The translations under genes were made by a program, and so were the position numbers. The notes under the pieces were generated by a model. The model saw only the letters and a program-made list of their open reading frames with translations, was not told the DNA's origin and ran no database searches. Below, piece after piece: positions 1-64,000 of a DNA stretch of 64,000 nucleotides; within the stretch, counting starts at the first letter, position 1; every line of letters begins with the position of its first letter. Source of the DNA: Flavobacteriales bacterium (lineage in GTDB: Bacteria > Bacteroidota > Bacteroidia > Flavobacteriales > Flavobacteriaceae); the NCBI GenBank assembly GCA_027067965.1, contig JAMOUV010000010.1, forward strand, positions 124,001-188,000, written 5' to 3'.

Positions 1-625
1 AAATTATTCCATTTTAACTTCACACGTGCTTGTGCCTCCCGCCATTGAAGCGCTTATGGAAGACGAAGAAAGTCAAATTGACGGATTTTTAGCGGCCGGT
101 CATGTATGTGCGATTATGGGTTATTGGCAATATCATGCATTGGCCCGCAAATATAAAGTCCCCATTGTGGTTACCGGTTTTGAGCCCTTGGATTTGTTAC
201 AAGGAATTTTGATGACCGTAACACAACTGGAAGAAGGGCGATACGAAGTGGAAAATCAATATAAACGTGTAGTAGTGGAAGAAGGCAATAGACCTGCACA
301 AGAGGTCATATCACAAGTATTTGAAATAAAAGACAGAGCATGGAGAGGAATCGATATCATTCCTAAAAGCGGATTGGAATTAAAAAATGAATTCGCGGAA
401 TTCGATGCCGTAAAGAAATTTCATATCGATATGGAAGAAGCGCCCGAAAACAAAGCATGCCGCGCGGGCGATGTTATGAAAGGAATAATTAAACCCAATC
501 AATGTCCCGAATTCGGTAAAAGATGTACGCCTCAAAATCCATTGGGCGCACCCATGGTCAGTTCGGAAGGAGCATGTGCCGCTTATTACCATCATTATGG
601 AAATATTTTTAACAGCAAAGCATAA
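1..625 (+). CDS. hypD: Hydrogenase maturation protein HypD (3' part)
   Basis: HypD is the iron-sulfur scaffold which, with HypC, carries the Fe(CN)2CO group while it is assembled for [NiFe]-hydrogenase. The frame is already open at base 2, so the N-terminal part lies outside the window; about 207 codons remain of a protein usually near 370 residues. The retained part has the HypD signature: SHVLVPPAIEAL near the left edge, GFLAAGHVC, TGFEPLDLLQGI, and the C-terminal cysteine block CRAG, CPEFGKRCTP, MVSSEGACAAYY, which binds the [4Fe-4S] cluster in known HypDs. A GTG at 26 is internal and not the start. hypE follows after 56 bp on the same strand. Confidence 0.97.
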   Translation, partial: NYSILTSHVLVPPAIEALMEDEESQIDGFLAAGHVCAIMGYWQYHALARKYKVPIVVTGFEPLDLLQGILMTVTQLEEGRYEVENQYKRVVVEEGNRPAQEVISQVFEIKDRAWRGIDIIPKSGLELKNEFAEFDAVKKFHIDMEEAPENKACRAGDVMKGIIKPNQCPEFGKRCTPQNPLGAPMVSSEGACAAYYHHYGNIFNSKA

Positions 626-681
626 ATAAATACTTTTAACTAGCAAATAATACTTCGAAAATACATCCAAAATAATTTTCC

Positions 682-1737
682 ATGAATAAAAAAAGAAAAA
701 TGCAATTGAATTGTCCGATGCCCAAATTCGACTTCGATTTCATTACCATGGGGCACGGAAGCGGCGGATTGCTCACCCACAAATTACTTGAAAGCGGCGT
801 GTTTGATCTTTTATCCAATGAGAAGTTAGACGAACATCACGACGGCGCCATTTTGGATTTGAAAGGAAAAACGGCGTTTTCCACCGATAGTTTTGTGATT
901 TCGCCTATTTTTTTTCCAGGTGGAAATATCGGAGAATTGGCTGTAAACGGTACGGTAAACGACTTGGCCATGTGTGGCGCTTTGCCCCAATATATTTCTT
1001 TAAGTTTTATTCTGGAAGAAGGATTGTCCATGAAAGAATTTTGGGATGTATTGGTGGGCATAAAAGCCGCTTGCGAAGAAGCCGGCATACAAGTAGTTAC
1101 CGGCGACACCAAAGTGGTGGAAAAAGGTAAAGGCGACAAAATTTTCATCAATACAACCGGAATCGGCACACTACATCCCCGAGCCGATATTAGTTTGAAA
1201 AACGTAAAACCGGGGGATAAAATCTTAGTCAGCAATCAAATCGCCCGCCATGGAATTGCCATTCTGTCCAAACGCCAAGGATTGGAATTCGAAACTTCGA
1301 TTATTAGCGATACAACTAATTTGAACCGGGCCGTAAAAAAATTATTGGATCATTTCGGCAAAAATATTCATTTACTTCGCGATCCTACCCGCGGTGGACT
1401 GGCTTCTACGCTGAATGAAATTGCAGGCGATACCGGCTACGGAGTTGTCTTGGAAGATCGGGCTATTCCAATTGACCCGCAAGTACGTGGTGCTTGTGAA
1501 ATTTTGGGCTTAGACCCACTCTATATTGCCAATGAAGGCGTATTCATTGCCATCGTTTCATCTGAAAAGGCCGATGCAATCCTCAATCTGCTCCGAACTA
1601 CGGAAAAATGTGAACATGCAGCCATTATCGGAACCATAACCGAAAAAAATCCGGGTAAAGTTATTATGCAAAATGTAATGGGTGGTAAACGGGTAGTCAA
1701 TATGCCGATAGGTGAACAATTACCGAGAATTTGTTAA
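682..1737 (+). CDS. hypE: Hydrogenase maturation protein HypE (carbamoyl dehydratase)
   Basis: HypE receives a carbamoyl group from HypF on its C-terminal cysteine and dehydrates it to the thiocyanate that becomes the cyanide ligand of the active-site iron. The 351-residue protein has the PurM-like fold signatures: GHGSGG near the N-terminus, STDSFVISPIFFPGGNIG, GTVNDLAM, and DPTRGG in the middle. It ends in LPRIC, so the acceptor cysteine is present as the last residue. An in-frame ATG at 700 is an alternative start; the longer form has six extra basic residues. The stop codon overlaps that of the opposing hypC by 4 bp. hypF is not in the window. Confidence 0.97.
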   Translation: MNKKRKMQLNCPMPKFDFDFITMGHGSGGLLTHKLLESGVFDLLSNEKLDEHHDGAILDLKGKTAFSTDSFVISPIFFPGGNIGELAVNGTVNDLAMCGALPQYISLSFILEEGLSMKEFWDVLVGIKAACEEAGIQVVTGDTKVVEKGKGDKIFINTTGIGTLHPRADISLKNVKPGDKILVSNQIARHGIAILSKRQGLEFETSIISDTTNLNRAVKKLLDHFGKNIHLLRDPTRGGLASTLNEIAGDTGYGVVLEDRAIPIDPQVRGACEILGLDPLYIANEGVFIAIVSSEKADAILNLLRTTEKCEHAAIIGTITEKNPGKVIMQNVMGGKRVVNMPIGEQLPRIC

Positions 1738-2006
1738 TTTTCAATAGAAGGACTGTCCGGCGAATCCAATTCATCTATCTCACCCATCCGCTTGATTAAG
1801 TCGAATGTTTCTTTTGCCTCTTCCTCATCCACTATACTAATGGCAGTCCCCACATGAACCAATACATAATCGCCTATCTTGGCTTCAGGAACCATGGCTA
1901 AATTTACTTCTTTGATTATTCCTTCGAAATCCACCTTTCCTATACGAAAAGTTTTATCGATTTCCGATACAATCTCAATTAATTTTCCGGGTATGGATAG
2001 GCACAT
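1734..2006 (-). CDS. hypC: Hydrogenase assembly chaperone HypC/HybG
   Basis: HypC is the small chaperone that shuttles the iron centre between HypD and the hydrogenase large subunit. The 90-residue protein begins MCLSIPGKL, the family N-terminus whose Cys2 is essential, and includes GDYVLVHVGTAIS, the typical beta-barrel strand. It has an acidic C-terminal tail after about residue 70. It is the last gene of the leftward hyp arm, 83 bp after hypB, and its stop overlaps the hypE stop (shared TTAA). The leader around 2020-2060 contains imperfect TTTAAAG-type repeats. Confidence 0.95.
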   Translation of the reverse strand: MCLSIPGKLIEIVSEIDKTFRIGKVDFEGIIKEVNLAMVPEAKIGDYVLVHVGTAISIVDEEEAKETFDLIKRMGEIDELDSPDSPSIEN

Positions 2007-2089
2007 AGTGAATAGTTTAATGTTTAAAGTTTAAAGTATAAAGTTAAAAAGTATTAGTATTTTAATAGAACAAATGCATTTTAAGATGC

Positions 2090-2890
2090 TTATAAATTTT
2101 GCTTCTTCCCGATTTCTTCTCTCAACCAGTCATACCAACGATCCATTCCTTGACCGGTGGTGGCGGATACTTCAAAAAATTTTAAATTTGGATTAACACG
2201 CAAAGCATAATCTTTCAATTTTTCCAAATCAAAATTTAAATAAGGTAATAAATCAATTTTGTTGATTAAGCATATATCCGAGGTATGAAACATATCGGGA
2301 TATTTAATCGGTTTGTCCTCACCTTCTGTGATACTGACAATAACCACTCTTTTATCCTCTCCTAAATCAAACATTGCCGGACATACCAAATTACCTACGT
2401 TTTCTATCATCAAAACCGAATTTTCGACCGGATTCAATTCTTTTACCGCCCGGTAAATCATATCGCTTTCCAAATGGCAACCTTGACCGGTATTCACCTG
2501 AACAACAGGAATCCGTAAAGCATCAATTCGATTGGCATCATTCATGGTTTGCTGATCACCTTCAATCACATAAAAATTTATTTCGTCTTTGAGGTCTTTC
2601 AATGTGCGTTCCAAAATGGATGTTTTTCCCGAACCGGGTGAACTGACTAAATTAAGTGCCAAGATTTTTTTGGCTTCGAAGTAACCTCGATTTCGTTCCG
2701 CCTCCAATTGATTCTTGTCCAATACATTTTTTTCCAAATCGATATGCACACTTTCATGATGATGGTGATCATGACCGTGGTGATGGTCATGCACATGATC
2801 GGTTATTTGTACGAAATGTTGAAGTTCAGTAATTTCACCCGGCTTTCGGATGCTTATATTATCTGTTCCGCAACCACAAGTTCCACACAT
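2090..2890 (-). CDS. hypB: Hydrogenase nickel incorporation GTPase HypB
   Basis: HypB is a G3E-family GTPase that, with HypA, delivers nickel to the hydrogenase large subunit. The N-terminus MCGTCGCG carries the high-affinity CxxCGC nickel motif. A histidine-rich stretch (about residues 32-47) should store or buffer nickel. The P-loop SSPGSGKTS lies near residue 83, and NKIDLLPY is the guanine-specificity motif. Length (266 residues) fits His-rich HypB. It lies between hypA (155 bp upstream) and hypC, all leftward. Confidence 0.96.
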   Translation of the reverse strand: MCGTCGCGTDNISIRKPGEITELQHFVQITDHVHDHHHGHDHHHHESVHIDLEKNVLDKNQLEAERNRGYFEAKKILALNLVSSPGSGKTSILERTLKDLKDEINFYVIEGDQQTMNDANRIDALRIPVVQVNTGQGCHLESDMIYRAVKELNPVENSVLMIENVGNLVCPAMFDLGEDKRVVIVSITEGEDKPIKYPDMFHTSDICLINKIDLLPYLNFDLEKLKDYALRVNPNLKFFEVSATTGQGMDRWYDWLREEIGKKQNL

Positions 2891-3045
2891 AATTTTAGTT
2901 TTTTAGTTCAAAAAATAAAGTTCTTCATTCAAACCATAATCATTGATTGATAACTATTACTTTTAAACAATTTGTTTTGTCATAACGACATTAACAATTA
3001 TCTTTTCTCGCTTATCTCTTCGGTTACTTCTCTCCCGATTACCGC

Positions 3046-3387
3046 TTATACGACCTCCAATGCCTTTACTCGCAATTCTTTTCCCTTTACAATATTCTTC
3101 AAATAACTTCCGCAAACCGGACAATTATCGTAAATATGTTCAATTTTAAACGATGAATTACAATCCACACATACGGCACGGGCTTCAATATAATCTATCT
3201 TTCGTTCGGCTTGCTCCAAAACGGTACCGCGAACAGCCGGCTCCCATGCAAAATCAAGCGCTTCCAATTCCACTCCGGACAACGAACCTATTTCCAATTC
3301 AATCAATGTAACACGTTCTTTTCCCGCCTTTTTTAATTCCTCTTCGGCAATTTCAATAATTCCCATGACAATTGACAATTCATGCAT
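3046..3387 (-). CDS. hypA: Hydrogenase maturation nickel metallochaperone HypA
   Basis: HypA binds nickel through its N-terminal MHE motif and zinc through two CxxC pairs, and partners HypB in nickel insertion. The 113-residue protein begins MHELSIV and has CVDC and CPVC in its C-terminal half, all as expected. A -7 box (TATATTTG, 3419-3426 on the minus strand) lies about 30 bp upstream of the start, so the hypA-hypB-hypC arm probably has its own promoter. Confidence 0.96.
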   Translation of the reverse strand: MHELSIVMGIIEIAEEELKKAGKERVTLIELEIGSLSGVELEALDFAWEPAVRGTVLEQAERKIDYIEARAVCVDCNSSFKIEHIYDNCPVCGSYLKNIVKGKELRVKALEVV

Positions 3388-3418
3388 CAGGAATAACTTT
3401 TTCTTGTAACTTAATTAT

Positions 3419-3426
3419 CAAATATA
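3419..3426 (-). promoter_or_regulatory. -7 promoter box upstream of hypA
   Basis: Minus-strand TATATTTG matches the Bacteroidota -7 consensus TAnnTTTG, 32 bp before the hypA start. I see no TTG at the -33 spacing, so this rests on one element. Confidence 0.5.
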
Positions 3427-3452
3427 CAAATTTTTATAATGAAAATCGCTGA

Positions 3453-4157
3453 TTATAAACTCTTCAGTATCCAATAAATTCCGATAAGCAAAGCAAATAG
3501 GCCACTCGACCATCTTAAAATTCCAAGCATTTTCCCTTCACCCGTTGAACCGATGACGGATAATTTTCCCACCAAAAACGCATAAAAAATCATAGTCGTT
3601 ACCGTCCCTAATGCAAAACCGCCCATATAAAAAATACTTTGTGAAATGTGATTAAAACCTAAAACGGGAAATAATAAAATAAAATGGGAAATACCGGCAA
3701 ATCCGTGAATAATTCCTATCCCCAATGCAGACCATAGCGTTTGAAAAATAAACGAAAAATGTGAATGCGCATGAGTTGAATCGACGGTATGCTCATGCCG
3801 GTGAATATGCACATATACCTTTTGTTCGGTTCGGTGCATATGCGGATGTGCATGTCTTTTGGCTTGCCGGAAAATTCTATAGAAAGTCCAAAATCCGAGG
3901 GCAATTAATATAATGCCGACCAAACGTTCACTGATCCCGGAAATAAAATCCAAAGGAATGTATGCTTTAAATAATAAAAATAAAACACCTATCAAAATCA
4001 TTCCCAATATATGTCCAATACCCCAAAACAGGCCTATTCGCCATGATTTTTCCGGATTATCGGTAACTAAGGGTGTAACCGCCGCCAAATGATCGGGGCC
4101 CGATAGCACATGAGTCCCCGCGGCAATAAAACCGGCAATAAAAGGAAAAGAAACCAT
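3453..4157 (-). CDS. Nickel/cobalt permease, NicO (HupE/RcnA-like) family
   Basis: This is a 234-residue polytopic inner-membrane protein. Its first helix carries HVLSGPDHLAAV, which matches the H-x(4-5)-DH metal-recognition signature of nickel/cobalt permeases. Around residues 105-135 a cytosolic or periplasmic loop holds about a dozen histidines, typical of NicO/RcnA proteins. A second helix has GIIHGFAGISH, repeating the histidine/glycine pattern. It lies just upstream of hypA on the same strand, so nickel import for hydrogenase is the simplest role. RcnA relatives export Ni/Co, so direction of transport is an inference from context only. Confidence 0.85.
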   Translation of the reverse strand: MVSFPFIAGFIAAGTHVLSGPDHLAAVTPLVTDNPEKSWRIGLFWGIGHILGMILIGVLFLLFKAYIPLDFISGISERLVGIILIALGFWTFYRIFRQAKRHAHPHMHRTEQKVYVHIHRHEHTVDSTHAHSHFSFIFQTLWSALGIGIIHGFAGISHFILLFPVLGFNHISQSIFYMGGFALGTVTTMIFYAFLVGKLSVIGSTGEGKMLGILRWSSGLFALLIGIYWILKSL

Positions 4158-4163
4158 AGCCGT

Positions 4164-4670
4164 TTACCTTAAACTATCATGTCGAATAACGGAAATCACT
4201 TGATTCATTTTTTCATTGGGCACTGTCAATGAAAGCACATAATGCTTGATTAACCATTTCCCGTCTTTATTTATTAATACACCCGAACCACGGCATCCCC
4301 CCATCCACGTGTCAAGCGTTTCGTCAAACCAAACCGTGGCGGGACTGACGGAATCCCGGTAAACATGCCGATTAATTTTCTTGAAATGCCATGCCTTTCC
4401 CTTGTCAAAATAGGGCTTGGCAAATGCCATAAATGCATCTTTGTTCCAAACTTCCGACGCATCGGTACCCACAAAAATTGCATCCCGGTCCATCAAGGAA
4501 AAATACGTATCAAAATCGGCTTCGGCTGCCGCCCGGTGCCACCGGTCCAAAGTGCGGGAAACTTCTTCGGCGGCATTAACTTTATCATGCGATTCATCTT
4601 CATGACAAGCCCAAATCAATAGTAAAAATATTCCAACAAAAAGCGGTTTGTTTAATTGTCTTATTCTCAT
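4164..4670 (-). CDS. Lipoprotein with SnoaL/NTF2-like fold
   Basis: This 168-residue protein has a lipoprotein signal sequence ending LLIWAC, so the mature protein should be lipid-anchored at about Cys22. The remainder resembles SnoaL-like (NTF2 superfamily) domains: an N-terminal helix with LDRWHRAAAEADFDTYFSLMD, then AIFVGTDASEVW, and a terminal strand GKWLIKHYVLSL. These folds are small-ligand pockets; no catalytic assignment is possible. The start overlaps the stop of the upstream membrane gene by 4 bp (ATGA), and the permease gene starts 6 bp after its stop, so the three are probably cotranscribed. Confidence 0.7.
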   Translation of the reverse strand: MRIRQLNKPLFVGIFLLLIWACHEDESHDKVNAAEEVSRTLDRWHRAAAEADFDTYFSLMDRDAIFVGTDASEVWNKDAFMAFAKPYFDKGKAWHFKKINRHVYRDSVSPATVWFDETLDTWMGGCRGSGVLINKDGKWLIKHYVLSLTVPNEKMNQVISVIRHDSLR

Positions 4671-5218
4671 AATATTGACTTTCTATTTAAACCAAATCGA
4701 TGGATCAAAAGCACCGCAAACCAAATTAAGCTTAGCAATGCCATGGTCCACTTTAATCTATTGGCCAAAGAAAACACAAAAAACCGGCTTTCATCGATAT
4801 GCGGATAAACCTTTGTAAAATAGACAATTCCAGCATTTTCAATCCAATCGAAAAACATAATAAACAAAGGAAGCCATACCAAATGTCGCAACCCGCCCGT
4901 GAAGCGGTTTAATTTTATGAAAATCAACGTGTAAGTCAATCCGTAAATCAGCGCGTAGGGTGTATCGATCCAAAGGGCGGCCCGGCGATATATGCGCAAT
5001 TGAGCCGGCGAATAAGCGGATAATATTTCACGGACATACCCGGGCGAAAAGCCGAAAAACAAATCTAAAGGTTGTTTTCGTTGTAAATAATTTAAATATA
5101 TGTATGGAAAAATAATAATATTAATAACAAAAATAAGAACTACCCCCGGCCAAATATGATACCATGTCACATGAGAGGTTAAGAAAACCGAAATTTTATC
5201 CGAAAATTTCATCGGCAA
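4667..5218 (-). CDS. Unassigned four-helix membrane protein
   Basis: I do not recognise this 183-residue protein. It has about four hydrophobic segments (near residues 20-42, 87-103, 112-130 and 155-173), with a conserved-looking polar stretch FFGFSPGYVREILSAY between the first two. A second ATG lies 6 bp inside. It is the first gene of the leftward set leading to the SnoaL-like lipoprotein and the Ni/Co permease. A link to metal or hydrogenase physiology rests on position only. Confidence 0.6.
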   Translation of the reverse strand: MPMKFSDKISVFLTSHVTWYHIWPGVVLIFVINIIIFPYIYLNYLQRKQPLDLFFGFSPGYVREILSAYSPAQLRIYRRAALWIDTPYALIYGLTYTLIFIKLNRFTGGLRHLVWLPLFIMFFDWIENAGIVYFTKVYPHIDESRFFVFSLANRLKWTMALLSLIWFAVLLIHRFGLNRKSIL

Positions 5219-5352
5219 CTTAAGGTCAAGTCAATAATTTTAGAAAATTTTGTATTTATAATAGATATGCTAACATAAAATACCAAATGCAATAGTGCAA
5301 GTTAGTCAATTTTACAAAAAAACATAAACAATTATAGGATAAAGAATGAATA

Positions 5353-5382
5353 TTGTCAATTCAAAAAAAATAATTATTTTTG
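5353..5382 (+). promoter_or_regulatory. Promoter of the tRNA-Glu / rpsT unit
   Basis: A -33 TTG (5353-5355) and a -7 TATTTTTG (5375-5382) are separated by 19 bp, the full Bacteroidota arrangement. The first tRNA-Glu begins 13 bp after the -7 box. Confidence 0.75.
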
Positions 5383-5395
5383 CATCCGATTTTTT

Positions 5396-5467
5396 GGCCC
5401 GGTCGTCTAACGGCTAGGACGCAGGATTTTCATTCCTGTAATCGGGGTTCGATTCCCCGTCGGGCTG
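5396..5467 (+). tRNA. tRNA-Glu (anticodon TTC), copy 1
   Basis: The 72-nt cloverleaf has a GGCCCGG / TCGGGCT acceptor stem with terminal G-U pairs, a CAGGA/TCCTG anticodon stem, anticodon TTC at 5429-5431, and the T-loop GGTTCGATTCC. The discriminator is G; CCA is not encoded. Confidence 0.97.
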
Positions 5468-5494
5468 CGAAGATAATTGACATAAACATTTTTT

Positions 5495-5566
5495 GGCCCG
5501 GTCGTCTAACGGCTAGGACGCAGGATTTTCATTCCTGTAATCGGGGTTCGATTCCCCGTCGGGCTG
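5495..5566 (+). tRNA. tRNA-Glu (anticodon TTC), copy 2
   Basis: This is identical base for base to the copy 99 bp upstream, including the short T-run just before it. It lies 34 bp upstream of rpsT and is probably processed from the same transcript. CCA is not encoded. Confidence 0.97.
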
Positions 5567-5600
5567 CAAAACGGGAAAATTTCCATAAATCATAATTTAT

Positions 5601-5864
5601 ATGGCACATCACAAGTCAGCATTAAAACGAATCAGGCAAAACAAAAAAAGAAGGTTGCACAATAGGTTTTATCACAAAGTAACGAGAACGAATATCAAGA
5701 AATTACGCGCAACCAAAGACCCTGAAATTGCCGCAAAACATTTATCCAAGGTCATTTCAATGATTGATAAATTGGCCAAAAGAAACATCATTCACAAAAA
5801 CAAAGCCGCCAATTTGAAATCCAAACTAATGCGGTACGTGAATTCTCTTAAAGCAAACGCCTAA
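5601..5864 (+). CDS. rpsT: 30S ribosomal protein S20
   Basis: S20 is a primary 16S rRNA-binding protein of the small subunit. The 87-residue basic protein starts MAHHKSALKRIRQNKKRR and continues with the family pattern NRFYHKVTRTNIKKL and KNKAANLKSKL. No other promoter is visible between the tRNA-Glu genes and this start, which suggests cotranscription. There is no Shine-Dalgarno sequence. Confidence 0.97.
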   Translation: MAHHKSALKRIRQNKKRRLHNRFYHKVTRTNIKKLRATKDPEIAAKHLSKVISMIDKLAKRNIIHKNKAANLKSKLMRYVNSLKANA

Positions 5865-5872
5865 GTTGGCAT

Positions 5873-5880
5873 TATATTTG
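5873..5880 (+). promoter_or_regulatory. -7 promoter box before the thioredoxin-like gene
   Basis: TATATTTG matches TAnnTTTG and sits 25 bp before the ATG at 5905. No clear -33 TTG is present. Confidence 0.5.
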
Positions 5881-5904
5881 CGCGCTTTCATAAAAACAAT
5901 TGCT

Positions 5905-6384
5905 ATGAAAAAACTATTCACTGTGGCGCTTTTTTTAATAGGCGCTTCATATTTTTTTGCTCAAAATACAATTGAATACGGCGGATTGAATTGGTATTTA
6001 GACTATGACCAAGCCAAAGAAGTGGCAAAAAAAGAAAACAAACCTATTATTATTTTATTCACGGGATCGGATTGGTGTCCTCCCTGCAAGGCCTTAAAAA
6101 AAGAGGTCCTTCCTAATGAGGTTTTCAAAAAAGAAGTTGCAAACGCCGTTCTCGTGCTAGCCGATTTTCCCCGCCGAAAAGCCATCCCCGAAGAGCAATT
6201 ACAAAAAAACCGCCAATTGGCCACCTTATTCCTGGGGCGTTCCGGTTTGCCCACTATGATTAGTGTGGATTGGAGAACAAACGAAATCCTAAGAAAAATT
6301 TCCGGTTATAATTTTTATAAACATGACGTGCGTCCACACGTTAATTTTGTTAAATTTTCGGTAATTGCATTTAAGGAAAAATAA
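5905..6384 (+). CDS. Exported thioredoxin-like protein
   Basis: This 159-residue protein begins with a signal peptide ending near ASYFFAQ, so it should act in the periplasm. The thioredoxin motif is SDWCPPCK, followed by a helix and the cis-proline segment SGLPT. The overall pattern (KPIIILFTGSDWCPPC) is that of thioredoxin_7/DUF255-like proteins that handle disulfides. The frame is open further upstream, but the -7 box at 5873-5880 and the signal peptide both support the ATG at 5905. Substrate unknown. Confidence 0.85.
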   Translation: MKKLFTVALFLIGASYFFAQNTIEYGGLNWYLDYDQAKEVAKKENKPIIILFTGSDWCPPCKALKKEVLPNEVFKKEVANAVLVLADFPRRKAIPEEQLQKNRQLATLFLGRSGLPTMISVDWRTNEILRKISGYNFYKHDVRPHVNFVKFSVIAFKEK

Positions 6385-6399
6385 TTAAAAAAGTTTTTG

Positions 6400-6407
6400 T
6401 ATATTTG
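6400..6407 (+). promoter_or_regulatory. -7 promoter box before the 6441 barrel gene
   Basis: TATATTTG lies 34 bp before the start codon. No suitably spaced -33 TTG is visible. Confidence 0.5.
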
Positions 6408-6440
6408 TTAGTCCGTTATAACCAATAAAATTACGGCGCT

Positions 6441-7217
6441 ATGAAAATAAAAAATTTACTCACCGTATTCATTATTTTCCTGGTAGCATTATCAGCAAAT
6501 GCTCAATATAGGACCATCGATGCGTATTCATTCTTTAGCGGTTATTCATTTTTTAAAACCGACTTCGGTGCACGAAACGATTGGAATACAAACATTAACA
6601 ATACCGGCGTGGAGCTGGGTGGAAAAATATTTGTCAATCTCTTTCCTTATCACTGGCAATGGCGCGGCATGTATCATATTAAAACCAATTTTATTTTAAC
6701 TTACGCTCATGGCCGAGTAGAACATATAGGACGTTGGACTGACAATAAATATTCTCCCACGGCCGTCAAATTGAAAAATATGTTTGCTACGCCTACCGTT
6801 ATCGGAGGCGGTATGGGATTTGAATATTCCTTGCAAGATTTAACCTTTTTCAATTTTACCCGACTCTATGGTATTTACCGATTCAACGTCACAACCGGAG
6901 TGGATTTAATGGCATTTTATTATATGCCTAACATCAAATCGAACTTAGGCGATATTACGGATGTCAATGTACAACCGAATATTCTTCATTCTAGATTTGT
7001 AGGAAAAGTCTATCCCAAATCCGGTATTACATTCGGAGCCACATTTAAAGTTACATTCTATTATCAGTTGACCGAAAGTTATCATATCTATTTGGAAAAT
7101 AGAACCACTTGGTTCCTTTCCGATAAAGTGGACGGATTGGATGTAAACGATGCTCCGGATAAATTTACGGACTGGCTCTATACGCCTGCCATCGGAATTA
7201 CTTATATAGTTTGGTAA
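6441..7217 (+). CDS. Probable outer-membrane beta-barrel protein
   Basis: The 258-residue protein has a signal peptide ending SANAQ. The rest alternates aromatic and polar residues in beta strands and ends in an aromatic residue (GITYIVW), as outer-membrane barrels do. No enzymatic motif is visible. It stands alone between a thioredoxin-like gene and a TonB receptor and has its own -7 box. Function unknown. Confidence 0.7.
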   Translation: MKIKNLLTVFIIFLVALSANAQYRTIDAYSFFSGYSFFKTDFGARNDWNTNINNTGVELGGKIFVNLFPYHWQWRGMYHIKTNFILTYAHGRVEHIGRWTDNKYSPTAVKLKNMFATPTVIGGGMGFEYSLQDLTFFNFTRLYGIYRFNVTTGVDLMAFYYMPNIKSNLGDITDVNVQPNILHSRFVGKVYPKSGITFGATFKVTFYYQLTESYHIYLENRTTWFLSDKVDGLDVNDAPDKFTDWLYTPAIGITYIVW

Positions 7218-7269
7218 ACTTTTTTTCGATTTAGTCTTTATTTTCCTACGCAAAAACTGATTTGTTCCA

Positions 7270-7300
7270 TTGTTTTTGTTCAAAAATTGTTCGATATTTG
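7270..7300 (+). promoter_or_regulatory. Promoter of the TonB receptor gene
   Basis: A -33 TTG (7270-7272) and a near-consensus -7 GATATTTG (7293-7300) are 20 bp apart. The -7 box ends 29 bp before the ATG at 7330, supporting that start. Confidence 0.6.
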
Positions 7301-7329
7301 TAGGACAATTAATAAAAAAAACTGACGAA

Positions 7330-10074
7330 ATGAACAAATTAGTAAAGCACTTACTGGCAAGCATCATGATGCTCGCTGGCATCTTGGCTTTTGCCCAAGG
7401 GAAGGTAATCGGTACGGTGATTGACGGAGAAACCAACGAACCCCTTCCGGGTGCCAATGTAATTTTAAAAGGAACAAATTACGGCACCGCTACGGATTTT
7501 GACGGGAAGTTCGTTGTGGAAGCACCGGCCGGGGATTACGAGTTATGGATTTCGTACGTAGGTTACGAAGACAAAACTATTGCAGTAAAAATTGAGGACC
7601 GAAAAACCAAAAATCTCGGTTCCATTAAATTAAATCCTTCAGCAGAGGCATTAGGTGAAATTGTTATTGTCGGTGTAGCCGATATTGCCAAAGAAAGGGA
7701 AACTCCCGTAGCCCAAACTACATTAAAGGCAATTGAAATTCAAGAAAGCATCGGGTCCAAAGAACTACCCGAAGTATTAAATTACACCCCTTCGGTTTAT
7801 GCCACCAAACAAGGAGGCGGCTGGGGAGATGCCCGTATTAATGTACGTGGATTCGACCAAAGAAACACGGCTGTTCTTATTAACGGTATGCCCGTGAACG
7901 ACATGGAAAACGGGTGGGTATATTGGAGCAACTGGGCCGGTTTGGCCGACGTGGTTTCCGCCATGCAAGTCCAAAGAGGGCTCGGTTCATCGAAATTAGC
8001 CATCTCGTCCGTAGGAGGAACCATCAACATCTTAACCACTACATCCGAAAAGAAAAAAGGTGGAAGTTTAGGTTTCTCTATAGGTAATGACGGATATACC
8101 AAATTATTGGCTTCTTACTCCACAGGTTTATTAGACAACGGCCTTTCCGCCTCATTTTTGCTTAGTCATACCAAAGGAGACGGATATGTGGATGCTACAC
8201 AATTCAGCGGATATACCTGGTTCCTCGGTTTAGGATTCAAACCTTCCGATAAATTAAGTTTCATGTTCACCGCCACCGGAGCACCCCAATGGCACCATCA
8301 ACGTTCTTGGGCTCCCGATTTGAAAGATTATATCCAATACGGCGGCACATTCGACAAACCCAATATCAAATATAACAGCGATTGGGGATTCCTCAACGGC
8401 GAAGTATTCTCTTGGCGTCGTAATTTCTATCACAAACCCATCGCTTCTTTAAACATTGACTTCAATATCAACGAAGCATCTAAAATAAACACCGTAATCT
8501 ACGGCTCATGGGGTCGTGGTGGCGGTACCGGTGGAATCGGTAAAATCAACGGAAAAAAATATTACTACGGTACATTCCGTGATCACCAAACCGGATTGGT
8601 TCGTTTCGACGACATTTATACTTGGAACAGCGGAGGCGATGTGCCCGATTTCGGCAGCCCTCGTTCACGCGACAGTGACAACTATTTTACCAATACCCGA
8701 AGCAATGGTATTTCGCGACGTGCTTCCATGAACTCACATGACTGGTATGGAGCAATCGCCAATTATCACAGTGACTTTACCGAAAACTTGAGTTTTGATT
8801 TGGGATTGGATTGGAGAACTTATAAAGGATATCATTACCGGGTAGTAAATGATGTACTCGGCGCCGATCGTTATTATGATAATCGCGATAAAAACAATCC
8901 TACGGGTACTTATATCTATCCGGAAGACTTTGTGGAAGCCGTTCCGGCATGGAATCCGTTCATCAACATCACCGACCAAAAGAAAATCGAATATTATAAT
9001 GTAGGTAAAGTAAAATGGCTCGGTGGATTTACCCAATTGGAATATAAAACCGAAAAACTTTCCACATTTGTACAAGCGGGTATTTCCCGTCAAGGATTCA
9101 AACGAATCGACTTCTTTAACTTACCTATAGGACAACATGAATCCGAGTGGGTTAATTTGATGGGAGGTAATATCAAATCCGGTATCAACTACAATATCGA
9201 TGAAAAAAATAACGTATTCATCAACGCCGGATACTATAGCAAACAACCTTTATTCCGTGCTGTTTTCCCCAATTATACCAATAATGATGTAACTCCCGAT
9301 TTGAGAAATGAAAAGGTTAAGGCCGTGGAAGCAGGATACGGTTATAAAGACGAACACTGGAATGTGAAATTAAACCTCTATTGGACCAGCTGGAAAGACA
9401 GATTCGCTCAAGTATCCAGTAATATCGACCATGACAACGATCCTTCCACGCCGGACATCAGAGCATATGCCCGTCTTTACGGAATCAATGAAGTGCATAA
9501 AGGAATTGAATTGGAATCCAATGCACGATTCGGAAAATTCCGATTGTACGGCACGATTTCGGTAGGAGATTGGAAATACAAAGATAATGTGACCGCTCCT
9601 TGGGTTGATGAAAATAATGATCCCATACCCGGCGCTTCATCGGTTACATTACACTTGAAAGATGTGAAAGTAGGTGACGCCGCACAATTTACAACCCGTT
9701 TCGGTATTAAATACTATATTTTGGATAACTTATCCATTAATATTAATCAATTCTTTGCCGACAATTTGTATGCACAATTCGATGCCGTTTCATTCAACAA
9801 ACCCAACGGACGTAACGAAGCATTAAAATTACCTGCATACAGTTTGGTAGATGCCGGAGTTAATTACAATTTAAAATTGAAAGATTACGGAAAACTTTAT
9901 TTCGGATTCAATATAGATAACTTGTTTAACAAAATTTATATCTCGGAATCCGATACGAATTACTTCCCCGGTGATAAACATAACCACGTTACATGGAACG
10001 GAATCAACACCAGAAACCGCGTATTCTTCGGTTGGGGAAGAACATGGAGATTTAATGTCAAATTCCGGTTCTAA
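7330..10074 (+). CDS. TonB-dependent outer-membrane receptor with CarboxypepD_reg-like domain
   Basis: This 914-residue receptor should take up a substrate across the outer membrane using TonB energy. It has a signal peptide ending AFAQ and an N-terminal carboxypeptidase-regulatory-like domain (GTVIDGETNEPLPGANVILKG). The plug domain follows, with ELPEVLNYTPSVY and RINVRGFDQRNTAVLINGMP, then a long beta-barrel ending in the aromatic NVKFRF. No SusD partner is next to it, so it is not a classic glycan pair. The frame is open from 7270, but the promoter and signal peptide place the start at 7330. A strong terminator follows. Substrate unknown. Confidence 0.93.
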   Translation: MNKLVKHLLASIMMLAGILAFAQGKVIGTVIDGETNEPLPGANVILKGTNYGTATDFDGKFVVEAPAGDYELWISYVGYEDKTIAVKIEDRKTKNLGSIKLNPSAEALGEIVIVGVADIAKERETPVAQTTLKAIEIQESIGSKELPEVLNYTPSVYATKQGGGWGDARINVRGFDQRNTAVLINGMPVNDMENGWVYWSNWAGLADVVSAMQVQRGLGSSKLAISSVGGTINILTTTSEKKKGGSLGFSIGNDGYTKLLASYSTGLLDNGLSASFLLSHTKGDGYVDATQFSGYTWFLGLGFKPSDKLSFMFTATGAPQWHHQRSWAPDLKDYIQYGGTFDKPNIKYNSDWGFLNGEVFSWRRNFYHKPIASLNIDFNINEASKINTVIYGSWGRGGGTGGIGKINGKKYYYGTFRDHQTGLVRFDDIYTWNSGGDVPDFGSPRSRDSDNYFTNTRSNGISRRASMNSHDWYGAIANYHSDFTENLSFDLGLDWRTYKGYHYRVVNDVLGADRYYDNRDKNNPTGTYIYPEDFVEAVPAWNPFINITDQKKIEYYNVGKVKWLGGFTQLEYKTEKLSTFVQAGISRQGFKRIDFFNLPIGQHESEWVNLMGGNIKSGINYNIDEKNNVFINAGYYSKQPLFRAVFPNYTNNDVTPDLRNEKVKAVEAGYGYKDEHWNVKLNLYWTSWKDRFAQVSSNIDHDNDPSTPDIRAYARLYGINEVHKGIELESNARFGKFRLYGTISVGDWKYKDNVTAPWVDENNDPIPGASSVTLHLKDVKVGDAAQFTTRFGIKYYILDNLSININQFFADNLYAQFDAVSFNKPNGRNEALKLPAYSLVDAGVNYNLKLKDYGKLYFGFNIDNLFNKIYISESDTNYFPGDKHNHVTWNGINTRNRVFFGWGRTWRFNVKFRF

Positions 10075-10094
10075 TAAAATTTATACAATATTTT

Positions 10095-10136
10095 AAAAAA
10101 AGAGCCGTTCGTAGTGTATGAACGGTTCTTTTTTTT
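10095..10136 (+). terminator. Intrinsic terminator after the TonB receptor
   Basis: An A-run plus GAGCCGTTC pairs with GAACGGTTC and a T-run (one G-U pair), with a 9-nt loop. Confidence 0.88.
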
Positions 10137-10163
10137 GTAACTTTATCCCCAAAAACCTATATT

Positions 10164-11090
10164 ATGAGCAATCTAAAATCAACAGGAGCGTTTAATTCTT
10201 CCAATCCCGACAAAAAAAATACGGGTTTGAAAATTGCAACCGGACTCCTCGCAGCCCTTCTGGTTATCTTCGGAATCGTTGGGGTAAGTAAATACAAACA
10301 ATTTAAAAATACCCAAATGGTTTTGGAAGAAGAAAAACAAGCATTGATAAATGACTTGGAAGAACTTAAAATTAATTACGACACGGCCCTGGAAGAAAAC
10401 ACCGAACTTAAATCGGAAATTCAAGAAGCCAAAAGCAAAGTGGAAAATCTTATTGCCGAATTGGAAAAGGTTAAAGCGGCCGACTTAAAACTTATTCGCC
10501 GTTATAAAAATCAAATTTATCAACTGAAAAAAGAAAAAGAAAAACTTTTCCAAGTCATCGACTCGCTAAAAGAAGCCAACCAACTACTGGCATTCGAAAA
10601 AGATAGTTTGGGACAAGAATTGACCCAACTCAGCGAAACACATGAAAAAGTACTGGAAGAAAAAGAAAAACTCGCCCAAGTGGTATCCAAAGCCAAAACT
10701 TTGGGTGTGACTAATATTAAAGTCGATGGCGTGAAAATTAAAAAGAACGGAAAAGTCGTAGAAACTCGACGGTCAAAACGTACCCAAAAAATTCGCATTT
10801 GCATGACCGTAACTAAAAATACCGTATTGGAACCCGGGCCACAAGTCATTTATGCAGAAGTAATTAATCCCAAAGGACAAGTAATCGGAAACAAAGATAT
10901 TATTCAAATAAACGGAGCTGAAAAAATTATAAGTGCTTCCAAGGATTTTCAATACGACGGACAAGCCATGGATGTGTGTATTTATGTAACACCACAAGAC
11001 CCTGCCAACGAAATAGTAAAAGGAGAATATGCAGTCTTTTTATATCACAACGGACAAAAAATAGGTGAATCCTCTTTGGTATTGAAATAA
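10164..11090 (+). CDS. Membrane-anchored coiled-coil protein with C-terminal beta domain
   Basis: The 308-residue protein has a polar N-terminus, one transmembrane helix near residues 22-42 (IATGLLAALLVIFGIVGV), and a long coiled coil of Glu/Lys/Leu heptads at about 52-180. A beta-rich C-terminal domain of about 120 residues follows (VKIKKNGKVVETRR to GESSLVLK). Such proteins are often mislabelled as SMC or ParA-like; there is no ATPase motif here. Orientation would put the coiled coil and beta domain in the periplasm, by inference. It is bounded by terminators on both sides, so it is probably monocistronic. Function unknown. Confidence 0.75.
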   Translation: MSNLKSTGAFNSSNPDKKNTGLKIATGLLAALLVIFGIVGVSKYKQFKNTQMVLEEEKQALINDLEELKINYDTALEENTELKSEIQEAKSKVENLIAELEKVKAADLKLIRRYKNQIYQLKKEKEKLFQVIDSLKEANQLLAFEKDSLGQELTQLSETHEKVLEEKEKLAQVVSKAKTLGVTNIKVDGVKIKKNGKVVETRRSKRTQKIRICMTVTKNTVLEPGPQVIYAEVINPKGQVIGNKDIIQINGAEKIISASKDFQYDGQAMDVCIYVTPQDPANEIVKGEYAVFLYHNGQKIGESSLVLK

Positions 11091-11096
11091 AAAATA

Positions 11097-11127
11097 TTGA
11101 TTGCTAACACGGAAAAGACTATCTTTG
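11097..11127 (+). promoter_or_regulatory. glyS promoter, -7 box inside the upstream terminator hairpin
   Basis: A -33 TTG (11097-11099) and a perfect -7 TATCTTTG (11120-11127) are 20 bp apart. The -7 box covers the 3' end of the left arm and the first loop bases of the terminator hairpin at 11113-11147. The transcript should start near 11134, leaving a leader of roughly 25 nt before glyS. Confidence 0.7.
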
Positions 11128-11150
11128 AACCCCGAAGATAGTCTTTTTTT
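11113..11150 (+). terminator. Intrinsic terminator of the 10164 gene
   Basis: A perfect 13-bp stem (AAAAGACTATCTT with its complement at 11135-11147) encloses a 9-nt loop and is followed by a T-run. It overlaps the glyS promoter and lies 7 bp before the glyS start. Confidence 0.88.
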
Positions 11151-11157
11151 TTATCCT

Positions 11158-12687
11158 ATGAGTCAAGATACATTCAAAAAAATTACCGCACACGCAAAAG
11201 AATACGGTTTTATTTTTCCGTCAAGCGAAATTTACGACGGACTCTCCGCCGTGTATGATTACGGACCGAACGGTACCTTATTGAAAAATAATATTAAAGA
11301 ATATTGGTGGAAAGCCATGGTCCAATTACATGAAAATATTGTCGGACTGGATGCCGCCATATTGATGCACCCCAAAGTATGGAAAGCATCGGGACATGTG
11401 GACGCCTTTCACGATCCGCTCATCGACAATAAAGACTCAAAAAAAAGATACCGGGCCGATAATCTTATCGAAGATTACATGGCAAAAATTCAAACCAAAA
11501 TCGATAAAGAAGTAAAAAAAGCCCGAAAAAGATTCGGTGATAGTTTCGATGAAGAAAAATTCTTATCCGAATCTCCACGGGTTTTAAAATATAAAAAACA
11601 AATAGAGCAAATCGGAGATCGGTTAAATAAAGCGTTGAGTAACAACGATTTGGAAGAATTAAAACAAATTATTATCGATTTGGAAATTGCCGATCCAGTG
11701 AGTGGCTCGCGAAATTGGACCGACGTCAAACAATTCAATTTGATGTTCGATACACATATTGGCGCCGTATCCGGCTCATCTTCAAAAATTTACTTGCGCC
11801 CCGAAACGGCGCAGGGTATCTTCGTCAATTTTTCCAATGTATTAAAAACATCTCGCATGAAAATTCCTTTCGGAATCGCTCAAATAGGCAAAGCATTCCG
11901 AAATGAAATTATTGCCCGGCAATTTATTTTCCGCATGCGAGAATTCGAACAAATGGAAATGCAATTTTTTATTCGTCCCGGCACCGAAAAAAAATGGTTT
12001 TCTTACTGGAAAGAAACACGGCTCAAATGGCATTTGTCCTTGGGATTCGATAAAAATTTATATCGATTTCACGATCATGAACAATTGGCTCATTACGCGG
12101 ATGCCGCCACCGATATCGAATTTAAATTCCCTTTCGGTTTCAAAGAACTCGAAGGCATTCATTCCCGCACGGACTTCGATCTGAAAAGCCACGAAACGCA
12201 TTCGGGAAAAAAATTGCGCTATTTCGATCCCGAAACAAAAGAAACTTATGTGCCCTACGTCATAGAAACTTCCATCGGACTCGACAGAATGTTTCTGGCC
12301 GTACTCAGTGCCTCGTTCACAGAGGAAAAATTGGACGATGGTTCCACGCGAACCGTATTGAAAATTCCGGCCATTCTGGCGCCCGTTAAAGTAGCCGTAT
12401 TGCCTTTGGTCAAAAAAGACGGTTTGCCGGAAATAGCCCGTGAAATTTTCAATGAGCTGAAATGGGATTACATGATAAACTACGACGAAAAAGATGCCAT
12501 CGGCAGGCGATATCGCCGTCAGGATGCCATAGGCACTCCTTATGCCATTACGGTTGACCATCAAACCAAAGAAGACGGTACCGTAACCCTGCGCTATCGT
12601 GATTCCATGAAACAAGAACGCATTCGCATTACTGATTTGAAAAAAGAATTAAACCGGAAATTGCATCTTCGTACTTGGTTAGGATAA
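11158..12687 (+). CDS. glyS: Glycine--tRNA ligase (homodimeric type)
   Basis: This class II synthetase charges tRNA-Gly. The 509-residue size and the absence of separate alpha and beta subunits mark the dimeric alpha2 type. Visible signatures are YGFIFPSSEIYDGLSAVYDYGPNG at the N-terminus (motif 1 region), LRPETAQGIFVNF, and the motif 2 region IAQIGKAFRNEI with FRMREFEQMEMQFF. Motif 3 is ETSIGLDRMFLA. A C-terminal anticodon-binding domain (about 400-509) starts LAPVKVAVLPLV. An upstream in-frame TTG-type extension from 11101 is excluded because it crosses the promoter and hairpin. Confidence 0.97.
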   Translation: MSQDTFKKITAHAKEYGFIFPSSEIYDGLSAVYDYGPNGTLLKNNIKEYWWKAMVQLHENIVGLDAAILMHPKVWKASGHVDAFHDPLIDNKDSKKRYRADNLIEDYMAKIQTKIDKEVKKARKRFGDSFDEEKFLSESPRVLKYKKQIEQIGDRLNKALSNNDLEELKQIIIDLEIADPVSGSRNWTDVKQFNLMFDTHIGAVSGSSSKIYLRPETAQGIFVNFSNVLKTSRMKIPFGIAQIGKAFRNEIIARQFIFRMREFEQMEMQFFIRPGTEKKWFSYWKETRLKWHLSLGFDKNLYRFHDHEQLAHYADAATDIEFKFPFGFKELEGIHSRTDFDLKSHETHSGKKLRYFDPETKETYVPYVIETSIGLDRMFLAVLSASFTEEKLDDGSTRTVLKIPAILAPVKVAVLPLVKKDGLPEIAREIFNELKWDYMINYDEKDAIGRRYRRQDAIGTPYAITVDHQTKEDGTVTLRYRDSMKQERIRITDLKKELNRKLHLRTWLG

Positions 12688-13364
12688 ATTTTTTGACAAA
12701 TTTCATAGATTTTCTCTTCCCTGCCCATTGTTTGTTATGCGATGAACCGCTCAGCCGGGAAGAAAATTTGATTTGCCATACTTGTATTCAGCATCTACCC
12801 TTTACCGAAATGTCCTTTTCGGAAGATTCGCCCGTGGCAATTCGTTTAAAACACCTCGTCGATATTCACAAGGCAACCGCATTGATGTTTTATCATCCCA
12901 AGGCATCGTCGGGAAAACTTATTCATGAATTGAAATATCATAACAAACCGGAAATAGGCGCCTTGCTGGCCGAATACTTGGCACCCAAACTACGCGCCGA
13001 TAAACCCGATATCATCATCCCCATTCCGCTACATCGAAAAAAAATGAAAATACGCGGTTATAATCAATTGGAACTCTTCGGAAAAAAATTGGCAAGCCGT
13101 TTAAATGCACATTATAACGACGGGATACTTCTAAAAACCACGCATACCGAAACCCAAACCACCAAAAATCCGATGGAACGCTGGAAAAATGTGATGAAAA
13201 CATTTGAAATAAGAAATCCGGAAATCTTAAAGCAAAAACATATTTTACTTATTGACGACGTGCTTACTACCGGCGCTACCCTTTCGGCGGCAGCCAAGTT
13301 ATTGAAAGAGTCCCAACCGGAAATAAAACTCAGTGTAGCCGTGATGGCTTACAACCGGCATTAA
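12675..13364 (+). CDS. ComF family phosphoribosyltransferase-like protein
   Basis: ComF-family proteins are needed for DNA uptake in some bacteria; the exact reaction is not settled. The protein has an N-terminal zinc ribbon (CLLC ... CHTC) and a type I phosphoribosyltransferase domain with the PRPP loop [13 protein letters not shown] near the C-terminus. There is no ATG before the zinc ribbon. TTG at 12675 overlaps glyS by 13 bp; TTG at 12693 lies 5 bp after the glyS stop and gives [13 protein letters not shown], which looks more like family N-termini. I keep the longer frame and flag the choice. The stop overlaps the opposing carbamoyltransferase gene by 4 bp. Confidence 0.88.
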
Positions 13365-14359
13365 CCCAAGGTGGCCACCATCACCGCCTTGATCGTGTGC
13401 ATGCGATTTTCCGCTTCATCAAACACAATGGACGACTCGCTTTCAAACACCTCATCGGTTACTTCCATGGCTTCGATACCGAATTTTTTATAAATATCTT
13501 TGCCGACTTCCGTATCCGTATTATGAAAAGCCGGGAGGCAATGCATGAATTTTACATCCGGATTGCCTGTTGCATCCATTAAACGGGCATTCACTTGATA
13601 AGGCATTAATTTTTTAATTCTTTTTTTCCAGACTTCTTCGGGTTCGCCCATGGAAACCCATACGTCCGTATAAATAAAATCCACCCCTTGTACGCCTTCG
13701 GAAGGGTCGGTATGCAAAGTAATTTTGGCACCGGTTTGCCGGGCAATTTCATAAGCCCGGTCTAATAATTCCTTTTTTGGAAATAAATCTTTCGGCGCAA
13801 CCAATCGCACGTCCATTCCCATCTTGGCACCTCCTATCAATAATGAATTTCCTAAATTATTACGCGCATCTCCCACATAAGCAAAAGAAATTTTATGCAA
13901 AGGTTTGTCCGAATGTTCGAGCATGGTCATAAAATCGGCCAATATTTGAGTCGGATGAAATTCATCGGTTAGTCCGTTCCACACGGGCACGCCGGCATAT
14001 TCGGCCAATTCTTCCACAATTTCCTGACCGTAACCGCGATATTCGATAGCATCGTACATACGGCCCAACACTCTTGCGGTGTCTTTCATCGTTTCTTTTT
14101 TTCCGATATGCGACCCCGCGGGTCCCAAATAAGTTACATGGGCACCCTGATCGAAAGCTGCCACTTCAAAAGCACAACGTGTGCGGGTGGAGGCCTTTTC
14201 GAAAATCAATGCGATATTTTTTCCCTTCAAAACTTGTTGTTCGGTTCCGCTGTACTTGGCTTTTTTCAGAGTAACGGCCAAATCGATCAGAAACTTAATC
14301 TCATCGGGAGTAAAGTCCAAAAGTTTTAGAAAATGTCTGTTTTTTAAATTATATGCCAT
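13361..14359 (-). CDS. Ornithine carbamoyltransferase
   Basis: The enzyme makes citrulline from ornithine and carbamoyl phosphate (arginine synthesis), or works in reverse in the deiminase pathway. Diagnostic motifs are present: STRTRC (57-62) for carbamoyl phosphate, HPTQ (135-138), DVWVSMGE (232-239), the ornithine SMG loop, and HCLPAF (273-278). The SMG loop argues against the acetyl- or succinyl-ornithine transcarbamylases common in Bacteroidota. Length 332 matches the E. coli ArgI/ArcB type. No other arginine gene is nearby, so argF and arcB roles cannot be separated. A minus-strand -7 box lies at 14378-14385. Confidence 0.95.
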
Positions 14360-14377
14360 AGCCGTAATTTTGTTTTA

Positions 14378-14385
14378 CAAACTTA
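14378..14385 (-). promoter_or_regulatory. -7 promoter box for the ornithine carbamoyltransferase
   Basis: Minus-strand TAAGTTTG fits TAnnTTTG and is 18 bp before the start. No -33 TTG at the usual distance. Confidence 0.45.
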
Positions 14386-14441
14386 ACAAAAACATAAAGA
14401 AAAAATACCCTGTCCGGTCATAGTATTGCCCATATTTGACG

Positions 14442-14449
14442 TATCTTTG
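14442..14449 (+). promoter_or_regulatory. -7 promoter box of queE
   Basis: TATCTTTG is a perfect TAnnTTTG, 24 bp before the ATG at 14474. It lies downstream of an in-frame upstream start at 14426, which is therefore unlikely to be used. Confidence 0.6.
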
Positions 14450-14473
14450 CAAACAAATCCGGTAGAAGTAAGC

Positions 14474-15088
14474 ATGATGCAATCAAATGAAGAAAAATAT
14501 TTACCCGTTATGGAGCATTTTATCTCCATCCAAGGCGAAGGGTTTTACACCGGGACTCCTTCTTTTTTTATAAGAATCGGCGGATGCGATGTAGGATGTC
14601 ATTGGTGTGATGTGAAAGAAAGTTGGAATCCCGAACTACATCCGCTGGTAAATGTGGACGATATCATCGAATCCATTCCCTCATACATTAAGACCGTTAT
14701 TATTACGGGAGGCGAACCCTTATTATATAACTTGAATTATCTTACAAGAAAATTAAAAGAAAAAAATCTTGCCATCCATCTGGAAACTTCGGGAACATCC
14801 CCATTAAGCGGTCAATTCGATTGGATTTGCTTATCTCCCAAAAAAAATCTCCTCCCTTTGCCGGAAATTTACAACCGGGCGGATGAATTGAAAATTATTG
14901 TCTTTAACAAAACCGATTTCGATTTTGCCGAAAAACAATCGGAGAAAGTACGACCGAAAACAAAGTTATTTTTACAACCGGAATGGAGTGTGCGCAAAAA
15001 AATTCTTCCTCTTATTACCGATTTTATTATCAAAAACCCGAAATGGAAACTTTCCTTACAAACTCATAAATACATCGGTCTGCCCTAA
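14474..15088 (+). CDS. queE: 7-carboxy-7-deazaguanine synthase QueE
   Basis: QueE is a radical SAM enzyme that contracts the ring of carboxytetrahydropterin to 7-carboxy-7-deazaguanine for queuosine synthesis. The 204-residue protein has the N-terminal SIQGEG motif, a CDVGCHWC cluster (CX3CX2C, the usual radical SAM spacing), ITGGEP for SAM, and HLETSGT. ATGs at 14474 and 14477 are both possible; the -7 box just upstream supports them over 14426. No other queuosine gene is in the window. Confidence 0.94.
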   Translation: MMQSNEEKYLPVMEHFISIQGEGFYTGTPSFFIRIGGCDVGCHWCDVKESWNPELHPLVNVDDIIESIPSYIKTVIITGGEPLLYNLNYLTRKLKEKNLAIHLETSGTSPLSGQFDWICLSPKKNLLPLPEIYNRADELKIIVFNKTDFDFAEKQSEKVRPKTKLFLQPEWSVRKKILPLITDFIIKNPKWKLSLQTHKYIGLP

Positions 15089-15134
15089 TCCTTCAAAAAG
15101 TGCTTTTATTCATTATAAAATTGAAATATTTTAT

Positions 15135-15142
15135 TAACTTTG
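15135..15142 (+). promoter_or_regulatory. -7 promoter box of the OmpA-family gene
   Basis: TAACTTTG fits the consensus and is 34 bp before the start at 15177. Confidence 0.5.
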
Positions 15143-15176
15143 TAAAAAACCAAATCGAATAAAAACTAGAAAAACT

Positions 15177-16538
15177 ATGAAAAAATTAAGAAATCTATTC
15201 CTGGTATTGACAGCGATAATGCTAACGGGAATCATTCAAGCCCAAGATGAAAACAATCGTTGGCAATTCAACATTGGAACAAACGTAGTGGATTTTTATC
15301 CCGCGTTAAATGAAAACGTACCTTATCTGGGTGAGGGCTACGGATTGTTTGATAATTATTTTAACTTCAAGCATTACAACATTGCCAAGGCATTGAGCCA
15401 GTTCAGAGTAGGATATTATTTAGGGGAAAAATTCTCTTTGTACGGCAATCTTTCCGTAAATGACATCACCAAAGTCGGAGAAAAAGCCGTAAACGAAGCT
15501 TTTTGGAGCACCGATTTGAATTTAAAATACAATTTCTGCAAACCGGAAAAGAAATTTCATCCTTATGCGCATTTGGGAGGCGGTTACACGCACATGGGAT
15601 CCAATAACGGCGGAACCGTTAACGGTGGTTTAGGATTCGAATATTGGTTAAACGAAAATGTAGGACTTTACTTAGAAAGTACTTACAAAAAAGTATTCGA
15701 CCCGAATATTCATAATTTCTTCCATCATTCCGTAGGTATTGCATTGCGTGTTGGAGCCAAAGATACCGACGGTGACGGTGTGGTTGACAAAAAAGACGAA
15801 TGCCCCGACACCCCCGGATTGAAAGAATTCAACGGATGTCCCGACAGTGACGGCGATGGCATTATCGATAAGAACGACGATTGTCCGCAAGAAGCCGGAC
15901 TCGCCAAATACAACGGATGTCCCGATAAAGACGGCGACGGCATTATCGATTCAAAAGACAGTTGTCCGGAAGTAGCCGGATTGGCCGAATTAAACGGATG
16001 TCCCGATGCCGACGGTGACGGCGTAGCCGACGGACAAGACGAATGTCCTAATGTAGCCGGTCCCAAAGCCAATAAAGGTTGCCCTTGGCCCGATACCGAC
16101 GGCGACGGTGTAGCCGATAAAGATGATTTATGTCCCGACGTCAAAGGACCTGCAAACAATAAAGGTTGTCCGGAAATGACCAAAGAAGAAATTAAAAAAC
16201 TTAACCAATACGCCAAAACGATTTACTTCAAAACCAACAGTGCTGATTTTACCAAAAAAACCTATCCGGTGCTTGAAGCCATTGTTGTAATTATGCAAAA
16301 ATATCCCGCTTCACGTTTCCGTATAGAAGGTCATACCGACAGCCAAGGTTCGGCCGAATATAACCAAAAATTATCCGAGCGACGTGCCAATGCCGTAAGA
16401 GATTACTTGATTTCAAAAGGCATCTCGGCCGACAGACTCGAAGCTATAGGTTACGGCGAAACCAAACCGATTGCAACCAACCGTACGGCAGCAGGACGTG
16501 CTAAAAACCGTCGTGTGGAAATTATCCTAATCAAATAA
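15177..16538 (+). CDS. OmpA-family protein with thrombospondin type 3 calcium-binding repeats
   Basis: This is a 453-residue outer-membrane protein. It has a signal peptide ending IIQAQ and a barrel-like N-terminal domain to about residue 190. Five or six Asp-rich DxDGDGxxDxxDxCP repeats (about 195-335) match the TSP3/OprF linker and should bind calcium. The OmpA C-terminal peptidoglycan-binding domain follows, with [26 protein letters not shown] and [13 protein letters not shown]. The role is probably cell-envelope anchoring. It has its own -7 box and a strong terminator. Confidence 0.94.
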
Positions 16539-16573
16539 TTTCATTTTTATAATAAATTATTCGAATTTAACCC

Positions 16574-16611
16574 GAAAAAGACCCGTTTATGACGGGTCTT
16601 TTTCTTTTTTT
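16574..16611 (+). terminator. Intrinsic terminator after the OmpA-family gene
   Basis: A perfect 13-bp stem (GAAAAAGACCCGT at 16574-16586 with 16592-16604) has a 5-nt loop and then a T-run. Confidence 0.9.
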
Positions 16612-16636
16612 ATTACTTTTACACAAAGAAATCGAT

Positions 16637-17095
16637 ATGAAAAGAGCCATTTTTCCAGGATCTTTCGACCCGATAACTCTCGGACATACCGATGTGATCG
16701 ATCGCGCTTTGGACTTATTTGATGAAATTATAATTGCCGTAGGAATAAATGTAGATAAAAAATATATGTATGATGTGGACACGCGTGTAAAAATGATAAA
16801 AGCCATTTATCAAGATGAACCCAAAATAAGAATAGAATCTTATACCGGGTTGACAGTGGAATATGCCAAAAAAAAGAAAGCATCTTTCATCGTACGCGGA
16901 TTAAGAAATCCCACCGATTTCGAATTCGAAAAATCCATTGCCCAAACCAACAGAGTATTGGGAAAAATAGAAACCGTTTTTATTCTCACTTGCATCGAAA
17001 CATCTCATATAAGTTCAAGCATTGTGCGCGATATTATCAGAAACGGCGGAGATGTGAGCCGGCTGGTGCCCGTTCAAATTTTGAATTTTTTATAA
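16637..17095 (+). CDS. coaD: Phosphopantetheine adenylyltransferase
   Basis: CoaD transfers AMP to 4'-phosphopantetheine, the penultimate step of coenzyme A synthesis. The 152-residue protein has the nucleotidyltransferase motif FPGSFDPITLGH, IVRGLRNPTDFEFE, and the ISSSIVRDI motif at the C-terminal end. The start at 16637 is chosen because the in-frame extension from 16589 runs back into the terminator hairpin. The gene before it ends in that terminator, so it must have its own promoter, which I cannot pinpoint. Confidence 0.96.
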   Translation: MKRAIFPGSFDPITLGHTDVIDRALDLFDEIIIAVGINVDKKYMYDVDTRVKMIKAIYQDEPKIRIESYTGLTVEYAKKKKASFIVRGLRNPTDFEFEKSIAQTNRVLGKIETVFILTCIETSHISSSIVRDIIRNGGDVSRLVPVQILNFL

Positions 17096-17169
17096 AAATA
17101 ACTCCTATGGCTTAAATATAAAAACAAGCGGATATTACACGGCAAAGCCAACCCGTTAAAAAAAGTCTC

Positions 17170-18060
17170 ATGAAAAAAGCAATTGTATATTTTCGCTATC
17201 ATAAAACCCGCGATTACCGGTATCTGGCAGAAGTCGTCGAACTGCTTTGTCAAGAAAAATACCTATTGTATTTTCCCGGTGATTTGCCCGAAAAACCGAC
17301 TAAAATTCTTTCCAAAAAAATTAAATACCGCAGTTTTACCGATTATGACGACATGCCTAAAGACGCCGAACTTTTTATTACATACGGCGGCGACGGTACC
17401 ATCCTGCGTGCTGCCACGATTATCCGGGGCTCAGGCATTCCTATTTTAGGGATAAATGCCGGAAGATTGGGTTTTCTGGCTTATATTCCGAAAGAAAATG
17501 CACTCACCGCCATCCGAAAATACTTAAAAGGAGATTATTATTTACAAGCCCGGAGTTTATTAAGCATCAGTTCTAATACGCATGAATTTTTCGGTAAAAA
17601 TTTAAATTTTGCTTTAAATGAATTAACCATTTCCCGAAAAAATACCACTTCCATGATCAATGTGGATGTGTATATTAATGAAGAATTTCTCAGTACTTAT
17701 TGGGCCGACGGATTGATAGTATCCACCCCTACCGGCTCCACCGGTTATTCCATGAGTTGCGGCGGACCGATCCTTACTCCCGACACACATGATTTCATTA
17801 TCAATGCCATTGCACCGCACAACCTCACCGTGCGGCCTTTGGTGCTGCCTAATCATAACCATATCAAACTCATTCCCCACGGACGTGAAAACGAATTTCT
17901 GCTTTCGTTGGATTCCCGGGTGATGAGCGTCCCGTTCGGAACGGAAATAGAAGTTTTTAAAGCACCTTTCAAATTAAATTTTATTCAAATCAACGAATAT
18001 ACCTTTATAAAAACCCTGCGAAGAAAATTGTTTTGGGGCTATGACAATAGAAATACTTAA
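17170..18060 (+). CDS. nadK: NAD kinase
   Basis: NadK phosphorylates NAD to NADP. The 296-residue protein has YGGDGTILRAA, the catalytic GGDG motif, followed by GINAGRLGFLA and the second conserved segment DGLIVSTPTGSTGYSMSCGGPI. It opens the familiar Bacteroidota run leading to a DUF6089 protein, uppS and bamA. A 74-bp gap separates it from coaD. Confidence 0.97.
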   Translation: MKKAIVYFRYHKTRDYRYLAEVVELLCQEKYLLYFPGDLPEKPTKILSKKIKYRSFTDYDDMPKDAELFITYGGDGTILRAATIIRGSGIPILGINAGRLGFLAYIPKENALTAIRKYLKGDYYLQARSLLSISSNTHEFFGKNLNFALNELTISRKNTTSMINVDVYINEEFLSTYWADGLIVSTPTGSTGYSMSCGGPILTPDTHDFIINAIAPHNLTVRPLVLPNHNHIKLIPHGRENEFLLSLDSRVMSVPFGTEIEVFKAPFKLNFIQINEYTFIKTLRRKLFWGYDNRNT

Positions 18061-18088
18061 GCGGCGTTATAGTATTGCTTATATTACG

Positions 18089-18096
18089 TATATTTG
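18089..18096 (+). promoter_or_regulatory. -7 promoter box of the DUF6089-uppS-bamA run
   Basis: TATATTTG fits the consensus and is 16 bp before the start at 18113. No -33 TTG at the usual distance. Confidence 0.5.
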
Positions 18097-18112
18097 CCTA
18101 CATTTTTTTTAA

Positions 18113-18793
18113 ATGAAGAGGATAGTTTATTTTATTTTTCTAATTTCAATTATTTCGAATGCCCAAATCCAAGAAATCGGGATTGGCGGCGGTAGTGCCA
18201 CACTTATATCCGATATCGGCCGGGACGATTATTTCATTCCGGACGGTTATTTCGGAGCATTTGTTTATCGATCGAACACCAATGCATGGCTTAGTTTTTT
18301 GTTCCGTTTTACCTATTCGCAAATGGAAGAAAACGATGCATTAAGCACCAGCTTGGGACGACGAAAAAGAAATTGGCGTTCATCCATGAAGGTTTATGAC
18401 ATCAGTCTCAAACTGGAATACAATTTTCTTCCGTTAAATCCCTACCGCATCCCGCATAAAATTTGGGTCACGCCTTACTTGGCAGTAGGTTTGGGCGCAT
18501 ATGTATCTTTTCTTACCATCATCCCCGGAAATAACGATCCCGATAGTCATGCCGAAAATGCCGCCTACCTCCCCATGGCTTTCGGACTAAAATTTTCTTT
18601 TAAAAACCGCATGAAAATTATTTGGGAAATTTCGCCCGGCTATAGTTTTAAAGATAATATGGAAGGTTCATATATGGTAGATTCGCCTGTTTTCCCGCAC
18701 TCGGACACGCGAGGAACGGATTGGATGATACATAACGGAATTTACATCACTTTCGGGTGGGGAAAACTTCCTTGCTATCTCAATATGTTTTAA
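18113..18793 (+). CDS. DUF6089-type outer-membrane protein
   Basis: The 226-residue protein has a signal peptide ending ISNAQ. Its barrel-like pattern (EIGIGGGSATLISDIG, YDISLKLEYNFLPLNPY, PYLAVGLGAYV) matches the family found between nadK and uppS in flavobacteria. The uppS gene starts 6 bp after its stop. Constant linkage to bamA suggests a part in envelope assembly, but no function is established. Confidence 0.8.
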   Translation: MKRIVYFIFLISIISNAQIQEIGIGGGSATLISDIGRDDYFIPDGYFGAFVYRSNTNAWLSFLFRFTYSQMEENDALSTSLGRRKRNWRSSMKVYDISLKLEYNFLPLNPYRIPHKIWVTPYLAVGLGAYVSFLTIIPGNNDPDSHAENAAYLPMAFGLKFSFKNRMKIIWEISPGYSFKDNMEGSYMVDSPVFPHSDTRGTDWMIHNGIYITFGWGKLPCYLNMF

Positions 18794-18799
18794 TTCACG

Positions 18800-19540
18800 A
18801 TGAACAACAAACTTCCACATATCGATTTAAACAAATTGCCGAATCACGTAGCCATCATTATGGACGGAAACGGCCGGTGGGCGGCTAAAAAAAATCGTGA
18901 AAGAGTGTACGGACACGTTCATGGAATCGAGAGCGTGCGTAAAATAGTGGAAGCAAGTCGAAAAATGGGACTTAAATTTTTGACTCTCTACACTTTTTCG
19001 ACCGAAAATTGGCAACGTCCCAAAGACGAAGTGGATGCATTGATGGAGCTCTTATCCGATACCATCATGAAAGAAAAAAACAATCTGATTCAAAATCAAA
19101 TCAAAATACAAATCGTGGGCGAAAGAGCATCACTACCTGTTAAAGTACAAGAAGCATTTGCCGAAGTAGAAAAAGAAACCGCCCTCAATTTTGAACTAAC
19201 TTTAAGTTTGGCATTAAATTACGGCGGAAAAAAAGAGATCATTTCGGCAGTAAATCGTATTTTGCACGAAAAAAAATACCATCATATCGACGAATCTATT
19301 TTTGAAAATTATTTATATTCGGGGAAATTACCCGATGTGGACTTAATGATCCGCACGGGAGGTGAAAAACGTATAAGCAATTTTCTGTTATGGAAAGCGG
19401 CTTATGCGGAATTATATTTTACGAATATCCTATGGCCCGATTTTAATGAAAAAGATTTTTATGAAGCCATTGCAGACTATCAAAAAAGAGAGAGGAGATA
19501 TGGAAAAACAAGCGAACAAATCAAACATGAAAAAAATTAA
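18800..19540 (+). CDS. uppS: Undecaprenyl diphosphate synthase
   Basis: UppS is a cis-prenyltransferase that builds the C55 lipid carrier for peptidoglycan and O-antigen. The 246-residue protein has HVAIIMDGNGRWA, the substrate-binding motif with the catalytic Asp, then FSTENWQRP, and the C-terminal DLMIRTGGEKRISNFLLWKAAYAELYF motif region. The 3' end overlaps the start of bamA by 14 bp, so the two are translationally close. Confidence 0.97.
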   Translation: MNNKLPHIDLNKLPNHVAIIMDGNGRWAAKKNRERVYGHVHGIESVRKIVEASRKMGLKFLTLYTFSTENWQRPKDEVDALMELLSDTIMKEKNNLIQNQIKIQIVGERASLPVKVQEAFAEVEKETALNFELTLSLALNYGGKKEIISAVNRILHEKKYHHIDESIFENYLYSGKLPDVDLMIRTGGEKRISNFLLWKAAYAELYFTNILWPDFNEKDFYEAIADYQKRERRYGKTSEQIKHEKN

Positions 19541-22073
19541 ATTAATATTAGTTTTATTTCTTATTGCGACCAATTTATTTGCACAAGAAAGTAAATTTTA
19601 TATCGTCAAAGAAGTGATATTCGAAGGCCTGCATTATTACAATCCGCAAACGGTCAAGGCATATATTGGAGTCAAAAAAGGCGATTTGTTGGAAATACCG
19701 GGAAATAAAACTGCGGAAATTGTACAAAAACTTTGGGAAAGCAAAGAATTTGATGATGTAGCCGTGTATTACGAACCCGTTGAAGACAATAAAATCAATC
19801 TGATAATTAAACTGAAAGAAGTACCCGTTTTGACCGGTGTGAATTTCAAGGGCATCCCTCGAGGCCGGGCAAAAACCTTTATCAAAGATTTAAAACTCAA
19901 CAAAGGCAAACATCATGTAAATTCGGTCTTGCTCAATACAATTGAACGAAGCGTTAAGGACTATTATGTCAATAAAGGTTTTCTAAAAACAACGGTAAAA
20001 TCGGAAGTTATTCAAGATACCGTCGGCAAAGCCCACGTGATTGTTAATGTAAACAAAGGCCCCAGAGTTAAAATCGATCACATCAGTTTTCGCGGAAATC
20101 AACATATCAAATCCTATGTATTAAGAGGAAAATTAAAAAAAACCAAAAGAATTAATCCGTTGAGATTTTGGAAAAGGTCAAAATTTATCAAAGACGAATA
20201 TGAAAAAGACAAAACCTTGCTGGAAGAATATTACCAATCGAAAGGATTCCGAAATGCACATATTACCAAAGACAGTGTTTATTGGGTAGCCGATAACAGA
20301 CTGGGAATAGACATCTGGCTCAAGGAAGGCAAAAAATATTATTTTCATGATATTAATTTTATCGGCAACACCGTCTATAGCGACGATTTCCTTTCCAGAG
20401 TTTTAGGTATTAAAAAAGGCGATCCTTACAACGGAAAACTTCTCAAAGAAAAAATTCAAAATACAAAGAAACCCGACGCACAAGATTTAACCAACCTCTA
20501 TCAAAATAACGGATACTTGTTTTCGCGCATTACGCCCGTGGAAGTAGGATTCGTAGGCGACAGCATTGATTTCGACATCAGAATATATGAAGGAAAAGTG
20601 GCCTACTTTAATAATATTTCCGTAGAAGGCAACGACCGGACAAAGGATTATGTCATATTCAGAGAACTTCGCACCTTACCCGGCGAAAAATATAACCGGG
20701 ATCTCGTGATGCGTTCATTGCGGGAATTAGCCCAATTGGGATATTTCAATCCCGAAAACATTAAACCGGAATTCAAAAACGTGGACCCTGTCAACGGACA
20801 AGTCGATATCAACTGGAAAGTAGAGGAAGGTGGAGCCAGTCAAATCCAATTACAAGCCGGTTATGGAGGTAAAGGATATTTTATAGGAACTTTGGCATTA
20901 AATTTAAACAACTTCGCCTTGGGCGATATTTTTAAAGGAAAAGCATGGACCCCCATACCCATGGGCGAAGGACAACGGCTAAGCATCAGTGCCAATTTTT
21001 CTTTCCTCTTCCAATCCTATCGTTTGGGCTTTACCGAACCCTGGCTGGGCGGAAAGAAACCGCAAACCTTTTCCATTGATATCTATAAATCTAAAAGTTT
21101 TCTGGCCAAACCGGGCACTTATCTCGAGCGCGATAAAGACCGCTACTTTAGTATTTCCGGTGCCACTATCGGCCTGGGACGCCGCTTGAAATGGCCCGAT
21201 GATTATTTTCAACTCTATCAATCCCTATCCTTTCAACATTATCGATTGCATCACTTTGTTCAATACGGCCTAGGCGCACTATTCGGATTCGAATCGGGGA
21301 TATCGAATAACTTTACTTATAACCTGGTGGTTTCTCGTCCTTCAAGTGGCCCCAATCCTATCTTCCCCATGGAAAGAAGCGATTTCAGTTTATCATTCAA
21401 ATTTACACCGCCTTATTCGTTATTTGATCGAAGAGATTTTAGAAAATTACAATACTATCCCGAATTTCAGGACGAAGAAGGGAATCCCGATTGGGCCAAA
21501 ATCAATCAGGAAAAATATCGCTGGCTCGAATATTTTAAAATTAAATTCAGCGGCGTGTGGTACAATCGCATTTATGACAAACTCGTATTGCGAACCAAAA
21601 CCGAATTCGGATTAATGGGTAGGTATAACCGCAACAGAGAAATTCCTCCGTTCGAACGTTTCTTCGTAGGCGGCGATATGCCCATTTCTTATAATATGGA
21701 CTCCCGCGAATTCATTCCATTGCGCGGTTACAGTTATGAAGCACTGAATTACGAAGCCCTTTCGGGCCGGGTAAAAGGCGGAATTGTTTATAATAAATTT
21801 TCTCTTGAACTGCGCTACCCTATCACGCTCAAACCCCAAGCATCCATTTGGGTTTTGGCATTTGCCGAAGGAGCCAATACTTATTCGGATGCAAGAAAAT
21901 ATAATCCGTTTCAACTCAAACGTTCGGCCGGCGTCGGTATGCGAATTTTCATGCAAATGTTCGGATTATTGGGTATAGATTTCGGCTACGGATTCGACCC
22001 GATTTATACCCAAACGGGAAAAGCCGTCATCCCCGGCTGGCGTACAAGTTTTATCATAAATCAACAATTATAA
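19527..22073 (+). CDS. bamA: Outer membrane protein assembly factor BamA
   Basis: BamA is the central pore of the machine that inserts beta-barrels into the outer membrane. The 848-residue protein has a signal peptide ending NLFAQ, a series of POTRA domains (about residues 25-430, with repeats such as VIFEGLHYYNPQTVKAYI and ISFRGNQHIKSYVL), and a C-terminal Omp85 barrel. VGGDMPISYNMDSREFIPLRGY holds the barrel RGY motif, and the protein ends near IINQQL. Earlier in-frame starts from 19404 lie well inside uppS, so I use the ATG before the signal peptide. The skp-like genes follow. Confidence 0.95.
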   Translation: MKKIKLILVLFLIATNLFAQESKFYIVKEVIFEGLHYYNPQTVKAYIGVKKGDLLEIPGNKTAEIVQKLWESKEFDDVAVYYEPVEDNKINLIIKLKEVPVLTGVNFKGIPRGRAKTFIKDLKLNKGKHHVNSVLLNTIERSVKDYYVNKGFLKTTVKSEVIQDTVGKAHVIVNVNKGPRVKIDHISFRGNQHIKSYVLRGKLKKTKRINPLRFWKRSKFIKDEYEKDKTLLEEYYQSKGFRNAHITKDSVYWVADNRLGIDIWLKEGKKYYFHDINFIGNTVYSDDFLSRVLGIKKGDPYNGKLLKEKIQNTKKPDAQDLTNLYQNNGYLFSRITPVEVGFVGDSIDFDIRIYEGKVAYFNNISVEGNDRTKDYVIFRELRTLPGEKYNRDLVMRSLRELAQLGYFNPENIKPEFKNVDPVNGQVDINWKVEEGGASQIQLQAGYGGKGYFIGTLALNLNNFALGDIFKGKAWTPIPMGEGQRLSISANFSFLFQSYRLGFTEPWLGGKKPQTFSIDIYKSKSFLAKPGTYLERDKDRYFSISGATIGLGRRLKWPDDYFQLYQSLSFQHYRLHHFVQYGLGALFGFESGISNNFTYNLVVSRPSSGPNPIFPMERSDFSLSFKFTPPYSLFDRRDFRKLQYYPEFQDEEGNPDWAKINQEKYRWLEYFKIKFSGVWYNRIYDKLVLRTKTEFGLMGRYNRNREIPPFERFFVGGDMPISYNMDSREFIPLRGYSYEALNYEALSGRVKGGIVYNKFSLELRYPITLKPQASIWVLAFAEGANTYSDARKYNPFQLKRSAGVGMRIFMQMFGLLGIDFGYGFDPIYTQTGKAVIPGWRTSFIINQQL

Positions 22074-22074
22074 C

Positions 22075-22082
22075 TAACTTTG
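22075..22082 (+). promoter_or_regulatory. -7 promoter box of the skp pair
   Basis: TAACTTTG directly after the bamA stop fits the consensus and is 27 bp before the ATG at 22110. Confidence 0.45.
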
Positions 22083-22109
22083 GCATAATTCTTTCATAGA
22101 TTGTTTGAA

Positions 22110-22892
22110 ATGAAACGTTTTATCACGCTCATATTAATTTTTCTTGCAGTAAACCTGGCACATCCGCAAAGAGGAAAATTGCGAATCGCTTATTTGGATA
22201 TGGAAATGATACTCGACAGCATGCCCGAATATCAACAAGCATTGCGTGAATTGGAATCACGAGTAAAAAACTGGAAAATCAAATTGGACAAAATGTCGTC
22301 CGATATTGAACAATTGAAAAAAGAACTGGAAGCCGAAAAATTAATGCTGACCGATGACCTGCTAAAGGAAAAAGAAGAAATTATCCGTTTCAAAGAAGAA
22401 CAACGACTCAAATTTCAAATGGAAAAATTCGGTCCGCAAGGCGATTTTGTATTGCAAAAACAAATGATACTCAAACCCATTCAAGATCGTGTATTTAATG
22501 CCGTTGCCAAATTGGTTCAAACCCGCAAATATGATATGGTATTCGACAAATCCAATAAAAATGCGGGCATTATTCATGTGTCGAATAAATTGGATATTAC
22601 CTCCCAAATTATCAGAATATTAAAAAAAGAACATAAAAAGGAAGAAATCGCTAAGAAAAGGAAAAATAAAAAACAAGCCATAAAAGAAAAATACGAAGAA
22701 CGTAAAAAACAATGGGAAAAAGAAAAAGAAGAAAAGGAAGAAAAAGAAGAGAAGGAAAATAAAAAAACCAAAACAAGCGAAAAAAATCAAAGAAAACAAA
22801 CCCTCAAGGAAAAATATGAGGAACGAAAAAAAAGATGGAAAAAACAAAAAAAGGAAAAAGAAAAAGAAAAAAATAATAACAATAAAAAATAA
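22110..22892 (+). CDS. OmpH/Skp-family periplasmic chaperone with Lys/Glu-rich tail
   Basis: Skp chaperones hold unfolded outer-membrane proteins in the periplasm. The 260-residue protein has a signal peptide, the family start LRIAYLDMEMILDSMPEYQQA, and coiled-coil arms to about residue 170. It then continues with about 85 residues almost wholly Lys, Glu, Asn and Arg, in which KEKYEERKK plus a Trp occurs twice. Typical Skp proteins are near 160-170 residues, as is the next gene, so the tail is an addition. A TTG at 22101 is an alternative start. Confidence 0.85.
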   Translation: MKRFITLILIFLAVNLAHPQRGKLRIAYLDMEMILDSMPEYQQALRELESRVKNWKIKLDKMSSDIEQLKKELEAEKLMLTDDLLKEKEEIIRFKEEQRLKFQMEKFGPQGDFVLQKQMILKPIQDRVFNAVAKLVQTRKYDMVFDKSNKNAGIIHVSNKLDITSQIIRILKKEHKKEEIAKKRKNKKQAIKEKYEERKKQWEKEKEEKEEKEEKENKKTKTSEKNQRKQTLKEKYEERKKRWKKQKKEKEKEKNNNNKK

Positions 22893-22904
22893 AAATCAAA
22901 GACT

Positions 22905-23411
22905 ATGAAACATTTCAAATTAATTCTATTTACATTATTGATGGGCTTAGTGAGCATTCAGGCACAAGCACAACAGAAGATAGCCCATATCGACGTACAA
23001 AAAATTCTGACCGAAATGCCCGAATACAAGCAGGCCCAAGCGGAATTAAAACAACTCTATCAAACCTATCAAAAAGAGTTTGAGCAAATGCAGAAAGAAT
23101 ACTACGAAAAACTCCAAAAGTATCAACAAGAAGCAAGCCAAGTAACCAAAGAAGAAAACCAAAGAAGAGCACAAGAATTGCAACAAATGGAGCAAAGCAT
23201 CATGCAAGCCCAACAAAGAATTCAAGAAGACTTGGCCAAAAAAGAAGCCGAAAAACTAAAAACCATTCAAGACAAACTCATGAAAGCCATTGAAGATGTG
23301 GCCACAGAAAAAAAATACGATTATGTCTTGGACAGTTCGGCTCCTTCGGCCGTATTGGTAGCACACGGACCCGACATTTATAACGATGTCAAGAAAAAAT
23401 TGGGCTTGTAA
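22905..23411 (+). CDS. OmpH/Skp-family periplasmic chaperone
   Basis: The 168-residue protein is of normal family length. The signal peptide ends near AQAQ, followed by KIAHIDVQKILTEMPEYKQAQAELKQL, a Gln/Lys/Glu-rich coiled coil, and the C-terminal KYDYVLDSSAPSAVLVAHG. It lies 12 bp after the longer paralogue and is followed by a strong terminator. Both probably assist BamA in outer-membrane protein delivery. Confidence 0.93.
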   Translation: MKHFKLILFTLLMGLVSIQAQAQQKIAHIDVQKILTEMPEYKQAQAELKQLYQTYQKEFEQMQKEYYEKLQKYQQEASQVTKEENQRRAQELQQMEQSIMQAQQRIQEDLAKKEAEKLKTIQDKLMKAIEDVATEKKYDYVLDSSAPSAVLVAHGPDIYNDVKKKLGL

Positions 23412-23440
23412 ACCGATCCGAAATTTTAGTTAAAATTAAT

Positions 23441-23476
23441 AAAAAAAGGGGGAAAATGATTTTTCCCCCTTTTTTT
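23441..23476 (+). terminator. Intrinsic terminator after the skp pair
   Basis: A perfect 16-bp stem of A7-G5-A4 with T4-C5-T7 has a TGAT loop; the T-run forms the tail. A -7 box for the next gene follows 14 bp later. Confidence 0.9.
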
Positions 23477-23490
23477 ATAGAAAATTATTG

Positions 23491-23498
23491 TAACTTTG
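23491..23498 (+). promoter_or_regulatory. -7 promoter box of the T9SS cargo gene
   Basis: TAACTTTG fits the consensus and is 20 bp before the start at 23519. Confidence 0.5.
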
Positions 23499-23518
23499 AA
23501 AATAAAACTCATTAAACC

Positions 23519-24373
23519 ATGAAAAAAATTACTTTTTTATTATCCTTTTTCTTCTTAGTAGCAGTGTATGCACAACCTAAGATTATCATTACTGCAGTAG
23601 TGGATGGAACTTGTAGCCAAGGAACACCTAAAATGGTTGAATTATATGTAAGCGGAACTGCGGATTTTTCGCAATATAAAATTCAAAAACAACCTAATGA
23701 TAATACCAATTGGGATAGAGGCGAAACCTTAACCGATCTGGGAACGGTTACCGATGATTATGCTTATGTCTATTATGACGGATCGCAAGATAATTTCTCC
23801 ACCGAATTCCCGTCAGCATCCCGCAAACCTGCTATGGAAAGCCAACAGGTTAATATAAACGGAGATGACCGAGTGCGAATTATTTCCAATGACTTGAACC
23901 AAACCGTAATGGATGTCTTTGGTGAAGAAGGCACCGATGGTACGGGCACCGCATGGGAATATACGGATTCATGGGCCAAACGCAAACCCGGCCAAGGCCC
24001 CAATACCACTTTTGATGTAAACGAATGGGATTTCGGTGGAAAAGATGCATTGGACCGTAAATGTAGTACCTCCGATAGCACTCCTTTGGAAGATGACATG
24101 GGTGGTATTCAAATCTATTTAAGCACACCCCGGCTTAGTATTGAAGGATTAAGCGTTTATCCCAATCCGGTATATAACGGCCGGTTTAAAATCATCTCCA
24201 AAGAAAACAAACTTTTTGAAGTTCAAATATTCGATCTGTTAGGTAAAAGAATGTTATCCGACGAAATTCAAGCCAATGAATGGATTGACGTTTCCACACT
24301 TACCGAAGGTATTTATATCCTGAAAATCACACAAGGAGAACAAACCTCTACACAAAAATTGATTATTCGATAA
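23519..24373 (+). CDS. Secreted protein with type IX secretion sorting domain
   Basis: The 284-residue protein has a signal peptide ending AVYAQ. Its N-terminal domain (about 22-190) reads like a lamin-tail-type beta sandwich (VVDGTCSQGTPKMVELYVSG, then LTDLGTVTDDYAYVYYDG). The C-terminal domain from about 205 (LSVYPNPVYNGRFKI to STQKLIIR) is a type A T9SS sorting signal, so it should be exported and attached to the surface. No catalytic motif is visible. It stands alone between two terminators. Function unknown. Confidence 0.85.
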   Translation: MKKITFLLSFFFLVAVYAQPKIIITAVVDGTCSQGTPKMVELYVSGTADFSQYKIQKQPNDNTNWDRGETLTDLGTVTDDYAYVYYDGSQDNFSTEFPSASRKPAMESQQVNINGDDRVRIISNDLNQTVMDVFGEEGTDGTGTAWEYTDSWAKRKPGQGPNTTFDVNEWDFGGKDALDRKCSTSDSTPLEDDMGGIQIYLSTPRLSIEGLSVYPNPVYNGRFKIISKENKLFEVQIFDLLGKRMLSDEIQANEWIDVSTLTEGIYILKITQGEQTSTQKLIIR

Positions 24374-24399
24374 ACTTATCACATTTATTCCATCTCGCC

Positions 24400-24427
24400 A
24401 AAAACCCGCCTTCCGGCGGGTTTTTTT
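24400..24427 (+). terminator. Intrinsic terminator after the T9SS cargo gene
   Basis: AAAAACCCGCC pairs with GGCGGGTTTTT around a TTCC loop (11 bp), followed by T's. Confidence 0.9.
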
Positions 24428-24512
24428 ATGCTTCGCAAAAAACAAAAGTGCAATCGTTTTTTTAAAGATAAAAAATTTTATGTTCATTTATACAGTCATT
24501 AAAAAAATGGCA

Positions 24513-24542
24513 TTGAACCAACCAAAAAATGACTTACATTTG
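24513..24542 (+). promoter_or_regulatory. Promoter of the rhodanese-led operon
   Basis: A -33 TTG (24513-24515) and a -7 TACATTTG (24535-24542) are 19 bp apart. A second -7 match, TATATTTG, lies at 24555-24562 without a well-placed -33, so two start sites are possible. Confidence 0.65.
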
Positions 24543-24579
24543 CAAAAAATTTAATATATTTGTTGAAATTTACTAATTA

Positions 24580-24969
24580 ATGAAGAAAATATTGATTTTA
24601 GTCATTTTTTCGTTTATTTTTATGTCCTATCAAACGGAAGGTTCCATCATTTCTGTTTCCGTTGAAGAGTTTGAGTCATATATCAAAGATTACGGTACTA
24701 CTCAATTAATAGACGTTCGAACCCCCGAAGAATTCGAAAAAGGGCATATTCCCGGGGCTAAATTGGTTAATATTTACGCCACCGATTTTAAAGAAAAAAT
24801 TTCTAAATTGAATCTCGAAAAATCCAAACCCGTTTTAATATATTGTCGAAGCGGAAACAGAAGTTTGGTAGGAGGAAGATATTTGGCCGGGCGCGGCTAT
24901 AAAGTCATCAACCTAAAATACGGCATTAATGATTGGATAGCCAAAAATAAACCGATAGAAAAAAATTAA
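24580..24969 (+). CDS. Exported rhodanese-domain protein
   Basis: Rhodaneses move sulfane sulfur through a persulfide on a catalytic cysteine. The 129-residue single-domain protein has an N-terminal hydrophobic segment (1-17) suggesting export, then LIDVRTPEEFEKGHIPGA, and the active loop IYCRSGNRS with Cys89. It is followed 6 bp later by a DUF3365 haem protein and then a cytochrome c, so a periplasmic sulfur or redox role is likely. Substrate unknown. Confidence 0.88.
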   Translation: MKKILILVIFSFIFMSYQTEGSIISVSVEEFESYIKDYGTTQLIDVRTPEEFEKGHIPGAKLVNIYATDFKEKISKLNLEKSKPVLIYCRSGNRSLVGGRYLAGRGYKVINLKYGINDWIAKNKPIEKN

Positions 24970-24975
24970 ATCCAC

Positions 24976-25674
24976 ATGAAAAAGGCGATTTATATTTTAC
25001 TGTTCGTCCTGTTTATTTTCACTTCTTGTAACCAAAGAAGCGAAAAAACACCGGAGGAAAAAAATGCATTGGAAATCAACAAAGAAAACACCGATGCGGA
25101 AAAGGGTGATCATGTAACCGATACCAAAATGATTCCACCTTTTACGGAAGAAGAAAAAAAACATTACATCAACGAGGCCAAATCGATAGCCAAAACGGCA
25201 TTTAATATTTTCTCTTCACATTTAAAGCGATTGTTCGAAGAAAAGAAACCGCAAGAAGCCCTTGCATATTGTAAAGAAAACGCTTTGCGCATCACCGATA
25301 GTTTGGCACAAGTCCACGGCGTGGAGATTAAACGGACTTCTTACCGTCTAAGAAACGATAAAAACAAGCCCAACGATCAGGAAGAAAAAATCATGGAGAT
25401 TTTTAAAGAGAGAATACATAAAAATCTCAAACCCACTCCTTACGTACATTACGATGAATATGGCAATCCACATGTGTATTTGCCCATCATCGTCCAAGAA
25501 AAATGCTTGATGTGTCATGGCGATCCCAATACGGATATTCCCGACGAAATAAACAATAAACTGGCCGAATTATATCCGGGCGACAAAGCCATTTTTTTCA
25601 AAAAAGGAGATTTAAGAGGAATTTGGTCCATAAAATTTCCTAAAAAAACGCAAATTGCAGGGGAATCAAAATAA
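24976..25674 (+). CDS. DUF3365 (Tll0287-like) c-haem lipoprotein
   Basis: The 232-residue lipoprotein (lipobox FTSC, Cys18) carries a Tll0287-like/DUF3365 domain: AKSIAKTAFNIFSSHLKRLF, KRTSYRLRNDKNKPND, and the haem-attachment motif CLMCHG (Cys177, Cys180, His181). The domain is a haem-binding sensor or redox module in other proteins. It lies between the rhodanese (6 bp) and the cytochrome c gene (36 bp). Electron transfer or gas/sulfur sensing in the periplasm is inferred; the partner is unknown. Confidence 0.82.
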   Translation: MKKAIYILLFVLFIFTSCNQRSEKTPEEKNALEINKENTDAEKGDHVTDTKMIPPFTEEEKKHYINEAKSIAKTAFNIFSSHLKRLFEEKKPQEALAYCKENALRITDSLAQVHGVEIKRTSYRLRNDKNKPNDQEEKIMEIFKERIHKNLKPTPYVHYDEYGNPHVYLPIIVQEKCLMCHGDPNTDIPDEINNKLAELYPGDKAIFFKKGDLRGIWSIKFPKKTQIAGESK

Positions 25675-25687
25675 AGTTATATATTTG
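25655..25687 (+). promoter_or_regulatory. Possible internal promoter before the cytochrome gene
   Basis: A -33 TTG (25655-25657) and a -7 TATATTTG (25680-25687) are 22 bp apart, 23 bp before the start at 25711. The -33 lies inside the end of the DUF3365 gene. Confidence 0.5.
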
Positions 25688-25710
25688 CAACATGTAAAAA
25701 ACAAATCACT

Positions 25711-26238
25711 ATGAAGAAATTAGCAATGTTATTCTTAGCTGCATTTTTGATGATCAACTTGTCATCATGTGGCGGAAAGGAGCACAACAAAGCTCAAGAA
25801 GCAACTCAAACGGTTAAAGAAAAAGCCGAAGAAATGAAAGAAGGCGTTAAAGAAGCAGCTTCCGATGTGAAAGATGCTGCCAAAGATGCCGCCGAAAGCG
25901 TTAAAGAAACAGCCAAAGATGCTGCCGAAGGCGTTAAAGAAGCAGCTTCCGATGTGAAAGAAGCAGTAACCGGTAAAGACGGTTCCGCCTTATTCGCTGA
26001 CAACGGATGTACGGCATGCCACAAAGAAGCACAAAAATCAATCGGACCTGCATTAAAAGATATTGCGGCCGGATATGCCGGAAAAGAAGATCAATTAATG
26101 AAATTCTTAAAAGGCGAATCCGAAGCCATCATCGATCCTCCTCAATTTGCCGTTATGCAACCTAACCTGGAGATCACCAAAAAAATGGCTGACGGCGATG
26201 TAAAAGCCATTGCCGATTATATCATGTCATTCAAATAA
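25711..26238 (+). CDS. Lipoprotein cytochrome c with LEA/apolipoprotein-like repeat linker
   Basis: The 175-residue protein has a lipobox LSSC (Cys20), then about 55 residues of repeated amphipathic helix (EGVKEAASDVKDAAKDAAE type). A class I cytochrome c domain follows, with CTACH (100-104) for haem and VMQPNLE (Met149) as the likely axial ligand. The helix resembles LEA or YtxH-like segments and probably tethers the haem domain away from the membrane. A 35-bp DNA repeat (25840-25874 and 25927-25961) shows that the linker grew by duplication. It is the last of three redox genes. Confidence 0.87.
   Translation: MKKLAMLFLAAFLMINLSSCGGKEHNKAQEATQTVKEKAEEMKEGVKEAASDVKDAAKDAAESVKETAKDAAEGVKEAASDVKEAVTGKDGSALFADNGCTACHKEAQKSIGPALKDIAAGYAGKEDQLMKFLKGESEAIIDPPQFAVMQPNLEITKKMADGDVKAIADYIMSFK
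25840..25961 (+). repeat. 35-bp exact direct repeat in the cytochrome linker
   Basis: The two copies (25840-25874 and 25927-25961) are identical and offset by 87 bp, exactly 29 codons, so the frame is kept and the helix phase nearly so. Confidence 0.9.
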
Positions 26239-26259
26239 TTCACAAATTATAGTTGCAAG

Positions 26260-26293
26260 AAAAAAGCAATCGGGTTTATCGATTGCTTTTTTT
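26260..26293 (+). terminator. Intrinsic terminator after the cytochrome gene
   Basis: A perfect 13-bp stem (AAAAAAGCAATCG with its complement at 26280-26292) has a 7-nt loop. Its T-run ends on the first base of the next -7 box. Confidence 0.9.
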
Positions 26294-26300
26294 ATATTTG
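26293..26300 (+). promoter_or_regulatory. -7 promoter box of the DUF3078 gene
   Basis: TATATTTG fits the consensus. It abuts an ATG at 26302, so that ATG cannot be in the transcript; the ATG at 26326 is preferred. Confidence 0.55.
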
Positions 26301-26325
26301 CATGCCAAAATTAAACTTAAAAAAT

Positions 26326-27186
26326 ATGAAAACAATGAAAAAAACAGTATTAAGCTTATTTATTTTATTTTTCGGTTTCACTTCTATTTTTGCACAAGAA
26401 ACCGCTAAAGAAGAAACCGGCCCTTGGAAAAAAGGAGGGCATTTCGGTTTTGTTTTTGCTCAATCGGCATTTAAAAATTGGATGCAAGGAGGAGAAAACG
26501 CCATGGGCGGTAATCTAAAAGTAAATTATGATGCGATTTACAAAAAAGACAAAACCGATTGGACTACCAAGTTTATTGTAAACTACGGAGTTTCGCAAGT
26601 GGGCGATATAAGCAAAAAAACCGACGACTTGTTCGAAGTGAATTCCATTTACGGGCGTAATATTAAAAACAATTGGAACTTTACCGTATTCGGGAATTTC
26701 AAAACTCAGTTTTCGCCGGGATATGATTATTCCACTTCGCCCTATACCAAAATTTCAAATGCCTTTGCGCCGGCATTTCTATCGTTTGGTCCCGGCATTT
26801 CTTATAAACCCGGCGATAACTTTTATATTAATTTCGCACCGGTTACTTCACGCTTTATCTTTGTTACCGACCCGGCTTTAAATGCCATTGGCGCATTCGG
26901 AGTGGATCCCGGTAAAAGTAGCCGTTATGAATTCGGCGCCAATTATCAAATGTTTTTCAAAACAAATTTGATGAAAAACGTGAGCATCGAAAATACATTG
27001 AATTTATTTAGTAATTATTTGGACCAACCACAAAATATAGATGTGGACAACATGTTTACCTTGCGAATGAAAGTAAATAAATTTCTTTCGGCCGCCCTTA
27101 ATCTACGATCCATTTACGACGATAATACAGCCAAACGCTTACAACTTTCCGAAGTATTCGGAGTGGAATTCGGTTTTGATTTTTAG
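26326..27186 (+). CDS. DUF3078-family outer-membrane protein
   Basis: The 286-residue protein has a signal peptide ending SIFAQ and the DUF3078 pattern: WKKGGHFGFVFAQSAFKNWMQGGENAMGGNLKVNYDAIYKK, then repeated beta hairpins, and a terminal FGVEFGFDF aromatic strand. Members are outer-membrane barrels of Bacteroidota with no assigned function. Starts at 26302 and 26335 are also in frame; the promoter argues against 26302. The stop overlaps the opposing porT gene by 4 bp. Confidence 0.85.
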   Translation: MKTMKKTVLSLFILFFGFTSIFAQETAKEETGPWKKGGHFGFVFAQSAFKNWMQGGENAMGGNLKVNYDAIYKKDKTDWTTKFIVNYGVSQVGDISKKTDDLFEVNSIYGRNIKNNWNFTVFGNFKTQFSPGYDYSTSPYTKISNAFAPAFLSFGPGISYKPGDNFYINFAPVTSRFIFVTDPALNAIGAFGVDPGKSSRYEFGANYQMFFKTNLMKNVSIENTLNLFSNYLDQPQNIDVDNMFTLRMKVNKFLSAALNLRSIYDDNTAKRLQLSEVFGVEFGFDF

Positions 27187-27908
27187 AGAAAGGTTAACAT
27201 AAATCCGAAACGGATGTCCTGCATGGGAACATGCTTGCCATCCACTTTTACTTCCGGGCTGAACAAATCGTTCAGCCCGAAGTATATATAAGCATTTAAT
27301 TCCGCATAACCCGCATATAAATGAATACCATATTGATATTTGGACGGAATAGCATTCAAATTTCGAATTTTGATGGAAATATATTCGTTTTCAAAAGAAG
27401 AAAAAGCCGTCAGTACATAACCGAAGGTCATGCCTGCATACAATCGCCAAAATTTGAATTTATCCGAAGTACTTCCCCTAAACCTAAATTCGACCGGAAA
27501 AATAATTTGTTTAATCCCAAATGCATTAATCCGGTAAGTTTGCGGATCTAAAATTTCATATGTAATCTTGCCCGTATTTTGATCAACATCTATCTTCAAA
27601 TTCTGATAATAAATACTTCGTTCATAGCCGATTCCCACCCCAAAACCGATATTCCTGCGCAGATTGACGGGAATATCCCGAATGTACCCGAAAGAAAAAG
27701 AATGAGAAAAGCCCTGCTGAGCCACTTCGGGATACAAATTCTTTAAAGCGATATAAGTGAAATTAAAAAAAAGTTGATCCTCCAAATATTTTCGATCGGG
27801 ACGATTTAATTCACTTATCCGCAAAGAATCCGCTTCGGTATTTTGGGCAAATGTAGCAAGAGAGAACAAAAATGCGAGATATAAAAAGTAAGAAGATAAT
27901 TTCATCAC
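27183..27908 (-). CDS. porT: PorT-family type IX secretion protein
   Basis: PorT is an outer-membrane barrel required for type IX secretion. The 241-residue protein has a signal peptide ending ATFAQ and the family signature KYLEDQLFFNFTYIALKN, FSFGYIRDIPVNLRRNIGFGVGIGY, then FPVEFRFRGSTSDKFKFWRLYAG. Together these are a close match to flavobacterial PorT as I recall it. The T9SS cargo at 23519 fits. A second Met precedes the hydrophobic core, so MK starting 3 bp later is possible. It lies divergent to pyrH. Confidence 0.8.
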   Translation of the reverse strand: MMKLSSYFLYLAFLFSLATFAQNTEADSLRISELNRPDRKYLEDQLFFNFTYIALKNLYPEVAQQGFSHSFSFGYIRDIPVNLRRNIGFGVGIGYERSIYYQNLKIDVDQNTGKITYEILDPQTYRINAFGIKQIIFPVEFRFRGSTSDKFKFWRLYAGMTFGYVLTAFSSFENEYISIKIRNLNAIPSKYQYGIHLYAGYAELNAYIYFGLNDLFSPEVKVDGKHVPMQDIRFGFMLTFL

Positions 27909-27954
27909 GGAAAATTTTAGTAAATTTAAAAATTAAAATCGAACCCTGTCAAAG

Positions 27955-28665
27955 ATGGACCCCAAACGGAGAATTTTAATCAAATTAAGCGGCGAATACC
28001 TCGCCGGAAAAGAAAAAAGCGGCTTTCATATTCCTACCGTAAAAAAAATTACAAAGGAAATCGTGGATTTGGTCGAACAAGGAATCCAAATCGGTATCGT
28101 GATAGGAGGCGGTAATTTTTACAGAGGCATTAACGATTCCGGAAATCATATTAAACGGGTTTCTGGAGATTATATGGGAATGCTTGCTACTATAATAAAT
28201 GCAGTAGCGCTAAAAGATTTTTTCGAATCTTTCGGACAAAAAGCCACGGTAATGAGTGCGCTCAAAGTCGAAAAACTTTCACAAGCCGTATATCCCCATC
28301 ATGCCATTGAATTACTGAATAAGGGTCATGTGGTCATCTTTGCCGGCGGCACGGGAAATCCGTTTTTTACCACCGATACGGCCGGGGTATTGCGCGCCAT
28401 TGAAATCGAAGCCGATATGATGCTCAAAGCCACCCGGGTCGATGGGGTGTACTCCGACGATCCGGAAAAAAATCCTCAAGCCGTCAAATACGACAAACTC
28501 AGTTACCGCGAAGCTTTGGAAAAAGGACTTAAAATCATGGATAGCACGGCATTTGCACTGGCCAAAGAAAACCATCTGAAAATTATCGTATTCAATTTAA
28601 ACCATCCGGATGCACTTCAAAAAATCGTGCTCCATCATAGTAACATTGGAACAATTATTGAATAA
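27955..28665 (+). CDS. pyrH: UMP kinase
   Basis: PyrH makes UDP from UMP, feeding RNA, DNA and envelope precursors. The 236-residue amino-acid-kinase-fold protein has ILIKLSGEYLAG, IGIVIGGGNFYRG, IFAGGTGNPFFTTDTAG and DGVYSDDPEKNPQA. It opens the pyrH-frr-recA run; frr starts 18 bp after its stop. Confidence 0.97.
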   Translation: MDPKRRILIKLSGEYLAGKEKSGFHIPTVKKITKEIVDLVEQGIQIGIVIGGGNFYRGINDSGNHIKRVSGDYMGMLATIINAVALKDFFESFGQKATVMSALKVEKLSQAVYPHHAIELLNKGHVVIFAGGTGNPFFTTDTAGVLRAIEIEADMMLKATRVDGVYSDDPEKNPQAVKYDKLSYREALEKGLKIMDSTAFALAKENHLKIIVFNLNHPDALQKIVLHHSNIGTIIE

Positions 28666-28683
28666 CGAAAAAAAATTACAACT

Positions 28684-29250
28684 ATGAACGAAGAATTAGA
28701 ATTGATTTTCGAAGAAGCGAAAGATCATATGAAAAAAAGTTATGATTTTTTTGTCCACGAACTCGTGGGAATCCGCGCCGGGAAGGCCTCGCCATCCATG
28801 CTCGAAGGTGTGGAAGTGGACTATTACGGCACCATGACACCACTGAATCAAGTGGCCAATATCAACGTGCGTGATGCCCAAACCATGACCGTACAAGTAT
28901 GGGACAGAAATATGCTGCAGAGTGTGGAAAAGGCAATCCGTAATGCCAATTTGGGATTCAATCCCGTTAACAACGGCGAACTGTTGATTATCAACGTGCC
29001 TCCTCTCACCGAGGAACGCCGCAAACAATTGGCCAAAAAAGCACGCGAAGAAGCCGAAAAAGCACGAATCAATATTCGAAACATCCGTAAAGATGCCAAA
29101 AAACATATCGAACGGCTCGAAAAAGATAAAGCCATCTCCGAAGATATGAGTAAAAATGCATTGGATGACTTGCAAGAACTCACCGATCGATATATTAAAA
29201 AAATCGATGAAAAATTAGCCCAAAAAGAAAAAGATATTTTAACCGTCTAA
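28684..29250 (+). CDS. frr: Ribosome recycling factor
   Basis: Frr splits post-termination ribosomes together with EF-G. The 188-residue protein has the family pattern: [43 protein letters not shown], and [30 protein letters not shown]. pyrH-frr pairing is widely conserved. recA begins 10 bp downstream. Confidence 0.97.
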
Positions 29251-29260
29251 AAGAAATTAC

Positions 29261-30295
29261 ATGGCAATGAAGAAAGAAAAAGATATAAACAAAGAAAGAG
29301 AAGCCAAACTGAAAGCGCTTCAATTAACCCTTGAAAAACTGGAAAAAACTTACGGAAAGGGGACCGTGATGAAATTGGGCGACGATGCCGTAGAAGAAAT
29401 GGATGTCATCCCGAGCGGATCCATCGGATTGGATTTGGCCTTGGGAGTGGGCGGATACCCCCGCGGCAGGGTAATAGAAATTTACGGTCCGGAGTCATCG
29501 GGAAAAACCACATTGGCCCTCCATGCCATAGCCGAGGCGCAAAAAGAAGGCGGAATCGCCGCCTTTGTCGATGCCGAACACGCTTTCGACCGGTTTTATG
29601 CCCAAAACCTCGGTGTGGATTTGGAAAATTTAATCATTTCACAACCCGATTACGGCGAACAGGCATTGGAAATTGTCGATAACTTGATTCGATCGGGAGC
29701 GATAGATATCGTGGTAATCGATTCTGTAGCGGCATTGACACCAAAAAGTGAGATCGAAGGCGAAATGGGCGACAGCAAAATGGGACTTCAAGCTCGGCTC
29801 ATGTCGCAAGCCCTCCGAAAACTTACCGCCAATATTGCACGTACCAATTCAACCGTTATTTTTATTAACCAATTAAGAGAAAAAATAGGGGTGATGTTCG
29901 GAAATCCGGAAACGACAACGGGCGGAAATGCGCTAAAATTCTACGCATCGCAACGTTTGGATGTCCGTCGAATCGGTACGATAAAAGATAGTAAAGGTGA
30001 AATTCTCGGCAACCGAACCCGCGTGAAAGTGGTCAAAAATAAAGTAGCACCTCCATTCAAAACGGCAGAATTCGACATCATGTACGGTAAAGGCATTTCT
30101 CGGGCAGGCGAAGTGCTGGATTGGGGCGTGGAATTAGGCATCATCAAAAAAAGCGGCGCATGGTTCAGTTACGAAGGTTCCAAATTGGGTCAAGGCCGTG
30201 ATAATGTGAAAAAAATTATCGAAGATAATCCGGAATTGATGGAGGAACTCGAAGCCAAGATTTATGAGGCGTTGAAGAAGGAAAAAGAGGAGTAA
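29261..30295 (+). CDS. recA: Recombinase RecA
   Basis: RecA forms filaments on single-stranded DNA for homologous recombination and triggers the SOS response. The 344-residue protein has Walker [56 protein letters not shown] and the C-terminal acidic end. A second ATG lies 6 bp inside. Its linkage to pyrH-frr is less usual than to recX. A gene-free repeat region follows. Confidence 0.97.
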
Positions 30296-30332
30296 AATCA
30301 ATCTATCATTTGCCGGCATCCTATTTCATTCT

Positions 30333-30527
30333 AGGTTCCCGCGCGAATTCCTTACCATATGGGTTTGCGCTGTTTTTGCATGGGTCAATTTCCTTGAAGT
30401 TAAAGCGGCACTTCGGCTGAGCGCAGTAACCGCTTTAACTTGCCAGTGTTCCCGCGCGAAATAATTCGCGTGGAATATTTCCAAATTTACAAACCCATTT
30501 CCCTATAATAATTATTGTAGGCCATCG
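30333..30527 (+). repeat. 195-bp direct repeat, copy A
   Basis: This unit recurs at 30916-31110 with no indel and a scatter of substitutions, mostly in the first 45 bp. Internally GTTAAAGCGG pairs with CCGCTTTAAC, CGCGAA pairs with TTCGCG across ATAA, and GGGTTTG near the left end pairs with CAAACCC near the right, so the whole unit can fold. It has no credible reading frame. Confidence 0.9.
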
Positions 30528-30915
30528 GGCTTATCAAACCCGAAGGGTGAGTCGCATCGACCCTCGATCGAAGACTCTTACAGAGAATGACAAAAAGATT
30601 TCTGAGCATCTGTCATTCTGAGGAGCAAAGCGACGTAAGAATCTTATACTTAGGATTGGAGATAATTCTTTTTCCAAAAAAAGTTAAAGTCAAGGTGAAG
30701 GTTAAAGTTAAAAATTGAGATCCCTCCCGCCTGAGGCGGACACGGCGTCGCTCCCTCGATAGTCATCGGGGTCGCTCTGCTCGTCCATAGGTCACGGTCA
30801 CAGACTCAGTGAGACTCTCAAATGAGTCGGCGACCTTTGGAGATCCTCCATAGGAGTCGTATCGACCTTTGGGAAAATGACACTTTTCTTTCTTAGTTTT
30901 AGGTTTTTTACTTCA
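30528..30915. other. Gene-free spacer between the two 195-bp repeats
   Basis: This stretch holds the hairpin element at 30571-30645, a GTTAAAG-type short-repeat run at 30680-30715, and a small palindrome CCGCCTGAGGCGG near 30727-30739. GC-rich degenerate patches with GGTCG/CGACC words follow at 30740-30880. Open frames here lack gene-like composition. No gene is called. Confidence 0.7.
30571..30645 (+). repeat. Imperfect inverted repeat / long hairpin between the 195-bp copies
   Basis: AGAATGACA (30584-30592) pairs exactly with TGTCATTCT (30611-30619), and AAGACTCTTAC (30571-30581) pairs with GTAAGAATCTT (30635-30645) with one mismatch. The right half contains GTCATTCTGAGGAGCAAAGC, similar to interspersed repeats I have seen in Bacteroidota genomes. 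Confidence 0.7.
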
Positions 30916-31110
30916 AGGTTCCCGCACAAATTCTTTGCCCTGTGGGTTTGCGCTGTTTTTGCATGGGTCAATTTCCTTGAAGTTAAAGCGGCACTTCGGC
31001 TGAGCGCAGTAACCGCTTTAACTTGCCAGTGTTCCCGCGCGAAATAATTCGCGTGGAATATTTCCAAATTCACAAACCCATTCCCCTATAATAATTATTG
31101 TAGGCCATCG
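30916..31110 (+). repeat. 195-bp direct repeat, copy B
   Basis: Second copy of the unit at 30333-30527, offset 583 bp, with the same internal inverted repeats. It ends 76 bp before the gdhA stop codon, so it lies in the 3' region shared by recA and gdhA. Confidence 0.9.
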
Positions 31111-31186
31111 ATCAATATCCGAAGCAAAAAACACAAAAGCGCTCCTCTTTCCGGAACGCTTTTTATGACGGAAATATTTTCCCGGA

Positions 31187-32539
31187 TCAAACCACGCCTT
31201 GTTCCAGCATGGCATCGGCTACCTTGATAAATCCGGCAATATTGGCACCTTTTTTATAATCGATATAACCGTCATCCAAACGGCCGTATTTCAATGTATT
31301 TTCATGAATGTTGTGCATGATGCGCTTGAGATAATTATCCACTTCTTCGGCCGTCCATTGCAAATGCATCGCGTTCTGCGTCATTTCCAATCCCGATACG
31401 GCCACACCGCCGGCATTTGCCGCTTTGCCGGGTACATATAAGAGTTTATTCGACTGAATGACTTCAATGGCCTTCGCCGTTAAGGGCATATTAGCGGCTT
31501 CCACTACCCCGGTCACGCCATTGGCAACCACCTGTTTGGCATCCTCTTCATCAAATTCATTTTGAATGGCACAAGGAATCGCCAAATCCACTTTTCGCTC
31601 CCAGGGTTTTTTGCCGGGGAAAAATTCCACGCCGTAACGCTCCGCATAGGGCTCGATAATATCCTGATTGGAAGCACGTAATCGAAGCATATAATCCACT
31701 TTTTCGCCTTTTACTCCGTCCGGGTCATAAATATAACCGTCCGGACCGGAAAGCGTTACCACTTTGCCTCCCAAATCATTTACTTTTTTGACAACGCCCC
31801 AACTCACATTTCCGAAACCGCTAATGGCAATTTCCATTCCTTTAATGGTTTTTCCAATGTTATTCAACGCCGCCTGGGCAAAATATACCACACCATAGCC
31901 GGTGGCTTCGGGACGAATGAGCGAACCGCCCCAGGCCAAACCTTTACCGGTTAATACACCTGTAAATTCGTTTTTCAATTTCTTATACATACCGAACAGA
32001 TAGCCCAATTCGCGGCCGCCTACACCGATATCTCCCGCCGGCACGTCCGTATTAGGACCGATATGTCTGAATAACTCTTGCATAAATGCTTGAGAAAATC
32101 GCATAATTTCGGCTTCGGATTTTCCGCGCACACTGAAATCCGAACCTCCTTTACCACCGCCCATGGGCAAAGAAGTCAAAGAATTTTTGAAAGTTTGTTC
32201 GAAGCCCAAAAATTTCAAAACACTTAAATTAACCGTCGAATGAAAACGTAACCCCCCTTTATAAGGGCCAATCGCCGAGTTAAATTCCACCCGGTAACCG
32301 CGATTTACTTGGATTCGTCCCTGATCATCCACCCATGGCACCCGGAACATAATGACCCGTTCGGGCTCCACCATACGTTCCAAAATTTTCTTGCCTTTAT
32401 ATTTGGGCGTTTCTTCGATAAACGGAATAATAGTTTCCGCCACTTCTTCTACCGCCGATAAAAATTCGGTTTCGTGAGGATTTCTCGCACTCACATACGC
32501 CATAAAATCCGCAATCTCCGATTGATATTTGTTGTTCAT
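31187..32539 (-). CDS. gdhA: NADP-type glutamate dehydrogenase
   Basis: GdhA assimilates ammonium by reductive amination of 2-oxoglutarate. The 450-residue protein matches the hexameric small bacterial class: YRVEFNSAIGPYKGGLRFH, PMGGGKGGSDFSVRGKSE, GGRELGYLFG, and the Rossmann segment ISGFGNVSWG. NADP preference is assigned from overall similarity to E. coli-type GdhA, not from a single residue. It is divergent from hemW; its 3' side faces the repeat region. Confidence 0.95.
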   Translation of the reverse strand: MNNKYQSEIADFMAYVSARNPHETEFLSAVEEVAETIIPFIEETPKYKGKKILERMVEPERVIMFRVPWVDDQGRIQVNRGYRVEFNSAIGPYKGGLRFHSTVNLSVLKFLGFEQTFKNSLTSLPMGGGKGGSDFSVRGKSEAEIMRFSQAFMQELFRHIGPNTDVPAGDIGVGGRELGYLFGMYKKLKNEFTGVLTGKGLAWGGSLIRPEATGYGVVYFAQAALNNIGKTIKGMEIAISGFGNVSWGVVKKVNDLGGKVVTLSGPDGYIYDPDGVKGEKVDYMLRLRASNQDIIEPYAERYGVEFFPGKKPWERKVDLAIPCAIQNEFDEEDAKQVVANGVTGVVEAANMPLTAKAIEVIQSNKLLYVPGKAANAGGVAVSGLEMTQNAMHLQWTAEEVDNYLKRIMHNIHENTLKYGRLDDGYIDYKKGANIAGFIKVADAMLEQGVV

Positions 32540-32648
32540 TTTTATTTATTCAAAATTTTGCGCTAATTTAATCGAAATATGCTTACGCCATACACATTAT
32601 GTTCGATTTATTCGAAATTTTGTTTTAATTTTCCTTTTTATATACCAT

Positions 32649-33776
32649 ATGTCAGGAATTTATATACATATTCCTTTTTGTAGAAAAAATTGTTCGTACT
32701 GCGATTTTTATTTTTCTTTGAATAAAAAACACGAACCGGATTTTTTTAATGCCTTGCGTACGGAATTGGCGCTTAGAAAAAATGAATTGCAAAACGAATT
32801 AATCGAAACTATCTACTTGGGCGGCGGAACACCATCGTATGCTTCGCTCGAACAATTGGAAAGGGTTTTTTATTGGATTTATACTTCGCTTCCCGTGGCA
32901 CCCCATGCGGAAATCACACTGGAAGCCAATCCGGAAGATTTAAATCCGGCCGTTCTTGAAAAATGGAAATCGTTGGGAATTAACAGATTAAGTATTGGCG
33001 TACAATCATTTGAAGATAAATATTTACAATTATTGAACCGTTCCCATACCTCAAAAAAAGTGTTCGAAGGATTGTCCTACGCCCGGCGAGCGGGTTTCGA
33101 AAACATAAGCATCGACTTGATTTACGGCATACCGGGTATGGATTTAACCGAATGGGAAAAACAAATCGATTATTTTTTGGATTTATCCATTCCGCATCTG
33201 TCCGGCTATGCGCTTACGGTAGAAAAAGGCACCCTCTTGCATCATCAAGTAAAAAAAGGAATTATTCGCATGCCCGAAGACGAAATCTTCGAAGAAATGT
33301 TTTTCCTGTTAATCGATAAACTGGAAAAGGCGGGTTACAGCCATTACGAAATATCCAATTGGGCCAAACCGGGTATGGAAAGCAAGCATAACCGTTCGTA
33401 CTGGTTAGGAAAAAAATATGCCGGCTTCGGCCCTTCGGCACATTCTTATGACGGCCTGACGATTAGAAAATGGAACAAGCCCAATCTTCATCAATATATT
33501 AAAAATATTACCGAAGGAAACCCATGGTACGAAACCGAAAAATTATCCGAAAAAGACCGGTTTAACGAATTGATTATGACTCGTCTAAGAACAGACGTAG
33601 GTGTTGATAATAAACATATTAAGTTAAAATTTCCGGCCTATTACGATTTTTTTAAACAAACGGCCACAAAATTACTTCACGAAAATAAGTTAATATATGA
33701 AAATGATTTTTGGCGTATTCCCCGACATGCCAAATTCATAACCGACGGAATTATCGAAGAATTTTTTGTAGTCTAA
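32649..33776 (+). CDS. hemW: Radical SAM haem chaperone HemW
   Basis: HemW inserts haem into respiratory enzymes; it is related to but distinct from coproporphyrinogen oxidase HemN. The 375-residue protein begins MSGIYIHIPFCRKNCSYC, the CX3CX2C cluster, followed by YLGGGTPS, SIGVQSF, SIDLIYGIPGM and HYEISNWAKPGMESKHN. The frame extends upstream to 32529, but the conserved N-terminus fixes the ATG at 32649. It may support maturation of the cytochrome at 25711 or of other respiratory enzymes. Confidence 0.93.
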   Translation: MSGIYIHIPFCRKNCSYCDFYFSLNKKHEPDFFNALRTELALRKNELQNELIETIYLGGGTPSYASLEQLERVFYWIYTSLPVAPHAEITLEANPEDLNPAVLEKWKSLGINRLSIGVQSFEDKYLQLLNRSHTSKKVFEGLSYARRAGFENISIDLIYGIPGMDLTEWEKQIDYFLDLSIPHLSGYALTVEKGTLLHHQVKKGIIRMPEDEIFEEMFFLLIDKLEKAGYSHYEISNWAKPGMESKHNRSYWLGKKYAGFGPSAHSYDGLTIRKWNKPNLHQYIKNITEGNPWYETEKLSEKDRFNELIMTRLRTDVGVDNKHIKLKFPAYYDFFKQTATKLLHENKLIYENDFWRIPRHAKFITDGIIEEFFVV

Positions 33777-33862
33777 TCCGGAAAAAATTATTTCCAAATT
33801 ATCAAGTATATTTACAGACCTTCATAGACCTGCATAACCTTAAATGCTCAAAAACAAGCCAT

Positions 33863-34225
33863 TTATTTATTAGATTCCTGCTGACCGTTTGTTTCCTGAA
33901 CGGGAATGGCGGAATTATTATTTTGAGGTGCAGGAGGTGCGGGCGTTTCAATGGCTTCGGGGACCGCAATATCTTCTTTTTGTTCGGTAGATTTAAACAC
34001 AATGGTATTTGAAAGCAAGATTAATCCAATCATCAATCCGAATAAGGTCCAGGTCGCTTTTTCAAGAAAATCCGTGGTTTGTTTTACCCCACCGATCATA
34101 GCTCCGCTTCCACCGCCGAATGTGGAATCCAAACCGCCTCCTTTCGGGTTTTGGACCATAATAACTACAATTAATAAAAATGCTACGAGAACTATCAACA
34201 AAAGAAAGACAATAAACAAGTTCAT
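33863..34225 (-). CDS. secG: Preprotein translocase subunit SecG
   Basis: SecG is the small accessory subunit of the SecYEG channel. The 120-residue protein has a first helix (about 3-25), the family motif VQNPKGGGLDSTFGGG, and a second helix near 58-76. A Gln/Pro/Asn-rich tail of about 40 residues follows, as is common in Bacteroidota. It is the last gene of the miaB operon, 4 bp after the TPR-like gene. Confidence 0.95.
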   Translation of the reverse strand: MNLFIVFLLLIVLVAFLLIVVIMVQNPKGGGLDSTFGGGSGAMIGGVKQTTDFLEKATWTLFGLMIGLILLSNTIVFKSTEQKEDIAVPEAIETPAPPAPQNNNSAIPVQETNGQQESNK

Positions 34226-34229
34226 AACG

Positions 34230-34958
34230 CTAATTATTTTTTTTATTCAATAAAGATTTCACTTCTGAAATTCGCGATGCAAAGTAACGATTTTTTTCGG
34301 GATATTTCAACTTTAGTATTTCAAAAGCCCGGATGGCTTTTTCGTACTTCCCCTGTTTGACGAGCAATTCCGCCAAAGTTTCGGTCATAAGCATTCTGTT
34401 TTCACGCAAACTTGCCTCCGCTTCGGGCAAGGGTTTGGGTATAAAATTCTTATCCGGTTTTATTTTAGGTTGTTCGTTTAAAAATTTATCTATCAAAATT
34501 CTTTTCTTTCGTTTGGCATCTTGCGAAATTTTTTGTGGACCAAGAGACGTTCTTTTGCCCGACAGATACTTCACCCAATCCAAATAAGACATATTTTCGG
34601 GCGGCATTTCCGGATGTTTCTCTTCGGGCACGGAATGAAATTCTTCCGGCGTTTGCGATTGTGCGTCCGGCCGGTCAGCAGGGGCGGGTTCTTGAATTTG
34701 TTCGTCCAATGGCACCTCGGTATAATCGTGAATGAAGTCAAATAAAAACGCCCGGTCCGTGGTGACGGATGCGACCACAGGTAATTTTTTCTTGTATTTA
34801 ACCGGATGATAATGCTTTAAATATTTCAAATAAAGCACTTGCGGGGCTTGAAAATACGGATATTTCTTTATTAAAGCTTGCAAAAATTCGGCATCTTCGG
34901 ATTTAATCAAACCCGGCCGGTTCAGTAAATCGTATAATTTTTGCTTGTCCGTTACCAT
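34230..34958 (-). CDS. Conserved protein with C-terminal TPR-like helix
   Basis: The 242-residue protein has no signal peptide. The N-terminus (LLNRPGLIKSEDAEFLQALIKKYPYFQAPQVLYLKYL) and the C-terminal TPR-like hairpin (TLAELLVKQGKYEKAIRAFEILKLKYP) flank a Pro/Glu-rich middle. Its position between lptE and secG is typical of flavobacteria, where it is usually called a tetratricopeptide protein. It overlaps lptE by 7 bp. Function unknown. Confidence 0.8.
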   Translation of the reverse strand: MVTDKQKLYDLLNRPGLIKSEDAEFLQALIKKYPYFQAPQVLYLKYLKHYHPVKYKKKLPVVASVTTDRAFLFDFIHDYTEVPLDEQIQEPAPADRPDAQSQTPEEFHSVPEEKHPEMPPENMSYLDWVKYLSGKRTSLGPQKISQDAKRKKRILIDKFLNEQPKIKPDKNFIPKPLPEAEASLRENRMLMTETLAELLVKQGKYEKAIRAFEILKLKYPEKNRYFASRISEVKSLLNKKNN

Positions 34959-35449
34959 TTTGCCAAACTGTCGTTAAAAATGTCTTGCGTAATTTGTTCG
35001 ATAATCACCTGATGCGCTTCGGCTTGCACATCCGATAAGAGTTTGTCGGCTGGAAAATCATAAAAGTACGAATAGGTTTTGGTATAATTATTTTCGGGAT
35101 GCTTGTTGTCGGTAAACTCTATTTTTACACGGACCGTAAGCCGGTTGAGAGCGGCCGACTGGTCGGCGGTAGAGGCAGCCGGTTGCACGTCGTAATCCGT
35201 TACCGTTCCTGCAAAAATCAAATCGGCTTGACCTTCTTTATAGTCCAAATTGGTCATTTGCTGAATTTTATCCGACAAAGCCAAACGGAATTCATCGGCC
35301 AATCCCGGCACCACAAGCGAAGCATTATTTGAAAACGGTTGTACATGATAGGTTTTGACATCCGGCGCGATATTCACACCCGAAAACGTATAAATGCCGC
35401 AAGAATACAAAAGCGTAATTAATAAAACCGATGCCGCAATTTTTTTCAT
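34952..35449 (-). CDS. lptE: LPS-assembly lipoprotein LptE family
   Basis: LptE plugs the LptD barrel during lipopolysaccharide export. The 165-residue protein has a lipobox LYSC and the Bacteroidota LptE start GIYTFSGVNIAPDVKTYHVQPF, then ADEFRLALSDKIQQMTNL and GTVTDYDVQP. The start overlaps the stop of the sigma-54 regulator by 4 bp (ATGA), suggesting translational coupling. Confidence 0.9.
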   Translation of the reverse strand: MKKIAASVLLITLLYSCGIYTFSGVNIAPDVKTYHVQPFSNNASLVVPGLADEFRLALSDKIQQMTNLDYKEGQADLIFAGTVTDYDVQPAASTADQSAALNRLTVRVKIEFTDNKHPENNYTKTYSYFYDFPADKLLSDVQAEAHQVIIEQITQDIFNDSLAKW

Positions 35450-36687
35450 TGTAAATTATATTGCTTTATTTTTCTGTAAAGCGTCCGCTCCGAAATTCCC
35501 AATTCCTTGGCAGCCGGTTTCCGTTTACCGTTGTGTTTATCCAAGGCCTTTTTGATTAATTCTTTTTCGGTTTCCATCAAAGACAAGGTTTCCTTTTTCT
35601 CTTCTTGCTCCGGTTCCTGCTCTACCGTATAAACGGGCTCGTCCGGAGAAAAAGAATTTTCTTCCGCGGATTCATGGGAAGAAGCGGGATAAATGGCACG
35701 CTCAATGGCCAATTTGCCTTGGGTATCGGGCGGCACCAAAGAAAATACTTTGGGAGAATTATTCAACAAGCCGGAAACCACCGCTTTTATTTGATCTATT
35801 TCGTTTTTCATATCGAATATCAATTTGAAAATCAACTCGCGGTCTTTTCCGAAATCGAATTTCGAAGATTCTCCTTTTATTAAACCGGGCAAATTTTGTC
35901 CGTAATCGGGCAGATATTTTTTTAGGACTTCCGGCGTAATTTCTCTTTTTTCTTCGAGAATGGAAAGTTGTTCCACTACATTACGTAATTCGCGGATATT
36001 TCCCGGCCAATGATACTGCTTGAGGACTTGTTGGGCCTCGGGAGTCAAATGAATCCGAGGCAAATTATATTTATACGCGATGTCCGAAGCAAATTTTCTG
36101 AACAACAAAATGACATCATCACCCCGTTCACGCAGGGGAGGCAAAGGAATTTCGATGGTGTTTAAGCGGTAATATAAATCTTCCCTGAATTTTCCTTCGT
36201 CCACCAACCGCCGTAAGTCTTTATTGGTAGCCGCCACAATGCGCACATCCGTTTTCTCCACTTTCGACGAACCCACTTTAATGAATTCGCCGTTTTCCAA
36301 CACCCGGAGCAAGCGTACTTGCGTGGTTAAAGGTAATTCTCCGACTTCGTCCAAAAACAAGGTTCCGCCATTGGCCACTTCGAAGTATCCTTTTCGTGTG
36401 GAAGTAGCGCCGGTAAACGACCCTTTTTCATGTCCGAAAAGTTCACTGTCTATCGTGCCCTCGGGAATGGCTCCGCAGTTAATGGCAAAATAAGGGCCGT
36501 GTTTTCGATGCGAATATTGATGTATTATTTTCGGAATGGTTTCCTTACCCGTACCGCTTTCTCCCGACACCAAAACGGTAATATCCGTCGGCGCCACTCT
36601 TACTGCACGTTCAATGGCACGATTGAGTTTCGGGTCGTTGCCGATAATTCCGAAACGCTGCTTGACGGCTTGAATATCTACTGGCAT
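35446..36687 (-). CDS. Sigma-54-dependent Fis-family transcriptional activator
   Basis: The 413-residue protein is an AAA+ enhancer-binding activator for RpoN promoters. It starts almost directly with the AAA+ domain (Walker A GESGTGKE, 42-49) with no receiver or GAF domain. The sigma-54 contact loop reads GSFTGA (89-94) in place of GAFTGA. LFLDEVGELP is the Walker B region, and the C-terminal Fis helix-turn-helix (KRKPAAKELGISERTLYRKI) is intact. Control must act through abundance or a partner, since no sensor domain exists. It lies 10 bp after miaB. Confidence 0.92.
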   Translation of the reverse strand: MPVDIQAVKQRFGIIGNDPKLNRAIERAVRVAPTDITVLVSGESGTGKETIPKIIHQYSHRKHGPYFAINCGAIPEGTIDSELFGHEKGSFTGATSTRKGYFEVANGGTLFLDEVGELPLTTQVRLLRVLENGEFIKVGSSKVEKTDVRIVAATNKDLRRLVDEGKFREDLYYRLNTIEIPLPPLRERGDDVILLFRKFASDIAYKYNLPRIHLTPEAQQVLKQYHWPGNIRELRNVVEQLSILEEKREITPEVLKKYLPDYGQNLPGLIKGESSKFDFGKDRELIFKLIFDMKNEIDQIKAVVSGLLNNSPKVFSLVPPDTQGKLAIERAIYPASSHESAEENSFSPDEPVYTVEQEPEQEEKKETLSLMETEKELIKKALDKHNGKRKPAAKELGISERTLYRKIKQYNLQ

Positions 36688-36697
36688 ATAAAAGTTT

Positions 36698-38128
36698 TTA
36701 AATTAATTTTCCCAATAATGTGGCACCCGTGGTGTCTTCGATTTTCACTTGAACTAAATCACCCGGTTTTTCTTTTCCTTTTTTTGGAAAGACCGCTACG
36801 GCATTTTGTAGCGTTCGTCCCATCCAATGTCGATCCGATTTCTTGGAATCTCCCTCAATGAGCACTTCAAAAGTTTTTCCTACATACGACCGCATGCGCT
36901 CTTTGCTATGGGCATTTTGTCTGGCGATAATCTCATTTAAACGCCTGATTTTAATCCCACGGGGAATATCATCTTCATATTTTCGGGCCGCCAAAGTACC
37001 CGGCCGCTCGGAATAGGCAAACATAAAACCGAAATCAAATTTAACGGCATCCATCAACGAAAGAGTTTGTTGGTGGTCCGCTTCGGTCTCGCCGGGAAAT
37101 CCGGCTATCACATCATGCGAAAGGGCTATATCGGGTACAGTCCGTTTGATAAAATCGATTAATTCCAAATATTCTTCGCGCGTATATTGGCGGTTCATTC
37201 GTTTCAAAATCCGGTTGCTGCCCGATTGAAAAGGAATATGAATGTACCGCCCTATATTCGGGTGCCGGGCAATAACTCGAATCACATCCCGGGTCATATC
37301 CTGCGGATTGGAGGTAGTAAACCGGATTCGCATACCGGGAAAACGGGTAGCCACTTCGTCCAAAAGCTGCGCAAAGCGAACGGCTTTTTCTTTTATATGC
37401 GGCGGCTGTTTCTCAAAATCTTTTTTCGGCCCGCCGCCATACCATAAATAACTGTCCACGTTTTGACCCAAAAGGGTTACTTCTTTAAATCCTTTCTTTT
37501 GAAGTTCTTCAATTTCCCTGAAAATGGTTTGAGGATTTCGACTACGCTCGCGTCCGCGGGTAAAAGGCACCACACAAAAACTACACATGTTGTCACATCC
37601 GCGTGTAATGGATACAAAAGCGCTGATTCCATTGGAATTGATATGCACGGGCGAAATATCATCGTAGGTTTCTTCCAAACTCAACAGTACATTAACCGCT
37701 TTGCGACCGTCTTCCAAATCTTTGAGCATGGACGGAAGCCGCCGATAGGCATCGGGACCTGCCACCAAATCCACTAATTTCTCTTGTTCCAATATTTTTT
37801 CCTTCAAACGCTCTGCCATGCATCCTACCAATCCTACTTTTAAATTCGGATTGATGCGTTTGATTCCTTTAAAATGCTTTAAGCGATTCCGGACGGTTTG
37901 CTCGGCTTTGTCGCGAACGGCACAAGTGTTGAGCAAAATCAAGTCCGCTTCTTTAAAATCAGTAGTAATACGATATCCCTGCCCCTCTAAAATACTGGCA
38001 ATAATTTCCGAATCATTGGCATTCATCTGGCATCCGTATGTCTCTATATAAACCGATTTTAAGCCGTGGGATTTCTCTCGCGCCTTGACCGGAATCATTT
38101 CAAATGTATGCGGATTTTTCTTCATCAT
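36698..38128 (-). CDS. miaB: tRNA-2-methylthio-N6-dimethylallyladenosine synthase
   Basis: MiaB adds a methylthio group at tRNA position 37. The 476-residue protein has the N-terminal UPF0004 domain with YIETYGCQMNANDSEI and later CAVRDKAEQ and GCMAERLK (auxiliary cluster cysteines). The radical SAM motif is ITRGCDNMCSFCVVPFTRGRERSR, and a C-terminal TRAM domain follows. It leads the miaB-regulator-lptE-TPR-secG operon. A -7 box and a dyad lie upstream. Confidence 0.97.
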   Translation of the reverse strand: MMKKNPHTFEMIPVKAREKSHGLKSVYIETYGCQMNANDSEIIASILEGQGYRITTDFKEADLILLNTCAVRDKAEQTVRNRLKHFKGIKRINPNLKVGLVGCMAERLKEKILEQEKLVDLVAGPDAYRRLPSMLKDLEDGRKAVNVLLSLEETYDDISPVHINSNGISAFVSITRGCDNMCSFCVVPFTRGRERSRNPQTIFREIEELQKKGFKEVTLLGQNVDSYLWYGGGPKKDFEKQPPHIKEKAVRFAQLLDEVATRFPGMRIRFTTSNPQDMTRDVIRVIARHPNIGRYIHIPFQSGSNRILKRMNRQYTREEYLELIDFIKRTVPDIALSHDVIAGFPGETEADHQQTLSLMDAVKFDFGFMFAYSERPGTLAARKYEDDIPRGIKIRRLNEIIARQNAHSKERMRSYVGKTFEVLIEGDSKKSDRHWMGRTLQNAVAVFPKKGKEKPGDLVQVKIEDTTGATLLGKLI

Positions 38129-38144
38129 TTCAAAGTAAAGTACG

Positions 38145-38152
38145 CAAAGTTA
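38145..38152 (-). promoter_or_regulatory. -7 promoter box of the miaB operon
   Basis: Minus-strand TAACTTTG fits the consensus and is 16 bp before the miaB start. A dyad at 38161-38179 covers the region where a -33 element would sit. Confidence 0.5.
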
Positions 38153-38160
38153 CGAATAAT

Positions 38161-38179
38161 TTATGACAAAATGTCATAA
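38161..38179. promoter_or_regulatory. Candidate operator dyad upstream of miaB
   Basis: TTATGACA-AAA-TGTCATAA is a perfect 8-bp inverted repeat with a 3-bp centre. It starts 8 bp upstream of the miaB -7 box and overlaps the -33 region. No T-run follows, so it is not a terminator. The regulator is unknown. Confidence 0.45.
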
Positions 38180-38421
38180 TTGCAGCGGGGAATCTTAAAT
38201 TTTTCATCTGTCCGGATTATTTTTATATGACTACCGGCGATGAAAATTTTATTTAAAAAAATTAAAGACAAAAATATGTTTTCATCCAAAATCCTCCTTG
38301 TACCGTTTTCAACTGACCGCCTATTTATGAACGAGTAAGTTCTTTTTTTGTTTATGAAAAAACCCGAAAGATTTGACGCTTAGCCGGATTTTTAATAGTT
38401 TTACGCATTTTGATTGGTTTT

Positions 38422-39519
38422 ATGATTTCGCAGGAGACATATTATTTGATGGCCTTGACCCGCATCAAAGGATTGGGTTCTTTGCGAATTAAAAAATTAT
38501 TACAATTTTACGGCGATCCCAAAAAGATTTTCGATGCCTCTTTCGATGAATTGGAAAAAATCATAGGCCGGATAAATGCCCGAAACATTAAAAATTTCGA
38601 TGATTTTGATTTGGTCGATAAAGAAATAAAATACACCCGAAAGCACGGATTAGACATATTGAGCATCTTCAGCGAAAATTATCCCGCCAAACTTTTACAT
38701 ATTCCCGATTTGCCTATCATCCTATTCAAAAAAGGTTCCTATAATTTTGAATCACCAAGGCATTTAAGCATCGTGGGAACCCGTAAAATAACGCCATACG
38801 GCATGAAATTTACGCATCAATTCGTCAGCGATTTATCGCCGTATAATCCTGTTATTGTCAGCGGTTTGGCCTTCGGGATTGATATTGAAGCCCACAAAGC
38901 CGCTTTGGAAAACGGTCTTCTTACCGTGGCCGTAATGGGGACTTCATTTCAATCGATATATCCCGACGTGCATGCCGAATACTTCGGCCGAATCACGGAA
39001 AACGGGGCGGTTTTAAGCGAATTCTGGTCGTATGAACAAACCGAAAAACAATTTTTTGTCCGCCGCAATCGTATTGTAGCCGGCATCTCCGAAGCCACCG
39101 TTGTGGTGGAATCCGGAATCAGTGGGGGTGCATTGATTACGGCCCAGTTGGCTTTTGATTACAATCGCGATGTATTTGCCGTACCGGGGCGGGTAACCGA
39201 CACCTACAGCAAAGGTTGTCATGCCATCATCAAAAAACAAATTGCCAAGATTCTTACCGGTGCCGAAGATATCGTGACGCAAATGAATTGGGCGTTGGAA
39301 GAAAAACCGCCCGCACCGGTGCAGAAAAAATTGTTTGTGGACCTCAATCCCGATGAAGAAAAAATCGTGCATTTCCTTCGGGAAAACGATGCCGAACATT
39401 TGGATATCATCGCTTTGGAAACCGGCATGCCCGTATCAAAAACCTCCCAATTACTCATGATGCTTGAACTCAACGGCGTGGTACAGAGCATTCCCGGAAA
39501 GAAATTCAAATTGCTCTAA
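38422..39519 (+). CDS. dprA: DNA-processing protein DprA
   Basis: DprA loads RecA onto incoming single-stranded DNA during transformation. The 365-residue protein has an N-terminal helix-hairpin-helix region (LTRIKGLGSLRIKKLL), the Rossmann core HLSIVGTRKITPYG, IVSGLAFGIDIEAHKAAL and FFVRRNRIVAGISEATVVVESG. A C-terminal winged-helix segment follows (ALETGMPVSKTSQLLMMLELNGVV). A TTG at 38410 is an alternative start. A comF-like gene lies far away at 12675; both fit a capacity for DNA uptake, without proving it. Confidence 0.95.
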   Translation: MISQETYYLMALTRIKGLGSLRIKKLLQFYGDPKKIFDASFDELEKIIGRINARNIKNFDDFDLVDKEIKYTRKHGLDILSIFSENYPAKLLHIPDLPIILFKKGSYNFESPRHLSIVGTRKITPYGMKFTHQFVSDLSPYNPVIVSGLAFGIDIEAHKAALENGLLTVAVMGTSFQSIYPDVHAEYFGRITENGAVLSEFWSYEQTEKQFFVRRNRIVAGISEATVVVESGISGGALITAQLAFDYNRDVFAVPGRVTDTYSKGCHAIIKKQIAKILTGAEDIVTQMNWALEEKPPAPVQKKLFVDLNPDEEKIVHFLRENDAEHLDIIALETGMPVSKTSQLLMMLELNGVVQSIPGKKFKLL

Positions 39520-39530
39520 AACATTTATCG

Positions 39531-39538
39531 TAATTTTG
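39531..39538 (+). promoter_or_regulatory. -7 promoter box of deoC
   Basis: TAATTTTG fits the consensus and is 16 bp before the start. The nearest TTG (39511-39513) gives a slightly short 17-bp spacing. Confidence 0.45.
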
Positions 39539-39554
39539 CCAAAAAAATAATCGA

Positions 39555-40298
39555 ATGGACATCAGAAAATATTTGGATAGCACCTATCTAAAAACCGCCG
39601 AACAAGCGGGTCTTTCCGAAGAAGAAAACCGTAAAATCGTTGAAAAAACCATACAAGAAGCCATTGACGAAGGATTTTATTTAGTCATGATACGACCAGA
39701 ATACGTAAAACTCGCCCGGAAAATGATTGATGAAGCCGGAGCGGATGTCAAAGTGGGCACGGTTATCGGATTTCCGGAAGGTACCGCTCATTGGTTGGCC
39801 AAACTGGAAGAAGCCAAAAAAGCCATTGCCGACGGAGCCGATGAATTGGATTTCGTAGTTAATTACGAGGCATTTAAAAACGGCAATACCGACTTGGTCA
39901 AAAAAGAAATTTTCGAAGGCACTCTATTGGGATTGAAAAACGGAAAAGTGGTCAAATGGATAATCGAAGCCGCCGCCCTCTCCGACGACCAAATAGCGGA
40001 ATTGACCCAACTTATACGCAATACGGTTTTACAAACAATAGGACTTGGTGCGGCAGATAAAGTATTTGTAAAATCATCTACCGGTTTTTATCAAACTCCC
40101 GACGGTTCACCCAACGGAGCCACCCCGCATAACATTAAAATTATGTTGGAAAATGCCGACCCGCTCCCTGTAAAAGCCGCCGGCGGCATTCGCAGTTATG
40201 AAGATGCGGTGAAAATGATAGAAATGGGCGTCAAACGAATCGGTACTTCATCGGCAAAAAAAATTGCCGAGGGTGGTAAAGCGGACGGCGGTTACTGA
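39555..40298 (+). CDS. deoC: Deoxyribose-phosphate aldolase
   Basis: DeoC cleaves deoxyribose 5-phosphate to acetaldehyde and glyceraldehyde 3-phosphate in deoxynucleoside breakdown. The 247-residue TIM barrel has VGTVIGFPEGTAHWLAKLEEAKKAIADGADELDFV, KWIIEAAALSDDQI, and KVFVKSSTGFYQTPDGSPNGAT with the Schiff-base lysine, then VKAAGGIRSYEDA. It stands alone, convergent with an OmpA lipoprotein 48 bp away. Confidence 0.95.
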   Translation: MDIRKYLDSTYLKTAEQAGLSEEENRKIVEKTIQEAIDEGFYLVMIRPEYVKLARKMIDEAGADVKVGTVIGFPEGTAHWLAKLEEAKKAIADGADELDFVVNYEAFKNGNTDLVKKEIFEGTLLGLKNGKVVKWIIEAAALSDDQIAELTQLIRNTVLQTIGLGAADKVFVKSSTGFYQTPDGSPNGATPHNIKIMLENADPLPVKAAGGIRSYEDAVKMIEMGVKRIGTSSAKKIAEGGKADGGY

Positions 40299-40346
40299 AA
40301 TTATTAAAATTTCTTTGTTATAAAACACCGCAGCTACGCACTCTTT

Positions 40347-41303
40347 TTATTTTTCCAATAATTTCTGAATCTTATCCATATTAGGCGTAAGGATGACTTC
40401 GATACGCCTGTTTTTGGCCCGGTTTTCAGGCGTATCATTAGGCGCAACGGGATGGTATTTGCTCCGTCCTGCGGCTATTAAACGTTTCGGGTCGATGTGT
40501 TTGTTTTTCAACAATTGACGAACCACCGTGGTCGCCCGCTTCACCGATAAATCCCAATTATCTTCAATGTATTGATTGCCCCGGTAAGGCACATTATCGG
40601 TGTGTCCTTCAATCATGATTTCGATATCGGGATTTTCGGCCAATACTTTGGCAATTTTCGTAATGGCATGGGTACCTTGTGAGCGCAATTTCCAACTGCC
40701 CGAATCGAATAATAATTTATTCTGCATCGACACGTAAAGTTTACCGTTTTTCATGTGTACTTGTAGCCCTTGTTCCTTAAATTCATCCAAAGAAGCATTC
40801 AAACTTTCTTTTACCCGGTTGAGCAATGCATCTTTTTCGGCTATCAATTGTTCCAATTCATTGATTCGCGCGGAACGCTCGGCCAATTCTTCTTGCATTT
40901 TTTCGAGCAATTCCCGCTCCTTGGCAAGCCGTTTTTCCTTTTCTTCCAATTGACGAATCAATTCGCGTGTTTTAATCGATTGGGCTTCCAGGGCCGTGGA
41001 ACTCTTTTGCGATAAGGCCTCATAGGAAGCTTGCAAATTTTTATATGCCTTTTCGGTCGAAGCATAGAGTTGCTTCAAGGTTTCGTACTCTTGTTTTAAT
41101 CTTTTATAGTCGGCCATGATTTTTCCCGATTGGGTTTCCAATTGAAGCAAACGACTTTTCAAACTGTCATTTTCCTCTTCCATATCGGCCAACTTGGAGC
41201 GATTTGTGTAATACTTTTCTTCTAATTCGGCATACTTCTGTTTACTCACACACGAAGTAAATAAAACCGGAAACAGCAGCCATATTAATACAATTTTTTT
41301 CAT
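40347..41303 (-). CDS. OmpA-domain lipoprotein with coiled-coil stalk
   Basis: The 318-residue lipoprotein (lipobox FTSC) has a long coiled coil (about 25-170) and a C-terminal OmpA/MotB peptidoglycan-binding domain: KLLFDSGSWKLRSQG, IEIMIEGHTDNVPYRG, WDLSVKRATTVVRQLL and NRRIEVILTP. It should bridge outer membrane and wall. It is the last of a four-gene leftward operon (SIMPL, GHMP kinase, UbiA-like, this gene), 12 bp after the UbiA-like gene. Confidence 0.92.
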   Translation of the reverse strand: MKKIVLIWLLFPVLFTSCVSKQKYAELEEKYYTNRSKLADMEEENDSLKSRLLQLETQSGKIMADYKRLKQEYETLKQLYASTEKAYKNLQASYEALSQKSSTALEAQSIKTRELIRQLEEKEKRLAKERELLEKMQEELAERSARINELEQLIAEKDALLNRVKESLNASLDEFKEQGLQVHMKNGKLYVSMQNKLLFDSGSWKLRSQGTHAITKIAKVLAENPDIEIMIEGHTDNVPYRGNQYIEDNWDLSVKRATTVVRQLLKNKHIDPKRLIAAGRSKYHPVAPNDTPENRAKNRRIEVILTPNMDKIQKLLEK

Positions 41304-41315
41304 ATTTATAAAAAT

Positions 41316-42161
41316 TTAAAGCAAAAATAAAGCGAAAACACCGGAAATAATAATTAATTTAATAAACCGGTAGGCCATGATATAATTTTTACGGTAATAC
41401 AATAAGCATTCGATTATCAACATAACGAAAAACAAATAAAGAAAGTATATAAAACGGGAGGGCAAGTGAAGTTTGACGGCGAGTAATAAAACAATGATCA
41501 CCATAGCCGCAAGGGAATAAAACATCCGGCTTTGAAATTTTTCGCCTTTTTCGACTAAAACGGTTTTTATATTCCCGGCCACATCACCGCGCAAGGTAAG
41601 GTGATTTTTGACCGATTCTTTCATCAAAAGAAGTAAAATAAACAACACCCCCGCCCAAATCACAAAAGGGTTCCATGCTTTGAAAAACAACATGACTCCG
41701 AAAAAAGGATATGCCGTTAAAAAGGTAACACCTATCTCTCTCCAAAACGGCCGTGATTGAATTTTGTGGAAATAAATCCAAATCAAAAAAATATAAACGG
41801 CAAAAAAAATCATGGCGCGCCAAGAAATAAAAGCCGCCAATACGAGTGTAAGAAAATTAAGAAAGAAATAGAGGTATAATTTTTTTGACATCGATAATTC
41901 CCGTTCCAATAAACTTTGTTGCGGTCGGTTAATCCAATCTCTTCTGATATTATAAAAATGATTAATGATATAACCTGCAGAAATCGCGCTTCCGGTGGCC
42001 AATAACATAAAAATAAATTTATGATGCCATAACAAAGTCCAAAAACTTTCATGGGGCACAAATACATAATGGGCTGCCAATAATTGAGCAGCCAAAAGTA
42101 CTATTACATTAGGCAATTTGACCAAAGAGACGAGACCGGAAATTTTTTCATTGACGTCCAT
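41316..42161 (-). CDS. UbiA-like membrane protein with eroded aspartate motifs
   Basis: The 281-residue protein has about eight transmembrane segments and the UbiA-family layout. UbiA enzymes attach prenyl chains to aromatic or glycerol acceptors and need two Mg-binding Asp motifs. Here the first reads NHFYNIRRD (67-75), where NDxxDxxxD would be expected, and the second reads KNHLTLRGD (185-193), where KDxxDxxGD would be expected. Only one Asp remains in each. The NRP that follows the first motif is kept. It lies between a GHMP kinase and an OmpA lipoprotein. A prenyltransferase role is uncertain; a non-catalytic or altered-acceptor role is equally possible. Confidence 0.75.
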   Translation of the reverse strand: MDVNEKISGLVSLVKLPNVIVLLAAQLLAAHYVFVPHESFWTLLWHHKFIFMLLATGSAISAGYIINHFYNIRRDWINRPQQSLLERELSMSKKLYLYFFLNFLTLVLAAFISWRAMIFFAVYIFLIWIYFHKIQSRPFWREIGVTFLTAYPFFGVMLFFKAWNPFVIWAGVLFILLLLMKESVKNHLTLRGDVAGNIKTVLVEKGEKFQSRMFYSLAAMVIIVLLLAVKLHLPSRFIYFLYLFFVMLIIECLLYYRKNYIMAYRFIKLIIISGVFALFLL

Positions 42162-42172
42162 TTTGCGGACAT

Positions 42173-43114
42173 TTAAAAGCGGTAAATTACTTCGATTTTG
42201 TAAGATTTGAGTTGTTCTTTGGTTTTTTCGATATCATCGGTAAAGCCCAAAATAAAACCGCCTCCACCCGAACCGCATAACTTTAAATAATAATCTCCGG
42301 TTTCCATTCCTTTTTTCCATATATCCAACATTTTCACGGGAATCATGGGTTGGAAATGATGGTAAACGGTTTTGGATAATTGACGAACATCTTTGAGCAT
42401 TTTCTTGAAGTCGCCGCTAATAAAATGTTGAACGCCTTGGTTAGTATATTTGACAAATTCTTCCTTCATGATTTTTCGAAAACCTTCGTTTTTCAATTTT
42501 TCCATGAAAATTTGTACCATAGGACCTGTTTCGCCCGTTTGTCCCGAATCGATAAGGAATATTGCGCCTTTTCCCCGGGGATTTTTTTCCGGAATACCCG
42601 TGGCTTCCAATTGTTTTTTGGAATGAATCAGAATAGGAACACTCAAATAACTGTTCAAGGGGTCCAAACCCGAACTTTTGCCGTGAAAAAAATCTTCCAT
42701 CGCGGCAAAAATTTTCTTTAAACGAAGTAATTTTTCGGATGTTAAATTTTCCAGTACGGATATTTTATTTCGTGCATAGCGTTCGTACACCGCCGCCACG
42801 ATTGCGCCCGAACTGCCGACGCCATATCCTTCCGGAATAGTGGAATCGAAATATAAACCGTCATTCAAATCCTTTTCGAATGCTTCGAAATCCAAATCGA
42901 TTAAATCGGGCTCACGTTCAGCGCGTGATTTGAGATAATGAAAGAATTTGCGCAAATTCTCGTTCGAACGCTTCTGGTGTTCATCCTGCAAATCCGATTT
43001 TTTCAAGCCACCCCGGTAATACTCGTAAGGAATGGCCAAACCTTTGGAATCTTCAATAATTCCATATTCTCCGAATAAAAGAATTTTAGCAAAATAAAGC
43101 GGGCCTTTTTTCAT
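42173..43114 (-). CDS. GHMP kinase, mevalonate kinase-like
   Basis: The 313-residue protein has the GHMP fold: YFAKILLFGEYGIIEDSKGLAIP at the N-terminus (motif 1), PEGYGVGSSGAIVAAVYE (ATP loop) and LCGSGGGGFILGF (motif 3). In Bacteroidota such genes usually serve the mevalonate pathway to isoprenoids. The link to a UbiA-like gene 11 bp downstream supports an isoprenoid theme. The substrate is inferred; no other mevalonate gene is in the window. Confidence 0.85.
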   Translation of the reverse strand: MKKGPLYFAKILLFGEYGIIEDSKGLAIPYEYYRGGLKKSDLQDEHQKRSNENLRKFFHYLKSRAEREPDLIDLDFEAFEKDLNDGLYFDSTIPEGYGVGSSGAIVAAVYERYARNKISVLENLTSEKLLRLKKIFAAMEDFFHGKSSGLDPLNSYLSVPILIHSKKQLEATGIPEKNPRGKGAIFLIDSGQTGETGPMVQIFMEKLKNEGFRKIMKEEFVKYTNQGVQHFISGDFKKMLKDVRQLSKTVYHHFQPMIPVKMLDIWKKGMETGDYYLKLCGSGGGGFILGFTDDIEKTKEQLKSYKIEVIYRF

Positions 43115-43147
43115 AAAAATAAATTATCCGGAATCAAAATTACGATT

Positions 43148-43885
43148 TTATTTGATACCGTAGGTCAATTTCATGGTTATACTGGCGGTTTTTTCTTTGG
43201 AAGATGTATTAAAAGTGCCTCCCCATGAATAATCTTCGTCGGAATATTGTCCCGTAATTTGAAAAACACCCATCTTGGCATGAATGAGTTTGCCCAAATG
43301 CGCACCCGAATTTTCGGCAATTTTTTCCGCTCGATTTCTAGCATTTTCCGTGGCTTTGGATATCATTTCCAATTTCAAATCTTCCAGCTTGGTATAATAG
43401 TACCGGGGCGAATACGAATAAAATTTTACACCTTTATTCAAAAGTTCCGTAATTTCTCTTCCCACTTTTTCCACGGTTTCCACCTTTTTGGACTTCACGG
43501 TTACATTTTGAGTGAGTTCGTAACCCAAAAATTCTTCGCCGGCATAATTGCCGTTTTCCAAATAAATAGGCCTGGTTTTATTGGTGGTTTGTACCGCGGA
43601 AAATACGATTTCATCTTTATCTATTCCTTTCCCTATCAAATATTTCTCTACAATTTCTTTGTCGCGATTCAAACGATTGTATGCCCTTTTTATGTCTTGA
43701 TCAAAAGCCGAAAAACTGCCTTCCCATACAATCAAATCGGAAGTAAAATCCGTTTTGCCCAAACCTACTACGGAAATCTTCTTTTCGCTCTTATTGCGAT
43801 GCATAAATGCATTCCCCAAAAGATAAGCCGCAATGACAATGGCAAGAGAAAAAAGCAAGGCGGAGATAATATTGCTTCGATTCAT
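43148..43885 (-). CDS. SIMPL (DUF541) domain protein
   Basis: The 245-residue protein has one N-terminal helix (about 8-27) and a SIMPL domain: ISVVGLGKTDFTSDLIVWEGSFSA, then GYELTQNVTVKSKKVETVEKV, and MISKATENARNRAEKIAENSGAHLGKL. Family members are periplasmic and of unknown function. It leads the leftward operon and is followed by the kinase gene after 33 bp. A -7 box lies 17 bp upstream. Confidence 0.88.
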   Translation of the reverse strand: MNRSNIISALLFSLAIVIAAYLLGNAFMHRNKSEKKISVVGLGKTDFTSDLIVWEGSFSAFDQDIKRAYNRLNRDKEIVEKYLIGKGIDKDEIVFSAVQTTNKTRPIYLENGNYAGEEFLGYELTQNVTVKSKKVETVEKVGREITELLNKGVKFYSYSPRYYYTKLEDLKLEMISKATENARNRAEKIAENSGAHLGKLIHAKMGVFQITGQYSDEDYSWGGTFNTSSKEKTASITMKLTYGIK

Positions 43886-43902
43886 AAGAAGTTGATTATT
43901 AA

Positions 43903-43910
43903 CAAATATA
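43903..43910 (-). promoter_or_regulatory. -7 promoter box of the SIMPL-led operon
   Basis: Minus-strand TATATTTG fits the consensus, 17 bp before the start at 43885. Confidence 0.5.
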
Positions 43911-44047
43911 ATAAAATTTTTCTCATGCTTGTGTGACAGGACCGTTTATTTGTTTCATCATTTAAAAAACCGACCGCAAATTCCGTTTTGATATAAGGAT
44001 ATAAAAACTTTGATGAATGAAAATTAGACAGGTATTATTAAGGTTCG

Positions 44048-44080
44048 TAAAAGCAAAAACCGCCCCTTTCGAGGCGGTTT
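44048..44080 (-). terminator. Terminator of the DUF5689 lipoprotein gene
   Basis: On the minus strand AAACCGCC pairs with GGCGGTTT (8 bp) around an 8-nt loop, followed by a T-rich tail, 27 bp after the stop. Confidence 0.85.
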
Positions 44081-44107
44081 GTAATATGTATTATAAGGAT
44101 GAAAACT

Positions 44108-46201
44108 TTATTGCTTGATTATCACATTATCTACACGGTAAGTGCCCGTTTTTCCGTAAGTACCGCTTCCACTGTAACGGAAACCGATATAAACGGTCTG
44201 TCCGGCATAAGCCGACAAATCGATATCGCCCGAATCAATCCAAGCGTGATTGGGATCGGTTTGGGTGGCTATTCGTGCATTTAAGGGCGCCCATGTAGCA
44301 CCTTGGACGTCATAACCGTTAAAATCGGTGGAAACAAAGACTTCCAAAGCATCATGCGTCCAATATGCTTTGGCCGTTTGGAAAGTTAATTTCATACCAT
44401 TCGAAACGGAAACGGGCGGCGAAATTAACCAAGCGATATTTTGGGCTTCATTGCTCCGGTAAGCACTCATTTGGGCATAATGATTCACCGTGCCCGAATA
44501 AAAACCGCCTTGCCAGGTGCGCGTACCGGCTTCGGCATAGTTATACCAGTCTTGCAAATTTATTTCCTCGTTTTTCTCCGTCGTGCCGAAAGTTTCCAAC
44601 AATACCGGTGCGTCGCAGCGTTCTTGTTCCATTTGCACATCATAAATATCGCGCATGATAATTTGAAGTTCGTCATTCGTAATGGTACCGTCATGATCGG
44701 CATCATAACAACTCAGGATACCTGTCAGGGTGCCGCTACCGTAACGCACATGCGCATCGGCAAAATTGGCATAACCGCTTGTACGTACAATTACGCCGTT
44801 ATTCGAACTACATGATACCAACATGCGGTTAGCCGAATGCGGCCGGGGACGACTGCTATGACTATCGCTAAAAGCAAAATTTTCTTTGACCGCATAATCA
44901 TGGAATTTTACATCGGTGATTTTAACCAATTTACCGACCATATTATAATTCAATCCGCCAATTTGCACTTCTTCCGGTTGCACTTCTTCGGTACGGTCCA
45001 TAAAGAAAATATGGTCCTGGTCGATTTCATCCGTGATGCGGCCTATTCTTCCATGGTAAATATCTCCCAATTGTATTTCGCCGTTTTTGATTCCCACATA
45101 CAAGTCCTTTACTTTGATGCGCATTTTTGCACCGCGATGATATCCTCTCAAATACAAATCGCGCATATTCAAATTCAATTTGATGCCTCCGCTTTGGTCG
45201 GCAATATAAACGGCTTTATACAGATTACCGCTTTTGTCCGATGCGGTAACCTTGGCTTCTATAATCCAATCATCGGTAATTTGAACCAATTCGTTGGACC
45301 CCAAAGCCGATTTCAAATCCGAAATACGGGCATTAGGAGTCAAAGCCGAAGCGTCGCAAGTCGGTGTGGAACCGTCGCAACGCGAACCGTTCATTTGTAC
45401 ATCGGAAAGATCACGGATATATATCTGAAACGTGTTTCTATACTTTCCCAGTACTGCCGTTACACTCCCTTTACCGGAAGGAACTTTGGTCTTGGCAAAA
45501 TCGGCATAACCGCTATTACGCATGACCAAATAAGTTCCCGAACAATCTTCCACATATTTATTTACGCCGCTCAATCCCTCCAAACTATAGGTGGAACATA
45601 AATCGGATTTCCGGAATTGCACGTCTTCGAGTTTGATTAAAGTATTCAAATAATTATCACCGTTGGTTAAAATTTCCGAAATACTTACCACGGTAGGCGT
45701 AATTTCCACCGGTGCGTCACAGGAAGCAAAGACTCTGTTTTTTACTTCGGTAGGAGGAATCCTGCCGATACGTGTACCGTAGCCCGTGTCGTAAGTCATT
45801 CCCAGTTTATACACGCCCCGGTCTTTACCGATAAAAAGTCCTTTTACTTTTATCAAAACCTTTTTGCCCACCGGATAATCCACATAAAGATTGCGTTGGT
45901 CCAAAGACACATAAATTCCCGCCGAGGGCGACGAAGGTGCATCCTGAATCACCATAGCCGTATAATAATTTCCCGCCTCATCGGACGATACTACATATCC
46001 TTCGATAACCCAATCCTGCTGAATTTGAACAATATCACCCGTAGGCGAAAGAGCCAAGATATCCGAAATATCGGCATTGGCCGTCAAGCCCTGACTCGGA
46101 CAATCCAATTGAGGTTCCTCCCAAGTTTTTTCGCAAGACGACATCCCAATCAATCCGGATGCTATTAATACATAGGTAAAAAATTTGACTATATTTTTCA
46201 T
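44108..46201 (-). CDS. DUF5689 lipoprotein with C-terminal choice-of-anchor-type domain
   Basis: The 697-residue lipoprotein (lipobox MSSC) has two DUF5689 domains, about 35-275 and 285-530. Each begins with an NA(D/R)ISD motif plus DDWxIExxVxxSD-type OB-fold strands and ends (I)RDxxDVQM. A C-terminal jelly-roll (LLETFGTTEKNEEINLQDWYNYAEAGTRTW to TYRVDNVIIKQ) follows. It sits 21 bp after the TonB receptor gene, a pairing analogous to SusC/SusD, so it may present a substrate at the cell surface. I start at the ATG before the signal sequence; another in-frame ATG lies 18 bp upstream. Confidence 0.85.
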   Translation of the reverse strand: MKNIVKFFTYVLIASGLIGMSSCEKTWEEPQLDCPSQGLTANADISDILALSPTGDIVQIQQDWVIEGYVVSSDEAGNYYTAMVIQDAPSSPSAGIYVSLDQRNLYVDYPVGKKVLIKVKGLFIGKDRGVYKLGMTYDTGYGTRIGRIPPTEVKNRVFASCDAPVEITPTVVSISEILTNGDNYLNTLIKLEDVQFRKSDLCSTYSLEGLSGVNKYVEDCSGTYLVMRNSGYADFAKTKVPSGKGSVTAVLGKYRNTFQIYIRDLSDVQMNGSRCDGSTPTCDASALTPNARISDLKSALGSNELVQITDDWIIEAKVTASDKSGNLYKAVYIADQSGGIKLNLNMRDLYLRGYHRGAKMRIKVKDLYVGIKNGEIQLGDIYHGRIGRITDEIDQDHIFFMDRTEEVQPEEVQIGGLNYNMVGKLVKITDVKFHDYAVKENFAFSDSHSSRPRPHSANRMLVSCSSNNGVIVRTSGYANFADAHVRYGSGTLTGILSCYDADHDGTITNDELQIIMRDIYDVQMEQERCDAPVLLETFGTTEKNEEINLQDWYNYAEAGTRTWQGGFYSGTVNHYAQMSAYRSNEAQNIAWLISPPVSVSNGMKLTFQTAKAYWTHDALEVFVSTDFNGYDVQGATWAPLNARIATQTDPNHAWIDSGDIDLSAYAGQTVYIGFRYSGSGTYGKTGTYRVDNVIIKQ

Positions 46202-46222
46202 GATTATTCTTATTTTCATTAA

Positions 46223-49027
46223 TTAAAATCTTAAACTTAACATCACAAAATAATTGCGTCCGTAACTCATCCAATATTTATTGCCGAACACCGGAATTTT
46301 ATTGATTTTTTCATCCACATAGAGTTCCGGATAACTGGCTTTCCTGGATTGTTCGAAGCCGCCGGTAGGGTTCACTTCATTCAAAAGATTATTGGCCAAT
46401 ACAAACAAGCCGATATAATAATCTTTCACTTTCCATGATTTTCCACCGATAAGATTCAAGTGAGTGTATTCTTTTATTTTTTCCTGAGCCAATAAATCTT
46501 CCAATATTTCATCGTTTACCGCCGGAATATCCCAATCGTCACGTCCGCGGTAATCGGTTATTTTGCCGTAAGGTTCGTTGGTATCGGGATTTAGATAAAA
46601 GCGTTCGGTACGAAGTATGGGACTTATATTGATATAACTGTGATTAAAATAATTAAAATTCAATCCGACAAACCAGTATTTAGGACTTCTGTATTCCACT
46701 CCGATGGAAGCGGCATGTTGAGGCCCGTTAGCCAAACGGTAGCCCTTCAGATTAGACACTCCCAAATAAGTGGCGTCAAATAAATCGGAAGCCACATACA
46801 CATCGGGATTGTTGTCATACACATGTTTTCCCAAGGCCAATGCACCGGTCAATTTCCATTCGGGCGTAAGTTGGGTTTCAATGCCCCACTCCAAACCTTC
46901 GTAAAATCGCGCCTCGCCGACAACCATTTGGGTCAGGAAGAAGGCATTACCGTTTATGCTGGACGGAATACCGGGCACGCCGTTCAATGAAATGCCTTCG
47001 GCGAAGAATCTTTGTATCTCTGTGAAATTATCAATCTTGGTCAAATATCCCGTCAATCGCGATTTGAAATACGGCGAACGGAAAATGTAAGACACATCCA
47101 CACTACCTATTTGTTCGTTGGAAATATCGGGTATCATTGCACCACTCACTCGACTGTTGTAATATACATTTCGCATGTCGGGCGCCTTGGATTGATAAAT
47201 TAAATTGGCATTCACCAAATGGCGACCGGTGATTTTGAATGTAGCGCCGGCTTTAAACGCATATTCGTTGAAAAGTTTGGCTTCGTTTTTTCCGTAGGAA
47301 TCTTCGAACAACGGATTTTTAAACAAACCTTCGCGTTGATATTGTGTAAAACCACCTGAAACGGCACCATATACATCCAAGTACTTGCCCGAATACTGCA
47401 GTTGTGCAAATGCTTGGGCCCGTGTGCCGTCAATTAAGAAATTATAACCGAACTTATCTCCTACACCCACTTTCCGGTTGGGATTATTCAGATCGTTATC
47501 TTCCAATCCCGCCGGTGCATACGGATTGCGGTCGATGAAAAACGGTGCGCCCAATAAATCGTCCATCCGGGCAAAACCTTCGGAATTGACTTTCTGAATA
47601 AGGTAGGAAGCATTCAAAATCAATTTGTCCGAAAATCGTTTGTTAAAATTGGAAGTCAAATAAAAATTGTCGTCTTTTATGACATCATCATATAGATAAT
47701 ATCTTGCGCTTCCACCGTCGGCCGTGTTGCTTTTATTGGCTTGATAAAGATAATGCCAATCAATTTGACCTTTTTCGGTAAATTCATAATATAAATTGGC
47801 CGCTTCGGCTTCGTTACCTTTAGATAACCAATAAGAAGGCAAATACCGGTAATAAGTAGGGTCGGGATTATTGGCATTATAATAGCCGATTCGACTATTG
47901 GCTATACTTACTTGGCGATATGCCAAACTGGTTTGCAAAGAAGTGTTTTGATCGATGGTCCAATTATGAGTCAATATAAGGGTCGGGGCCAATAATTTTT
48001 TTACGCGTGCATTTCTTCGTTTTCCGTTTTGAAAACCCCAATAAGCATTATATCGCGGGTTTTTGTATTCATACACTTCCATGGTATTGGGAGAAGATTT
48101 TCCTCTTACATTGGGCGTAACGAAAACACTGAGATTAAAACTATGGTTGTCATTTATTCTTTTCTCCGCTGCGAGGAAAATACTTTTTGCATCATAAAAG
48201 GTTCCTTCAAAATATCCTTGATCGGCATACCGGAAGGAAGCCAGCGAAGCAAAAGCCCAACCGTTTTTCATCATACCGGTTGCATAAGTTCCCATCACGC
48301 GGTGTTGATAACTTCGATTGGTAATGGCATAGGAAATCTTTTTGCTTCTTCTAATATCCGATGCTTTGATATTATAATTCACACCGCCAAGCGGTCCGGG
48401 AATGCCGTAATCGGCGGGCACCATATTTTGAAACAATTCCCGGGCGCGCATTACGTCGTTAAGTCCGCCCCAAGTGGACCACTGCGGCCTGCCGTCATAT
48501 AATTGGTTAAACGGCACGCCGTTAAAATATACGGTTGAATACTTGGAATCCATTCCACGCAAGCTGAACCGTGCGCTACTGAATTGAAAGGATGTGGCAC
48601 GCGAAAAAGCATCTTGTCCCGAATGTAAAATTCCGGAGATGTTTTCTGCATTTTCTTCATCACTTTCCAATTCCTGTTCACTGATATTAATCACGCCCAT
48701 TTCCACATTTTCGGGCAAGGCGGGCCAAAGCATTATTTCGCCCAAATTCAAGGTTTCGCCGGGTTTTACCACCACCTGCATGACCACACTTTCATAACCG
48801 TCTTTTTCCATTTGGAGTGCATATTCTCCCGCAGGTGCATTTTCCAATACAAAGCCCCCGTCGCGGTCGGTAAAGGTTTCTATTTTTGTACCTTGAATAA
48901 ATACCTTGACTTTTTCAATTCCTTCGGCCGTGTCGGGTTCAACCACCTTTCCGGTTATTTTTCCCGTTTCTTGTGCCGTTAAGGTTAATGAAAACAGCAA
49001 CAGCAAAAAACTAACAATCGATTTCAT
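46223..49027 (-). CDS. TonB-dependent receptor paired with a DUF5689 lipoprotein
   Basis: The 934-residue receptor has a signal peptide ending LTAQ, a CarboxypepD_reg-like domain (GKITGKVVEPDTAEGIEKVKVFIQGT), a divergent plug with RFSLRGMDSKYSTVYFNGVPFNQLYDG, and a barrel ending MLSLRF. In other flavobacteria such receptors can neighbour secreted nucleases, which would suit nucleic-acid or phosphate scavenging. No nuclease is present here, so the substrate is open. The -7 box lies at 49058-49065. Confidence 0.9.
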   Translation of the reverse strand: MKSIVSFLLLLFSLTLTAQETGKITGKVVEPDTAEGIEKVKVFIQGTKIETFTDRDGGFVLENAPAGEYALQMEKDGYESVVMQVVVKPGETLNLGEIMLWPALPENVEMGVINISEQELESDEENAENISGILHSGQDAFSRATSFQFSSARFSLRGMDSKYSTVYFNGVPFNQLYDGRPQWSTWGGLNDVMRARELFQNMVPADYGIPGPLGGVNYNIKASDIRRSKKISYAITNRSYQHRVMGTYATGMMKNGWAFASLASFRYADQGYFEGTFYDAKSIFLAAEKRINDNHSFNLSVFVTPNVRGKSSPNTMEVYEYKNPRYNAYWGFQNGKRRNARVKKLLAPTLILTHNWTIDQNTSLQTSLAYRQVSIANSRIGYYNANNPDPTYYRYLPSYWLSKGNEAEAANLYYEFTEKGQIDWHYLYQANKSNTADGGSARYYLYDDVIKDDNFYLTSNFNKRFSDKLILNASYLIQKVNSEGFARMDDLLGAPFFIDRNPYAPAGLEDNDLNNPNRKVGVGDKFGYNFLIDGTRAQAFAQLQYSGKYLDVYGAVSGGFTQYQREGLFKNPLFEDSYGKNEAKLFNEYAFKAGATFKITGRHLVNANLIYQSKAPDMRNVYYNSRVSGAMIPDISNEQIGSVDVSYIFRSPYFKSRLTGYLTKIDNFTEIQRFFAEGISLNGVPGIPSSINGNAFFLTQMVVGEARFYEGLEWGIETQLTPEWKLTGALALGKHVYDNNPDVYVASDLFDATYLGVSNLKGYRLANGPQHAASIGVEYRSPKYWFVGLNFNYFNHSYINISPILRTERFYLNPDTNEPYGKITDYRGRDDWDIPAVNDEILEDLLAQEKIKEYTHLNLIGGKSWKVKDYYIGLFVLANNLLNEVNPTGGFEQSRKASYPELYVDEKINKIPVFGNKYWMSYGRNYFVMLSLRF

Positions 49028-49057
49028 GATACTTATTTGAATTTTTATGTTTCAAGG

Positions 49058-49065
49058 CAAATTTA
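49058..49065 (-). promoter_or_regulatory. -7 promoter box of the TonB/DUF5689 pair
   Basis: Minus-strand TAAATTTG fits the consensus, 30 bp before the start at 49027. Confidence 0.5.
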
Positions 49066-49121
49066 GGTTTTTATTTGTTAGAAATAAAAAAACATAAGTC
49101 ATCATCGGGCTAAAAACCGGA

Positions 49122-49153
49122 GCAAAATAAAAAACCGCCCCGAAAAGGCGGTT
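49122..49153 (-). terminator. Terminator of tmRNA
   Basis: On the minus strand AACCGCC pairs with GGCGGTT (7 bp) around a 7-nt loop, followed by a T-rich tail. It begins 7 bp after the tmRNA 3' end. Confidence 0.85.
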
Positions 49154-49159
49154 ATTTAG

Positions 49160-49554
49160 TGGAGTCGGAGGGACTCGAACCCTCGTCCGGTCAAGTTCCA
49201 GACAAGCTTTCTACATGCTTAGTCCGCGATTATATCTCGACCGCAAGCCGTCCACGGACAGACTACTTACGGCCCAGCCGCTTAATTTTTCGGAACGGTT
49301 TAGCGGCATCGCCGTTCCTAGGTTTACTTTACGGAGCCCCTGCACCGGACGCCGTAAACCAAGGCATCCGAGGGACTTCTCGCCTTCCGGCCTTGCCGGA
49401 ACTCGGCTTAATTCCTACTATACTTCGGAATTAAGCAGCGAGAGCAAAGTTAGCTTCGCCGTTTATTTGTCGCTTGGGGCTTGATTAACGAGGGAACCCC
49501 AACCTCGGCATGCTTACTTGTCAAAGATCCTTGCCGTCGAAACCGGTCGACCCC
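49160..49554 (-). ncRNA. ssrA: tmRNA (SsrA)
   Basis: tmRNA rescues stalled ribosomes by adding a degradation tag. The 395-nt gene reads GGGGTCGACC at its 5' end and ends GAGTCCCTCCGACTCCA, so GGGGUCG and CGACUCC form the acceptor stem. GGTTCGAGTCC is the T-arm. CCA is not separately encoded. The tag frame (49460 down to 49431) encodes GEANFALAA and then TAA, close to known Bacteroidota tags. It is the third RNA in a leftward tRNA-Gly, tRNA-Leu, tmRNA series. Open frames across it are spurious. Confidence 0.96.
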
Positions 49555-49589
49555 ATATGTTTACTATCAAAAAGTGTGCCTAAAAATAG

Positions 49590-49675
49590 TACTCGGGGCG
49601 GGACTTGAACCCGCACGGGCATTACTGCCCATTGGATTTTAAGTCCAACGCGTCTACCAATTCCGCCACCCGAGC
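49590..49675 (-). tRNA. tRNA-Leu (anticodon TAA)
   Basis: The 86-nt gene has GCTCGGG / CCCGAGT acceptor strands, anticodon loop CTTAAAA with TAA at 49639-49641, a long variable arm and a normal T-arm. CCA is not encoded. Confidence 0.96.
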
Positions 49676-49690
49676 CCTATTAAAAAAAAG

Positions 49691-49763
<73 letters not shown>

Positions 49764-49775
49764 ATTATGCGGATG

Positions 49776-49807
49776 CAAATATACAAACTTTTTATAATTT
49801 CAGTCAA
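49776..49807 (-). promoter_or_regulatory. Promoter of the tRNA-Gly / tRNA-Leu / tmRNA unit
   Basis: On the minus strand, -33 TTG (49805-49807) and -7 TATATTTG (49776-49783) are 21 bp apart. The -33 lies inside the last codons of the upstream protein gene. Confidence 0.7.
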
Positions 49808-51377
49808 GCGTGATATTGATTTTCTCCTCCAAATCCCAATTGGGCCTTACTTCTAATATTTTGGGATAATGAAATACCGGTTCGGGCTGGCGACGTGCTT
49901 TCAAATCGCCCGGGTCCCATACTCCGTTTTGATTTAAATCCCAAATTATCCTGATTTTATACCTGCCGGGCGGTAAATACCTAAAAAGATAAGTTCGGGC
50001 CCGCGATTCGATTTGCCGGACTACACGTTTTTGAGTGGATTCATATAATTGAACAATAAGCGGAGATTGGCCGGGAATCGTATCGAGGACGAGTTTTAAG
50101 TTTCCAGTTTTTCTACTCATCTCGTATTCCACTTGATGCGTTAAGGTATCGGAATGGGTGCCGCCTAAAAAATCATGCAATGCACCCGGTTTGATTAATA
50201 TACGGTAGGTTCGTTTTTCTTCATCATAAGGAATGACAAAATAAACACTTCCGTTAGATTGCAATCCTACATTAAATGTGGTCTGCGGTGTGATTCTGAT
50301 CCGGGAACTATCTATTTTGACCAACGGAATAGTAGGATATAAAAACAAAGTATCCAAGGGATAAAGTTTCGGGCTATTAAACCTGAACAACAAGGTATCT
50401 TTTTTTTCTTTTTGAACCACACTAAGGGTTTGGTAAACGGTGTCTTTATTCTCGGTGATTACAAACCGCAAGGTGTCGCCTTTCTTCGTTTGCTTTATCC
50501 AAACATCGGCATGCGTCCCGCGCGTATAATGTTTTACGGTCTTTCCCTTCACATCCACGTCCAATTCCCTTGAAGGACGCGAAAGTTCCAATGCCCATTT
50601 ATGCATGGTTTTTTGCTTCAAATCTTTGACTTTTAACGGCATTTTCTCCGGAAAAAGAATTAAATGCACCTCTTTGTCTCGCGGGATTTTTATTTTTTCA
50701 TTCAAAAAAGCGATTTGTTCTTTCCCCGGCTGATAATTCAAACTACCGTTTTCGTCGGAAAATGCGACCAAAATATAATCGCCCGCAGCCAAGTTTTCAA
50801 AAATAAAAGAACCGTCCTTTCGTACACGGGCCAAATAATAGGGCTTGGCCACGAACAGTAGCGAATCGGTATAGGAATCGGCGGGATATAAGCCGGCAAT
50901 TATTTTTTCGGGTAAATCAAAATCGTAAGAAGGTTTTACGGTGCCCTTTAAAGTTAAGGAATCCAGATGGGGACCGGTGGAAAAAACATAGGTGTAATCT
51001 TTTAAGATATTGCCTTCATGATAATCTTTAATGGCATCGTTAAAATAAATGGTGTAGGTGGTATTGGGGCGTAATTTTTCCTTAAATCGGATTTGTATTT
51101 TTTTGTCCGCATAGCCCGAGGGTTTAATTTCCGGTGGCTTTTGGAGCGGCGGCGAAATTACAATTTTTTGCAAGGGATTGTCCAAAGTAATAAACTCATC
51201 GAATTTGATAATAATACGGTCCCGGTTGAAATTCACGGTCCCCGACGGCGGAAAGGCGCTCAAAACTTGAGGCGGAGTTGTGTCTTTATCTCCTCCGGAT
51301 GGCATTCCTTGTCGCGCACAATCGGTAAGCAGGTAAAAAACCGATAAAAAAAGAAATATGTAAGATAATTTTTTCAT
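49800..51377 (-). CDS. Ig-like (Big_5/SbsA-type) domain lipoprotein
   Basis: The 525-residue protein has a lipobox LLTDC and an N-terminal SbsA/Big_5-type Ig-like domain (DTTPPQVLSAFPPSGTVNFNRDRIIIKFDEFITLDN to YTYVFSTG), common in Bacteroidota envelope lipoproteins. About 390 further beta-rich residues follow, with a carboxypeptidase-like repeat FENLAAGDYILVAFSDENGS. A similar RYLPPGRYKIRIIWDLNQNGVWDPG segment lies near the C-terminus. An ATG 9 bp upstream is also possible. It is the last gene of the six-gene leftward operon. Confidence 0.83.
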   Translation of the reverse strand: MKKLSYIFLFLSVFYLLTDCARQGMPSGGDKDTTPPQVLSAFPPSGTVNFNRDRIIIKFDEFITLDNPLQKIVISPPLQKPPEIKPSGYADKKIQIRFKEKLRPNTTYTIYFNDAIKDYHEGNILKDYTYVFSTGPHLDSLTLKGTVKPSYDFDLPEKIIAGLYPADSYTDSLLFVAKPYYLARVRKDGSFIFENLAAGDYILVAFSDENGSLNYQPGKEQIAFLNEKIKIPRDKEVHLILFPEKMPLKVKDLKQKTMHKWALELSRPSRELDVDVKGKTVKHYTRGTHADVWIKQTKKGDTLRFVITENKDTVYQTLSVVQKEKKDTLLFRFNSPKLYPLDTLFLYPTIPLVKIDSSRIRITPQTTFNVGLQSNGSVYFVIPYDEEKRTYRILIKPGALHDFLGGTHSDTLTHQVEYEMSRKTGNLKLVLDTIPGQSPLIVQLYESTQKRVVRQIESRARTYLFRYLPPGRYKIRIIWDLNQNGVWDPGDLKARRQPEPVFHYPKILEVRPNWDLEEKINITLD

Positions 51378-51395
51378 CTGCCCCAAAATAATTAT

Positions 51396-52265
51396 TTATC
51401 GGATATTACGCCAATTTTTAAAGAAATTTTTTGATGCATCATTTATAAAATCGGTGTGTTGATATTTATTCCGGTAATTCGTTATGTCTTGCGGAGTTAA
51501 GAGACCGGTTTTGTCTCTATGTTGCAAGTGAAGAGCAAGATAAAACAAATTATCGGGATGGACTTGCACCAATTTTTTCGATTCTTTGTATGCTTTCGAA
51601 TAATTTTCATACACGTCGCGATAAATTCGCATCAATACATAACTTGCTTCGGTGGCAATGACCGGATTGCTATGTCCGCTTAACTCCCGGAGGTAATCAA
51701 GTCCTTTTTGAATATCGCCGTCGGGAATGGTGAGGAAATAAGGATACAAATACCAATATTTTTCGCGGCCATAACCGGTGGAAAAAAGATAAATCGCTGC
51801 GGTGAGTTTGTAATAAGGCGAATATTCGGCCGAATCCAAGGAAGTTTGGATTCGCCTGGCCGTTTTGTGTGCCGAACGCAAAGCATCTATAAACCGGTCT
51901 TCTTTGAATGCCAAACGATAATCGAAACCGTAAGTCATCAAAGCGATATATGAACGCTCTTCATTATTTTTCTTATAAAATTCATTGGCTTGATTAAGGA
52001 AATTGACCAACGAATCATGATAAATTTTTTTATCATTGGAAATGACATATAACCACCAATAATAATTTACATGAAAAAAGAGATATTCACCCCGCCGAAC
52101 GGTTGATTTGTTTTTCTCCATATAATCCTTGGCTTCCTTAAACCGGAAATCATGCATCAGGGATAAACTATGATATAAAGGCGACCCTTTTTGTAAAAAA
52201 TTATCTTGGCTTTGTGCAAAAACCGGCATCATACCCATCCATAAGATGATAAAAAGATTTTTCAT
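51396..52265 (-). CDS. Unassigned exported helical protein
   Basis: I do not recognise this 289-residue protein. A signal peptide (ending near VFAQSQ) precedes an all-helical sequence with TPR-like spacing (YHSLSLMHDFRFKEAKDYMEK, and EASYVLMRIYRDVYENYSKAYKESKKLVQVHPDN near the C-terminus) and many aromatic residues. It starts 5 bp after the upstream TPR gene's stop and 18 bp before the Ig-like lipoprotein gene's start, so it belongs to the same operon. Confidence 0.7.
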   Translation of the reverse strand: MKNLFIILWMGMMPVFAQSQDNFLQKGSPLYHSLSLMHDFRFKEAKDYMEKNKSTVRRGEYLFFHVNYYWWLYVISNDKKIYHDSLVNFLNQANEFYKKNNEERSYIALMTYGFDYRLAFKEDRFIDALRSAHKTARRIQTSLDSAEYSPYYKLTAAIYLFSTGYGREKYWYLYPYFLTIPDGDIQKGLDYLRELSGHSNPVIATEASYVLMRIYRDVYENYSKAYKESKKLVQVHPDNLFYLALHLQHRDKTGLLTPQDITNYRNKYQHTDFINDASKNFFKNWRNIR

Positions 52266-52270
52266 ATTCC

Positions 52271-53107
52271 TTACATCAGAATTTCATGGACTCCGTGATA
52301 AACTTGAGCCCGTTTTTGTCGGCGTTTCTTTTTGGCAATTCGTTGGGCTCGTTCATATCCGCCTTGGTAATAGCGCTGAATCCACGGATAAAAAACAAAA
52401 AAACTTTCCGTAAAAGAAAATCTGACGGCATCTCTGGCAAATAAATAAAACAAGGTGGCATTCAAAGCAAATGAATTAATGCCGTTCTTAATATCTCCCG
52501 CATAAATTTGTCCCAAACCCGGGATGAAAATACTCAACCACTTGGCCGTTACCGGATTGGGGCGCATTAAATTCTTTTTCGTAAACAAACTATCCAAACG
52601 GGCAAGGGCCAAGCTATCGCCGGGATCGATAATTTGAACGAAAGTTTTTTTGGCTTCGTCATATTTTTCTTCCGCAAAATAAACGGTTCCTTTAAGAAAA
52701 ATTAAGTTTTTCTGTTGGCGGGACGTAAATTTACCGCGGTAATTCAAAATGCCCAATAAAGCCAATTTATATTGATGACGCAAAATCAAAGCGGAAGTTT
52801 TTCTTAAAAACCATTCTGTTTTGGTGCTATCGTCGGATTCCAGTTTTTGCGCCACGTCAAAATGGTTGTAGGCCCTTTTAAAATCGCCTTTCCCGAAATA
52901 GGCCATGCCGAGTTTTCCGTTAATTCGGCCTAACTGCGATTTGTCGGCGAAAAAATATACGCGCGAATAGAATTTAGCGGCCGAATAATAATCGCCTTGT
53001 TCCATAAACTTGTCGGCTACTTGTTCGGTTTGCTCCAATGTCTGACTCCATACGGCGGCCAAACCGAACAAACTAATTATCAAACTTAATAACCGACTTG
53101 ATTTCAT
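52271..53107 (-). CDS. TPR protein with C-terminal PGLGQ-type membrane domain (paralogue 2)
   Basis: The 278-residue protein has a signal peptide ending AAVWSQ, TPR-like repeats (about 30-160: DKFMEQGDYYSAAKFYSRVYFF, AYFGKGDFKRAYNHFDVAQKL) and a C-terminal membrane segment with IPGLGQIYAGD (195-205) as in DUF5683/TM2-type domains. A basic tail with KKKRRQKR follows. It is a paralogue of the next gene upstream. Its start lies inside that gene (35-bp overlap); an ATG at 53119 is an alternative. Confidence 0.78.
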   Translation of the reverse strand: MKSSRLLSLIISLFGLAAVWSQTLEQTEQVADKFMEQGDYYSAAKFYSRVYFFADKSQLGRINGKLGMAYFGKGDFKRAYNHFDVAQKLESDDSTKTEWFLRKTSALILRHQYKLALLGILNYRGKFTSRQQKNLIFLKGTVYFAEEKYDEAKKTFVQIIDPGDSLALARLDSLFTKKNLMRPNPVTAKWLSIFIPGLGQIYAGDIKNGINSFALNATLFYLFARDAVRFSFTESFFVFYPWIQRYYQGGYERAQRIAKKKRRQKRAQVYHGVHEILM

Positions 53108-53963
53108 CTTCAATTTCATCATCGATTCTTTTGTTGTAACGCTTTGCGGCTTTCGCCGAACCGTAAATATTCCCCAAATAAAATCCCAGTCCCAGTGTGC
53201 CGAATATCCATCCACGGGTACTTTTCAGTCCTTCTTTATGAAAACCTCGATAGGCCTGCCAAACATTCAAACCCGTAAATAAGAAGGCAATAAGCGCATC
53301 GCCATAATTTTTGGTATAAACTTTTCCAAGTCCGGGCACTACGGCTGAAAGTGCCCCCGCCACAAAAGGACTCTTGGTTTTCGCCTCCAAACGCCGTTGC
53401 AATGCCGTGCCGAACTGATGATAAACGGGCGAGGGATTCGCCATATGCCGTTTGTAATATTGCCGGGCCTCATTCCAATCTTTTTTCAACAAATAAATTC
53501 CCAATATCCAAGTTTGTTTTTGAATACTATCCAGATTTGACGTTTGCAACAACTTGTTTGCCGTATCCAATTCGTTTAAAAACAAATGGGCTACGATGCC
53601 GGCCTTTTGCACTTCGGGTTTCAATGTGTCGAATACGGAAAAATATTGATGAAAATAACCGGCCGCATGAAAATAATCATCTCTTTTCAAATATGCCTGC
53701 ACGATTTTATATTTGGCTTGCCAATCCTTGGGATTCAGAAATAAAACCCTTTGAAACTCTTCGATGGCATAATCATACTGGCCTGTTTTAAAAAGGTATT
53801 CGGCAAATTTTTTGCTATGGGCATAATCAAATATATTTTCAGGGGCTTGAATGGTATCGGGTTGTTTGTTTTGCAATGTATCGGTTATTTCATTGCCGGA
53901 CTGGGCTAACAAACCGCCGTATATCAAAAAAAGAAGCCAAAAATTACTCCATCGGATCTTCAT
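53073..53963 (-). CDS. TPR protein with C-terminal PGLG-type membrane domain (paralogue 1)
   Basis: The 296-residue protein has a signal peptide ending GGLLAQ, TPR repeats (about 50-175: YLFKTGQYDYAIEEFQRVLFLNPKDWQAKYKIVQAYLKRDD) and a C-terminal membrane region beginning VVPGLGKVYTKNYGDA (208-223). The PGLG motif and two helices match its neighbour, so the two arose by duplication. It overlaps the YidD gene by 20 bp and the downstream paralogue by 35 bp. Confidence 0.78.
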   Translation of the reverse strand: MKIRWSNFWLLFLIYGGLLAQSGNEITDTLQNKQPDTIQAPENIFDYAHSKKFAEYLFKTGQYDYAIEEFQRVLFLNPKDWQAKYKIVQAYLKRDDYFHAAGYFHQYFSVFDTLKPEVQKAGIVAHLFLNELDTANKLLQTSNLDSIQKQTWILGIYLLKKDWNEARQYYKRHMANPSPVYHQFGTALQRRLEAKTKSPFVAGALSAVVPGLGKVYTKNYGDALIAFLFTGLNVWQAYRGFHKEGLKSTRGWIFGTLGLGFYLGNIYGSAKAAKRYNKRIDDEIEDEIKSVIKFDN

Positions 53964-54360
53964 ATTTCATGATTTTTTTATTAAGAGGATAATGACCGTA
54001 AGCCGCAAAAGGAGAACATCGCATCAATCGGTCCATGCCTTCGAGAAAACCGGTCAGCACGCCGTGTTTTTGGATGGAAAGTATCATATAGGTAGAACAA
54101 GAAGGATAAAAAACACAAGAATCCACATCCTGTGACGAAATAAAATTTTTATAAGTCCAATAAAACAATCCGAATAAAAATTCCAATTCGTTACTTGCAT
54201 TTTTCAAGGGCTTTGAAAAATCATGATGATGTCCTTCGGGCACATCGAATACCGTTTTTAATTTAATCATATAATCCGGCGGTTCATTAATTTGTTGAGC
54301 CCTAACGCTTAAGGTACTTATTAATAGGAAAATCGTAATAATTATCGTTTCCTTTTTCAT
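53944..54360 (-). CDS. YidD-domain protein with N-terminal signal peptide
   Basis: YidD helps YidC insert membrane proteins and is normally a small protein at the inner leaflet. This 138-residue version has the full signature CVFYPSCSTYMILSIQKHGVLTGFLEGMDRLMRCSPF from residue 82 (Cys82, Cys88, Cys115). It begins with a Sec-type signal peptide ending VRAQ and a helical segment (about 20-75) not found in YidD from E. coli. It overlaps the LolA-like gene by 59 bp and the TPR gene by 20 bp, so expression is probably coupled. Confidence 0.85.
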   Translation of the reverse strand: MKKETIIITIFLLISTLSVRAQQINEPPDYMIKLKTVFDVPEGHHHDFSKPLKNASNELEFLFGLFYWTYKNFISSQDVDSCVFYPSCSTYMILSIQKHGVLTGFLEGMDRLMRCSPFAAYGHYPLNKKIMKYEDPME

Positions 54361-54988
54361 CGATTTTTATATTTTTAAACTCCGACTTTTGGATGGTTTC
54401 GTTGCCCTGATCGTCATAGAAAAATTGAATCATTCGGGTAGGAAACATAATGCCACTTATGTTTTTGTACTCTTCAAAAAATTGTTTACTCACCACCTTG
54501 TCGTCCACTCCGTAAAAGATAATACCGGTAATCAAGCCGTCTTTGTTGGCAATGAGGATTTTTCCCACGTATTTTCTGAAATTTTCGGGCGGCAACCATG
54601 TCGAAATAACCAATCCGTTATCTTCTTCCACATCGGTCAATTGGTAACCCGAGTTTTCCAAACCGTAATATTGAATGGCATTTTTGAGCACCAATGCGAA
54701 AATAGTCGTTTCGGGCGGAGAAGGATTTTGCGAAATATTTATCAATTTTCCGTCCTTGATCACATAGAGCATTTTGTCTATCATGACATAGGTTTCTTTT
54801 TCGGGAAACCAAATATCCGAAACCAATTTTCCGGTGGTGTTATCATAATAAATAGTGCCCTTATTAAGGGTATATTTTCCGTCGGGATAGCGCTTTTTGA
54901 CCGTCATATCCACCCTGATGCGGTAATAATTCTGTGCCGACAAGCCGAGGGAAAGTAAAATTAAAAGAAAAGCAATGAATTTTTTCAT
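54302..54988 (-). CDS. LolA-like exported protein
   Basis: The 228-residue protein has a signal peptide ending LSAQ and repeated beta strands of a LolA/LolB-type half barrel (MTVKKRYPDGKYTLNKGTIYYDNTTGKLVSDIWFPEKETYVMIDKMLYVI to FINYLK-type end), as in lipoprotein carriers. It has no lipobox. It is the first gene of the six-gene leftward operon; a -7 box lies 41 bp upstream. Lipoprotein or glycolipid transport is inferred from fold pattern only. Confidence 0.65.
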   Translation of the reverse strand: MKKFIAFLLILLSLGLSAQNYYRIRVDMTVKKRYPDGKYTLNKGTIYYDNTTGKLVSDIWFPEKETYVMIDKMLYVIKDGKLINISQNPSPPETTIFALVLKNAIQYYGLENSGYQLTDVEEDNGLVISTWLPPENFRKYVGKILIANKDGLITGIIFYGVDDKVVSKQFFEEYKNISGIMFPTRMIQFFYDDQGNETIQKSEFKNIKIDEKGNDNYYDFPINKYLKR

Positions 54989-55028
54989 CGGAAATTTTTC
55001 TTTAATCGTTCAAAAAACAAGCCAAAAA

Positions 55029-55036
55029 CAAATATA
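55029..55036 (-). promoter_or_regulatory. -7 promoter box of the LolA-like/YidD operon
   Basis: Minus-strand TATATTTG fits the consensus, 40 bp before the start at 54988. No well-spaced -33 TTG. Confidence 0.5.
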
Positions 55037-55155
55037 AGGTATTTTAAGTAAGTAAATATCTGACAAAAACCAGATAGCACTTTATTTATACTAATATGCC
55101 GGATTATCCCGGTTCCCGAGCTTATCGTTTCTTTCATTTCTTTCAAGTTTTTTAG

Positions 55156-55163
55156 TAACTTTG
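55156..55163 (+). promoter_or_regulatory. -7 promoter box of the esterase-like gene
   Basis: TAACTTTG fits the consensus and is 22 bp before the start at 55186. Confidence 0.5.
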
Positions 55164-55185
55164 AAAAGCAAACCCGGCCCCGTTT

Positions 55186-56043
55186 ATGAAGAAATTTCTC
55201 ATATCCATATTAATCTTGTTCATTATTTTATCTTGCAAAAAAACCGAACCCGTGGAGGAAGAAAATCCTCTTCTACATACTCAATTCGTATTGGAATATA
55301 ATTTTTCTTACGGTACTCATCCGCAACAAAACATGGATATTTTCATTCCGCGGGGAAATCGCGATACCATGGCCCTTGTTGTACTGGTTCACGGCGGAAG
55401 TTGGGTTAGCGGAGATAAATCACATTTCTCCCAATGGTTTAATTGGAAAAAAAATGAAAAGCGGTTTGCCATTATTAATATAAACTATCGTTTGGATACG
55501 GATATGACCCGGCCGCTACCCATGCAAACCGACGATATCCATGCCGCCATTGAATCCTTAAGAAATCAATTTCATTTTCCTGCAAAACGCATTGCGCTTA
55601 TCGGTGCAAGTGCAGGCGGACACTTGGTGAGCCAATATGCTTATAAATATGACAGGGGAGCGTATGTAAAGGCCGTAATCAATTTCGTAGGACCGGTTGA
55701 TTTTAACGATCCGGAATATCATGTCCCCGGCGGTCATTGGGAATGGATATTTACAGGAATCGAACATATTTTCAATCTACCCTACGACGGAAACGAATAT
55801 CGATATGCCGAATGGAGTCCCTATCACCATGTTTCCGGTCAAAGCGCTCCGAGCATATTATTTTATGCCGGTCAAGACACCATTGTACCTTATACGCAAG
55901 GGGTGCGTTTACATGAAAAATTGAATCGCTTTTCGGTAGATAACGAATATTATTTCTATCCCCAAAGCGGGCATTTATTTAATTCCGATGATATGCAAGA
56001 TGCACTGCATAAAGTTGATGACTTTTTGGAACGACATTTGTAA
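55186..56043 (+). CDS. Alpha/beta-hydrolase lipoprotein (esterase-like)
   Basis: The 285-residue lipoprotein (lipobox ILSC) has the alpha/beta hydrolase fold: LVVLVHGGSW (oxyanion HGG), GASAGGHL with the nucleophile Ser, GQDTIVPY with the acid Asp, and SGHLFN with the catalytic His. The layout matches BD-FAE/carboxylesterase-type enzymes. Substrate unknown. It leads a rightward set of exported proteins with its own -7 box. Confidence 0.87.
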   Translation: MKKFLISILILFIILSCKKTEPVEEENPLLHTQFVLEYNFSYGTHPQQNMDIFIPRGNRDTMALVVLVHGGSWVSGDKSHFSQWFNWKKNEKRFAIININYRLDTDMTRPLPMQTDDIHAAIESLRNQFHFPAKRIALIGASAGGHLVSQYAYKYDRGAYVKAVINFVGPVDFNDPEYHVPGGHWEWIFTGIEHIFNLPYDGNEYRYAEWSPYHHVSGQSAPSILFYAGQDTIVPYTQGVRLHEKLNRFSVDNEYYFYPQSGHLFNSDDMQDALHKVDDFLERHL

Positions 56044-56112
56044 GAAATTAAAGAAGAATCGGGCCATACATGTTTTTATTTTGTAACTTATAACCTAAAA
56101 AAACCGGTAATC

Positions 56113-56820
56113 ATGATACGAAAAATTCTCCTTTCTTTGGTTATTTTCACAATAGCCGGATGCGGGGAACTTCAGCAAATAGTCAATCAACTCCCCGATA
56201 ACGGAATTGCAAATGCCGACATTGCCGCAGCATTGCGTCAAGCATTGAACGAAGGTATCGAACGCCAAGTGACTTCATTAATGAAAGAAGGCGGATTCTA
56301 TAATCAACCCGATGTGCGAATTTTACTACCGCAAGAACTTCAAAATGTGGAACAAAAAATGCGGGACCTCGGATTCGGTTCGCTAGCGGATGAAGGTATT
56401 AAATTGCTAAATCGCGCAGCCGAAGAAGCCGTGAAAGAAGCCAAACCCGTTTTTGTAAAGGCAGTCAAAGAAATTACCTTCGATGATGCGCGTAAAATCC
56501 TAATGGGCGATCAAACGGCCGCCACCGAATATTTAGAAAGAAAAACACGGGAAGAATTATACCGAAAATTCTATCCCATCGTGGAAAAATCATTTCAAAA
56601 AGTCGGAGCGGACAAAGTATGGAATAAAATCATTACCAATTATAATCGCATTTCTTTCGGAAAAAAAATTAATCCGAACCTCAATGATTATGTAACCCAA
56701 AAAGCATTGGAAGGGGTATATAAAAAAATTGCCGATGAAGAAAAACGAATACGAACCGATATCAATGCCCGTACTACCGAATTAATGAAAAAAGTATTTG
56801 CGCTTCAAGACAAAAAATAA
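56113..56820 (+). CDS. DUF4197 lipoprotein
   Basis: The 235-residue lipoprotein (lipobox AGC) is all-helical with the DUF4197 pattern: ALRQALNEGIERQVTSLMKEGGFYNQPDVRILLPQELQNVEQKMRDLGFG, then KITFD-type and NDYVTQKALEGVYKKIADEEKRIR segments. The family is periplasmic with no assigned function. Confidence 0.87.
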   Translation: MIRKILLSLVIFTIAGCGELQQIVNQLPDNGIANADIAAALRQALNEGIERQVTSLMKEGGFYNQPDVRILLPQELQNVEQKMRDLGFGSLADEGIKLLNRAAEEAVKEAKPVFVKAVKEITFDDARKILMGDQTAATEYLERKTREELYRKFYPIVEKSFQKVGADKVWNKIITNYNRISFGKKINPNLNDYVTQKALEGVYKKIADEEKRIRTDINARTTELMKKVFALQDKK

Positions 56821-56862
56821 AACGATTGTTTTTTTATTATTTTAGCGGGTAAAAGCAACTTC

Positions 56863-57897
56863 ATGAAAAAAATTTTAATACTCATAGGGACCTTATTTTT
56901 AATTTCCTGTAACAAACAAGAAAACGGTATTAATATTGAAAATTTAAATTTTACTATCCAATCTCGCTACGGCACACATTATATTACCGGATATGAAATA
57001 CCTTTCAAAGCTACGGATAGCCATGGTAATGACATTACATCTTCGGTTAAGTTTTATATAAACGGGACTAAAATTCCCGGCTCCACTTATCTTTTCGACC
57101 GGGTAGGGTATTATATGATAACCGCCCAATGGAATTTGGGAGGCGGCACAATTAAAGAGTCGCAAAACCGGATAGAAGCACTTGTAACAAACCCCAGAAA
57201 CGAAACATTTGTTTTATTGGAAGATTTTACGGGAACGTGGTGTGTCAATTGTCCGCGTGTACATTACAAAATCGATCAACTCCTTCATCAACACGATCAT
57301 GTATATGCCATTGCGATCCATGACCGGGGACACCAAACCGATCCTTTTCATTTTGAAAAAGTATCCGAACTTACACAAACCTATCAAATCTCCGGCTATC
57401 CCACAGCGCTTATTAATAGAAAAGACGTTTGGAATGAAGAAAATTCATCCGTTGAACAATATCTTCAACGCACCCAAGCACTAGGATTAAAAATAGAAAA
57501 CACTTTCAATAATAACACGTTGAATATCAGTGTAAAAGTCCGTTTTGATATGGACTTGAAAAATGAACATTACAAACTGGTGGTCTATGCTTTGGAAAAT
57601 AATCTTCATGCCGATCAAGCCAATTCAACCGATTATTACGGCGGACAAGACCCGATTCCCGGTATGGAACATAACCATGTGCTTCGCCACGCATTTACGC
57701 AAGTATTGGGAGACGAAATTCCGGCTTCGCAGTGCCATTTCGATAATGAGTTTACGTGGCATTTTTCCGGCGACCTGCCATCAAATATAGCCGATCCGGC
57801 ACATGTCGAAATTATTGCCTTTGTAGTAGAAGGAAATGATAGACCCCGTGTAATAAACAGCAAAAAAACAAAGATCAATTCTTCAGCGGATTATTAA
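56863..57897 (+). CDS. Omp28-related protein with thioredoxin-like fold
   Basis: The 344-residue lipoprotein (lipobox LISC) has an N-terminal Ig-like region and then a thioredoxin-like core with LLEDFTGTWCVNCPRVHYKID and the cis-Pro segment ISGYPTALINR, the usual pattern of Omp28-related Bacteroidota proteins. The C-terminal half is beta-rich. The CxxC suggests redox activity; partners are unknown. It starts 42 bp after the DUF4197 gene and ends 13 bp before the large fusion gene. Confidence 0.88.
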   Translation: MKKILILIGTLFLISCNKQENGINIENLNFTIQSRYGTHYITGYEIPFKATDSHGNDITSSVKFYINGTKIPGSTYLFDRVGYYMITAQWNLGGGTIKESQNRIEALVTNPRNETFVLLEDFTGTWCVNCPRVHYKIDQLLHQHDHVYAIAIHDRGHQTDPFHFEKVSELTQTYQISGYPTALINRKDVWNEENSSVEQYLQRTQALGLKIENTFNNNTLNISVKVRFDMDLKNEHYKLVVYALENNLHADQANSTDYYGGQDPIPGMEHNHVLRHAFTQVLGDEIPASQCHFDNEFTWHFSGDLPSNIADPAHVEIIAFVVEGNDRPRVINSKKTKINSSADY

Positions 57898-57910
57898 AAA
57901 ACAAACCGGT

Positions 57911-60900
57911 ATGAAAAAATTTATTTTATTTATTATTCTTTCGTTTTTCTTTCAGAATAATTTTTCTCAAGGATTCGGATTCGGTCAAAACAAACCGATT
58001 TACAAAGATTTTAAATTCAAAGTTTACGAAACAAAACATTTCGAACTATATTCCTATCTGCATAACGATTCCCTAATAACCAAATTTCTGAAAGATGCCG
58101 AAGAATGGTATGCCAAGCATGATTTGGTAATGGAACAAACCATTATCGACTCGAAAATACCTATCATTTTGTACGACAATCATGCCGATTTTCAGCAAAC
58201 CACGGCCATCATGGGAAGCATCGGAGTAGGAACCGGCGGCGTTACCGAGGCCCTAAAAACACGTGTCGTAATGCCGCTACGGCCTTCGTACGGACAAACC
58301 AAGCATGTGCTGGGTCACGAATTGGTTCATGCCTTTCAATATTCATATGTCAAAAATAGCCGGGAACTCTCATTTCAACACTTGTCAAACGTACCGTTAT
58401 GGATGATTGAAGGAATGGCCGAGTATTTGTCTATCGGACGATACGACGCCCATACGGCCATGTGGATGCGTGACGCCGTATTGAATAATTTTTTCCCTTC
58501 CTACAAAGACATGCACAAATCCAAATATTTCCCTTACCGTTACGGACAAAATTTTTGGGCGTTTTTTGGAGCCACTTTCGGCGATACACAAATCGAGCGC
58601 TACTTGGGCGGCTCCTTGCGGCTCGGACCCGAAAAGGCCATGGACAGTCTTTATGGTATTTCAATCGACACTTTCTTTAACCGGTGGAAAACGGCAAATA
58701 AAACCTACTATAAGAAATTTTTGCCCGGCCGTGATACATTGCCGAAAGGAAAAATCGTTTTTGATGAAAAAAATGCGGGAACCATCAATATTTCCCCCAG
58801 TTTATCGCCCGACGGGAAGAAAATGATTTTCCTTTCCGAAAAACAAATTATCAGTCTCGACCTGTACCTGGCCGATCTGGAAAGCGGAAAAACCAAACTC
58901 ATTTCATCCAAAAGCATTTCCAACCATATCGATGCCATCGATGCCTACGAAAGTTCGGGTACTTGGTCGCCCGATTCCAAGAAATTTGTCTTTATCATCT
59001 TCAAAAAAGGGAAAAATCAATTGGCTGTAGTTGACGTAAAAAAACGAAAAGTTACGGACACATGGGAAATTAAAGAACTCCAATCTTTTTCTAACCCCGC
59101 GTGGTCGCCGGATGGAAAAAATATTCTCCTGCTCGGTCAAAAAGACGGCTACACGGATCTGTTTCTCTATAATATAGCATCCAAAAAAGTAACCCGGCTG
59201 ACAAACGACCCTTATGCCGAAATGACTCCGTCATGGTCGCCGGATGGAAAAAAAATTGTTTTTTCAACCGATTATTATTATTACAAATACAATAAATATC
59301 CAGCTCATTATCACTTGGGAATATTGGATCTGACCACCAATCAAAAATCATATCCGGGTGTATTCCCCGGCTCAAACAATTTGAATCCCGTTTTTGACAA
59401 TTCGGGTGAAAATATTTATTTCCTATCCGATCGCGAAGGTTTCAGGGATTTATACCTTTATGAAATAGCCACGGGAAAAGTATTTCAAAAGACAAAATTC
59501 TTTACGGGAATTTCGGGTATAACCAAATTTTCTCCGGCTATTTCCATCAATAGAAAAACCGGTGAAATCGTTTATAATTTCTTTAATAAACATCAATATC
59601 TTATTGCCCAAGCAAATCCTTCACAGTTATACCACGAGGAAGTAAACCCGTCGGAAGTAAAAAAAGATGCTGCATTATTGCCTCCTCCCGTAAAAATAGA
59701 TCAAGCGTTAAAACAATTAGCCAAGGGGCGTAAACCTGTTTATGGGCTTGTGGATGCCCTGATCATTACAAAATTCGATTCGCTTAAACTCAAAATAACC
59801 GAAAAACCATACAAGCCCAAATTTAAATTGGATTATATCAGCAATATGGGATTCGGCATGACCACTTCCATTTACGGTACGGGCATGCAAGGAGGTATTA
59901 ATATGATTTTTAGTGACATCCTCGGAAAAAATCTGCTTTCCACCGCTATTTCTCTTAATGGAGAAATTTATGATTTCGCCGCCATGGTTTTATATTTCAA
60001 TCAAAGTAAACACCGTCAAATAGGCGTTTACGGTTCACACATTCCCTATATGCAATATGCCCAGGAGTATGAAATTGTAGAAATAGAAAGACAACATTAT
60101 TTTATCAACAAATTGTATTTGATGCGCATGTTCGAAGATAAAGTGGGGGCATTTAGATTATTTCCCTTTTCCAGAACCCAACGAATAGAAGTAGGTGGCT
60201 CTTTTGCCCGGTATTCCTTCCGTGTGGACAGTTATAATTACTATTATCCGTACGATCCGGTATCTCAAAGTATTTATCCGCAAGCGGTTGGTTTCGAACG
60301 TAAAAAGGAAGCATCACCCGATGGTTTTAACCTGGGAGAATTTAATTCGGCTTATGTAATCGATAACAGTATTTTCGGCATGACCGCTCCTATGAAGGGA
60401 ATGCGTTCGCGAGTAGGTTATCAACGTTATCTCGGAGCGGCGAATTTTAATACGGCAATAGTTGATTTTAGGTACTATAAGTATTTAAAACCTTTCACTT
60501 TCGCTTGGAGATTTATGCACGTAAACCGCTTTGGAAAACATCTTCCGGAAAATCGTATAATTTATCCTTTTTTCATCACTTATGAATATTTTATAAGGGG
60601 CTATACTTTCGATGTATTGTCACGCTATGTCCAAACCACAAATGCCGATTTGACTTTTGCCGATTTAATGGGAAACAAAATTTTGGTGAGTAATTTTGAA
60701 ATTAGAATGCCCTTTACCGGCCCGGAAAGATTGGCATTACTCAAATCTTCGTTTTTGTTCTCGGATCTCTCTTTATTTGTTGATGCGGGATGGGTATGGG
60801 AACCCGGCGAAAAATTAAGTTTCAGCTTATACGGCGAACAAGGAAAACGCCGGCTTTGGGCTTCAACCGGATTGGCCTTGCGAATTAATCTTTTCGGTCA

Positions 60901-60991
60901 AATTATTATTCAACCTTATCTCAGCCGCCCGTTGACTTTGAAGAATTATTCGCGTTGGAGTTTCGGGTTGAATTTCTATCCCGGATTCTAA
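57911..60991 (+). CDS. Metallopeptidase / TolB-like propeller / outer-membrane barrel fusion
   Basis: This is a 1026-residue exported protein (signal peptide ending NFSQ) with three modules. Residues 30-270 look like a peptidase MA-like metallopeptidase: GHELVH (135-140, the HExxH zinc motif) and WMIEGMAEY, with Glu167 as the likely third ligand. Residues 290-570 form a PD40/TolB-like beta-propeller (SPDGKK-type blades near 300, 355, 400, 445). Residues about 635-1026 are beta-rich with an aromatic C-terminus (GLNFYPGF) and a BamA-like strand pattern, suggesting an outer-membrane barrel. The zinc ligands are intact, so activity is plausible. Substrate and topology are unknown. Confidence 0.83.
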   Translation: MKKFILFIILSFFFQNNFSQGFGFGQNKPIYKDFKFKVYETKHFELYSYLHNDSLITKFLKDAEEWYAKHDLVMEQTIIDSKIPIILYDNHADFQQTTAIMGSIGVGTGGVTEALKTRVVMPLRPSYGQTKHVLGHELVHAFQYSYVKNSRELSFQHLSNVPLWMIEGMAEYLSIGRYDAHTAMWMRDAVLNNFFPSYKDMHKSKYFPYRYGQNFWAFFGATFGDTQIERYLGGSLRLGPEKAMDSLYGISIDTFFNRWKTANKTYYKKFLPGRDTLPKGKIVFDEKNAGTINISPSLSPDGKKMIFLSEKQIISLDLYLADLESGKTKLISSKSISNHIDAIDAYESSGTWSPDSKKFVFIIFKKGKNQLAVVDVKKRKVTDTWEIKELQSFSNPAWSPDGKNILLLGQKDGYTDLFLYNIASKKVTRLTNDPYAEMTPSWSPDGKKIVFSTDYYYYKYNKYPAHYHLGILDLTTNQKSYPGVFPGSNNLNPVFDNSGENIYFLSDREGFRDLYLYEIATGKVFQKTKFFTGISGITKFSPAISINRKTGEIVYNFFNKHQYLIAQANPSQLYHEEVNPSEVKKDAALLPPPVKIDQALKQLAKGRKPVYGLVDALIITKFDSLKLKITEKPYKPKFKLDYISNMGFGMTTSIYGTGMQGGINMIFSDILGKNLLSTAISLNGEIYDFAAMVLYFNQSKHRQIGVYGSHIPYMQYAQEYEIVEIERQHYFINKLYLMRMFEDKVGAFRLFPFSRTQRIEVGGSFARYSFRVDSYNYYYPYDPVSQSIYPQAVGFERKKEASPDGFNLGEFNSAYVIDNSIFGMTAPMKGMRSRVGYQRYLGAANFNTAIVDFRYYKYLKPFTFAWRFMHVNRFGKHLPENRIIYPFFITYEYFIRGYTFDVLSRYVQTTNADLTFADLMGNKILVSNFEIRMPFTGPERLALLKSSFLFSDLSLFVDAGWVWEPGEKLSFSLYGEQGKRRLWASTGLALRINLFGQIIIQPYLSRPLTLKNYSRWSFGLNFYPGF

Positions 60992-61017
60992 TTATCTATT
61001 AGAAATACAATGCGATT

Positions 61018-62922
61018 ATGTTGATATTGGATAATGTAAGTGTGAGTCGCGGAGGCCATGAAATTTTAAGCCGTATATCGCTCCAATTCAAATCCGGCGA
61101 AAAAACCGGACTTACCGGCGTTAACGGTAGTGGAAAATCAACCCTTCTCAAACTTATTGCCGGACATTTATCGCCCTCGGAAGGAAAAATTTTAAAGCCG
61201 AAAAATTACAAAATCGGCTATTTGGCTCAAGAAATGAATCCCGCTGCCAAGCACACCGTATTGGAAGAAACTTATCTCGCCTTTGAAGAAATATTGCGCT
61301 TGGAACAAAAAATAAAGGATTTGGAAACCGAACTGAAACGGCAGGAATCCAATTCCGTCGAATTATCCGAAACCCTGAACACATTGCTTTATCAATACAA
61401 AATTTCCGGCGGTTATGACTATAAAGGAAAAACGGAAATTGTCCTTAAAGGACTCGGTTTTTCCAAAGAAGACTTCGATAAACCCTTAGACACATTTTCG
61501 GGCGGTTGGCGGATGCGAATTGAGTTGGCTAAAGTGATTTTGCAAGATAACGACATGCTTCTTTTGGACGAACCGACCAACCATCTGGATATTGAAAGTA
61601 TTCTTTGGTTGGAACAATTCCTAAAAAATTACCCGGGAAGTATCATCGTTGTTTCGCACGATCAACGTTTTTTGGATAAACTTACTACAAGAACCATTGA
61701 ATTACGCAAAAACGGCAAATATTGGGATTTCCCTTTCCCCTACTCCCGGTTTGTAGAACATAAAAAGGATTTGATCGACAAAATCAACCGGCAAGCAGAC
61801 AACAAAGAACGCCAAATAAAACAAACGGAAAAACTCATTGAAAAATTTCGCTATAAAGCAACCAAGGCCAAATTCGCCCAATCATTAATCAAAAAGTTGG
61901 AAAAAGAAAACGAAATTGAACGGGAAGAAAGCCGAGACAAAACTTTTAATTTAAAATTCGAAATTTCCGTAAATCCCGGAAAAATTATTTTTGAAGCCGA
62001 AAATTTACATAAAAAATATGGTGAAAAAACCGTTCTCGAAAACCTAAATTTCATTATAGCCCGGGGAGAAAGAATTGCTTTTGTGGGAAAAAACGGTATG
62101 GGCAAAACCACTTTGGCTTCTATTTTGGCGGGAAAAAATGATTATACAGGATTGCTGAAAACCGGCTATCATGTACAAATCGGTTATTTTGCACAAGATC
62201 AAAGCGGCTTGTTAAATCCCGAACAAACTATTTTACAAACCCTTGAAGATGCCGCTACCGAAGAAACGCGATCCAAGGTGCGTGATACGGCCGGGGCTTT
62301 TTTATTTTCCGGCGACGATATCTATAAAAAAGTCAAAGTGCTTTCCGGCGGAGAAAAAAACCGGCTTGCATTAGCCGCATTGCTCCTTAAGCCGTTTAAC
62401 GTCCTGATTCTGGACGAGCCCACCAATCATTTGGATATTCCTTCGAAAAAAAGATTAAAACAAGCCCTGCAATCCTTTGACGGCACTTTAATTGTGGTTT
62501 CGCATGACCGCGAATTTCTTTCGGAATTGACTCACAAAACATGGGAATTTCAACCCGGAGGATTTAAAGAACATTTGGGAGACGTAAATGAATTCTTACG
62601 CCAAAGAAATCTGCAAACACTCAGGGACCTCGAAACAAGCGAAAGAAAAAATAACACGCTGAAAAAATCGAAAAAATCCGATTATGAAAAACGCAAAACA
62701 TTGCGCAAAACCTATAACCGGTTAAAAAATAAATTACAAAAAATAGAGGCGGAAATCGAATATACGGAAAATAAAATCAAAGAAATGGAAAACACGCTTC
62801 AAAATAATCCGGCCCAAAAAACCGAATTTTTCGAAGAATATAACCATACCAAAAAACAATTGGAAAATCTGTATAACGAATGGGAAAAATTATCCTTGGA
62901 AATGGAAAACATTAAACTTTAA
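61018..62922 (+). CDS. ABC-F family ATPase (Uup-like)
   Basis: ABC-F proteins act on ribosomes or DNA and have no membrane domain. The 634-residue protein has two ABC cassettes: Walker [10 protein letters not shown] and GKNGMGKTT, signatures FSGGWRMR and LSGGEKNR, and DEPTNHLDI in each. A Lys/Glu-rich C-terminal coiled coil (about 535-630) matches Uup. The stop overlaps that of obgE by 4 bp. Whether it acts on translation or DNA is not settled by sequence. Confidence 0.92.
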
Positions 62923-63923
62923 CCGGCCGGACGGTTTAATACCTGCCAAAGTAAATCTTTCAATTCATTCAATCCTTCGCCCGTAAAAGAAGAGACGAAT
63001 ACATAAGGAACGCCTTCGGGTAATTCTTTTTGTATTTCGCGCTTTAATTCATCGTCCAATAAGTCGGATTTGGTGATGGCTAAAATGCGTGGTTTGTGCA
63101 GAAGTTCGGGGCTGTATTTTTTTAATTCATTGAGCAAAACTTCATACTCCTTTTTAATGTCTTTACTATCGGCCGGAATGGTAAATAACAAAACGGCATT
63201 TCTTTCGATATGGCGCAAAAACCGATGACCGATGCCCTTACCTTCCGCCGCTCCTTCAATAATACCCGGGATATCGGCCATGACAAAGGATTTAAAATCA
63301 CGATAAGGCACAATCCCTAAATTCGGCTTAAGCGTAGTAAAAGGATAATCCCCGATTTTCGGTTTGGCCGCCGTAAGTTTGGACAATAAAGTGGATTTTC
63401 CGGCATTGGGGAACCCGACCAAGCCCACATCGGCCAATACTTTAAGTTCCAAAATCAAATCTTTTTCCTCGCCGGGCAAGCCGGGTTGTGCATAGCGAGG
63501 TGTTTGCCTCGTCGCGGATTTAAAATGCCAATTGCCCAAGCCGCCTTTGCCGCCTTTGGCTACAATAATTTCTTCGCCATCGCGGGTCACTTCGCCTATT
63601 ATTTCGCCGGTTTGCGCATCTTTGATAACGGTTCCCAAAGGCACTTCAATAACAATATCGTCCCCCGCTTTTCCGCTTTTACGGTTTCTTCCACCGGGTT
63701 CTCCTGCAGGGGCATTAAAATGCTTTTGAAATTTCAAATGAAAGAGTGTCCAAAAATTTTTATTTCCACGAACAATTACATGCCCGCCCCGGCCTCCGTC
63801 TCCTCCGTCGGGACCACCGCGGGGCACATATTTTTCTCTCCGTAAATGGGCCGAGCCGGCACCACCCTTTCCGGATTTTACATAAATCTTGGCATAATCG
63901 GTAAAATTACCTTCGGTTGCCAT
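62919..63923 (-). CDS. obgE: GTPase ObgE/CgtA
   Basis: Obg is an essential GTPase in 50S ribosome assembly. The 334-residue protein has the Gly-rich Obg fold ([34 protein letters not shown]) and a G domain with [34 protein letters not shown] and ITKSDLLD. It begins inside the end of the upstream gene, with a 17-bp overlap, suggesting coupling. Confidence 0.96.
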
Positions 63924-64000
63924 GTTGAATTTTCTCTATAATGGAACTAATAATGCGATGAATTTCTTCGATGGTTTGCAAGCCGTCTATTTGATGTAAG
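63907..64000 (-). CDS. C-terminal end of a gene upstream of obgE, probably adenylate kinase
   Basis: Reading leftward from the window edge, one frame is open to a TAA at 63909-63907 and encodes [16 protein letters not shown] and a short basic tail. Adenylate kinases end with a similar IDGxGSIEEI-type segment, and adk-obg order is frequent in flavobacteria. Only about 30 residues are visible, so the name is tentative. Confidence 0.45.

Follow-up and report, generated by a model that had tools for sequence, protein, structure and literature searches.

The Omp85 proteins studied before PlpD all promote outer-membrane protein assembly or translocation (PMC11116518), and a hallmark of Omp85 proteins is that loop L6 folds back and forms a salt bridge to a barrel-wall motif (PMC9355242). 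Among the subfamilies defined by Heinz and Lithgow in 2014, WD40-Omp85 carries a TolB-like propeller and was likened to a BamA-BamB fusion (PMC4104836). Proteolysis on the BAM complex is described for the zinc peptidase BepA, which cleaves stalled outer-membrane proteins there (PMC13067283), and a structure of the Bacteroidota BAM was reported in 2025 (PMC12611786).

We analysed a window of 64,000 nucleotides (the whole stretch of DNA under study) from a Flavobacteriales bacterium. An open reading frame on its + strand, at 57911-60991, encodes 1026 amino acids, is open throughout from ATG to stop, and is present in 9 of 9 genomes of the genus, the source genome counted. The single chain runs from an export signal through a predicted gluzincin-fold peptidase, a TolB-like propeller and a linker to a POTRA-less Omp85-type barrel, with the following parts (window positions):

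57911..57976, + strand: N-terminal export signal, residues 1-22 (hydrophobic, no lipobox by eye, helix 2-13 in the model)
57980..58720, + strand: peptidase domain of predicted gluzincin fold, residues 24-270 (domain model with pLDDT 82.8, Foldseek, fold alignment)
58316..58330, + strand: HELVH, predicted zinc-binding and catalytic motif, residues 136-140, on helix 127-149
58409..58411, + strand: Glu167, presumed third zinc ligand, the first Glu of EGMAEY, on helix 163-175
58751..59644, + strand: TolB-like beta-propeller, residues 281-578 (PD40 at E 2.7e-29 in five stretches; TolB fold)
59645..59824, + strand: linker with two helices, residues 579-638 (from the model; no POTRA match at E <= 1)
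59825..60988, + strand: Omp85-type outer-membrane beta-barrel, residues 639-1026, 388 in all (PF01103; fold match to BamA)
60593..60604, + strand: IRGY, the Omp85 L6-loop signature, residues 895-898 (alignment of 77 sequences; model)
60776..60790, + strand: FVDAG, the barrel-wall FxDxG motif, residues 956-960 (alignment of 77 sequences)

The alignment joined the window protein to 76 of the 80 loci found in a scan, giving 77 sequences of which the 76 others are 41-80% identical to the query; L072, L091 and L117 (gene split in two frames) and L044 (contig end) lay outside it. The whole-chain model built from these 77 sequences had a mean pLDDT of 86.8 and a pTM of 0.80, and it separated into an alpha/beta domain (37-268), the propeller (281-578), two linker helices and the barrel (639-1024). 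The initial annotation had described a complete gluzincin site (HELVH with a Glu in WMIEGMAEY), a TolB-like propeller behind it and a barrel-like C-terminus of about 390 residues, and had called for structure prediction of the full chain. The prediction resolved all three domains, so that the anatomy of peptidase, propeller and Omp85 barrel in one chain is confirmed; the barrel could be sharpened to the Omp85 type, and the doubt raised at the time that the C-terminal part might not be a barrel gave way to a BamA/Sam50 fold.

The zinc-site residues H136, E137, H140 and E167 did not vary in any of the 77 aligned Bacteroidota sequences (query counted), nor did E171, and because relatives so divergent keep these residues the HExxH motif is not a chance occurrence. 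The peptidase is the best conserved domain of the chain, with 50 of 247 positions invariant, whereas the propeller has 24 invariant positions out of 298 and the barrel 32 out of 388; the export-signal stretch was the least conserved of those tested. HExxH was found in the best frame at 79 of the 80 scan loci (the exception being L072). That scan used six patterns including WMIEGMAE and so favours intact motifs; since a scan pattern contained the motif peptide, the zinc site was rechecked in loci chosen by profile, from which the motif-blind counts come, and HExxH with EGxAE was present in 29/29 subfamily A loci picked by whole-profile score alone (L119-L147).

When the model of the peptidase domain was compared with known folds, the best matches were peptidase domains of M9 collagenases (best Foldseek E 8e-5; Z 15.0, rmsd 3.7 over 227 residues), followed by the M30 peptidase lugdulysin (Z 14.5) and M1 peptidases (Z up to 11.8), and the domain is thus predicted to be a gluzincin fold, with HExxH and a downstream Glu as in clan MA. 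No named family among those tested fits the window sequence, PF13485, PF04450 and PF01752 all scoring below their cut-offs. For PF13485 (Peptidase_MA_2) the window protein reached 22.1 bits vs a cut-off of 32.4, one member of subfamily B scored 54.4 bits, above it, and 27 of 44 A members matched at E <= 0.001; for Pfam Peptidase_M9 it reached 17.9 vs 26 bits, so that the closeness to M9 is one of fold only. M48 gave no model match at E <= 1 and was missing from the best 50 fold matches, an absence that excludes nothing, and a search of the peptidase profile against PDB sequences returned nothing credible (RecA at E 0.03). An identity as DPP IV or another S9 enzyme was discarded, since only its N-terminal propeller model matched and the Pfam matches included no S9 catalytic domain. 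Zinc-dependent proteolysis by this domain is putative.

The propeller superimposed on the TolB fold with Z 24.9 and rmsd 2.6 over 244 residues (Foldseek, VIA-align). The chain is not TolB itself, its TolB equivalog score being 117.2 vs a cut-off of 343.15 bits.

For the barrel, PF01103 gave 31.6 bits vs a cut-off of 24 on the window protein, but it matched at E <= 0.001 in only 5 of the 44 orthologues scanned (44 of the 77), so that it is chiefly the fold and the motifs that carry the assignment to Omp85. The best solved barrel matches were BamA and mitochondrial Sam50, with Z about 20-21.5 over about 300 residues (BamA 8xnb: Z 21.5, rmsd 4.0 over 299; Flavobacterium johnsoniae BamA: Z 20.6). 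The modelled barrel has 17 strand elements, a short one at 794-800 perhaps being part of a loop. In the model the IRGY loop spans 875-922 and is followed by five strands, and in BamA, too, L6 precedes five strands. Within the 77 sequences the loop motif is conserved at R896 (75), G897 (77) and Y/F898 (74), and FxDxG, which we take to be the barrel-wall partner motif of the L6 (V/I)RG(F/Y), at F956 (77), D958 (77) and G960 (76). By the barrel-defined membership of the 2014 survey (PMC4104836) the window protein belongs to Omp85, having both an Omp85-type barrel and the L6 and partner motifs, from which the salt bridge is predicted; it falls outside the POTRA-containing class (BamA, TamA, FhaC), no POTRA being detected in it at E <= 1. 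Three PF01103 loci were found in the source genome in all, and the BamA-like one lies in the same window:

19404..22073, + strand: BamA-like gene of the source genome, a POTRA-containing Omp85 protein (POTRA 4.9e-40, PF01103 7e-24)

We consider it probable that the chain is a periplasmic, membrane-anchored peptidase acting in assembly or quality control of the envelope (outer membrane or wall). A TolB-like propeller and a predicted zinc peptidase stand in place of POTRA domains on its Omp85-type barrel, and it would be exported by Sec and then inserted into the outer membrane by BAM, leaving the first 600 residues suspended in the periplasm below the barrel. A client or partner might be bound by the propeller at the mouth of the barrel, where a segment of it would be offered to the zinc site and clipped; most likely the protein would serve to mature secreted or outer-membrane proteins, or to control their quality, while the envelope is being built. 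The domain anatomy, the invariant zinc site, the Omp85 signatures and the spread in Bacteroidota are computed, and from them we infer the periplasmic placement, the proteolysis and the clients. Omp85 barrels have their N-terminus on the periplasmic side, as established for BamA. For that reason, and by the precedent of PlpD (PMC11116518), peptidase and propeller should be periplasmic, and a surface-protease accessibility assay should give a negative result. The PF13485 score below the cut-off and the PF01103 matches in only 5/44 orthologues count against this reading, as do two further results given below, the absence of HExxH from subfamily C and of a universal neighbour.

The architecture is shared by three subfamilies, A, B and C, and the window protein belongs to A. 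Profile matches at E <= 1e-30 were found in 225 of 395 genomes of the phylum Bacteroidota, and among the matches listed they were of two kinds, full-length (A) and N-terminal (B; about 350-405 bits, roughly residues 8-577). In subfamily B, HExxH with EGx[AS]E was present in all 31 loci, which had been selected without use of the motif, and the catalytic and ligand positions were kept in 11/11 aligned proteins; an RGF/Y/L/W-type motif was found by pattern in 24 of the 31, and PF01103 was above its cut-off in at least 3 genes. Subfamily C, common in the class Bacteroidia, where it was seen in Flavobacteriales and in further families, had HExxH in 0 of 51 loci (8 + 48, with 5 from the same genomes). 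None of the eight aligned C proteins retains either His ligand or the catalytic Glu of HExxH, and the position of Glu167 holds Glu (3), Asp (3), Asn (1) or Ser (1); two of the 48 further loci show a chance HExxH in the barrel part, outside the site. The check proposed earlier, whether HExxH is kept across proteins of the same architecture, thus came out divided: all aligned A and B sequences retain it and subfamily C does not.

A quick, unrooted tree built from 47 sequences gathered each of A, B and C into a single group (supports 100, 95 and 100); the C branches are long and meet those, likewise long, of A. With such branches and no root, a loss of the zinc site in C would be the simplest reading, short of proof. 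In a class sample, 146 of 198 genomes matched at E <= 1e-12, an upper bound for A and C together since propeller-only proteins can match, and its 23 new loci were 22 of C and 1 of A; L235-L237 (propeller only) were left out here, as was L189 (no main ORF kept by the filter) among the A and B loci. In an order sample of 196 genomes the window genome gave the only A-type match, and A was also found in records named Flavobacteriales, Flavobacteriaceae or Lutibacter (L046-L049, L051). Among the matches listed, 7 of the eight A-type genomes in the class sample had a single match at E <= 1e-12 and G679 had two; since 7 of 8 carry one match, these counts, with four candidates scored per genome, give a hint that A and C may exclude each other between genomes.

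Since subfamily C lacks HExxH in 51/51 loci, catalysis cannot be the sole use of the domain, and it could be argued that the peptidase-like domain serves chiefly for binding or as a scaffold, with catalysis secondary, the protein being a factor of outer-membrane assembly that holds clients with its N-terminal domain. C does retain the domain, and the whole C proteins keep the barrel motifs MRGF and FxDxG in 8 of 8 cases. However, binding alone would not explain why A (77/77) and B (11/11 aligned) keep the catalytic and ligand positions, and we regard this alternative as unlikely.

Immediately upstream of the gene lie three others, for which the initial annotation had suggested export:

55186..56043, + strand: exported BD-FAE-type esterase, upstream neighbour (PF20434 1.7e-34)
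56113..56820, + strand: DUF4197 lipoprotein-like gene, upstream neighbour in the lineage of the window (PF13852 3.6e-76)
56863..57897, + strand: Omp28-type lipoprotein with a CxxC (WCVNCP), ending 13 bp upstream of the peptidase-barrel gene (PF11551 3.3e-30)

Lipoprotein-like signals were seen by eye at all three starts, and the gap of 13 bp to the Omp28-type redox gene and its CxxC were found as described. A DUF4197 gene occurs near the peptidase-barrel gene in 5 loci, the window included. Because the Omp28-type gene adjoins the peptidase-barrel gene in only 7 of 81 loci, a count that takes in the window and comes from a single lineage, it is no conserved partner, and we rejected it as a general functional partner.

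Neighbours of A and B were compared in 53 loci (22 A and 31 B; G204 and G384 give two A loci each); 40 loci were hand-picked from the profile matches listed before their neighbours were seen, and the neighbour tables were built from ORFs, so that spurious ORFs may displace genes and gaps depend on the chosen start codons. In subfamily B an RNase R (rnr) gene directly precedes the gene at 21 of the 31 loci, and 19 of the 31 have a tamB-like gene no more than three genes away in the same orientation; neighbours of that kind were found in 0 of 22 A loci. Pfam TamB (PF04357) matched at the tamB-like position in 8 genomes (G065, G070, G080, G109, G169, G173, G284, G401), the match in G393 was about 5.6 kb off on the opposite strand, and no TamB match was obtained from six of the 30 genomes searched. 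We call the gene 'tamB-like' because Pfam TamB confirms part of the clusters and one example (L177) matches AsmA instead. PrcB_C is a family known beside a protease. Three Bacteroidales loci share, as the next gene upstream, members of a single cluster, and the member tested matched PrcB_C at 2.2e-16. In 28 C loci, clusters of MBL-fold, TauE and M20 genes were found in 10 each (Pfam on one example each). The neighbours vary between lineages, and no universal neighbour was found in these tables. The common thread of the A and B neighbourhoods is, as far as gene content indicates, the envelope; the tamB-like and rnr genes by B, PBP1A and PBP2 by A and PrcB_C in the three loci are consistent with a role in assembly.

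The penicillin-binding neighbours also suggest that the protein could belong to the cell wall, cleaving or tethering peptidoglycan-linked peptides or lipoproteins and coupling wall growth to the outer membrane. Of 80 A loci, 34 have a PBP1A gene as the immediate upstream neighbour in the same orientation (gap -4 to 134 bp, 33 measured; Pfam Transgly and Transpeptidase in one example); among 22 A loci from other classes, PBP2 is divergent in 14 and RodA in 11 (Pfam on one example each); and the propeller resembles TolB, a Pal binder according to the title of the PDB match. However, the PBP1A adjacency was seen in a single group of relatives (Pedobacter, Mucilaginibacter and kin), PBP2 lies on the opposite strand and is divergent in 0/31 B loci, and neither PBP1A nor PBP2 was seen by eye among the ORFs around the window gene, all of which makes this role improbable as well. 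Export of the peptidase to the cell surface through its own barrel, the route first proposed for PlpD, is highly improbable: Omp85 proteins do include translocators such as FhaC (PMC4104836), but the enzymatic domain of PlpD is exclusively periplasmic (PMC11116518) and the model places a folded propeller between enzyme and barrel.

Returning to the periplasmic peptidase of envelope assembly or quality control that we favour, two narrower roles found no support. There is no sign that the protein replaces BepA, because the source genome still has two M48 peptidase matches, and a TamA-equivalent role was set aside since the TamB match of the genome (G000:C32) and its third Omp85 gene (G000:C17) are on other contigs. 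B is likewise not the sole TamA-type candidate where it occurs, because 20 B genomes hold at least 3-9 PF01103/Omp85 matches each. As a more far-reaching and tentative possibility, the family might be a peptidase-equipped Omp85 machine that unites in one chain a barrel, a propeller (as BamB) and a zinc peptidase (as BepA); B would then be a protease-gated TAM with a TamB-like partner, the paralogue of Bacteroidia a pseudopeptidase assembly factor, and A and C would interchange between genomes. Were this true, proteolysis would be a built-in step of outer-membrane assembly across much of the phylum. A phylum-wide conserved Omp85 branch with an intact zinc peptidase would in any case add proteolysis to the Omp85 machinery and bears on outer-membrane proteostasis in Bacteroidota, and the HExxH-less branch C is a natural counterpart against which catalytic and structural roles could readily be compared.

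As to published accounts, the term WD40-Omp85 was met only in the 2014 survey among the open literature searched, and beyond that survey a search of titles and abstract starts in that open literature found no account of the chain. Pfam family PF00149 is presumably that of the calcineurin-like phosphoesterases. The Omp85 subfamily named 'Metallo' or 'metalloprotease' in the survey rests on PF00149 and not on a gluzincin, and the main text of the survey has no word starting with 'peptidase' (PMC4104836).

Among known systems, BamA shares the Omp85 barrel fold and the L6 RGF/Y motif, but it has POTRA domains where the window protein has peptidase and propeller, and the source genome encodes the separate BamA-like gene. 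TolB is alike in the fold of the propeller, the window protein being below the TolB equivalog cut-off. Like the chain described here, PlpD has an enzyme domain fused N-terminally to an Omp85 barrel, but its enzyme is patatin-like and no peptidase (PMC11116518). The TamA-TamB module has its parallel in the clustering of subfamily B genes with a tamB-like gene; in contrast, the TamB match of the source genome is on a contig other than that of the window gene, and no POTRA was found in the window protein. The nearest functional parallel is the BAM complex with BepA (M48) and BamB, in which a zinc peptidase and a propeller also meet at an Omp85 barrel; these are separate proteins, however, and BepA is of M48, whereas the best-ranked folds of the window protein are M9 and M30, M48 not being excluded thereby. 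In WD40-Omp85, an Omp85-type barrel without POTRA follows an N-terminal WD40-like propeller most like TolB (PMC4104836), and the window protein likewise has TolB-like WD40 repeats N-terminal to its Omp85 barrel; the difference is that the main text of the survey mentions no peptidase for that subfamily (PMC4104836). The architecture is thus known in part through WD40-Omp85; what appears to be added here is the zinc peptidase with its conservation, the HExxH-less branch and the link to tamB.

A branch of 51 loci (after 5 repeats were taken out) shares the peptidase-like domain, the propeller and motifs of the Omp85 type with the window gene's product but lacks HExxH at the site (subfamily C; L031-L038, L210-L234, L238 and L240-L261), and this branch is widespread within the class Bacteroidia. 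Among the 80 loci of subfamily A, to which the window gene belongs, the gene was broken into two frames in three (L072, L091 and L117), which may reflect either assembly error or decay. Among the matches listed, genome G679 carried an A copy plus a second, weak match (contigs G679:C8 and G679:C96), and with this second match it differs from the other seven A genomes of the same class sample.

The genes directly upstream of the peptidase-Omp85 gene in loci L060, L066 and L095 belong to one shared cluster, and the one member tested was identified as PrcB_C. In subfamily B, the peptidase-propeller-Omp85 gene was clustered with tamB-like and RNase R genes (L151, L152, L155, L159, L161, L169-L171, L174-L181, L183, L185 and L186), and a cytidylyltransferase-like (rfaE-like) gene often precedes this cluster.

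Two further observations were made in the window:
19404-23411, a BamA-like gene, then two OmpH/Skp-like genes (the OmpH/Skp-like names were assigned by eye)
23519-24373, a protein in which a sorting domain for type IX secretion scores 68 bits (G000:C10:148155-148370)
Across the window genome, this sorting domain gave 24 matches.
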